Source of the DNA: a virus
DNA: 32,397 nt
Virus record (IMG/VR): IMGVR_UViG_3300044858_003382
Location: 1 to 32,397 of that record
Strand: one strand, 5' to 3'
The notes beneath the pieces were generated by a model. That model was not told the origin of the DNA, did no database searches, and worked only from the letters and a program-made list of their open reading frames with translations. This document shows, in pieces, positions 1 to 32,397 of the stretch. The position numbers and the translations under genes were made by a program. Position 1 is the first letter of the stretch. Each line of letters opens with the position of its first letter.

Positions 1-90
1 TTCGATCAAAATGCAGTGAGCCTTTGACTGGCCTACAGCATCGAGGTCAATGCCCAGATGGATAAGGCATAGAAGCAGAAGTACACGCAT
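1..90 (-). CDS. CHAP endolysin, N-terminal fragment (copy 1, cut by window start)
   Basis: The first 30 codons of the endolysin, starting at the ATG at 88-90 and running off the left edge of the window. The sequence is identical to the start of the complete gene at 30435-30938. It encodes the signal-peptide-like N-terminus (MRVLLLLCLIH) in a frame that overlaps the end of the holin-like gene. The rest of this gene is represented only by the second copy. Confidence 0.85.
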   Translation of the reverse strand, partial: MRVLLLLCLIHLGIDLDAVGQSKAHCILIE

Positions 91-362
91 AGAGATACGA
101 TTTCTTGTTTGTCAAAGTAATCTTCATCATCGAAAAGAATTTTAAACTTTTCCGGAAAGTTTAAGCGCACGGCCATAGAGGCCATAAAGCCAGCGATGTA
201 CATCACAGCAGCTCCGGCCAGAATGTTGGTAAAGTAACCCGGAGGAATAAGACCAGCCTCTGGGCCGAAGTAGTGATACACTCCGTAGTAGGCAAGTCCA
301 AAAACGAGGATCGCCAGCGGAGAAAAGATAAGCTCGTTGAATTTTTTCCAGAAGTTTTTCAT
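33..362 (-). CDS. Holin-like membrane protein (copy 1)
   Basis: A 109-residue protein with three hydrophobic segments (roughly residues 12-30, 42-65 and 90-106) and a short charged stretch between the second and third (DDEDYFDKQE). Size and topology fit a class I type holin, which would form the inner-membrane lesion for lysis. The neighbours support this: a spanin-like gene overlaps its start by ATGA, and a CHAP endolysin begins inside its 3' end. A longer in-frame extension reaching 482 exists here but not in the second copy (30881-31210), so I take the ATG at 362. The two copies encode identical proteins despite about 20 nucleotide differences. Holin function is inferred from context, not from a recognised family signature. 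Confidence 0.72.
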   Translation of the reverse strand: MKNFWKKFNELIFSPLAILVFGLAYYGVYHYFGPEAGLIPPGYFTNILAGAAVMYIAGFMASMAVRLNFPEKFKILFDDEDYFDKQEIVSLCVYFCFYALSIWALTSML

Positions 363-985
363 TTTTGAATTATTGAAAGGTTTGAAAGTGTATCTATGCT
401 TGTGTTGGGATTGAATACAAGTAGTTTGATGTTGCGCTTGCGCTTGCCCCAGTTCCAGGGCAGGATGTGCTTGGCCTTCCACCGGTCCTTTGATTCAAGC
501 ACAGCAATCTGGTTTGTGGTCTTGGTTTGAACGGTTGCCGAATCGCCTTCCACCAGAACAGTGCCCGATTCAAATTTGGAATTCCATTTTAAAACTTTGG
601 CCGGAATTCGAATCGTATCCCGGACTGTTATCCTGATCACAGTGGTATCGTGTACCGGTACTTTTAGGATTCGGGCTGTGGTTAATTTGGCCTCTACCAC
701 ACTGAGCACCTTACCCAGATCCTGATTGGTTTTTTTAGAATACTCTGCCAGCTTATCATCCATCAGGTTTGAGAATGTTTCCTTTGACACCTCTGCCTTT
801 GTTTGACTGGCTACCGTCTCCCCGGTTGGAGATTTGGTAATAATGGTTTGAGGATTGGCTACCTGGTTCAATCCCTTGATCTCTTCTTTAAGATCTGCGA
901 TCTGGTTGTAATCCAGGTAAATGAAAGCCACGCACCCACAGAGCAGAATAATAAGTGGAAGAATATATCTAATTGTTCCATCCAT
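359..985 (-). CDS. Spanin-like membrane-anchored coiled-coil protein (copy 1)
   Basis: A 208-residue protein with one N-terminal hydrophobic segment (about residues 7-22), a helical region (about 25-95) containing predicted coiled-coil stretches, and a beta-rich C-terminal part ending in NPNTSIDTLSNLSI. The layout resembles the DUF6549-type proteins I associate with Bacteroidetes phage lysis regions, and an i-spanin role linking inner and outer membranes is plausible. A lipobox-like LCGC occurs at about residues 15-18; the second copy has LSGC, a better lipobox, so lipoprotein anchoring is an alternative. It starts at 985 inside the TGATG overlap with the XhlA-like gene, and its stop overlaps the holin-like start (ATGA), implying translational coupling. 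Confidence 0.65.
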   Translation of the reverse strand: MDGTIRYILPLIILLCGCVAFIYLDYNQIADLKEEIKGLNQVANPQTIITKSPTGETVASQTKAEVSKETFSNLMDDKLAEYSKKTNQDLGKVLSVVEAKLTTARILKVPVHDTTVIRITVRDTIRIPAKVLKWNSKFESGTVLVEGDSATVQTKTTNQIAVLESKDRWKAKHILPWNWGKRKRNIKLLVFNPNTSIDTLSNLSIIQK

Positions 986-1266
986 CAGTTTACAGATTGC
1001 CTCCGGGTAGTACGCTGTGGCTTCAATGTCTCTTTACCTTCCAGGTAACCTTTGAGCATGGCCAGAGATTCAGATATCTCATGCAGTGCCTTGGTCAATT
1101 CCTTCCGCTCCTTTCGGTCCTCATGTGTTTCCTTCTCCAAACAATCAACTTTCTCTTCGAGCTTAGTCATCTTATTGGAGATTCGGATGTAGATTCCAAT
1201 CACGGCTCCGATTATCCCGGTAGCCGCAGCTATTAAATAGAGATAGAATTCAAAGGGTAATTTCAT
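985..1266 (-). CDS. XhlA-like membrane/coiled-coil protein (copy 1)
   Basis: A 93-residue protein with an N-terminal transmembrane helix (about residues 8-28, AAATGIIGAVIGIYI) followed by a charged coiled coil (about 34-75) and a basic tail. This topology matches haemolysin XhlA-type or holin-accessory proteins of phage lysis cassettes. It sits directly after the adaptor gene with a two-base gap and is coupled to the spanin-like gene through TGATG. The second copy differs by one residue near the start (Lys versus Gln). An accessory lysis role is inferred from topology and neighbours. Confidence 0.65.
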   Translation of the reverse strand: MKLPFEFYLYLIAAATGIIGAVIGIYIRISNKMTKLEEKVDCLEKETHEDRKERKELTKALHEISESLAMLKGYLEGKETLKPQRTTRRQSVN

Positions 1267-1268
1267 AA

Positions 1269-2279
1269 TTACAATCGAAAGGATTTTTTGGAGGCATTAT
1301 CTGGAAGTGAAGCTTCAGCGGCTCTGGCTGTGGCTTCAGTCGGCACCGGGAAATCCGGATAGTCAGCAGCATTTTCATTGAGAAACTTTTTAAGAGCCGC
1401 CTCATAGCTGTCCGCCATCGATACATATTTCTGGAGCATCACACTAAGCTGGTCCTTTGTCCAGGTGATACCGGTACCGGTACTCGATTGAAACATGTTG
1501 TCGGATGCAGTGGATACCTTCATGCCGGCACTGCTTAAAGTCACCACCATTTCTGGCAATGCTTCGGCAACAGCCCGGAATGCTACGAACGGACGGATCA
1601 CTTTAATGAGTGCCAGAGTTTCGGCTGTCTCAGTGCCGCCTTCCATTTCAGCTTTTACCGATTCATACAGCGATTGCCCCAGTATCTCCTGCACATCCAT
1701 CTCCTCTACTCTGGATAGTTGTGGCTGGATGTTGAGATAGAATCGCCTTGGCTCCGTCATCCGGATATAGCGATTCAATCGAAGGCCATTCTCGATGAAG
1801 AGCTGAATGCTGGCTTTACGAAAATCCGAATCCTCCCAGAATGAGTACCAGGCTTTGTTCGCTTCCAGAAAAGCCAAAAGTGCTTCCGCTGCCACATCCG
1901 CATTATTGGCGAATTGCTCACGTTGTGAGTTTACGATCGGGATCCGGGCCGCCATAGTGCGGTCGTTGGTCTTCTCCTGGATTCCCAAATCTCCAAAGTC
2001 CAGAAGCATCGAGATGCTGGCTTCGAATAATGTGTAGAAGGTGAGAGCCTTTTGGACTCTTGCCAGAAGAAGTAGGTTTTTTAAATCCTGATCCTCTGTC
2101 TCACCATCGTATGGCGTATACCAATCGAGCAGAGCATCCACTGATTCCTGCCCGATGAGAGGCACGATGTACTTCTGCTGTGCATCCTCAATGAAGCTTT
2201 CAAACGTGGCAAAGGTAGCCGATGCCTGGAGCCGGGAGAAGTTGGCTTTTAGTTCAGATGTTGTTTTAAGCAGGAGCAT
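1269..2279 (-). CDS. Head-tail adaptor, DUF6712-like
   Basis: A 336-residue, mostly alpha-helical protein. The N-terminal region has the pattern FESFIEDAQQKYIVPLIGQE followed by a helical bundle, which I recognise as the DUF6712-like family found next to portal genes in Bacteroidetes phages. By position, immediately downstream of the portal with a 14-base overlap, it is most likely the head-completion or head-tail connector protein. The C-terminal 93 residues are repeated unchanged at 32114-32397. The start at 2279 (MLLLKTTSEL) overlaps the portal stop, a common arrangement in this operon. The family assignment is from recall of motif pattern, not a search. Confidence 0.68.
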   Translation of the reverse strand: MLLLKTTSELKANFSRLQASATFATFESFIEDAQQKYIVPLIGQESVDALLDWYTPYDGETEDQDLKNLLLLARVQKALTFYTLFEASISMLLDFGDLGIQEKTNDRTMAARIPIVNSQREQFANNADVAAEALLAFLEANKAWYSFWEDSDFRKASIQLFIENGLRLNRYIRMTEPRRFYLNIQPQLSRVEEMDVQEILGQSLYESVKAEMEGGTETAETLALIKVIRPFVAFRAVAEALPEMVVTLSSAGMKVSTASDNMFQSSTGTGITWTKDQLSVMLQKYVSMADSYEAALKKFLNENAADYPDFPVPTEATARAAEASLPDNASKKSFRL

Positions 2280-3564
2280 TGGCTGAGTTGGTTACATTCC
2301 GGGCACCGTTTGGATTGGTGTCCAGAGTTTGAAATTCGAAATCTTTAACCCCGATATAGTATTCAGATGGAAAGCCCATCATCTTCATAGCGATCCGGAT
2401 CGGCTTTAGTAGAATACTCCGAGGGATGGGAGTACGCATGAGGATGTGGAGCTGGGCCGCTGTTCTTAGTTCCGTGGCCGAGCTGCTTAATTTTCCACCG
2501 GTTGGGATATTGGCCAGATCCAGATTGATTCCTACCGAGCCGGTAGCATTTACCCGAAATTGAGACTCCAATTTTAGATACTGCTCATCGGCCATTACTT
2601 GCTGAAGTGGTAGAATCTCGAATCCCGGCAGTGGCTTGTTGGTCATCGGATCAATGAAGAATTTTGTCATCACCGTCTTATTGACATTGGATGCACCGCA
2701 GAGCTGCTCATCCATCTGATCCTGCAAGTCAATCCATGCTTTATCCTTTTCCTCCTTTGTGGCAAATTGATCGAGATAAATGGCTGGCACCTTCACATGA
2801 TATTTCACGTTGTAGCCATTATCAATTCCAGATGCATGAAATTTTGGAATGCGGTTCAGCACTTCAATGGTCTCCAATGCTCCATACCATTCTGGCACAC
2901 CATAGCATGTCTGGCCCGATACATCATCCCGGCCATGATAGATGAATTCTGGAAAGTCGTTTTCAATGCCTTCATAATAACGTGGAGCCGATACCACTTT
3001 CACCTTTTCACCATCCACGATTCTCTCCCCGAAAATCAGATAGTTGTCAATTTGCCCCGTTTCTTCGTTTGGCAGTTCAGCTCGTACCGTAGTCCAGTCG
3101 TGAATCTTGAGCTTTACCGGTTTATTTAAAATTGAAAGGGAAAAGTTGGTGTACACATTGGCTCCATTCACAAATTGATTTGTAGCTTTTCGCCAGTACG
3201 AATCCAGATTCACCGATTCCATCCACTCAATGATGGGAGGATAATCAGCTGGCTCAATTAAGAGACTGGCCTGCTGTTTTTCAGTGCCTGGTACCAGTCT
3301 TTTTCGGAATAATCCAAGCCCTCCACCATGAAGCAGGAGCTGTGCGGTCTTCAGAAGCTGCGGCATGAAGGAATTTTCCCAGACCGCCTTGATCATCGCA
3401 TCGGGCAGCTTGTCATCTGAGCCAAATTTCTCGTAAGTGAAGCCATTCGAAGTACCCCGATTGTTGGTTCTGGTCACGTTTTTGGAATGAGAGACACTCA
3501 TCACTGAGTTTGATCTCTCCAAAAAAGCTACATATTCTCCGTACTTGCTATTTTTTCGGGCCAT
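2266..3564 (-). CDS. Portal protein
   Basis: A 432-residue protein. It is the expected size for a siphovirus portal and resembles the portal family of Bacteroidetes phages: an N-terminal segment with DKLPDAMIKAVWENSF, a central beta-rich part describing a clip/wing-like region (VRAELPNEETGQIDNYLIF, FPEFIYHGRDDVSGQTCYGVP), and a C-terminal helical segment with TELRTAAQLHILMRTPIPRS. It forms the dodecameric DNA-entry ring at one capsid vertex and docks TerL. It lies after TerL and a small unknown gene (17-base overlap) and before the adaptor gene. The position between terminase and adaptor strongly supports the call. Confidence 0.8.
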   Translation of the reverse strand: MARKNSKYGEYVAFLERSNSVMSVSHSKNVTRTNNRGTSNGFTYEKFGSDDKLPDAMIKAVWENSFMPQLLKTAQLLLHGGGLGLFRKRLVPGTEKQQASLLIEPADYPPIIEWMESVNLDSYWRKATNQFVNGANVYTNFSLSILNKPVKLKIHDWTTVRAELPNEETGQIDNYLIFGERIVDGEKVKVVSAPRYYEGIENDFPEFIYHGRDDVSGQTCYGVPEWYGALETIEVLNRIPKFHASGIDNGYNVKYHVKVPAIYLDQFATKEEKDKAWIDLQDQMDEQLCGASNVNKTVMTKFFIDPMTNKPLPGFEILPLQQVMADEQYLKLESQFRVNATGSVGINLDLANIPTGGKLSSSATELRTAAQLHILMRTPIPRSILLKPIRIAMKMMGFPSEYYIGVKDFEFQTLDTNPNGARNVTNSANAPA

Positions 3565-3892
3565 GCCAGATGATATTTATGTTGTTGTACTGCATCAGAG
3601 ACCAGATTTTGATTTCAAACGGTCTGCCTTTCTCAATATCAAAAAGAAGCATGTTATGGCTCTTGTTGATGTTGTGGTTCCAGCTCTTTTTTCCGGGTTC
3701 GAGAATATCCAGACCCTGAGATTTAGCATCGAGCCTTTTTTGAACCGGCATTCCAAGCCTTACTCGCTCCTTCCGGATTCGCCCTCTGCCTTTTCCCATG
3801 CCAATAAACTCGATGGAGAATTCTCCATCGTTGGTATGGATGCTGGTTCGAGCCTGCTCGATCCGAATTTCAAACTTTGGTCTCTCATTCAT
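3548..3892 (-). CDS. Unknown 114-residue basic protein between TerL and portal
   Basis: I do not recognise this protein. It is basic, with an N-terminal beta-like segment (KFEIRIEQARTSIH), a very basic central stretch (GKGRGRIRKERVRLG) and no membrane segment. It overlaps the portal start by 17 bases, so the two are probably co-translated. The basic patch could contact DNA or RNA during packaging, but that is speculation. The ATG at 3892 opens the frame after a 231-base non-coding stretch. Confidence 0.6.
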   Translation of the reverse strand: MNERPKFEIRIEQARTSIHTNDGEFSIEFIGMGKGRGRIRKERVRLGMPVQKRLDAKSQGLDILEPGKKSWNHNINKSHNMLLFDIEKGRPFEIKIWSLMQYNNINIIWHGPKK

Positions 3893-4059
3893 TAATCCAA
3901 AATTGAAAAGAATGAGGCTTTTTTGGTTATGACAGAAAAAATTCGGGTTTATTCTTACTTTATTTTAGGCATCAAAATGATACTCAATTTTGAACCCCTT
4001 TTAAGGTGAAGATTTTATCTTATTTTTCTGACAGATGCCGCTACAGGCAGCCTTTAACA

Positions 4060-4081
4060 TGGAAAGCCTTCCAAATAAGGA
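4060..4081. repeat. Palindromic repeat downstream of terL (copy B)
   Basis: TGGAAAGCCTTCCA at 4060-4073 is a near-palindrome followed by AATAAGGA. It closely resembles the element at 6227-6246 (TGGAAAGCTTTCCA then TTTAGGA). The pair brackets terS and terL. It lies inside the 231-base non-coding gap 3893-4123, which otherwise shows only AT-rich sequence and a weak hairpin (TGCC..GGCA near 4037-4050), with no clear terminator. Confidence 0.55.
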
Positions 4082-4123
4082 TTCTCTGCAAATATGAATT
4101 TTACAAAGCTTTTTGAATCGCTT

Positions 4124-5659
4124 TTAGCTTCTACCAGGGATGAGTGAAGTCCAGATGCTATCACCGGAGCCGATGACGATACCAGCATACTTCGAGCAGA
4201 TAATGTAATCGAATACATCGCTCAAGTGAGTAGCCATCTCCTGTGGGATCTTACGGCTTTCGCTCGTTTTATCCTTCGAATAGTCAGCTTTAATGGGTGC
4301 ATTGATGATCGATAAGATCAATGCTTTACACTTGTTTGAGTTGATTGAGATATTCGGGTACCTGAGATTCTTCTTTGATAGGATATTATTTATAAGGATA
4401 TGGCGCATTTCGTGTCCAGGAAGTTTACCTACGGAGCGGTTAAGGCATAGCCATCCGTTATGTCGGAATCGCTCAACTGCTTGATCGAACATCGGCCGGG
4501 CACCGAGTCTGCGGTTGTTGGCCGTGGCATCGCCATACAGCTCCACGCTCTTTACCGGGTGCATGGCGTAACGCATGCAGAATTCATCGATCACCCGGTC
4601 GATGAGCATCTGGCCATCCGGATCCTTTACCGAATCCGGTTTGGCAAATAGGTTATCACAGAATCGCAGCTCCATGGTCTGCGGCCCTTGTATCTCTTGG
4701 CAGACAGCCATACAGGTAAATGTCACGTTAAAATCCATTGAGAGCAGGAATGGCTGGTTATCCCGGATAAAAGTATCTCGCTTGGTTTGAATCCTTCCTG
4801 TGCTGGTCCAGTCGTAGGCCCATGTGTCGATGGTGGTGTGGCGATCCTCCCGGAATGCCGGGTAGTATCCTCCACCAGATTGCCTTTTGATTTCACCATT
4901 CAATACCTCCACATAGAATTCTTCTGGCGATAAAGTGCGCCTGAGATTCTCAATGTACTTCTCGCCCAGATAGGCGATATTGTCCAGTGTCTGAGCTTCG
5001 ATCCAAAAGTAATTATCCGGATCCTTCTTTGCCATTTCCCGGACCTTGTGGATCCACTGGCCTTCTGCTGTCCAGGGTGCCGATGTTACATCCACGATAG
5101 ACTGGTGCATGTAGTTGCGCTCTGGATGAAATGCAGCTGTGCCACGGGTACGGCCCCGGACGGATATGGTGAATATCTTATTCCATACCTCCTCTTTAAA
5201 GAGTGCCGATTCATCACCGGTGAGAAAGTCGTAGGAGCCGCCCCGGAACTTATTGTTTACCTCCATTGAGGCCAGCTCGATGCAGTGGCCATTCAGGAAG
5301 AAGTAGCACCTCTCTGGGCTTTTGGGCATCTTGTAGGGTTTTACAAAATGCGAGGGTGGTCGTTTGCCAAATACCCAGTGGCCAGTTTTAGATACCGGAT
5401 CCCACTCGTGGCAATTCCAGTCTCTCCAGGAATCCTCCATCTCCGGGCATGTCTTGGATAGTAGCTGTTCGAAGGTAATGGATGCCAGGATCCCTTTTGC
5501 CGTTGGTAGATTCCGGAAGAGTAGATAGTGATGCGCCCCGATAACGTGAGTCTTACCTACCCCTCTACCACCTTTAAATGCCTTTCGTTTTTGCCGGGCC
5601 AGAATGAAGGCTTTCTGTTTTGGATTAAGATATACTCCTTTAATCTGCTTCCTCATCAT
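4124..5659 (-). CDS. terL: Terminase large subunit (TerL)
   Basis: A 511-residue packaging motor with nuclease. Residues 30-37 (GGRGVGKT) form the Walker A motif, and YDFLTGDE at about 143-150 is the Walker B with the catalytic carboxylate. The segment FLLSMDFNV at about residue 305 supplies the first acidic residue of the RNase H-like nuclease, and VELYGDATAN further on is a second nuclease motif. It translocates DNA into the prohead and cuts the concatemer. The gene overlaps the end of the small subunit gene by 20 bases. Its length is normal for the family and no disruption is seen. Confidence 0.92.
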   Translation of the reverse strand: MMRKQIKGVYLNPKQKAFILARQKRKAFKGGRGVGKTHVIGAHHYLLFRNLPTAKGILASITFEQLLSKTCPEMEDSWRDWNCHEWDPVSKTGHWVFGKRPPSHFVKPYKMPKSPERCYFFLNGHCIELASMEVNNKFRGGSYDFLTGDESALFKEEVWNKIFTISVRGRTRGTAAFHPERNYMHQSIVDVTSAPWTAEGQWIHKVREMAKKDPDNYFWIEAQTLDNIAYLGEKYIENLRRTLSPEEFYVEVLNGEIKRQSGGGYYPAFREDRHTTIDTWAYDWTSTGRIQTKRDTFIRDNQPFLLSMDFNVTFTCMAVCQEIQGPQTMELRFCDNLFAKPDSVKDPDGQMLIDRVIDEFCMRYAMHPVKSVELYGDATANNRRLGARPMFDQAVERFRHNGWLCLNRSVGKLPGHEMRHILINNILSKKNLRYPNISINSNKCKALILSIINAPIKADYSKDKTSESRKIPQEMATHLSDVFDYIICSKYAGIVIGSGDSIWTSLIPGRS

Positions 5660-6215
5660 CTTCCTCCTCTTTAACTACGTTGGCTTCTTCCCACTCTACC
5701 TCGATCATCTTATTGGCTACATCCAGAAACTTCGGATTGTCAGTTATCATGAAGGAATCCGGCTGCATATAGTCCTGCGGATTTTCAACACCGCCATCCG
5801 TAACTTGATCCAGCCCCATGAGCTTGTTGGCATCGTTGATCAGTAGCCGGGCTGTGGAGTAGTCTTGCTTGGCTTCTGCCTTTTTGGCCAGCCTCATGAG
5901 GTTTTCGTAAGCAGCATATTTTAGTCCTGCCTTTACCGTCTCATCTGCATGGCCCAGAATCTCCAGACTTTCCTTTACCAGTTTTGCAGCCTGGGAAAAA
6001 GAGATGGTCCGGCCTTCGCTTTCCTCCTTTTTCATTAAGCGATTAGCTGCGGTTATTTTAGTATAACCGTGGCAAACAATTACATGGCAGTACTGGTATC
6101 GTTCGAGCTGCTTGAGTTCTTTCTCGCTGCCTTTTCGATGCCCGGTAATAATGGCCTGAAATCGTTCGATGGTATCGAGTTTCGTTTTCAAAATTGTGTT
6201 TCTATTTCCACCCAA
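5640..6215 (-). CDS. terS: Terminase small subunit (putative)
   Basis: A 191-residue protein immediately upstream of and overlapping TerL. The N-terminal part is helical and basic, with a possible helix-turn-helix (HGYTKITAANRLMKK); a central helical region likely drives oligomerisation; the C-terminus is very acidic (EEEDDEEAD). This arrangement fits a TerS that recognises the packaging site and hands DNA to TerL. The start is uncertain: an in-frame stop lies just upstream and the first candidates are TTG codons at 6215 and 6191; no ATG occurs until the middle of the HTH region. The identity rests mainly on position. Confidence 0.7.
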   Translation of the reverse strand: MGGNRNTILKTKLDTIERFQAIITGHRKGSEKELKQLERYQYCHVIVCHGYTKITAANRLMKKEESEGRTISFSQAAKLVKESLEILGHADETVKAGLKYAAYENLMRLAKKAEAKQDYSTARLLINDANKLMGLDQVTDGGVENPQDYMQPDSFMITDNPKFLDVANKMIEVEWEEANVVKEEEDDEEAD

Positions 6216-6226
6216 ACTTCAGCCAG

Positions 6227-6246
6227 TGGAAAGCTTTCCATTTAGG
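6227..6246. repeat. Perfect palindrome upstream of terS (copy A)
   Basis: TGGAAAGCTTTCCA at 6227-6240 is a perfect 14-bp palindrome located 12 bases upstream of the terS start and just downstream of a terminator. A close relative is found after terL at 4060-4081. Its position suits an operator or packaging-site element. Confidence 0.6.
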
Positions 6247-6250
6247 ACAT

Positions 6251-6276
6251 AAAAAAAGCCACGAAAAATCCGTGGC
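6251..6276 (-). terminator. Rho-independent terminator after the 252-residue gene
   Basis: On the minus strand a GCCACG/CGTGGC stem of six pairs with a seven-base loop is followed by seven T residues (6251-6257). It ends the transcript carrying 6310-7068 and sits just before terS. Confidence 0.85.
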
Positions 6277-6309
6277 CCTTTCTCCATGAAACGAAACAAT
6301 CGTTTTTCT

Positions 6310-7068
6310 CTAAATCGTATTTTGAGCCTTTAGGGAGTCTCTTTCAAAACGAAGCGAAGCCAGCTCTGCTTCCAGTTTAGCCAGGTCCGTTTTATAGTTT
6401 AGGTTATCCGGGCTTTTGGCCACCTTCGATTTCATTTTCGAAACTGCCGTCTGTTTATTCTCGATGAGTTTCTTTAACTCTTCCAGCTTTATTTTTTTCT
6501 GGTCTGCTGTGATGGTTAGCGGCTCACCTTCCACATGCTTGATGGGCAGCACTCCATTTTGGTGGTAGTACTCCAGCTGTGAATCGATAGCTTTGATTTC
6601 CTCATCATAGGCATCAGCTTCTTTCTTTAATCCTTCCAGATGATCCTGGTCAAATTCCTGCCCATCGACAGTAAGATCCTGCATCGCCTGGCTTACCTGG
6701 TTGCGTTTGTTGTATGCATATCGCTTTGAGTTATACAACAGCTGCACGGACTCCGGGAGTGATTTTAAAAAGGCTGTACGCTCCTTTTCATCCTGTTTAT
6801 CTATTTCCTCAATAAAATTTACTGATTCCACAGCTTCTTCCACGGCCGGTACCGCCACTGGCAATACTTCCGGCTCTGGTTGATACTGTGCCCCGATGTA
6901 CTTACCAAGCTCATACTGGAGCTTGTCTCTGGTTAGTGCATTTTCTTTCTTGTGGAAGAAATTTATTAGCCCCCGGTTGTTTAACACCTGACTGGCCAGA
7001 GCCAGACCATCGTGGTAGTTTCGATTCTCCGAACCGAGCCAGTCTTGAATTTTTTTGTTAATTTCCAT
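6310..7068 (-). CDS. Unknown 252-residue helical protein, insulated by terminators
   Basis: I do not recognise a definite function. Residues 1-60 form a helical domain (EINKKIQDWLGSENRNYHDG.. and an LTRDKLQYELGKYIG helix); a Pro/Val/Glu-rich linker follows at about 64-80; the rest is long charged helices likely to form coiled coils (about 140-165 and 190-245). There is no signal peptide or membrane segment. It lies inside the head gene block but is flanked by terminators on both sides (7103-7130 and 6251-6276) and by TTTAGGACA direct repeats, so it may be expressed separately. A scaffold or packaging accessory is possible. Confidence 0.7.
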   Translation of the reverse strand: MEINKKIQDWLGSENRNYHDGLALASQVLNNRGLINFFHKKENALTRDKLQYELGKYIGAQYQPEPEVLPVAVPAVEEAVESVNFIEEIDKQDEKERTAFLKSLPESVQLLYNSKRYAYNKRNQVSQAMQDLTVDGQEFDQDHLEGLKKEADAYDEEIKAIDSQLEYYHQNGVLPIKHVEGEPLTITADQKKIKLEELKKLIENKQTAVSKMKSKVAKSPDNLNYKTDLAKLEAELASLRFERDSLKAQNTI

Positions 7069-7102
7069 AAATTGGAATTGATTAAATTTTTGATGAAAGC
7101 AA

Positions 7103-7130
7103 AAAAGCCACAGATTTCTCCGTGGCTTTT
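7103..7130 (-). terminator. Terminator after the capsid/structural gene pair
   Basis: AAAAGCCAC at 7103-7111 pairs with GTGGCTTTT at 7122-7130. On the minus strand the stem is followed by a T run, ending transcripts from 7153-7689; the symmetric A/T tracts could make it bidirectional. The stem closely resembles that at 6251-6276. Confidence 0.82.
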
Positions 7131-7152
7131 AGGACACTAAGTGGTTATTAGT

Positions 7153-7689
7153 TTAGTCGTTTAATAGATCCAGAATGTCTCCAGCAAAGTGAACCAATCC
7201 TCTCTTGGACTTGTGGTAAAATTCTACCTCCCAGCCGTTGAATTCTTCGATGTCCATACCGCCCTTGTCGTTTAGCTTGTGCATGATTGCTGGAGCAGTC
7301 ATGCTTCCAGCGATCCGGATGTTACCATCCTGACCTATCATGTCAATAACTACACGGCCGGTTCCACGGATGTCCTTCAGATACTCATCATCTGCCGGAG
7401 TGTGACCTTTGATGGTACACTTGGCGATGGCTTCGAATGCCGGGCTTTGCGGAGTGCCGATGTCGGCAGCCTCAACCCCTGCTTTTGATTTCTCCGAGTT
7501 CTTTAAATAATCGAATTTGTAAAAACGCTTTGAAGCTTGAAATACAAATCCGTTGGCAGGAATCATACTGGTAGCCGGATCAACATCGGCCATTGATACC
7601 AGGTCCGATGTTTTCACGATCAAAATCTGATCCAATCCACCTGGTGCGGTCTCCTCGCCCATAGTGTAATCTCTTAAAGTAACAGGCAT
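7153..7689 (-). CDS. Putative tail tube or head-associated structural protein
   Basis: A 178-residue soluble, beta-rich protein directly following the major capsid gene. The central and C-terminal strands (GRVVIDMIGQDGNIRIAGS, NGWEVEFYHKSKRGLVHF) have the look of a tail-tube-like fold, and the length suits a siphovirus major tail protein. However, the tail module lies elsewhere (20.2-30.2 kb), so a decoration or head-completion protein is equally possible. It starts at the ATG at 7689 and is followed by a terminator. High expression is expected from its place next to the capsid gene. Confidence 0.55.
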   Translation of the reverse strand: MPVTLRDYTMGEETAPGGLDQILIVKTSDLVSMADVDPATSMIPANGFVFQASKRFYKFDYLKNSEKSKAGVEAADIGTPQSPAFEAIAKCTIKGHTPADDEYLKDIRGTGRVVIDMIGQDGNIRIAGSMTAPAIMHKLNDKGGMDIEEFNGWEVEFYHKSKRGLVHFAGDILDLLND

Positions 7690-7716
7690 TTTTCTTGAAA
7701 AGTTAAATGGTTACAA

Positions 7717-8655
7717 TTAAGCCTGATTGTTGCACCAGATAGACTGGCCATCACGGAACTCAACTCCTGCTCTGAAGTCACCCATCACCTTAATGGTACG
7801 GTTGAACTCCTGAGTAACAAGGTTAGACTGAGGACCATCCACATCGAATCCATAAACCAGATTCTCTTTTGGCGTTACCAATACCCGGCTGGATGTACCC
7901 ATTCCTGGTACTGCTATAATTTGAGCACGAGTGCCTTCCAGATATAGCTGGTCGTAGTTGGAATTGTATGGAGCAGCTCCAACAGTAGCCTGGTAGTCGG
8001 TTAAGTACTTATCCTTAGCCTGCACAGAGCACAAGCACACCATCTCACGATTCCGGTATGCTGGATCGATCTTATCACGGATCAACTTGAACTCATCAAA
8101 TGCATTGGAAGCAGTAAGAGCTGACCCAGCGGTTACATTGGCGGCAGGAATCTCCAAAGATGTGATGGCAGCGGTTACCAAGGTAAGGATACCAGACATG
8201 GTTGCAGCTGGAGTGCTTCCTGCAGCATCGTAGGTTCCAGTCCAGATGGCAGTCTCTAAATCATCCACTACCTGGGCCATGATGGAATCCATCATGAACT
8301 GCTCCAAAGGAATGTCGAATGGTGAGGAATTTGGTGCACCTTCTACCTGACCGAGCCATGAGTTGTAGAGATCCAGAGGTACGATGCTCACATCAAATGA
8401 ACATCTTCTGGCGTTCAATATACGAGCAGATAAAGTAAGAGCATCAGCTGTCGCAGTAAATCCACCACCAGCGGCATAGGGCTTCAAAATAGAAGCAGAG
8501 CGCAAACGAGTAAGTGGTAACTGGTCGATTGATCCACCATAAAGAGTGAAAAGATCTCTGGTAGATTCTTTCAAAGCCTTGCGGTAAGCTTCGGCTTTAT
8601 TTTCACGAGCATAGGCACCAAGGGTGCTATTTAGTGAGGTTATGTTAATAGACAT
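7717..8655 (-). CDS. Major capsid protein, HK97 fold
   Basis: A 312-residue protein. The pattern of an N-terminal helical arm, then DLETAIWTGTYDAAG, an Ala/Thr-rich middle (A-domain), and a C-terminal strand region (QEFNRTIKVMGDFRAGVEFRDGQSIW) fits an HK97-type major capsid protein. It assembles the icosahedral shell. The preceding gene is a protease fused to a scaffold-like region, as expected. The start at 8655 (MSINITSLNS) is the first ATG after the protease stop. The N-terminal arm is short, which agrees with scaffold function being carried by the protease gene product rather than a delta domain here. Confidence 0.82.
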   Translation of the reverse strand: MSINITSLNSTLGAYARENKAEAYRKALKESTRDLFTLYGGSIDQLPLTRLRSASILKPYAAGGGFTATADALTLSARILNARRCSFDVSIVPLDLYNSWLGQVEGAPNSSPFDIPLEQFMMDSIMAQVVDDLETAIWTGTYDAAGSTPAATMSGILTLVTAAITSLEIPAANVTAGSALTASNAFDEFKLIRDKIDPAYRNREMVCLCSVQAKDKYLTDYQATVGAAPYNSNYDQLYLEGTRAQIIAVPGMGTSSRVLVTPKENLVYGFDVDGPQSNLVTQEFNRTIKVMGDFRAGVEFRDGQSIWCNNQA

Positions 8656-8688
8656 TTCTTTCCCTGTTTAAAATTTGTGAGTAAAAAT

Positions 8689-10134
8689 TTAAGAACCTTT
8701 AGAGGCTTTTTTTTCATTGATGAGACGCTGCTGTTTTGCCCATTCGGTTTCAGCTTCTACAGCTGCTCCTCTCTGGCTGGTTACCCGGTTGCTTCCAGCC
8801 GGGAAAATTTGCTTGCCAAATGGAGTGGATTTGATTGAGCGGAGATCCTCAGAGTTTGATTTTTGAATATCCAGGATCTGAGTGAGTACATCCTGCATGC
8901 TGCGTACTGAAGTAGCCAATGCTTCGATCTGCCGGGTGCTGGCTTCAGCATCTGCTGTGCTTTCAGCGGCTACCGGAGCCGGAGCTTCTTCTACTTCTGG
9001 AGCCATTACCTCAGTGATCAATCCGGCTTCATCAGTTACGATGGTATAGCCTAACAGATCACCAGTTAATACATGCTCACCGGCAGGAGGCAAGTCGGTA
9101 GTGCCCAACAGGTACACCTGATCACCTACAGCTGGTACATCGGCTTCCGTCTCGATTGAAATATCAGCACCGCCTTCGGTTGTATTTTCAATTGATTTGG
9201 CACCGTTTTCGCCTCCACCAATTGCTGATTTTACAGACCTGGTAAGGGATGATAAACCTTTCTGGAGTTGCTCCAAAAGGCTTTGAGTGGATTTTTGATT
9301 CTTATTCATATCTACATTAATAGAATTCTTTTTGTTCCGAGCAGCTTCATACTTCCGGATAAATGATTCGGTTTTTTCCCGGTTCGAAATCATAAATTCA
9401 AACACATCCGGATTTGAATCCAGAAAGTCGAATACTGTGGCAGCCATTAATGGCTCGCCTTTAAAATTTCGGAAAAGGTTATTGGTGTTGGCACCGTCAT
9501 GCACGAAGTCGGTATAGTTCCAGTCTGTCACCGTTTCGTACAGGATCCTTGCGGCCTCTGGTTTGGCAGCCAGGAGATCGAAGTGCTCATCGTTGCCTAC
9601 TTCATAAGTTACCCGGTTGCCATTTTCATCGAGAAAATAAAGCGGCCCTGGTTGAAATACGATGCTCATCATAATAGCATCTGGATCCTCAGTCGCCTTT
9701 TCTAAAACATACTGGTAAAGGTTACCGTCCGGAGAGATGCGAGCACTGTGGCTTAATTGGATATCGCCCACTGCCCCATCGCCCTCCTTTCGAATGTTGG
9801 TTATGTAGCCCACATGCTTGCCCAGTTGCTCATCGCACATACCCGGATGCCCGAATCGGGCTTTTTGGCCTTTTTCCGGGAAGTTAGCAGATAAGGCCAC
9901 GAGCGATTCGATGAAGTCGATACCGGTTTCAACCCGTACCGGCATCTGCTCTGCACCCTTGTAAATTGAGCATTTGCCTGCAATGCCTTTGGGCTGCATC
10001 GCCTGGCACAGCAGTACTCCTTTAAGAGTGCCGGTTTCAGAGTCTACAGTAAAGCCAGAGCCAGCAGCAGCCCGATAAGTGGCTCCGTGTACCCGGCCTC
10101 TGCTATCCTGTAGCGGATGAACTTTTTTCTCCAT
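8689..10134 (-). CDS. Prohead maturation protease with C-terminal scaffold region
   Basis: A 481-residue protein from the ATG at 10134 (MEKKVHPLQD); an 11-codon upstream extension is possible but less likely. Residues 1-200 look like a head maturation serine protease: RFGHPG carries candidate catalytic His96, and AIMMSIVF carries candidate Ser157. The remainder is low-complexity, helical and Ala/Glu-rich (about 290-470) with a short beta unit (TGDLLGYTIVTDEAGLITEV) of the type seen in capsid scaffold-associated proteins. A protease-scaffold fusion would guide capsid assembly and then remove itself. It precedes the major capsid gene with a 33-base gap. Confidence 0.75.
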   Translation of the reverse strand: MEKKVHPLQDSRGRVHGATYRAAAGSGFTVDSETGTLKGVLLCQAMQPKGIAGKCSIYKGAEQMPVRVETGIDFIESLVALSANFPEKGQKARFGHPGMCDEQLGKHVGYITNIRKEGDGAVGDIQLSHSARISPDGNLYQYVLEKATEDPDAIMMSIVFQPGPLYFLDENGNRVTYEVGNDEHFDLLAAKPEAARILYETVTDWNYTDFVHDGANTNNLFRNFKGEPLMAATVFDFLDSNPDVFEFMISNREKTESFIRKYEAARNKKNSINVDMNKNQKSTQSLLEQLQKGLSSLTRSVKSAIGGGENGAKSIENTTEGGADISIETEADVPAVGDQVYLLGTTDLPPAGEHVLTGDLLGYTIVTDEAGLITEVMAPEVEEAPAPVAAESTADAEASTRQIEALATSVRSMQDVLTQILDIQKSNSEDLRSIKSTPFGKQIFPAGSNRVTSQRGAAVEAETEWAKQQRLINEKKASKGS

Positions 10135-10179
10135 GATACAAAATAGGATGTACCAGGAGGATATCAATTAAGACCGATT

Positions 10180-10680
10180 TTATTCGCCTCCTCCACCTCC
10201 ACCCAGTATCCGGTAGGTATGGTAGGGCCGCAGCTGGTCGCTTCTCAGGCTTATATCCCAGCCTTGCTTCTGGCCCGGAGCACGGCCGAGGCTATAATCG
10301 TTCTCAATCCGGTAGGGCATCTGCTCATCACCGGTGATGATCCATCGCTCGCCCATCAGTGCGATGATCCAGAATCGCTTTTCCTGATTTTCTGCAAACC
10401 AGTCGGCCACATCGGAGAGTAGCATTACATCGATTGTATTTTCAAAATACCATCCGGCAGTGCCTTGCTTCCGCTTGCTGTTAAATTGAGCACTGTGAAT
10501 CTCCATCTCCATATCCAGAGGTATAGCATCCAGTGATGGTAGAGAAGTCATTTCCTCTTTTTTAAAAAACAGAGAAAAGTCATCGCCCAATGGCACCAGG
10601 TAAAGCTTATCGATCCCGGCCGAAAGGCTCTCTGTGGTTCCAATGATATCGGCCGTGGCCAAAAAGTCGGTTATCGTCAT
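10180..10680 (-). CDS. Unknown late structural-region protein with Gly-rich C-terminus
   Basis: A 166-residue protein of unknown function. It is beta-rich with several Trp residues (FWIIALMGERWIITGD, GWYFENTIDVML) and ends in six glycines and a glutamate. It lies 12 bases before the extended protease frame in the late operon, so a virion or neck component is likely. The sequence gives no secretion signal or membrane segment. The glycine run may act as a flexible tether. Confidence 0.65.
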   Translation of the reverse strand: MTITDFLATADIIGTTESLSAGIDKLYLVPLGDDFSLFFKKEEMTSLPSLDAIPLDMEMEIHSAQFNSKRKQGTAGWYFENTIDVMLLSDVADWFAENQEKRFWIIALMGERWIITGDEQMPYRIENDYSLGRAPGQKQGWDISLRSDQLRPYHTYRILGGGGGGE

Positions 10681-10749
10681 ATTTATACAGGTCTAACTCA
10701 TGCCGACATACGCCATCAATCGCCCGATGGTGTGTATCAGAATGAGTGC

Positions 10750-11235
10750 TTATGAAAATAGAGAAAGCTGATTACCGGCTTCCTTGCCCAAAGTAGGCCC
10801 AGATTCTTTTTTCTTTTTAAGGACTGGTTCAGTAGGATTGAGGAATCGATGCTTCCTGCGCTCCCAGGTGCGATAGGCAGAATCAAGATCATACTCATCA
10901 TCCGTAATATTGTAGGCTTCCAGAAATTTGCGAATGGCATTCCGGGCAGGAAGCCCCTGCTTTACGGCATAAGCGGCCACTGTAAACATCCGATCCCGGA
11001 ATTCACGAGCCATCTGGCCATGCAGGCTGTAGAGTGTGTAAAGGCTCGAACATCTCATCTCTACATATATAAAGTGCTCAGATCCTTTGCCTCTTTCGAA
11101 AAAGGCATCCACCCGGTGCTTGGTATTATTCACAATCACCGGCCTATTTTTAACATGCAGGGTATTATTGACCAGATCGGCCTGCAAGTATTTTTTAACG
11201 TACGGCAGGCATGGGAGCTTGTGGATCTTATTCAT
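10750..11235 (-). CDS. Promoter-proximal late-operon protein with C-terminal clamp-binding motif
   Basis: A 161-residue basic protein of unknown family. The last residues are NQLSLFS; QLSLF at 156-160 matches the consensus for binding the beta sliding clamp (QL[SD]LF). The body contains a beta segment (NNTLHVKNRPVIVNNTKHRVDAFFE) and helices, with a lysine-rich linker (VLKKKKESG) before the motif. It is the first gene after the best promoter in the window and immediately precedes the head genes. Clamp-dependent late transcription factors are known in T4 (gp33/gp55), so a regulator of late genes or a replication-coupled nuclease are both possible. A TTG codon at 11256 lies inside the promoter, so the ATG at 11235 is chosen. 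Confidence 0.7.
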   Translation of the reverse strand: MNKIHKLPCLPYVKKYLQADLVNNTLHVKNRPVIVNNTKHRVDAFFERGKGSEHFIYVEMRCSSLYTLYSLHGQMAREFRDRMFTVAAYAVKQGLPARNAIRKFLEAYNITDDEYDLDSAYRTWERRKHRFLNPTEPVLKKKKESGPTLGKEAGNQLSLFS

Positions 11236-11253
11236 AATGGCATTGGAATAATA

Positions 11254-11284
11254 CAAATTTAACTATCTGACATTGTACGACCAA
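11254..11284 (-). promoter_or_regulatory. Bacteroidetes-type promoter for the late region
   Basis: On the minus strand, TTG (11284-11282), a spacer of exactly 20 bases, and TAAATTTG (11261-11254) match the Bacteroidetes primary sigma consensus TTG-N19-21-TAnnTTTG at every fixed position. Transcription would start near 11248, leaving a very short leader before the ATG at 11235. A predicted AT-rich region lies upstream (11285-11427). Confidence 0.8.
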
Positions 11285-11440
11285 AACAATTATAAATAAG
11301 ATACTTAAGTATATTCTAACATCAGGACGATGTACTACCTAAATTATAGGATAAGTACAATAGATATTTTTTCAGCCAACTTATCGGATAAAAAATTGAA
11401 CTCTAAATCGAAATCGAATTTAAACATGTGAAAGAGCCAC

Positions 11441-11474
11441 CACAGACTGGCCCGATATCAGGCCCATATCTGTG
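11441..11474. other. Possible hairpin downstream of the zinc-ribbon gene
   Basis: CACAGA at 11441-11446 pairs with TCTGTG at 11469-11474, with an inner GGCC/GGCC pairing. It could be a weak transcription end for 11529-12502, but no strong T run follows on the minus strand. The surrounding region 11285-11528 shows no gene that I can support. Confidence 0.3.
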
Positions 11475-11528
11475 TTTATTCAAAGAAGCATACAGATGCC
11501 CACATCCATGCCCGACATCGGTCTGGAT

Positions 11529-11819
11529 TCAGAAAGGCTTGAAATCATTCGGAATCGGAAAATCATCTGTGCGGATGATCACCGTGAAGCTTCCAGCTTC
11601 GATCCGGTAGAATGCCATGCCAGTTTCTTTTTTTAGTTTATCAATATCCTCTTTCGATAAAGTATGCCCCATCTGCTCACACTGCCTGCACACCGGTGGG
11701 CCATAGTTTATCTTCCGCAGGATGAATTTATTGCGTGGCTTCTGCTCTCCACATCGGCTACAGGTCCGGGTGCAGAGATGTTTCTTCTTATATTTTGGGC
11801 TTACTACGGGCTTACTCAT
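11529..11819 (-). CDS. Small zinc-ribbon protein
   Basis: A 96-residue protein from the ATG at 11819, which overlaps the upstream stop as ATGA and so is preferred over an upstream in-frame start. It carries CSRCGEQ at about residues 21-27 and CRQC at about 44-47, a two-knuckle Cys4 zinc ribbon, after a lysine-rich N-terminus. The C-terminal half is mixed alpha/beta (FYRIEAGSFTVIIRTDDF). The Cys4 layout resembles zinc-binding modules of small phage HNH/VII-type nucleases, but the nuclease residues are not evident. Nucleic acid binding is likely. Confidence 0.7.
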   Translation of the reverse strand: MSKPVVSPKYKKKHLCTRTCSRCGEQKPRNKFILRKINYGPPVCRQCEQMGHTLSKEDIDKLKKETGMAFYRIEAGSFTVIIRTDDFPIPNDFKPF

Positions 11820-12502
11820 CGAGTGAAAATGAGATTTGAGAACGTGGTGGAGCTTGCAGCACATCCGGAGCCATTACACACCAGATCTACCTGGTACCAG
11901 AATCCGGAGAAGCTTGTCGGGTAGGTTCGGGTGATGGTACCGGCAGCCGCTTCCTGGATAGTGGGCCTGTAATTGGAGAGCCGGGTGCCGGTACCCTTTA
12001 CGTTCTGATTAAATAAAGGCTTTACCAGTGGATTAGTTGAGGCGAGCTGTTTATAAACTACCGTGTAGCTCGTACAGCTGGCGCACAGTGCCCAGGTTAC
12101 GGTAATTTTCTTGGTGGCAGGATTCAAGAGGGTTGTAATTGGTACCCGGCAGCATCGATTCGGGCCTACTTGTACAGTTATGGCATTTGACTTCTTTACG
12201 ATTGGATTGCACGGATCTCTGGACCATCGATTGGCAGTTACTTGATAGCTGTAAATGCCGGGAGGAGTTTGGGTTATCATCATTTCTACACTGTCGGCTG
12301 TGGTCGTATCCCTGGTTAAGGATCCGGCCAGCCGCCTGCCATTTTCGAACAGATCAAACAAAGCAAATTTGTGGTTTACTGGCAGAGTGAGTCTCAGCCG
12401 GGTGGTACTATCCCGGCTTACCAGACTATCAACAGCCAGAGATTGAGCCAGAGCAGATTTGGCCATTAAAATAATGATGATGTGTGTGATGAGCTTTTTC
12501 AT
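11816..12502 (-). CDS. Secreted cysteine-containing protein, possibly FN3-like
   Basis: A 228-residue protein with a clear signal peptide (KKLITHIIIILMAKSALAQ). The mature part is Thr/Ser-rich and beta-rich, with a segment typical of fibronectin III strands (TKKITVTWALCASCTSYTVVYK), and contains seven cysteines, several paired (NRCC, CASC, CNGSGC), suggesting disulfides in the periplasm or outside. A GTG 18 bases upstream would add six residues, but the ATG at 12502 gives the better signal peptide. It is coupled to the zinc-ribbon gene by ATGA. Placed between the early terminator and the late promoter, it could be a lysogenic conversion or host-surface protein; function unknown. Confidence 0.72.
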   Translation of the reverse strand: MKKLITHIIIILMAKSALAQSLAVDSLVSRDSTTRLRLTLPVNHKFALFDLFENGRRLAGSLTRDTTTADSVEMMITQTPPGIYSYQVTANRWSRDPCNPIVKKSNAITVQVGPNRCCRVPITTLLNPATKKITVTWALCASCTSYTVVYKQLASTNPLVKPLFNQNVKGTGTRLSNYRPTIQEAAAGTITRTYPTSFSGFWYQVDLVCNGSGCAASSTTFSNLIFTR

Positions 12503-12560
12503 GTGTGAGTGAAATTTCACACAATTTCCAAAGGCTTGAGCCGGTAGAGTTATGATATAA

Positions 12561-12591
12561 AAAAAGCCCGAAGCAATGCTCCGGGCTTTTT
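12561..12591. terminator. Bidirectional terminator closing the early operon
   Basis: AAAAAGCCCGAAG (12561-12573) pairs with CTCCGGGCTTTTT (12579-12591), with one G-T pair and a five-base loop. On the minus strand the hairpin is followed by a run of seven T residues. It ends the early operon after 12672-12884. Confidence 0.88.
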
Positions 12592-12671
12592 ACTTGTTTT
12601 CATATACCAATTTATTTACCGATTCTCATTTCAAAGGTGAAACGATTGATGATCCTATGCTATGAATGAAT

Positions 12672-12884
12672 TTAGAGCTGGATCAGATTGAACCTTTCCC
12701 TATCCAGTCGTTTGAGCAGGGAACCCAATCGCTTGTCTCTCCACTGCTTCTGGATGTTGGCCTCCGTTGTATGGTTTAGCCTGGTTAAACTTGTCATGTA
12801 TCTGAATCGCTCCACGGCCTCCATCTCCGTCATGCGCTCGCTGAGTTGTAGATTCAGGAGAGCTTCTTTCTCCTTTAGTTTCAT
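12672..12884 (-). CDS. Small charged helical protein, early operon
   Basis: A 70-residue, highly charged, all-helical protein (KLKEKEALLNLQLSER .. WRDKRLGSLLKRLDRERF). Unknown function. It is the last gene of the early operon and overlaps the preceding gene by ATGA. No membrane segment or recognisable domain. Confidence 0.65.
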   Translation of the reverse strand: MKLKEKEALLNLQLSERMTEMEAVERFRYMTSLTRLNHTTEANIQKQWRDKRLGSLLKRLDRERFNLIQL

Positions 12885-13093
12885 TTCCAGTTTTTGAGTT
12901 TAAAAAATGCGATGGTTTTACCCATCGAATTGTGGAGATAAATCCATTCAGAATAGTGATCATACGCAAATCTGCCATTTGCCCAGAGTGCGAGGCCAGA
13001 GTTAATATAAACTGGCTTGGATTTGACCTCGTACCGGAATCGCTCCGGGTTGTTTACCGTTGCGGATGCTATTATTTGCTTGTTAGAGATCAT
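12881..13093 (-). CDS. Small unknown protein, early operon
   Basis: A 70-residue protein from the ATG at 13093 (MISNKQIIASATV), preceded by a weak GAAG ribosome-binding-like motif and overlapping the upstream gene by 11 bases. A longer frame up to 13144 exists but lies wholly inside the upstream gene. The protein is beta-rich with several aromatic residues (YINSGLALWANGRFAYDHYSEW). Function unknown. Confidence 0.6.
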   Translation of the reverse strand: MISNKQIIASATVNNPERFRYEVKSKPVYINSGLALWANGRFAYDHYSEWIYLHNSMGKTIAFFKLKNWK

Positions 13094-13292
13094 ACCCATC
13101 TTCAATAAATTTCTGATCCAGTAATAAAATATCGGCCCAATCATTTAGAGCCTTTTTCGTCTTAAAATTGCCCTCCAAAAAATGCCAATCCCATCGATGG
13201 GTGGTTTTCTGGGTAATGGCCATTTTTGTGTAGTTCCTCCGGATGAGGGTGTAGCCTGCTTCGAGGAGTTTCTTTTGGTCTCGCTGTGTCAT
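13083..13292 (-). CDS. Small conserved-type phage protein (MTQRDQ type)
   Basis: A 69-residue protein beginning MTQRDQKKLLEAGYTLIRR and ending with an LLLDQKFIEDGYDL helix. Small proteins of this layout (an RDQ..LL..G(Y/F)T(I/L)IR start and a short C-terminal LLLD helix) recur in Bacteroidetes phages and prophages, by my recollection, without known function. It lies six bases downstream of the next gene. Confidence 0.65.
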   Translation of the reverse strand: MTQRDQKKLLEAGYTLIRRNYTKMAITQKTTHRWDWHFLEGNFKTKKALNDWADILLLDQKFIEDGYDL

Positions 13293-13298
13293 GGCTTC

Positions 13299-13622
13299 TT
13301 AGTCGGGTAAAAAAGTACTTGTATCCTCTCCTCTGGCCTCCATGTTGGCAATAGTTAGATTCCGAACCATTTTCTCCAGAACGGCCATGTAGTTGGAATC
13401 TCTTCGATAGTGCCCGGCTCTGGTTTTACTTTCCTCTTTTTGAAGAAAAATCTGCCGCTTCTTGTACCACAGTACTCCATCGACGAAATCAATAAGATTC
13501 TGAATCTCTTCTACCGAATCTCCGTTATCTCTGGCCACTTGAGCCATAAGGAGAACCTCTTGGGTTGTCATTTCTTCTGTTCCAAAAACTTCGGATGCCA
13601 CTTTAAATCCTGGTGAATTCAC
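13299..13622 (-). CDS. Unknown helical protein, early operon
   Basis: A 107-residue acidic, helical protein (TTQEVLLMAQVARDNGDSVEE; VLEKMVRNLTIANMEARGED). No recognised domain. Its start overlaps the upstream stop as ATGA, so co-translation with 13619-13861 is likely. Confidence 0.65.
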   Translation of the reverse strand: MNSPGFKVASEVFGTEEMTTQEVLLMAQVARDNGDSVEEIQNLIDFVDGVLWYKKRQIFLQKEESKTRAGHYRRDSNYMAVLEKMVRNLTIANMEARGEDTSTFLPD

Positions 13623-13861
13623 TTCTCTCCCTCATTCCTTCCGGTATCCGGAATTTCAAGGCATTCAATCAATTTTCGCATGGCCCATATTTTGGAAAAG
13701 TTGATCCTTACCCAGTTTATTTTTTCAAAATTCCGGGTTCCTGGTTTGATGTTGGAAAGGGTAAAATGAAGATTATCAATTATGCGCTGATCATCTTCAA
13801 ACCGGTTGGCTTTAGCATCCTGCTCTATATCCCAGCCGTGTAAATCTCTTCCGCTGCTCAT
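13619..13861 (-). CDS. Unknown small protein, early operon
   Basis: An 80-residue protein with basic and acidic patches and no membrane segment (NIKPGTRNFEKINWVRINFSK). It overlaps the next gene by ATGA and follows the upstream gene after two bases. Function unknown. Confidence 0.62.
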   Translation of the reverse strand: MSSGRDLHGWDIEQDAKANRFEDDQRIIDNLHFTLSNIKPGTRNFEKINWVRINFSKIWAMRKLIECLEIPDTGRNEGEK

Positions 13862-13863
13862 GG

Positions 13864-14229
13864 CTATATCTGGGCTACGTTATTGAGGTCTTCTTCGAAC
13901 TTCTCATTAAGGGCATCGTACTGCTCCTTTTCTACGATGAGCACCTGCCCATCCTTTACCTGCTCCAGTAGGTTTATTACCGTACAGAGTTGGTCCCAGT
14001 CTCCATCGGCCAGTTTATCTGCCAGCTCCACAATCATCTCTTTTGATTGCAGAAGAATGGCCAAAGCTTTTGGATCGCTGAACTGCCGGGTGCCGGGCAG
14101 CTCTTTATGGATGCGCTCTGCCAGGTGGTTGAGACTATTGGCCAGTTTACCACTATTGGCACCTTGCAGGCACCGCTGCTGGATGAGGAGCGTAAGCTCC
14201 AGGAGGAAGTATCGTACTTGAATATTCAT
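13864..14229 (-). CDS. Unknown helical protein, early operon
   Basis: A 121-residue protein, predicted as a helical bundle (NIQVRYFLLELTLLIQQRCL; LAILLQSKEMIVELADKLAD) with an acidic C-terminal helix. No family recognised. The ATG overlaps the stop of the 57-residue gene upstream (ATGA). Confidence 0.65.
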   Translation of the reverse strand: MNIQVRYFLLELTLLIQQRCLQGANSGKLANSLNHLAERIHKELPGTRQFSDPKALAILLQSKEMIVELADKLADGDWDQLCTVINLLEQVKDGQVLIVEKEQYDALNEKFEEDLNNVAQI

Positions 14230-14399
14230 GCTTTTACTTTTTTTTCGTAGATGAAAACTTGGACATACCCGGCAGCCCGAAGTCGGTCGGCATGCCAGTG
14301 GGCTGCGGACCTGGTTGGTGCTGGTACTTTTAACTTTTCGGTTTTGATCTGGCCCAGCATCTTATAGCCGTAGACTGAAAATGGATCGTTTGACTTCAT
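14226..14399 (-). CDS. Small basic protein (57 residues), early operon
   Basis: A short gene of 57 codons starting MKSNDPFSVYGYKMLG and ending YEKKVKA. It is supported by its ATGA overlap with the following gene, the three-base gap after the preceding gene and the lack of any other coding explanation for this stretch. The product is basic and may bind nucleic acid; contains HWHADRLRAAGY. Function unknown. Confidence 0.65.
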   Translation of the reverse strand: MKSNDPFSVYGYKMLGQIKTEKLKVPAPTRSAAHWHADRLRAAGYVQVFIYEKKVKA

Positions 14400-14402
14400 G
14401 GT

Positions 14403-14636
14403 TTACATATTTTTTGCATTGTAGAAAATTGATTTTTGGAGCAGTGCCTTGCGCTGGTAGTGAGAAGTTACATTCTCCGCTTTACAGGCAATTTCGAACA
14501 CTTCCATCACCGCTCCATGTGACTTATCTAAGGCCAGAAGTACATCGGCCATCTTCATCCCATCTGTGAGCACGTTCACTTTCATTTTACCGGTTTCATC
14601 CCGGTGCGTTTCAATCGTTATTTTTTCGTTTTGCAT
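14403..14636 (-). CDS. Unknown small protein, first gene after the GGWCC array
   Basis: A 77-residue protein with an N-terminal beta segment (KITIETHRDETGKMKVNVLTDG) followed by helices. Unknown function. It is the first gene downstream of the non-coding array, so any promoter in the array would serve it and the genes to 12672. Confidence 0.65.
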   Translation of the reverse strand: MQNEKITIETHRDETGKMKVNVLTDGMKMADVLLALDKSHGAVMEVFEIACKAENVTSHYQRKALLQKSIFYNAKNM

Positions 14637-14992
14637 AAAAAGTTCATTCTAAAATTATGGACCGATGCTTTACACATCTAATCCGCTGAATATTTGGTTT
14701 TTAACTCTCATAACATTGGACCATTTCGGTCCGTTTTTATTTTTTCTCTGTCTGTAACTCTTTATAGGTCAGTTACTTTACTGATAATCGCTTGGTCCGT
14801 TTTTTGGACCGATTTTCGGTCCAAATTTTGGACCGATGGTTTTCACGTAATCGGCTCACTATCAAATAATAAGCCTTGTGAAATTTCTGCATTTGGACCG
14901 AAACGGTCCAATGTTATGGAACCTAAAAGGCTGTATTTCAATGCTTTTACTATGGTTTTGATCGGTCCGTTTTTTTTCATTGTCCTTTTAGT
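14637..14992. repeat. Dyad-symmetric array of ten GGWCC sites; candidate replication origin
   Basis: A 356-base non-coding stretch inside an otherwise gap-free operon. GGACC or GGTCC begins at 14659, 14718, 14728, 14794, 14806, 14818, 14830, 14895, 14905 and 14964. Spacings are 59, 10, 66, 12, 12, 12, 65, 10 and 59, a mirror-image pattern about 14813-14814, and the orientation (GGACC versus GGTCC) is also mirrored for all five pairs. Flanks give the consensus TTGGACCGA. Most sequence between the sites is not conserved between arms, apart from ATAACATTGGACC, so spacing itself seems constrained. Protein-binding iterons of a replication origin, or an operator/partition array, are the main options. 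Confidence 0.85.
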
Positions 14993-15205
14993 TTAAAAAG
15001 GCAAATCCTCTCCAAATGGCCTGCAATCCTTTACATCCCATTTCACGGTTTCAAACGATTTAATTGTGGCCAAAACCCAGGCCTTTTTGCTCAAAGTTTC
15101 TGCCAGCCTTTTGGCTTCTTTTTCGGCCGCTTCAAGGCTGCTATGTTTAAAGGCTGGCATCCTGCCGCCTTCGACAAACACCATATAAAATGATTGATTT
15201 TCCAT
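14993..15205 (-). CDS. Small conserved-type protein next to the array
   Basis: A 70-residue protein (MVFVEGGRMPAFKHSSLEAA.. and a C-terminal FGEDLPF). The pattern with a short beta start, EAEKEAKRLAE-like helix, a second strand (AWVLATIKSFE) and ending in DLPF recalls small hypothetical proteins I have seen in Bacteroidetes phages. Function unknown. It separates the DUF3987 ATPase gene from the GGWCC array. Confidence 0.68.
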   Translation of the reverse strand: MENQSFYMVFVEGGRMPAFKHSSLEAAEKEAKRLAETLSKKAWVLATIKSFETVKWDVKDCRPFGEDLPF

Positions 15206-15234
15206 TGCTTTTGGTTTGATTAAAAATTAATTTA

Positions 15235-16665
15235 CTAATTCAAAAAGTCCTTTGGATACTTATTCCGGTAGCTGATTACTTTTCGTGTAATGCTGGTTTT
15301 CGTAAACCCTTTTCCGTAGATCTCGCCCAGGTGTTCGGCTATTTTGGCGTAGCTCATGCCTCGCTTTATGCAGTTGGAGATGATGCTCGGCTCTTCGGGT
15401 AGTCTTCGGTTATCGGCCATTTTGGAAACTTCCAGATAGCTGTACATGAAGTAGTCTGTAGCCGTTAGCGCACGGGCCATTACTTCCTCATCTATGCTCT
15501 GGATGTACTTCACATCGCCATACTGCTTGCAGGCTTCATCCATGCAGCGCAGGATGAGCGCAAACCGGATCGCATACTCGCCCAGCTTACCAAATGCGCC
15601 CTTGTAAGTCTCACGGTTTACGGCATCGTCATCCTTCAAATTGTCGGCCTTCTGCTTGTGGAGCCGCTTCCACTTATCCAGCAGCTCCACCGCCTTCCGG
15701 GAGCATTTCACCACCTTCGATTCTTCGGCTTTGATTCCAAACAGGCCCACCGTCAGCTCATAGTACAGCTTTCGCACCATGTTCTCATACCGACTGTACG
15801 CCTCCATATCCGGTTCAAAGTCGATGTCGGGCACCAGAGTCTTATTCTCTTTATCGAGAGCGAAGAGCATCCGGTAGGTGAAGCCTGTGAAATCCCGATC
15901 CTGTGCGAATATCCGCTTCACCATGGCAGGCTGTGTAGTGCCGATGAGGGTGGTGAAAGTCCGTGGAATGATCAACGCCCTACGCATGCTCACCTTATCG
16001 TACTTGTACGGCCTTTTTGCACTCCATGCTTCGAGCAGGAATGGCTCAAAGTCCTCGTTGTTCTTCTTCATGAATTCGGCCATTAGGGTGATGATCTCCT
16101 CTTTCCACAGGATCACGCCTTTCGGATTCGATTTCAGTGCCTTCTGGAGGAATGCCGGGAACGTACCCTTCTTGAAGATGATGGTCTTCTCTTCATAATC
16201 ATCGTAATCTGCATCATTGTTGGCCATTTGCCCGGCATCTGTGCGGCTCCGGTAATCTGCCTGGTTATCGCCAGCCATATCCATATCGATGTTTTCAAAG
16301 ACTTCGAAAAGCCGATCCATGCAGAAGGTTTTCCCGGAGCTGGTCTCACCAACAGCACAAGCCCAGATCGCTGGGTAGGTGCGCTGCGTGTGTGCCTCGG
16401 CCAGATAATAGGATCCTATGGATGCTCCACCCGATGCAAGCATGAACAGGCCCACAAAGGAGCGAGGGATGTGGAGCCGCTCTGTAAGCTCCCGGATGTA
16501 GTGGTGCAATTCCACCGGGAAAATCTCCAGGGGAAAAACCTCCATCGCATCACGTTTAAATAACTCCCGCAGCAGCTGCTCCCGGCTCTGTGTGGATGTG
16601 CCATTCTCGTAAACATTACCACTTGTCTGCTTCTTGTAGACTTCCCACGATTTATCCAGCTGCAT
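15235..16665 (-). CDS. DUF3987-like replication ATPase/helicase
   Basis: A 476-residue protein. Walker A is GETSSGKT at residues 106-113 and a Walker B-like strand is GVILWKEE near 185. The overall pattern (LASGGASIG, YPAIWACAVGETSSGKT, ALIIPRTFTTLIGTTQPAMV, TGFTYRMLF) is that of DUF3987 proteins, primase/helicase-associated ATPases of phages and plasmids. The C-terminal end (SIISNCIKRGMSYAKIAEHLG) looks like a winged helix. It follows and overlaps by 14 bases a gene resembling the N-terminal domain of DnaB. I infer that it unwinds phage DNA during replication, probably at or near the array. Confidence 0.78.
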   Translation of the reverse strand: MQLDKSWEVYKKQTSGNVYENGTSTQSREQLLRELFKRDAMEVFPLEIFPVELHHYIRELTERLHIPRSFVGLFMLASGGASIGSYYLAEAHTQRTYPAIWACAVGETSSGKTFCMDRLFEVFENIDMDMAGDNQADYRSRTDAGQMANNDADYDDYEEKTIIFKKGTFPAFLQKALKSNPKGVILWKEEIITLMAEFMKKNNEDFEPFLLEAWSAKRPYKYDKVSMRRALIIPRTFTTLIGTTQPAMVKRIFAQDRDFTGFTYRMLFALDKENKTLVPDIDFEPDMEAYSRYENMVRKLYYELTVGLFGIKAEESKVVKCSRKAVELLDKWKRLHKQKADNLKDDDAVNRETYKGAFGKLGEYAIRFALILRCMDEACKQYGDVKYIQSIDEEVMARALTATDYFMYSYLEVSKMADNRRLPEEPSIISNCIKRGMSYAKIAEHLGEIYGKGFTKTSITRKVISYRNKYPKDFLN

Positions 16666-17284
16666 TTATAATCTCATTTAACACGTTTACGAATGGTTTC
16701 ATTTTGGCCGGCTCCTGGTGGGCCATAGCACGAAGGTTCTGGATCAATAAGCCAGCTCGTTTGGAATCCAGTAAAGCCCCGGCTCTCTGGTCCATCTGGA
16801 TCAGCAGCTGCGTGAGCTGCTCGGCAAGCTCCGGCAGATCCACATCACTGCAATAGTTGGCAGCGGCTGTAATCATCTGCCAGACATCATTTTCAGGATT
16901 TTCTATATCCTTCTCCAGAGGAGCCAGAGGGATAAGCACTTTATCCCGGTTAGTTTTAAGTATCCGGACGGCCTCGGCCCTGAAGCAATGCTCCAGCAGA
17001 TACAGGCAGGCACTCACCAGTGGCAGGAAGTTACTTCCGGCCATCATCATCCGGGCCAGTACTATGGCTTTTATACCAGTCTTTTTCCGGATTTCACCCA
17101 GCAAGTGGCTCCCGGCATTGAGATGCACATCGGGATTGTTGGCCATCCAGCTCATTACCAGGATGGCATCTTTGTCTGCCAGATTCCGGATGGTGATGTA
17201 CTGCGTTACCACAGCCAGATTCGAAGGATCGGTTAGGCAACTGCCCACGATCCGGTACTCTAAGTGCTGGCGTATATCAACCAT
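16652..17284 (-). CDS. DnaB N-terminal-domain-like protein without the ATPase domain
   Basis: A 210-residue helical protein. The start (HLEYRIVGSCLTDPSNLAVVTQYI, ADKDAILVMSWM, SHLLGEIRKKTG) follows the DnaB N-terminal domain pattern (EqavLGalLldp..., lvtlaeeL). No Walker motif or C-terminal helicase domain is present, so it may act as a helicase loader or primase-interacting partner for the DUF3987 ATPase downstream. The ATG at 17284 is ten bases after an AGGAG motif; a GTG at 17290 is an alternative. It overlaps the upstream stop by eight bases. Confidence 0.6.
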   Translation of the reverse strand: MVDIRQHLEYRIVGSCLTDPSNLAVVTQYITIRNLADKDAILVMSWMANNPDVHLNAGSHLLGEIRKKTGIKAIVLARMMMAGSNFLPLVSACLYLLEHCFRAEAVRILKTNRDKVLIPLAPLEKDIENPENDVWQMITAAANYCSDVDLPELAEQLTQLLIQMDQRAGALLDSKRAGLLIQNLRAMAHQEPAKMKPFVNVLNEIINAAG

Positions 17285-17483
17285 GCTCACCGATCTCCTT
17301 TAAAAGTTGGTGATAATAGCTTTGCGCCCTTTTTATGAGGGTTTTTTCCCTCTGCTTTAAGGCTTTGAGCCTTTCCGGCTTTCTTACCGGTGCAGGAGTC
17401 TTAAAATACTCCTCCTGGAGTGCATTTATGGTGAGTATTTCACTCAGAAAATCCTTCAGCTCTGAGACATTGGCAGTAATCAT
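17277..17483 (-). CDS. Small basic helical protein, early operon
   Basis: A 68-residue, lysine- and arginine-rich helical protein (VRKPERLKALKQREKTLIKRAQ). Unknown function; may bind nucleic acid. It overlaps the DnaB-N-like gene by eight bases and follows the next gene after four bases. Confidence 0.65.
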   Translation of the reverse strand: MITANVSELKDFLSEILTINALQEEYFKTPAPVRKPERLKALKQREKTLIKRAQSYYHQLLKEIGEHG

Positions 17484-17487
17484 CGGC

Positions 17488-17775
17488 TCAGATTGGTTTA
17501 ATGGATTTTTTGATGGAATGCTGGATCTCGTTTAGGTGCTCCAGATAGGTGTACACCTCTTGCTCTTCTTGCGAGAACGCCCTTAGATCGGTTGATTCGA
17601 TGCGGTAAATCTGCTTCGCTCGTTCATTGGATACCAGATTGAGTAGAGTGATCCACTGATTGTGAGGCACCACTATGGCCCGGAGTTTAAACTGGTTGTT
17701 TGTGGCCTCATGTTTAAGGCATACGGCATACATGGCAAATGCCCACTCTGATAAATTTTTGAAGAATGATTTCAT
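17488..17775 (-). CDS. Unknown 95-residue protein, early operon
   Basis: A 95-residue soluble protein with an N-terminal helix (MKSFFKNLSEWAFAMYAVCL) and a middle strand (KLRAIVVPHNQWITLLNL). No recognised family. It starts one base after the stop of the 44-residue membrane protein gene. Confidence 0.65.
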   Translation of the reverse strand: MKSFFKNLSEWAFAMYAVCLKHEATNNQFKLRAIVVPHNQWITLLNLVSNERAKQIYRIESTDLRAFSQEEQEVYTYLEHLNEIQHSIKKSIKPI

Positions 17776-17776
17776 T

Positions 17777-17911
17777 TTATTCCTTGGTTTTTTTTGATGA
17801 TTTTTTTAAGATTTCAGGCCAGTTGATAAAGCGGCTGGCCCATGCCGTGAAGGATGTGAGCATCATCATGGCGATGATGCCGAAGAGGATCTGCTGCTGG
17901 ATTAAGGGCAT
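17777..17911 (-). CDS. Small membrane protein (44 residues) preceded by a pentanucleotide repeat
   Basis: A short gene of 44 codons starting MPLIQQQILFGIIAMMMLTSF and ending in a lysine-rich tail (KKSSKKTKE). One transmembrane helix (about residues 8-25) with a basic cytoplasmic end. It lies in the operon one base before 17488-17775, which makes a chance frame less likely. Its start is five bases from a (CTAAC)4 repeat occupying the place of a ribosome-binding site. Function unknown; an early membrane protein might act in exclusion of other phages, but nothing in the sequence shows this. Confidence 0.55.
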   Translation of the reverse strand: MPLIQQQILFGIIAMMMLTSFTAWASRFINWPEILKKSSKKTKE

Positions 17912-17916
17912 AGAAA

Positions 17917-17936
17917 GTTAGGTTAGGTTAGGTTAG
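17917..17936. repeat. (GTTAG)4 tandem repeat upstream of the small membrane gene
   Basis: Four exact copies of GTTAG on the plus strand, CTAAC on the coding minus strand, ending six bases before the start codon at 17911. Pentanucleotide tracts can change length by slippage, which here would alter the leader of the membrane-protein gene. Confidence 0.9.
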
Positions 17937-17961
17937 TTTCTAAACCGCATAATCAGATCCT

Positions 17962-18228
17962 TCATTTTGTCATAACCTTTAATCGATCAATCACGGGACT
18001 TTTCACGGTTGATTTGGGCAAAAGGACAGCGCGGATTGCATCCAAAATCTGCCGGTCCTTTAAAATACCAGCATATACATTGTGGATCTTCCGAGAGTTC
18101 TTTCCGGCCGCATCATTATCCCAACCCAGTTGGTTAAGAACCTGCTGAACGTAACCATACTTGGAAAAGCCCACTACCTCATTCCAATCAATGAGATAAT
18201 GAGGTAGCTCATTTTTACTTATTGCCAT
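17962..18228 (-). CDS. First early gene, divergent from the repressor; unknown
   Basis: An 88-residue basic protein (WNEVVGFSKYGYVQQVLNQLGW; basic C-terminal STVKSPVIDRLKVMTK). Not recognised. Its position, leftmost in the early operon and divergent from an XRE repressor, is where Cro-like or anti-repressor genes often lie, but no clear helix-turn-helix is visible. The start at 18228 lies one base from the proposed repressor promoter. Confidence 0.6.
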   Translation of the reverse strand: MAISKNELPHYLIDWNEVVGFSKYGYVQQVLNQLGWDNDAAGKNSRKIHNVYAGILKDRQILDAIRAVLLPKSTVKSPVIDRLKVMTK

Positions 18229-18259
18229 TTGTTTTTTTATTAGGAATTGTTTTGATTTG
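18229..18259 (+). promoter_or_regulatory. Possible repressor promoter
   Basis: TTG at 18229-18231, a spacer of 20 bases, and TTGATTTG at 18252-18259, which matches five of six fixed positions of TAnnTTTG. It would start transcription near 18265, about 60 bases before the repressor ATG, and overlaps the start of the divergent early gene. Confidence 0.45.
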
Positions 18260-18276
18260 TTAACAGTTCACAAGAG

Positions 18277-18304
18277 TACTGACTAACAAGGTCATTTACT
18301 GACC
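18277..18304. promoter_or_regulatory. Operator-like repeats in the divergent control region
   Basis: TACTGAC occurs at 18277-18283 and 18297-18303, exactly 20 bases apart, about two helical turns. GGTCA (18290-18294) and TGACC (18300-18304) form an inverted repeat. These lie between the repressor and the divergent early gene and are candidate repressor-binding sites. Confidence 0.5.
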
Positions 18305-18326
18305 AATTTCTACCAAAATACATAAA

Positions 18327-18803
18327 ATGACTACAGATAAATATATTTCGCCTATAGAATGGTTACGAAGGAGGTCTGGAGATACTAAGAGACAGATATC
18401 TCAGGTTTTACAGATGTCCGAGGCTGCTTATGGGAGAATGGAGAGAGGTGGATTTAAGGTATCGCAGACTAACATGGCTACCCTATCTAAGTACTACAAT
18501 GTTTCGATGGACATTTTTAACCCAGAAATACCAAAGGATATGTGGGAATCATTTTTGAAGATTTCACCTAAGGTTTCCGAAAATTCCGATCTTCATGAAA
18601 TACCAAGTAAAAAAAAATCTTCAACCATCAATCAACAGCAGGAAGAGCATGAAGACCTGTTTCTTAAGAATTTAGAAATCAATACCCTTCAAAACCAAAT
18701 TAAAGGATTGGAGGAGGCCATGCGAATCCTTAAAAAGAAGTACCTGGATCTGTGCAAGGAAAATGCTGAATTGAAAAAACTGAAAAACCATCCAAACGGA
18801 TAA
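18327..18803 (+). CDS. XRE-family repressor with C-terminal leucine zipper
   Basis: A 158-residue protein. Residues 8-60 form an XRE/Cro-CI helix-turn-helix (RRRSGDTKRQISQVLQMSEAAYGRMERG followed by TLSKYYNVSMDIF). Residues 60-105 are a Ser/Glu-rich linker, and 108-155 a leucine-zipper-like coiled coil (LEINTLQNQIKGLEEAMRIL) for dimerisation. There is no LexA/CI peptidase domain, so RecA-stimulated self-cleavage is unlikely and induction must use another route. Its opposite orientation to the early operon and neighbouring attP and integrase support a lysogeny repressor. Confidence 0.82.
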   Translation: MTTDKYISPIEWLRRRSGDTKRQISQVLQMSEAAYGRMERGGFKVSQTNMATLSKYYNVSMDIFNPEIPKDMWESFLKISPKVSENSDLHEIPSKKKSSTINQQQEEHEDLFLKNLEINTLQNQIKGLEEAMRILKKKYLDLCKENAELKKLKNHPNG

Positions 18804-18819
18804 AGATCTATCAATTTTA

Positions 18820-18848
18820 GTGGCAGTTGGTGTGGCAGCAACTGCCAC
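18820..18848. repeat. Putative integrase arm sites, left (P arm)
   Basis: GTGGCA at 18820 and 18832, 12 bases apart, followed by an inverted copy TGCCAC at 18843-18848; the outer copies form a 10-bp inverted repeat (GTGGCAGTTG / CAACTGCCAC). They lie about 115-140 bases left of the tRNA-like core and share the motif and 12-base phasing with the cluster at 19036-19065. Confidence 0.7.
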
Positions 18849-18961
18849 AATTCATCAAAATACGATTCTGCAACAAAAATTGAAAAGCACGATAATTTAC
18901 TGATTTACAACACTATAACAAATACCAACATGTCAATATTCCACCCTGATTTATGCCTTAA

Positions 18962-18986
18962 ACCGGTTCGAATCCGGTATGATTCA
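18962..18986 (+). other. attP core: tRNA 3'-end mimic
   Basis: ACCGG (18962-18966), loop TTCGAAT (18967-18973) and CCGGT (18974-18978) form a perfect tRNA T-arm, followed by seven bases and an A resembling the acceptor 3' strand and discriminator. No D-arm or 5' half exists here, so this is not a tRNA gene. Phages that integrate into tRNA genes carry just such a 3' segment to rebuild the gene. It lies between repressor and integrase. Confidence 0.8.
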
Positions 18987-19035
18987 CTTTTTAAAACTCT
19001 CAAAATCAGGTTTTTACCAAATAAATCTACAAACA

Positions 19036-19065
19036 GTGGCACTTAGAGTGGCACTTTAAGTGGCA
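19036..19065. repeat. Putative integrase arm sites, right (P' arm)
   Basis: GTGGCA at 19036, 19048 and 19060, spaced exactly 12 bases apart (GTGGCACTTAGA, GTGGCACTTTAA, GTGGCAG). The last copy ends 12 bases before the integrase ATG at 19078, so integrase binding there could repress its own gene. Confidence 0.72.
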
Positions 19066-19077
19066 GAAATGAGAGTT

Positions 19078-20235
19078 ATGAGTAAGCAGTATATTGAGCC
19101 AAGACTGGTAGATTATGGTGGTGATGTGTCTAAAAGATGGTATGTAATTTTTTATGCATGGGATCCAGTTGAAGGAAAAAGAATCCGGAAACGGTACTTT
19201 AATGAGATAAATGATTCCAATCTGCCGAGTGAACGCTATCGATTTGCCAGGGAAGTAATCCAACAGATCCGAGCCATGTTGCTCGATGATCCAGTTTTAA
19301 GCAATCCAGACAATAAGCAGAAAAAACCGCTCAATCCTCTGGTCTCGCTTACCCTTCCAAGTGCCTTGTCTTATGTAATGGAGCGGAAGGAGAAAGACTT
19401 GAGCCGTAACTGGTTCCAGACCTATAAATTATTGTTTACCCTTGTCACGGAATACTATAGTAGTTTAAAGCCTCCTCTCCTATCAGCTCTTAAAGTAGTC
19501 GATTTTACGGCCATAATGGAGTGGATACAGGAGAAGCAGGAGATCGGGCCGAAAACCTATAATGAATATCTGGGTATCTTAGCCTCTACTGTTGGCCAGA
19601 TGCTGCTGCTGGATGTGGTATCGGTAAATCATGCCGCCAGAGTACCGAAGAAGAGAGTGCCAAAAGGTGAAAGGAACATTCCATTTAGCCCGGAAACCAT
19701 TAAGAAAATAAAGGAGGAAGCATTAAAGGATGGACAAGAGCAGTTTGTACTCTTTATGGACTTCTGCCTCTACACTTTAGCCCGGCCTCGAAAGGAGCTG
19801 CACTTCCTCCGGGTACATGAGATCCGGGATAAGTCGATTTTTATCCCGAAAGAACGAGGAAAAACTGGTGGCCGGTCGGTGCCCATATTGCCACCTCTCC
19901 AGAAGTTGATTGATGCACATGGTTTGAGGGATTATCCCGGTGATTACTACGTTTTCGGCAAAAGTGGAAAGCCATCGGATAAGCCATACACCAGCACCCA
20001 CTTCTACGATTATCTCATGAAGTACCTCCGCAAGATGGGGATTAATGAAAAAGGGCATACACTGTACGCCCTTAAACATTCCGGAGCCTGTATCTGCTAC
20101 ATGGCTGGTGTACCGGTATCGATTTTGCAGCGGTTGATCGGCCATGAGTCAGCCAGCCAGACTGAGGAGTACCTGGTGAACCTTGGCCTGATCAATCCCA
20201 CAGATTTGTACCTTGGTAACTGGCCCGAATATTAA
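19078..20235 (+). CDS. int: Tyrosine recombinase integrase
   Basis: A 385-residue integrase. An N-terminal arm-binding part (to about 80) precedes a core-binding SAM-like domain (about 85-185) and the catalytic domain. Box I Arg is R236 in LARPRKEL; the beta-hairpin lysine lies in ERGKTGGRSVPI; box II reads YALKHSGA (Y330, K333, H334), where most family members have HxLRH; LIGHES supplies the box III His; and Y365 in EEYL is the nucleophile. It integrates and, with an unidentified excisionase, excises the phage at the attP just upstream. A GTG at 19060 and ATG at 19069 are alternative starts, but 19060 lies within an arm-site repeat. Its stop overlaps the convergent tape measure stop. Confidence 0.9.
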   Translation: MSKQYIEPRLVDYGGDVSKRWYVIFYAWDPVEGKRIRKRYFNEINDSNLPSERYRFAREVIQQIRAMLLDDPVLSNPDNKQKKPLNPLVSLTLPSALSYVMERKEKDLSRNWFQTYKLLFTLVTEYYSSLKPPLLSALKVVDFTAIMEWIQEKQEIGPKTYNEYLGILASTVGQMLLLDVVSVNHAARVPKKRVPKGERNIPFSPETIKKIKEEALKDGQEQFVLFMDFCLYTLARPRKELHFLRVHEIRDKSIFIPKERGKTGGRSVPILPPLQKLIDAHGLRDYPGDYYVFGKSGKPSDKPYTSTHFYDYLMKYLRKMGINEKGHTLYALKHSGACICYMAGVPVSILQRLIGHESASQTEEYLVNLGLINPTDLYLGNWPEY

Positions 20236-22706
20236 GCATTGGCCCCTGCCTCAATGTCGGCAGCTTCCATCGCCACCCGGTTGTTTTGCTCGTAGTCAGT
20301 AACGGCCCGGAGTACGGTCGGAAATCGCTTAAAGTCGGATCTTAGTCCTCTTAATTCTGAAATCATGGCCATGCTCACAGCATTGGCTGCTGCTGATTCT
20401 GAGCTTGAAGCCCCCGGCCTTGTCGGCATGTCAATGGTGCCACCGGTTTCGAATTTCCTGCCGATCCGGCCTCCTCCTCCATAGAGACTACTATCCAGAA
20501 GGGCATTAATGATATCCCCATTATTGGCTACGGTATCCCGGCTGTAGATGTGGATGGCTTCTCCCCTTTCCATTTCGCCCAGGTGCATACCGGTAGATCC
20601 ATCGAATAACTGGATCCCTCCATTACGGTGCCGCTGTCCTGCGTTTACAGTACCGCCTCTGGATGATATAACCCCTCCGGATTCAAAGGTTTGGCCAGCG
20701 ATGTTTTTTATGTTCATCCCGGTCCTTGCTATTGCCAGAGCTGTCTGCACTGTTGCAAAGGCTGGCCCCCATCCGGGAATTACAGCATTAAGAGCATTCA
20801 CATTGGCGTTTGACCAAATACCGGCAATCTCTTTACCGCTCATTACTGTGGCTTCAGCGATTGCAAATGCTTTAATGGCATCCGCATTCTTTCTTCTATT
20901 GGCCTCATCTCCTTTAAGTAGGTTGGCAATCGATCCAAAGGTAGAGCCGATTACATTCAATCGCTTTTGATTCATCTCAGATTCAAAATCGACCGCCTTT
21001 TGGCTGTTTAGATTTTTCTTTTTGTTGTGGTCCGCATCGAGTTTTTCAATCTCCAAAGCTGTTTTTTTGTATTCTGCTGTTTCGGTCTTATTAGCATCTT
21101 TCAAAAGTTTTAGACTGTTGTCCAAGCCCATCCTTTTGGCTTCATATATCCTTTGCTGCTTCACGGTTTCTGATGCCACGACTTGTTCAGCTGCAAATAC
21201 CATTTGAGCAGTCTCAACATCGAGAGCCGCCTGGTCATCGGCCAGCTTTTTATTGGCTTTCTCTTCTTTTTCCTTGGTTTTACGCTCTTCGATCTCTTTG
21301 TCCAGTGCATCCAGTGCATTATCTTTTTGCACTTTCAGCTGAGTCTCCATTTCCTGGGTGCGCTCTCCATTTATGTACCCATCCTCAATGGCTCGTTTGT
21401 AGTTTTCAAGAATTACAAGCCGTTTCCGCTCGTCTTCATCCACCACATTTGCAATTTTAAGATCGGATAGCCTGCGCTCATATTCAAGCTCTGCCTTCAT
21501 GGCATCTTCAAACGACTTTATCTCTGCTTGATTCATTACCTCCTTTTTGTTGGCTTCGGCATCAAGTAAAGCATTTCGCCTGGTGCTAATTTTTTCTTGA
21601 AGATCCAGTGAATCTTTTCGGAGTAAAATAAGAGCAGCCTCTGCTTCGGCCAATGCTCGATTTTTAGTATCAAATTCGGCCGATGCCTGCGATACGGTTG
21701 CCAGATCCTTTTGCGCCAGGTCTACCTTCATCTGCTGAAGTGCGATAGTCTCCTGTAAACGCTGCCTTTCCAGAGCCGAAGCCCGATCCAGTAGCACAAG
21801 CCTCTCGCCTTCTGATTTGGTCCGGTCTTTTGCTTGCAAAAGAAGCCGGGAAATCTGCTCTTCTGCCAAAGCATTATTTCGGATAGATCGAGTTTCGGCT
21901 TCATCGATTTGATCTGCCAGTTCAGAAAATTGCATGCCCGATTCAACAGCTGCATCCACCTCCTTTTTAAAGTCGGCCATCTTATCGGTCATATTTTCCA
22001 CGCCAGTGGCAAGCTGCACTGTACCATCCGTCATCTTTTTGAAGTCCATATCCACAATGGCTTCCAGAATCACTCCAAATGCTTTGAAGCGGTTGATCAA
22101 ATTATTCACGATGAAATCACTGAGGTCTGTCATCGCCTGCTTCGGGTTCTCGAATGCTCCAACAAGGAATTTACCCATCGAAGCAACTGCATCGGTAACA
22201 CGGTTGAACACAATCTCCAGCCCCTTCATAATTCCGGCAAGCTTTACGGCTCCCTCATCGGTCTTAGTGAAGTATGTGTAGAGTGCGGTCAGAGCCAGAA
22301 CCACGGCTCCAATGCCGGTTGCAGCCAGAGCCACCCGGAATACTCCGAGGGCAGAAGCATTTGCTGCAATAGCACCCCGGACGGCCATAAAGTTATCTTT
22401 GAAGTCATTGAGCATTCGACCAGCTGGAGACATCGAGAGCAGATCGGCACGAGCCTGCTTGGCATTATCTCCCATCAGCTGCATCTGCTTCCTTACTTCT
22501 GACACTTCATCACGGATGTCCTTTAGTTTATTCTGCGCTTGAGCCAATTCCTTTGCCTTTTCGTTAAAAGCATCGGTATCTGTTGGTAATAGTCGAAGCT
22601 CTTTACTGAGAGTAGTAACTGTCCTCTGCAAATCTCCGATTGTCTTTACTGCATCAAGTGCATTTACCTTTAACCCGACCTGGGTTTCAGTAGATCTTCC
22701 TGCCAT
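20232..22706 (-). CDS. Tail tape measure protein
   Basis: An 824-residue protein with the N-terminal TMP-like region (LNALDAVKTIGDLQRTVTTL), a hydrophobic stretch at about residues 120-147 (LAATGIGAVVLALTALYTYF), long coiled-coil helices (about 250-560), and a Gly-rich C-terminal part (GRKFETGGTIDMP). It spans the tail lumen and sets tail length; at about 0.15 nm per residue this predicts a tail of roughly 120 nm. It is the last tail gene and meets the integrase convergently, overlapping its stop by four bases with no intervening terminator. Confidence 0.85.
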   Translation of the reverse strand: MAGRSTETQVGLKVNALDAVKTIGDLQRTVTTLSKELRLLPTDTDAFNEKAKELAQAQNKLKDIRDEVSEVRKQMQLMGDNAKQARADLLSMSPAGRMLNDFKDNFMAVRGAIAANASALGVFRVALAATGIGAVVLALTALYTYFTKTDEGAVKLAGIMKGLEIVFNRVTDAVASMGKFLVGAFENPKQAMTDLSDFIVNNLINRFKAFGVILEAIVDMDFKKMTDGTVQLATGVENMTDKMADFKKEVDAAVESGMQFSELADQIDEAETRSIRNNALAEEQISRLLLQAKDRTKSEGERLVLLDRASALERQRLQETIALQQMKVDLAQKDLATVSQASAEFDTKNRALAEAEAALILLRKDSLDLQEKISTRRNALLDAEANKKEVMNQAEIKSFEDAMKAELEYERRLSDLKIANVVDEDERKRLVILENYKRAIEDGYINGERTQEMETQLKVQKDNALDALDKEIEERKTKEKEEKANKKLADDQAALDVETAQMVFAAEQVVASETVKQQRIYEAKRMGLDNSLKLLKDANKTETAEYKKTALEIEKLDADHNKKKNLNSQKAVDFESEMNQKRLNVIGSTFGSIANLLKGDEANRRKNADAIKAFAIAEATVMSGKEIAGIWSNANVNALNAVIPGWGPAFATVQTALAIARTGMNIKNIAGQTFESGGVISSRGGTVNAGQRHRNGGIQLFDGSTGMHLGEMERGEAIHIYSRDTVANNGDIINALLDSSLYGGGGRIGRKFETGGTIDMPTRPGASSSESAAANAVSMAMISELRGLRSDFKRFPTVLRAVTDYEQNNRVAMEAADIEAGANA

Positions 22707-22708
22707 TT

Positions 22709-23254
22709 TTATTCTTCGATTTTAAAATTTTCAGTTATTACTCGTATGCTGGATGTGCCCAAAATATCCACATGTGCTGACATTAGTCTGCCCAAAAGTG
22801 GGCCATACATAACTTTGGCAAACCATCTTTTGCGCTTTTTTGGCCCATTAATAAACCTACTTATTGCTATTCCCCAGGCAATCCTTCGAGCCGCCTGAGA
22901 ATCGGTTATGCGAGATTTACCTTTGGCGTATCCAGGAACCCTTTTAAAATTCTGCACTCCTTTTTTTAGTACCCAGTTTACCAAATCTTCAATGGGTGCA
23001 TTTTTGGTATACTGAGGCTTTGTACGCCAGTCCAGCATACGAGCCGAATTCTGAAATGAGATTGCAATCTCCATTACTCCATCCGATGAGAAGTTGGAAA
23101 TGGCCCCTGAAATGGATTTTTTCGATTCACCTGTGAGTACAACACCGTTATTTTCTGCCGATTCTTTAAGTGCCCGAATAGCACGTTCGAGCCATGCAGC
23201 TGAAGCATCCTCCAGCTGTTGCTGCATCTCAAGGCTGATATCGATTTTCCCCAT
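22709..23254 (-). CDS. Putative tail assembly/completion protein
   Basis: A 181-residue soluble protein directly before the tape measure (two-base gap). N-terminal helix with AAWLERAIRALKESAENNG, then basic stretches (INGPKKRKRWFAK). The pattern is like HK97 gp10-type neck/tail-completion proteins, but the similarity is weak. Position suggests a tail component. The ATG at 23254 follows a terminator after about 40 bases. Confidence 0.55.
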   Translation of the reverse strand: MGKIDISLEMQQQLEDASAAWLERAIRALKESAENNGVVLTGESKKSISGAISNFSSDGVMEIAISFQNSARMLDWRTKPQYTKNAPIEDLVNWVLKKGVQNFKRVPGYAKGKSRITDSQAARRIAWGIAISRFINGPKKRKRWFAKVMYGPLLGRLMSAHVDILGTSSIRVITENFKIEE

Positions 23255-23293
23255 GATTCAAATTTGCAAAGGGAAACCCGGAGCCTATAGGAC

Positions 23294-23325
23294 AAAAAAA
23301 AGCCCCGGATCTCCGAGGCTTTTTT
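23294..23325. terminator. Bidirectional terminator after the lipoprotein gene
   Basis: AAAAAGCCCCGG (to 23308) pairs with CCGAGGCTTTTT (from 23313), one G-T pair, loop ATCT. On the minus strand a run of about eight T follows, ending the lipoprotein transcript before the tape measure genes. Confidence 0.85.
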
Positions 23326-23348
23326 GATTTAGTTACCAATCACAAACC

Positions 23349-23783
23349 TTATTTCTTCTTGTTCAAATTAGGCAGTTTCAACTTTCTAAACTTCCCACAT
23401 TCAAAATCTTCCAGGTACTCAAAGTATTTGGTAATTCGATGAATCTTGAAACCGGGATAGTCTAACAAAACATACACTTCCATTTTTTCTACAGCTCCAA
23501 ATTTATTTTTTGCTCTGTAGTAATGATTTGTAAAAATCCCACAAGGTTGATTTGTTGTTGAATTTCTCGCTGTATCAATAAATGATGTAGTACCAGGAAT
23601 ATAAGATGATGGATCATCCACATACTTACGGACTATCATTTGAATAGAATCAAGTGCAATTTCTTTTTCAGTTTTGACTATAACCTTTTCAGTCTTTAAA
23701 GTATCGGCATTAGGTGTTTTGCTTTGATCTGTAGTACAGGCCACTATTCCGATAAGAGCCAGAGTGAAGAATATTTTTTTCAT
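23349..23783 (-). CDS. Small lipoprotein, cargo (moron) gene
   Basis: A 144-residue protein starting MKKIFFTLALIGIVAC; GIVAC is a lipobox, so the mature protein begins at the cysteine and is lipid-anchored. The rest is charged with Thr/Ser/Asn-rich strands (KVIVKTEKEIALDSIQMIVRK) and a beta-rich C-terminal part ending in a basic tail. The DNA is visibly richer in A and T than its neighbours and is closed by its own terminator, typical of a cargo gene expressed in lysogens. It may modify the host surface or exclude other phages; function unknown. A 25-codon upstream extension is not credible because it overlaps the SGNH gene. Confidence 0.72.
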   Translation of the reverse strand: MKKIFFTLALIGIVACTTDQSKTPNADTLKTEKVIVKTEKEIALDSIQMIVRKYVDDPSSYIPGTTSFIDTARNSTTNQPCGIFTNHYYRAKNKFGAVEKMEVYVLLDYPGFKIHRITKYFEYLEDFECGKFRKLKLPNLNKKK

Positions 23784-23817
23784 GGTATAGAAGAATTTTT
23801 TCCAAAGAAAGGCAATT

Positions 23818-24510
23818 CTACTCATACACAATTTTCCAGATAAAGCTGCGCCCGGCATAGTTGAATGCCGGATCGAGTGGATCGATTACCAGGTGTTTCT
23901 TTTTTTTCGAAATCCCATAGAACCAATTGTACCAGGCTCTGAAAATCACCCCATATCCGGCATCGTTTGGATGCACTCCGTCTGCACTCAGGACTGTGGT
24001 TGGTAGTTGGTACAGATTGCAGATCCTGGCACCGGCTCCATAGCCTTCTTCAATCGTTACCGGTACAATAACGGTATCGAGCATGCTCGCAAATACCGGG
24101 TAATTCTTGCACCTTAAAGGTGTATTGCAGATCAGCTCTGCATTTGGCCAGAGCACTTTTATCGAGTCGAGAAATCGATGGTACTCTCGCTGAAATCTGT
24201 ACTGAGGATTGAATTTGGAATCGTTAAAGGCTCCACCTAAAACGATGTAGGATGGATTGTAATTCTGGCTCTGGGCATAGCTCAATGTATGCCACATTGA
24301 AGTAGGTATGCTGTCCATATATGTAGAGCCAGAGACTGCCATGCTTACCAGCTGCTGTGGATGCACGGCCTTTTTTAGCCTGCCCACCCAGCTGCTGTCT
24401 GGATGAGTAGCCCCAGCTCCACGCTCGATGCTGGTGCCGAAAACGAGAAACATCTGGGCACTGCATGGCAGGCTCAACAGTATAAACAGTGATAGATAAA
24501 TGGCTCTCAT
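23818..24510 (-). CDS. Secreted SGNH/GDSL-family hydrolase
   Basis: A 230-residue enzyme with a signal peptide (residues 1-19, RAIYLSLFILLSLPCSAQ). All SGNH blocks are visible: Ser27 in FGTSIE (block I), Gly61 in AVSGST (II), Asn96 in GGAFND (III), Asp177 and His180 in DGVHPND (V). Such enzymes deacetylate or esterolyse polysaccharides. It lies between the tail fibre and the lipoprotein gene. A signal peptide is unusual for a virion protein, so either the protein is exported by the host, for lysogenic modification of surface glycans, or the signal is retained as an anchor. The ATG at 24510 is preferred over 24519. Confidence 0.85.
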   Translation of the reverse strand: MRAIYLSLFILLSLPCSAQMFLVFGTSIERGAGATHPDSSWVGRLKKAVHPQQLVSMAVSGSTYMDSIPTSMWHTLSYAQSQNYNPSYIVLGGAFNDSKFNPQYRFQREYHRFLDSIKVLWPNAELICNTPLRCKNYPVFASMLDTVIVPVTIEEGYGAGARICNLYQLPTTVLSADGVHPNDAGYGVIFRAWYNWFYGISKKKKHLVIDPLDPAFNYAGRSFIWKIVYE

Positions 24511-24563
24511 TACATTCAATTTTAATGCAAGTAGAAGCCCCTAATCAGCCCAGAATTAGGACT

Positions 24564-25430
24564 TTATTTAGGTGTAATCATCGTACTGAAATGCGTATGC
24601 AGCTGGCCAGATGCGGCCGGTGTTAGAGATACCACCAGGTACTGATTTACCGTCCAATTTATATTTGAAGTTACAAGAGCTGTACCAGAAATTGATAAAT
24701 CACTGGCAATACCTGAAGCTGTTGTGAAATGATGCGTTTCAGTTGCACTACGAATCGTGAGCAACCTTTGAACCGTAGCTGTAATGTTACCAGCGCCAGT
24801 TACAAATGCTGCAATATTCACCCCTCCCACTGCATCGGATGTATTTAGATACATCTTAAATCCGCAAGAACCAGTGGTGGAATTTCTACCAAAACGAAAA
24901 CTCACTTCAAAGGCAGAGCCAGCAGAAAATGTATTGGCCGGAATAAGAATCGACACAAACCTTGTCTCCACTGCCACCCCGGTAAGAGTTGTGGCTGCCA
25001 GATTTTTAAGGAACTGAGCGGCAATGGCTCCGGCTGTGTTAGCCACCCAGGATACATCGTAATCCGTACTTGAATTTTTACGAGGAATCTGGCCAATGGT
25101 TCCTCCGGCTGGCAGGCCCGGACCAGCGGCACCGGTTGCGCCAATGAGTGAAGTCGCACCTCCCCAGGATCCACCAGTCTTAGGCCCATAAATGGCATCG
25201 GCAGTGGTGTCGATGTAGAAATCTCCATTTGTGCCGAGTACGGATGAAGGTGCGCCTGATCCATTTAGTACGGTCTTACCATCCGCTCCTGCCGGGCCGG
25301 TACCACCAGATCCACCCGATGCCTCATCCACAAGCACAGCTGAATCGAAGAAGGATTTTAAATCCTCATACGTTACACTCCCGATTTTTTTGAAAAGAGA
25401 GCGAAGCAGCTCACGTTTTTTAATTGCCAT
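24564..25430 (-). CDS. Tail fibre with collagen-like glycine-rich segment
   Basis: A 288-residue protein. The N-terminal part (MAIKKRELLRSLFKKIG) likely attaches to the tail; residues about 40-50 and 98-108 contain short Gly-Pro/Gly-X-X stretches (GGTGPAGADGK, GATGAAGPGLPAGG); the C-terminal half is beta-rich and Thr/Ser-rich (FEVSFRFGRNSTTGSCGF), typical of receptor-binding heads. It overlaps the tail-tip gene by 11 bases. It probably determines adsorption. Confidence 0.72.
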   Translation of the reverse strand: MAIKKRELLRSLFKKIGSVTYEDLKSFFDSAVLVDEASGGSGGTGPAGADGKTVLNGSGAPSSVLGTNGDFYIDTTADAIYGPKTGGSWGGATSLIGATGAAGPGLPAGGTIGQIPRKNSSTDYDVSWVANTAGAIAAQFLKNLAATTLTGVAVETRFVSILIPANTFSAGSAFEVSFRFGRNSTTGSCGFKMYLNTSDAVGGVNIAAFVTGAGNITATVQRLLTIRSATETHHFTTASGIASDLSISGTALVTSNINWTVNQYLVVSLTPAASGQLHTHFSTMITPK

Positions 25431-27879
25431 TTTTTATCGAAAATAAAGTGATCTCTGCCGGTGCGGAATTAAGAGGAAAGGATACTTTTATTTCACCCAT
25501 CAGGTAAAACTGGTTACTCACTTTAAACATACTCCAAGGCTTTATACTGCCCAGGAGAGCTTCATCCATCGGGATGGTGGCAATGGCTTTTTTAGTCGTG
25601 GAAAGAAACTCAATCCACTCCTTACCCCTCTCCTCATAAAGGCCATAAGTACCATCGATTTTAAGCGATCCATCTGCGCCCAAATCGTTTGTGGCCTGCG
25701 GATATTTATCGAGCGGATCCGCACTGTATGGATTTTGAAGGAGTCCTTTATAGGCCAGAAACCGAAGTGTGCATCCAGACTTTTCTTTAAAATTCCGGCT
25801 GCTTCTGGCCTGTGCGGTCATCGGCAGAATCCATCTGTACTGGTCTGGCCCTGGTGACCAGTAACTGGTATTGGTGATGGCCTTATCTGAATGCTCGGCT
25901 GTGCAGGTGTAGAAGTCTCCATCGCTATCCTGCACTACATCTCCTTCCCTGTAGGTGATTTCTGTGGAGCGCACAAAAACCGGAGGCACCTCTTTTGGGC
26001 CTCTGGCAAAATCATGGCCTGAGTACATCATCGGAGTGGCTGCCTTGGGCTGGTAGTCGGTTTTTGCATTCCCGGTTTTTACTCCAAAAAGGTTCTTAGA
26101 ATAACTCTGCCACTCGATCACATTTTCAAACAGCAATACTGCCAGGTAATACTGATCCTCATCAATCACCAGGCACAGGTTATTTTCCACCGGGCTGGCA
26201 AGTAGAGATGCTCTCGTGGCAACAGGTGCCAGTATAATAAATGAATCATCTTCAATATCCTTTACCTGGTCACTGATAAAGGCATCGCCTCCATCATGAG
26301 TATACTGGATGTCGAATCCATCGGGATCAGTGTAGGTGATTTCCCGAAATTCAGAAATGGATGCAGTTAGGTCGATGGCGTTGGCAAAGTCGGAGATAAT
26401 CGATTTCAGATTCCGATACACTATGCGCCCGGTAAACCAATCGATCCAGATGCCGAAATAAAGGTAAGCCCTGGCACCGTTTAGAAAGTCAGCCAGTGAA
26501 ATGGTCGGCAGATTTTTACTAAGGTTTATAATGTTGGCCCCGGCATCGATGTAGTAATATCCACCGGCATCAAAGCCACGGATGTTTCGGTCGTTCGAAA
26601 AGTTGTTGAGCAGATAGAGGGCATTTAAAAACTCATCACCCAGTACTTCAGCACCATCGGCTTCGAGATCAAGAAAGTCATGAATTTTTTCGAGAACATA
26701 AATAAAATTAACCTGGGCCGAAAATGCATACTGGTAAGGTTTCTCCCGAAGTAGATTTCCTCGGAAGGTTCCGTCCTTCCAATAATTCACAATTCCGCAG
26801 TAATCCTGGGATGGGCTAAAGTTCGGATTGTGAATCGGGAAGAAAGTAAAATCCGGATTCGCTCCATCGGCTTTTACTTTGGCCGTCATATAGCCAGCCA
26901 GAGCTGTGTAGTTATCCTGCCAGACATTAATCCCATAAGCCGCATACTCAAACAAAGAGAAGTACCCGGCATCGGTTGTATCGGCTGCATCGTTTAAGGT
27001 ATTGACATCCAGAATGCGCCCAGCCGTTCCTTTCAGCGGATCGTAGATCACCAGGTACTCATCGATGGCAAAGGCTTTCTCTCTTTTCAGTGCATCAAAC
27101 TCATCGTACAGATACCAGTATGTAGTGCCATTGCCTGCCCGGAGTGCATTCCAGTCTGCCTTTTCGCAGAGGTAATCCCACCAGAGCGGATCGGTAACCA
27201 CATGGTTGGTGTTGGGATCGTTGATGCAGATAAACACCCGATCCGTGGCAACATCCAGAGCCAGCTCCTCATACTGGTAGGTAGTGGTACTGCTCCAAGG
27301 TAGTATCGGATTATTGGAATTTATCTTGTCCGCAAATGCCTTGGTGATTTCTGCGGCCGTACTAAGTATAGGTACTGCATACTGATACTTTTCAAAACCC
27401 CCACCAGTGAGTGCCCATTTAATGGTACCACTGGCCAGAGATAGCGGAGTACCAGGATCAATAGTAAACCGGGATTTAATGTACCAGAACTCTTGCTGTA
27501 TGTCGATCGTCTGGGTAGGCAAATCCGTGAGCTTGGTATCCCGAAGTAATTCGGCAATAAAAGCCGTGGAAGAATACAGGTTGATGTTGAGCGCACCGGG
27601 CTGGACCGATCTTACCACCAGTTTGCAGATGATTTCAATGAGTCCGGATTTTAATTTGAAATCATCAAACTGTGATTGATACCCGGACAAGCTTGATATC
27701 TCAGATGGATATCCGAAGTATATCAGATTTTTTTCAGTCAGCGGAATGGAAAATGAGTAGCTGTAAGATCCTTCCAGAATCGCCTCATTCAAAGCTGTAT
27801 TCTTGAGGTTCATTTGAATCTGCGCATTTGGCATCAGATCCAGAGCTGTACCATCGATGGCGATTAACTGTAAACTCAT
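25420..27879 (-). CDS. Tail-tip/baseplate protein with carbohydrate-binding-like modules
   Basis: An 819-residue structural protein. The N-terminal part (IQMNLKNTALNEAILEGSYSYS) resembles tail-tip proteins of Bacteroidetes phages. Two short segments look like CBM5/12-type modules: about residues 194-234 (WSSTTTYQYEELA .. CINDPNTNHVVTDPLWW) and about 640-675 (TYREGDVVQDSDGDFYTC .. SYWSPG). A beta-rich remainder is consistent with a tail-associated adhesion platform. It shares a 4-base ATGA overlap with the upstream tail gene. The length suits a central tail-tip protein; alternatives such as a tail lysin cannot be excluded, as no catalytic motif is seen. Confidence 0.65.
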   Translation of the reverse strand: MSLQLIAIDGTALDLMPNAQIQMNLKNTALNEAILEGSYSYSFSIPLTEKNLIYFGYPSEISSLSGYQSQFDDFKLKSGLIEIICKLVVRSVQPGALNINLYSSTAFIAELLRDTKLTDLPTQTIDIQQEFWYIKSRFTIDPGTPLSLASGTIKWALTGGGFEKYQYAVPILSTAAEITKAFADKINSNNPILPWSSTTTYQYEELALDVATDRVFICINDPNTNHVVTDPLWWDYLCEKADWNALRAGNGTTYWYLYDEFDALKREKAFAIDEYLVIYDPLKGTAGRILDVNTLNDAADTTDAGYFSLFEYAAYGINVWQDNYTALAGYMTAKVKADGANPDFTFFPIHNPNFSPSQDYCGIVNYWKDGTFRGNLLREKPYQYAFSAQVNFIYVLEKIHDFLDLEADGAEVLGDEFLNALYLLNNFSNDRNIRGFDAGGYYYIDAGANIINLSKNLPTISLADFLNGARAYLYFGIWIDWFTGRIVYRNLKSIISDFANAIDLTASISEFREITYTDPDGFDIQYTHDGGDAFISDQVKDIEDDSFIILAPVATRASLLASPVENNLCLVIDEDQYYLAVLLFENVIEWQSYSKNLFGVKTGNAKTDYQPKAATPMMYSGHDFARGPKEVPPVFVRSTEITYREGDVVQDSDGDFYTCTAEHSDKAITNTSYWSPGPDQYRWILPMTAQARSSRNFKEKSGCTLRFLAYKGLLQNPYSADPLDKYPQATNDLGADGSLKIDGTYGLYEERGKEWIEFLSTTKKAIATIPMDEALLGSIKPWSMFKVSNQFYLMGEIKVSFPLNSAPAEITLFSIKNGN

Positions 27880-28982
27880 AGCGCAGATGGTATATCGTTA
27901 TCGAAGCTTAAACGGAATTCAAACTGAAGGCTTTGAAGATCACCTCCTGCATCCTGAGAGTAGCTTGCCGATTTAGTGTCCACCACGATTGGAAGCCACT
28001 TACTCAGATCGGCATTCCACCAGAAGCGATACCGGCTCAACAGGAAATCCTGTATCACGACATCCATGTAGGCAGTTGGCCAGAAGCCAGTGGCCACCCG
28101 GAATTTCTTCCGGCCGGTGCTGTCCCAGACTTTATACTGGGAAATATCATCCTGTCCGTAATAGTTACCCGGCACAGTTACCTCTGCCATTTGCTGGGCC
28201 ACTTCGATGCTTTTGCCCATCGGAGCATGGCATGGCAGGAAGTTCCAGCCGCCTTTCGAGTTTAGGTAGGTAAACTCATTTACATGAATGTGGTATCGCT
28301 GATCGGCAGTAAGAGAAATGGATCTGATCACTGAATCCATTCCCACTTCAATTCCAAAAAATGGAGACTTGTTATCTGCCGGATTTACGATCGGGATTTT
28401 AATCACAGTGAAAGCTCGTGTCACTGTAAACGTAGTTACCACAGTATTCGATACCGTCTGTGCTACGTTCCAATACCGGTGAGTAACACTGCCAGTACCC
28501 GATGTCTGGATAAGAGCATACACAAATCCTTTGGCAATATTTAACGTCAGCAGGCTGGTTTCCGGATGGAGGAACACCGGAGCCGATGCAGCCGATGAGT
28601 TGAAAGTGTTATCAAACTCTTCAAATGGTTCACCACCCAGTACCACAAATGCGGCTGTACTATCTGTCCATGCCGTCCATGCATCAGATGTATAATTTCG
28701 GGTGCTGTAAAAATACTTTCTGGCCATCTCCGGTACCACTTCAACAGTGGTAGCAGTGTCTGGTATTGTTTCTGCAATGTCGGCCATCATGGCTGCATGC
28801 AATATGCCTTCAATGTTCTCCGTTACTTCACTATCAGGATCTGAAATAAAGCTGAATACTCCGAGGCTGTTGAAGGTATCGAGTACGGTTAGTTTCTCAA
28901 TGAATATTTCCATCTCCAAACGCTCGAATGGATTGGCTGTGCTGGCCGTGGCCAGTATGGGATTGCGGCTAAAGTATGGCAT
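27876..28982 (-). CDS. Tail protein (putative distal tail or tail-associated)
   Basis: A 368-residue, beta-rich soluble protein (YHIHVNEFTYLNSKGG; RYRFWWNADLSKWLPIVVDTK). Placed directly before the tail-tip gene and coupled to it through ATGA, it is probably a distal tail or baseplate component. I do not recognise a specific family. No coiled coil or membrane segment. Confidence 0.6.
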   Translation of the reverse strand: MPYFSRNPILATASTANPFERLEMEIFIEKLTVLDTFNSLGVFSFISDPDSEVTENIEGILHAAMMADIAETIPDTATTVEVVPEMARKYFYSTRNYTSDAWTAWTDSTAAFVVLGGEPFEEFDNTFNSSAASAPVFLHPETSLLTLNIAKGFVYALIQTSGTGSVTHRYWNVAQTVSNTVVTTFTVTRAFTVIKIPIVNPADNKSPFFGIEVGMDSVIRSISLTADQRYHIHVNEFTYLNSKGGWNFLPCHAPMGKSIEVAQQMAEVTVPGNYYGQDDISQYKVWDSTGRKKFRVATGFWPTAYMDVVIQDFLLSRYRFWWNADLSKWLPIVVDTKSASYSQDAGGDLQSLQFEFRLSFDNDIPSAL

Positions 28983-29461
28983 CAGTTCCAGTGGGCTGAA
29001 TTGTAAGTAATGGTAAATACGTTGGTCATCTCAAACTCGAATCGAACCCCGATACAGTTATCAATGAGGAGCGGATCCACCGGCTCAATGGTGCCGGAGA
29101 GATCAATCTTATGAACATTCTCCCTGGCATCTTTTTTTAACTTTGAAAGAATATCCAGAGCGATTATTTCCAGATCATCCATCACTTCCTGCTGCTGATC
29201 TTTCGTTTTATTTATGGTATCCACCTTCGCCAGGATCACAAAGGCCGATCGCTTGGTAGCAGAGATCGAGCTGCCCGAATCGGTGATATCTACAAAAGGA
29301 GTTTCCAAAAAAAGCAGCGGAAAAGCCTTGTCGCTCACTGTACTCTCCTGGATATCGGAGCTGCCGCCATACACGAAATTACCATCCAGAAGAAGGTGCG
29401 CCTCGGCCAGATCCCGGAAGTAATCCCGAAGTAGTTTGAATGCTGTGGTCGTTGATGTCAT
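28982..29461 (-). CDS. Putative tail terminator/completion protein
   Basis: A 159-residue protein with N-terminal helix, a strand pair (SAFVILAKVDTIN), a long helix (QQEVMDDLEIIALDILSKLKKD) and a C-terminal strand (GVRFEFEMTNVFTITY). This alternation recalls tail-terminator (gpU-like) folds. It overlaps the next gene's start by TGATG and the upstream stop by ATGA. Confidence 0.52.
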   Translation of the reverse strand: MTSTTTAFKLLRDYFRDLAEAHLLLDGNFVYGGSSDIQESTVSDKAFPLLFLETPFVDITDSGSSISATKRSAFVILAKVDTINKTKDQQQEVMDDLEIIALDILSKLKKDARENVHKIDLSGTIEPVDPLLIDNCIGVRFEFEMTNVFTITYNSAHWN

Positions 29462-30225
29462 GATGCTTTTTTTCGTTGTAAGTCCAGATATCGAAGTGTA
29501 AGAGATAGAGGAGTTTGCATGGTCTCTTCGAAGTTACCAAATACTGCTTTCTCACTCATGGCCATTGCTGCGTCGATGAAATCACCAGGAGGGCCAGAGT
29601 TCTCTGTGCGCCTGTAGAGATCCTTACTTTGCTGTTGCACTTCCCACCGGATCTGGACCAGCCACCATACAACCAGGAGCCGCTTGTGAAGTGGGATTTT
29701 CGAGAGCCATTTCTCCCGATGCTCCTGAATGTGGGAGTGATACTTCTCCCGTAGATCACCATTCCATTGAAGGTTGAAGTATTTCACAAATGGGAAGAAT
29801 ACAATCCACCATTTAGTCGGTCGGCATAGGCAAGCCACCAGAGCATTGAGGTCTTCCTCCTTACCGGACTTGCAGAATTGCTGAAGGTATTTCTCCCCGA
29901 TTGCGTATTCAGCTGTGAGGATGTTGTGCTTATCCGGAAGCCAGTATCTGCGGAACCCATGCCGAAAGAGAGGCATGGCCTTTACCGACATCGGCTTTTT
30001 CAAAAATTCAACCAAAGGAATCAGAGTCAGAATCTGATCATCATCGAGCTTGCAATAAATGTTAGGATTAACAGTGGGTGTAAGAAGCCGGATGATGGTG
30101 TAAGCCAGTGAAGGACTCCAGGGCATTGTCAGCACATGAGCCACACGCATGGTATCGTGTGGTGTCATCTCCTGCCAGGAGGAGGGGATTTGAACTTTTA
30201 AATTATCGATCTCGATCTTGTGCAT
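29458..30225 (-). CDS. Putative tail assembly protein, position of tail chaperone
   Basis: A 255-residue, Trp-rich helical protein (KWWIVFFPFVKYFNLQW; LLVVWWLVQIRWEVQQ). It lies at the start of the tail genes, so it could be a tail assembly chaperone, but I see no slippery frameshift site. The hydrophobic stretches might also make it membrane-associated. Overlaps 30203-30430 by 23 bases. Confidence 0.5.
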   Translation of the reverse strand: MHKIEIDNLKVQIPSSWQEMTPHDTMRVAHVLTMPWSPSLAYTIIRLLTPTVNPNIYCKLDDDQILTLIPLVEFLKKPMSVKAMPLFRHGFRRYWLPDKHNILTAEYAIGEKYLQQFCKSGKEEDLNALVACLCRPTKWWIVFFPFVKYFNLQWNGDLREKYHSHIQEHREKWLSKIPLHKRLLVVWWLVQIRWEVQQQSKDLYRRTENSGPPGDFIDAAMAMSEKAVFGNFEETMQTPLSLTLRYLDLQRKKAS

Positions 30226-30430
30226 TCACGCTGATCCAATAAAGGATTCCGTAAATCACGCTGATGATAAAGGTAAAATATAGGACAGGTTTTGCCTCTT
30301 CTTTTGTCGGATAGCCAGCTGCGTTATCCGAAAAAAATACTCCGATCAAAAGCCAGAACATGGTTGATACCATCAACATCAGAAATAAATCGGGTAACAT
30401 ATACCCGGTGAATTTTGGAAAGTTCTTCAT
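30203..30430 (-). CDS. Small two-helix membrane protein in the lysis cassette
   Basis: A 75-residue protein from the ATG at 30430 (MKNFPKFTGYML), four bases after the endolysin stop. Two transmembrane helices (about residues 11-34 and 48-68) separated by a short charged loop (PTKEEAKP), with a charged tail. Topology and place fit a second holin or antiholin. A longer frame to 30517 lies within the endolysin gene and is not credible. Confidence 0.65.
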   Translation of the reverse strand: MKNFPKFTGYMLPDLFLMLMVSTMFWLLIGVFFSDNAAGYPTKEEAKPVLYFTFIISVIYGILYWISVNAQDRDR

Positions 30431-30434
30431 GTAA

Positions 30435-30938
30435 TTACTGCCACCATCGGGCATAGTTATAAAGTTGTTTTGTTGGCCTTGTGAGTCGGCATACACCGGA
30501 TCCTTCCCGGCTCCCAAATCCGTTGGTATTGCCTTCTATTGTAACAATGAATTTTTCGCCTGGCAGAACTTGCTCAACTATGCCGATGTGCCCGATCCTG
30601 TTTAGGTATTTATTCCAGACTGAAAATACATCTCCTGGCACAATTGATTTGACCAATCGGGAAGGCACAAACCAGCTCATGGCCATGCCTCCTCCAGCCG
30701 GGCATCCACAATCCAGATGCACCGCTCTGGCCGTCCATCCACACCATGCCTGCCCCGGTTTACCTCCAGCCCTTAAAATAAGTTTATCTACTTCCGGCCC
30801 ACGGTTGTTCTGGCCCGGTGCTTCTTTGATGCCGATAAGCTTCCGGGCTTCGATCAAAATGCAGTGAGCCTTTGACTGGCCTACAGCATCGAGGTCAATG
30901 CCCAGATGGATAAGGCATAGAAGCAGAAGTACACGCAT
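30435..30938 (-). CDS. CHAP-domain endolysin with signal peptide
   Basis: A 167-residue lytic enzyme. Residues 1-21 (MRVLLLLCLIHLGIDLDAVG) resemble a signal peptide or signal-arrest segment, so export does not depend on the holin. The CHAP catalytic set is present: Cys66 in AWCGW, His117 in GHIGIV, and Glu135/Asn137 in IEGNTNG. It cleaves peptidoglycan peptide bonds (amidase or endopeptidase). The first 58 bases overlap the 3' end of the holin-like gene. It lies immediately after the holin-like gene and before a two-helix membrane protein. Confidence 0.87.
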   Translation of the reverse strand: MRVLLLLCLIHLGIDLDAVGQSKAHCILIEARKLIGIKEAPGQNNRGPEVDKLILRAGGKPGQAWCGWTARAVHLDCGCPAGGGMAMSWFVPSRLVKSIVPGDVFSVWNKYLNRIGHIGIVEQVLPGEKFIVTIEGNTNGFGSREGSGVCRLTRPTKQLYNYARWWQ

Positions 30939-31210
30939 AGAGATACGATTTCTTGTTTGTCAAAATAATCTTCATCATCAAAAAGGATTTTAAACTTCTC
31001 CGGAAAGTTTAAGCGCACAGCCATAGATGCCATGAATCCAGCGATGTACATCACGGCAGCTCCTGCCAGAATGTTGGTAAAGTAACCCGGAGGAATCAGC
31101 CCTGCCTCTGGCCCGAAGTAGTGATACACTCCGTAGTAAGCGAGTCCGAAAACAAGGATCGCCAGCGGAGAGAAGATAAGCTCGTTGAATTTTTTCCAGA
31201 AGTTTTTCAT
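30881..31210 (-). CDS. Holin-like membrane protein (copy 2)
   Basis: Encodes exactly the same 109 residues as 33-362, with about 20 nucleotide changes, all silent. Three hydrophobic segments. Its last 58 bases code in another frame for the endolysin signal peptide, so this stretch is under double constraint; indeed that overlap is unchanged between the copies. The unambiguous ATG at 31210 defines the start for both copies. Confidence 0.75.
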   Translation of the reverse strand: MKNFWKKFNELIFSPLAILVFGLAYYGVYHYFGPEAGLIPPGYFTNILAGAAVMYIAGFMASMAVRLNFPEKFKILFDDEDYFDKQEIVSLCVYFCFYALSIWALTSML

Positions 31211-31830
31211 TTTATGATTGAAAGGTTTGAAAGTGTATCGATGCTTGTGTTCGGATTAAATACAAGTAGTTTAATATTTCGCTTGCGCTTGCCCCAGTTC
31301 CAAGGCAGGATGTGCTTGGCCTTCCATCGGTCCTTTGATTCAAGCACAGCGATCTGGTTGGTGGTCTTGGTTTGAACCGTTGCCGAATCGCCCTCCACCA
31401 GAACAGTACCGGATTCAAATTTGGAATGCCATTTTAAAACTTTGGCAGGAATCCGAATTGTATCCCGGACTGTGATCCGGATTACAGTGGTATCGTGTAC
31501 CGGTACTTTAACAATTCGGTCTGTGGTTAATTTTGCTTCCACCACACTGAGCACTTTACCCAGATCCTGATTTGTTTTTTTCGAAAACTCGGCCAGCTTA
31601 TCATCCATGAGGTTTGAGAATGTTTCCTTCGATACCTCTGCTTTGGGCTGGCTTGCTACCGTCTCCCCGGTTGCCGATTTGGTTATTATGGTTTGAGGAT
31701 TAGATACCTGGTTCAATCCTTTGATTTCTTCTTTGAGATCTGCGATCTGGTTGTAATCCAGGTAAATGAAAGCCACGCACCCACTAAGCAGAATAAGCAG
31801 TGGAAGAATATATCTAATTGTTCCATCCAT
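31207..31830 (-). CDS. Spanin-like membrane-anchored coiled-coil protein (copy 2)
   Basis: A 207-residue homologue of the protein at 359-985, with about ten residue differences and one residue shorter at the end (SIIK versus SIIQK). Here the hydrophobic N-terminus ends in LSGC, a regular lipobox, strengthening the idea that it is a lipoprotein; copy 1 has LCGC. Coupled to the XhlA-like gene by TGATG and to the holin-like gene by ATGA. Confidence 0.65.
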   Translation of the reverse strand: MDGTIRYILPLLILLSGCVAFIYLDYNQIADLKEEIKGLNQVSNPQTIITKSATGETVASQPKAEVSKETFSNLMDDKLAEFSKKTNQDLGKVLSVVEAKLTTDRIVKVPVHDTTVIRITVRDTIRIPAKVLKWHSKFESGTVLVEGDSATVQTKTTNQIAVLESKDRWKAKHILPWNWGKRKRNIKLLVFNPNTSIDTLSNLSIIK

Positions 31831-32111
31831 TAGTTTACGGATTGCCTCCGAGTGGTCCGCTGTGGCTTCAATGTTTCTTTACCTTCGAGGTATCCCTTCA
31901 GCATGGCCAGAGATTCGGATATCTCATGGAGTGCCTTAGTTAATTCCTTTCGCTCCTTCCGGTCCTCATGCGTTTCTTTCTCGAGGCAATCGACCTTTTC
32001 TTCGAGCTTGGTCATCTTATTGGATATGCGGATGTAGATCCCAATCACGGCACCTATTATCCCGGTAGCCGCAGCTATTAAATAGAGGTAGAATTCAAAG
32101 GGTAGTTGCAT
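31830..32111 (-). CDS. XhlA-like membrane/coiled-coil protein (copy 2)
   Basis: A 93-residue protein (MQLPFEFYLY..) from the ATG at 32111, equal to that at 985-1266 except for residue 2. A GTG at 32117 would extend it by two residues. An N-terminal transmembrane helix precedes a charged coiled coil. The upstream stop is TGA here and TAA in copy 1. Confidence 0.65.
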   Translation of the reverse strand: MQLPFEFYLYLIAAATGIIGAVIGIYIRISNKMTKLEEKVDCLEKETHEDRKERKELTKALHEISESLAMLKGYLEGKETLKPQRTTRRQSVN

Positions 32112-32113
32112 AA

Positions 32114-32397
32114 TCACAATCGAAAGGATTTTTTGGATGCGTTATCTGGCAGTGAAGCTTCGGCCGCTCTGGCTGTGGCTTCGGTTGGTACCGGAAAATC
32201 CGGATAGTCAGCAGCATTTTCATTCAGGAATTTCTTCAAAGCTGCCTCATAGCTGTCCGCCATCGATACATATTTCTGGAGCATCACACTAAGTTGGTCC
32301 TTGGTCCAGGTGATACCAGTACCGGTACTGGATTGGAACATGTTATCGGATGCAGTGGATACCTTCATGCCGGCACTGCTTAAAGTCACCACCATTT
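32114..32397 (-). CDS. Head-tail adaptor, C-terminal fragment (copy 2, cut by window end)
   Basis: The last 93 to 94 codons of the DUF6712-like adaptor gene. The visible residues are the same as the C-terminus of 1269-2279 (ending ASKKSFRL) despite silent base changes. The remainder of this copy lies beyond the window. Confidence 0.8.
   Translation of the reverse strand, partial: MVVTLSSAGMKVSTASDNMFQSSTGTGITWTKDQLSVMLQKYVSMADSYEAALKKFLNENAADYPDFPVPTEATARAAEASLPDNASKKSFRL

Follow-up and report, generated by a model that had tools for sequence, protein, structure and literature searches.

The window analyzed here covers the whole of a virus record in IMG/VR (32,397 bp) from a Bacteroidota-type phage. 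Its minus strand encodes the tail, capsid, and terminase proteins, and its plus strand carries the genes for a tyrosine integrase and for a repressor of the HTH type. The two contig ends (1–1552 and about 30849–32397) share an overlap of 1,552 bp that is only 91% identical, which points to a circular genome closed with a second strain variant. A minus-strand gene encoding a DUF3987 P-loop ATPase is preceded by the gene for an all-helical protein, possibly, to judge by its sequence pattern only, a DnaB-N-like partner, and followed by a small gene, a non-coding gap, and a further small gene (Table 1). The gap, of 356 bp, is the largest among the gaps between listed genes and, as originally noted, lies one small gene downstream of the ATPase.

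Table 1. Features of the array, its surroundings, and related contigs (window coordinates unless a contig is named).
Feature	Position	Strand	Remarks
DUF3987 P-loop ATPase, predicted replicative helicase	15235..16665	-	Pfam PF13148 E=9e-25; PHROG DNA helicase
212-aa all-helical protein, upstream of DUF3987	16652..17290	-	54% identical in G005
70-aa gene between DUF3987 and array	14993..15205	-
77-aa gene	14403..14636	-	start 22 bp past last site
Mirror-symmetric ten-site array, proposed replication origin	14637..14992	.	geometry kept in G005 and L005
Core: four sites (4–7, minus-strand order) at 12-bp steps, A-tract linkers	14794..14834	.	dyad centre 14813–14814
Inner pair, left arm (minus-strand order): perfect inverted repeat TTGGACCGAAACGGTCCAA	14893..14911	.	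sites 10 bp apart
Inner pair, right arm: GGACCATTTCGGTCC	14718..14732	.	sites 10 bp apart
Conserved element CCATAACATTGGACC (site 2)	14905..14919	-	GGWCC retained in G005 despite eight other sites switching
Mirror copy of conserved element, CATAACATTGGACC (site 9)	14709..14722	+
Outermost site 1	14964..14968	.
Outermost site 10	14659..14663	.
Inverted repeat GGTCATTTACTGACC, gap between repressor and early operon	18290..18304	.	motif unlike array; G005 counterpart is a third motif
tRNA-3'-end-like sequence ACCGGTTCGAATCCGGT, next to integrase	18962..18978	+
TTTTGGTCTGATTTTGTCC-type boxes, often two copies, upstream of conserved HKLP gene at late operon start	window 11257-11340; L127:395-480; L005:3375-3455; L132:2700-2780
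9-bp-stepped GTTGGAAC or AACTACC arrays, BT4734-like-primase relatives	L130:17375-17640 and 9692-9815; L136:134-384; L132:2282-2565

The gap holds ten GGWCC pentamers (starts 14659, 14718, 14728, 14794, 14806, 14818, 14830, 14895, 14905, and 14964), which span 14659–14968 and have the fuller motif TGGACCGA or CGGACCGA. Their spacings are 59-10-66-12-12-12-65-10-59 and the orientation of W is mirrored in five of five pairs, both exactly as predicted; the starts of paired sites sum to 29623, 29623, 29623, 29624, and 29624. A core of four sites is flanked by one inner pair in each arm, while the outer sites 1 and 10 stand singly and sites 2 and 9 behave unlike the others. The window contains this single cluster of the array sites only, as do the searched parts of the related phage G005. 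Outside the array GGWCC occurs at the background rate and is not avoided genome-wide once base context is modelled; restriction-site avoidance was rejected as a cause, the depletion of GGWCC vanishing under a higher-order model.

About 0.46 GGWCC would be expected in such a span, in line with the predicted figure of fewer than one (Poisson P(≥10) about 8e-11, before correction for scanning), and the densest cluster in 300 order-3 Markov genomes held at most six. With both ends fixed, random positions fit a mirror as well only about once in a million. A chance origin of the array and its symmetry, for which the original prediction had proposed genome shuffling as a check, is excluded by these randomisations. 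The arms are identical at 41 of 170 positions, which is the chance level and rules out an inverted duplication, as also anticipated. A 45-aa reading frame in one arm (14843–14980, minus strand) is unsupported as coding sequence, since differences from G005 fall at codon positions 1, 2, and 3 in the numbers 17, 16, and 11, and an RNA element was rejected as no Rfam match rose above its gathering score. The array is A/T-rich, within the top 1.4% of the genome for low stability but not at its minimum, and GC skew shows no switch there.

Relatives of the HKLP late protein are encoded on ten viral contigs. One of them, G005, encodes a DUF3987 protein that is 88% identical to that of the window, and directly behind this gene lies a homologous, perfectly symmetric array (59-10-65-12-12-12-65-10-59). 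Here, 8 of the 10 sites read GGGAC/GTCCC in place of GGWCC, with two of the five bases changed in each relative to the matching window site. GGWCC persists at sites 2 and 9, which share the context ACATTGGACC. This GGGAC-type phage also encodes a C5-cytosine methyltransferase (L133:7303-8217). Linkers of equal length are 68% identical between the two phages. All seven copies of TGGGACG in the searched G005 DNA lie within the array, and GGGAC is found nowhere else in that DNA (0 versus 9.9 expected).

A second related phage, collinear with the window and with 43–61% protein identity in the genes compared, was found by the exact core pattern on a 12.5-kb contig (L005). This contig begins inside the array, so that only the right half is present, with the same GGWCC motif at offsets 0, 12, 24, 36, 101, 111, and 169 (window: 0, 12, 24, 36, 101, 111, and 170); the DUF3987 gene, if present, is off the contig. 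The 60-bp linker is about half identical to that of the window (29/60), and the core linkers match the window at 18 of 21 positions in L005 and likewise at 18 of 21 in G005. A homologue of the 70-aa gene sits downstream of the array in L005, so the array stays fixed while genes shuffle round it.

A motif-free scan for the geometry recovered 10 of 10 sites in the window, 8 of 10 in G005, and 7 of 7 in L005, compared with a background of 4–5 in relatives with other replication proteins. Elsewhere among viral contigs, the core occurs only in G005 and L005 among the pattern matches listed. A degenerate GGWCC-core scan returned mainly tandem-repeat sequences of unrelated layout, with L005 the only fit among the matches listed; one further candidate, L004, was rejected as a tandem-repeat coincidence. 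Scans of genome contigs with alignments of HKLP and terminase turned up no relatives in cellular genomes. The exact layout is thus known in three phages, in one of them as a half array. As the layout was kept in G005 while the sites switched and the linkers drifted, we consider the geometry to be selected, and the predicted pattern of kept spacing and drifting linkers is seen in both related phages. Such a joint change under fixed geometry is what the binding sites of a single protein would show if its specificity had altered. We infer a sequence-specific protein of changing specificity as the reader of the sites; no other simple cause was seen. The kept pattern and the jointly changed site sequence mark the array as a working control site.

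Other HKLP relatives have a different replication protein. Six encode closely related BT4734-like/PriCT_2 primase-helicases (86–100% identity) and a seventh, L132, has one at 43%. The DUF3987 query matched in none of these seven, a GGWCC cluster was present in 0 of 7, and the ten-site geometry was absent from all those scanned. Instead, they carry GTTGGAAC-type sites, some at 9-bp steps, upstream of the HKLP gene, and several possess another such array close to the terminase; in L132 the sites are of the AACTACC type. In L130 and L132 the array contains the least stable DNA of the locus. Since these relatives have other motifs and no GGWCC cluster, the type of repeat follows that of the replication protein within the sample examined. 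The two L130 arrays of one motif lie in different places, one of them adjoining a TATATATA block. In Polaribacter phage Leef_1 (NC_062750 29150-29400), seven GATTACA/TGTAATC sites occupy an A/T-rich gap that precedes gp39; the C-terminus of gp39 is similar to the HKLP protein.

We also looked directly 3' of DUF3987-family genes in other elements. In three gut scaffolds, whose DUF3987 proteins are about 21% identical to that of the window, mirror-oriented repeats follow right after the stop codon (for example, three copies of TTGCAGT and then ACTGCAA-type repeats). Mirror repeats were also found in the Bacteroides plasmid pFunn3_1 (L169; TTTCAGT...ACTGAAA), in Acinetobacter pYUSHP14-1 (ACTGACA...TGTCAGT), and in a Bartonella plasmid (GAAGG-type). 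In L166, L167, L168, L169, and the Bartonella locus L174, the first 130 bp 3' of the gene are the locus maximum of inverted 6-mer density, equalled by none of about 290 control windows; the stop position in L168 is approximate, its reading frame being broken near the gene end. The same holds for the first 150 bp in Acinetobacter L177. Repeats at this position are weak in L170, L171, and L172; in L180 they are direct and not inverted, and they are absent from the Planktothrix (cyanobacterial) plasmid L175 and from K-12 yfjI. In a Sulfitobacter plasmid (L179) the position is taken by one long hairpin rather than by iterons, which recalls the stem-loop origin of pRN1. Overall, repeats stand directly 3' of DUF3987-family genes, often in mirror orientation, in most elements checked, a trend rather than a rate given that the sample was chosen by similarity, not randomly, and that short exact words served as the criterion for arrays. 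The array is immediately 3' of the gene in G005 and in most of these elements; in the window the 70-aa gene intervenes.

Repeat arrays are frequent at this position in mobile elements with DUF3987-family genes, which makes an origin bound by an initiator the best-supported function, and we put the probability that the array is the origin of a DUF3987-type replicon at about 0.68, judging from comparisons of sequence. Several copies of a short repeat lie in non-coding DNA adjoining the gene of a putative initiator (DUF3987), and the repeat sequence differs between the window and G005 (GGWCC versus GGGAC) with the layout kept, both as expected of iteron origins. A close parallel is the rep-ori of PICI/SaPI elements, whose origins are immediately 3' of rep, with two sets of short iterons flanking A/T-rich DNA and iteron sequences given separately for each element (PMC6092414). 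The locus differs from these in its DUF3987 protein, in its ten sites, which form a fixed dyad of 310 bp around a core of four sites at 12-bp steps, in belonging to a tailed phage rather than a satellite, and in having no single strong A/T-rich melting block. The proposal of an origin bound by an initiator remains the best supported, whereas the predicted "new type" was too strong, as PICI origins share repeats 3' of the initiator gene. As an origin, the array would be of a kind already known, with iterons 3' of rep, and its novelty lies in the fixed dyad of ten sites and in the joint switch of motif.

Other known origins can be compared as well. Those of plasmid pRN1 and phage BIP-1 form one large stem-loop (PMC4234260), whereas the window arms do not pair (41/170). 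The PLE origin, with a RepA_N initiator, resembles the array in having iterons that include inverted sub-repeats and an A-tract (PMC7145576), but its initiator family is different and it has no ten-site dyad. The SV40 core origin likewise has four pentanucleotide sites, which are read by the origin-binding domain of the T-antigen helicase as it assembles into a double hexamer (PMC5295021). The protein families are unrelated, and the analogy is one of layout only. In the searchable literature, mostly without subscription journals, we found no report of DUF3987 with iterons.

The most likely candidate to bind the array is the DUF3987 ATPase itself. Residues 428–461 weakly match an IS256 transposase model (E=0.019) in a part that we take to be its HTH. 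AlphaFold models (pLDDT 34 and 50) did not have the quality needed for fold searches. In the poor model of the ATPase, modest confidence is reached only by three helices at residues 425–469; these C-terminal helices resemble a helix-turn-helix. PDB sequence searches gave no match for the whole protein and only insignificant POU-domain HTH matches for the C-terminus. DUF3987 proteins are predicted helicases, and C-terminal winged helices in such proteins are predicted to read origins (PMC5862659). The C-terminus barely differs between the window and G005 (A440S, T455Q, T457S, and T460S), with the last three changes in the presumed recognition helix. As so little changed though the site specificity switched, the reader may be another protein, an early partner such as the 212-aa protein encoded upstream.

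We propose that a sequence-specific protein, most likely the DUF3987 ATPase by way of its C-terminal helix-turn-helix and otherwise an early partner, would bind the ten sites of 7–8 bp (TGGACCGA type in the window, TGGGACG type in G005). Paired binding, at the inner inverted repeats as well as at the core of four sites, would give rise to a complex with two-fold symmetry. This complex would melt the A/T-rich linkers, and two helicases would then be placed facing away from each other for two-way replication. The identity of the binder, the start of replication at the array, and the two-way loading of helicases are steps that we infer.

The original prediction also allowed for an operator. The gap between the repressor and the early operon carries its own inverted repeat (GGTCATTTACTGACC), probably the repressor operator, and this differs from the array motif in both the window and G005; a CI-type operator is unlikely, as the array motif is missing from that region. 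A phage regulator might still loop or coat DNA from the ten sites as an operator or silencer controlling early-to-middle transcription. The position of the array within the operon, upstream of poorly conserved small genes, would suit this, as would the inner pairs, classic inverted repeats whose half-sites are one helical turn apart as for a dimeric repressor. We nevertheless regard such a role as unlikely, given that GGWCC occurs only at the background rate outside the array, that no Bacteroidota-type promoter pattern was found within it, and that similar repeats behind DUF3987-family genes of unrelated elements would be left unexplained. The repeated boxes resembling TTTTGGTCTGATTTTGTCC that precede the HKLP gene, 3.4 kb off, are likely late-promoter or activator sites, which also makes the array an unlikely late promoter.

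Mirror-arranged multi-site arrays are known from cos/pac, resolution, and parS-like sites, but a role in packaging, recombination, or partition seems very improbable for this array. The terminase small-subunit candidate is 8.4 kb away, and relatives with a similar terminase and another replication protein have no such array in the geometry scan. A probable attP, the tRNA-end-like ACCGGTTCGAATCCGGT, lies beside the integrase, 4 kb from the array, so the array is an unlikely attP; no whole tRNA was found. No ParA, ParB, resolvase, or protelomerase family was matched among the proteins scanned, nor was a ParA/ParB partner in Pfam or PHROG among the proteins searched (a set leaving out some small and tail-region ORFs). 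We give equally little weight to a replication-control locus, for initiator titration or as a second site, in place of the start point itself. One genome can hold more than one cluster, as the two arrays of L130 illustrate, and the single sites 1 and 10 and the divergent sites 2 and 9 would fit such a role, but since the window has one cluster only, and so do the parts of G005 searched, the start point would need to be without these sites.

A wider extension of the origin reading is possible, though doubtful on present comparisons. DUF3987 proteins might form a widespread class of helicases that bind origins unaided, by reading mirror arrays just 3' of the genes that encode them. The ten-site dyad of this phage would then set two helicase rings head to head, making it the equivalent, in a virus of bacteria, of the double-hexamer origins of SV40 and papillomavirus, and a few substitutions in the recognition helix would suffice to switch the code. 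No function has yet been assigned to DUF3987, a domain present on phages, plasmids, and mobilizable elements. The fixed spacing and jointly changing letters beside its gene provide a direct and testable link of this helicase family to an origin. With helicases that are 88% identical, the same geometry, and a different site sequence, the window and G005 come close to a natural specificity swap, and could yield a simple model for two-way loading and a basis for Bacteroidota replicons.
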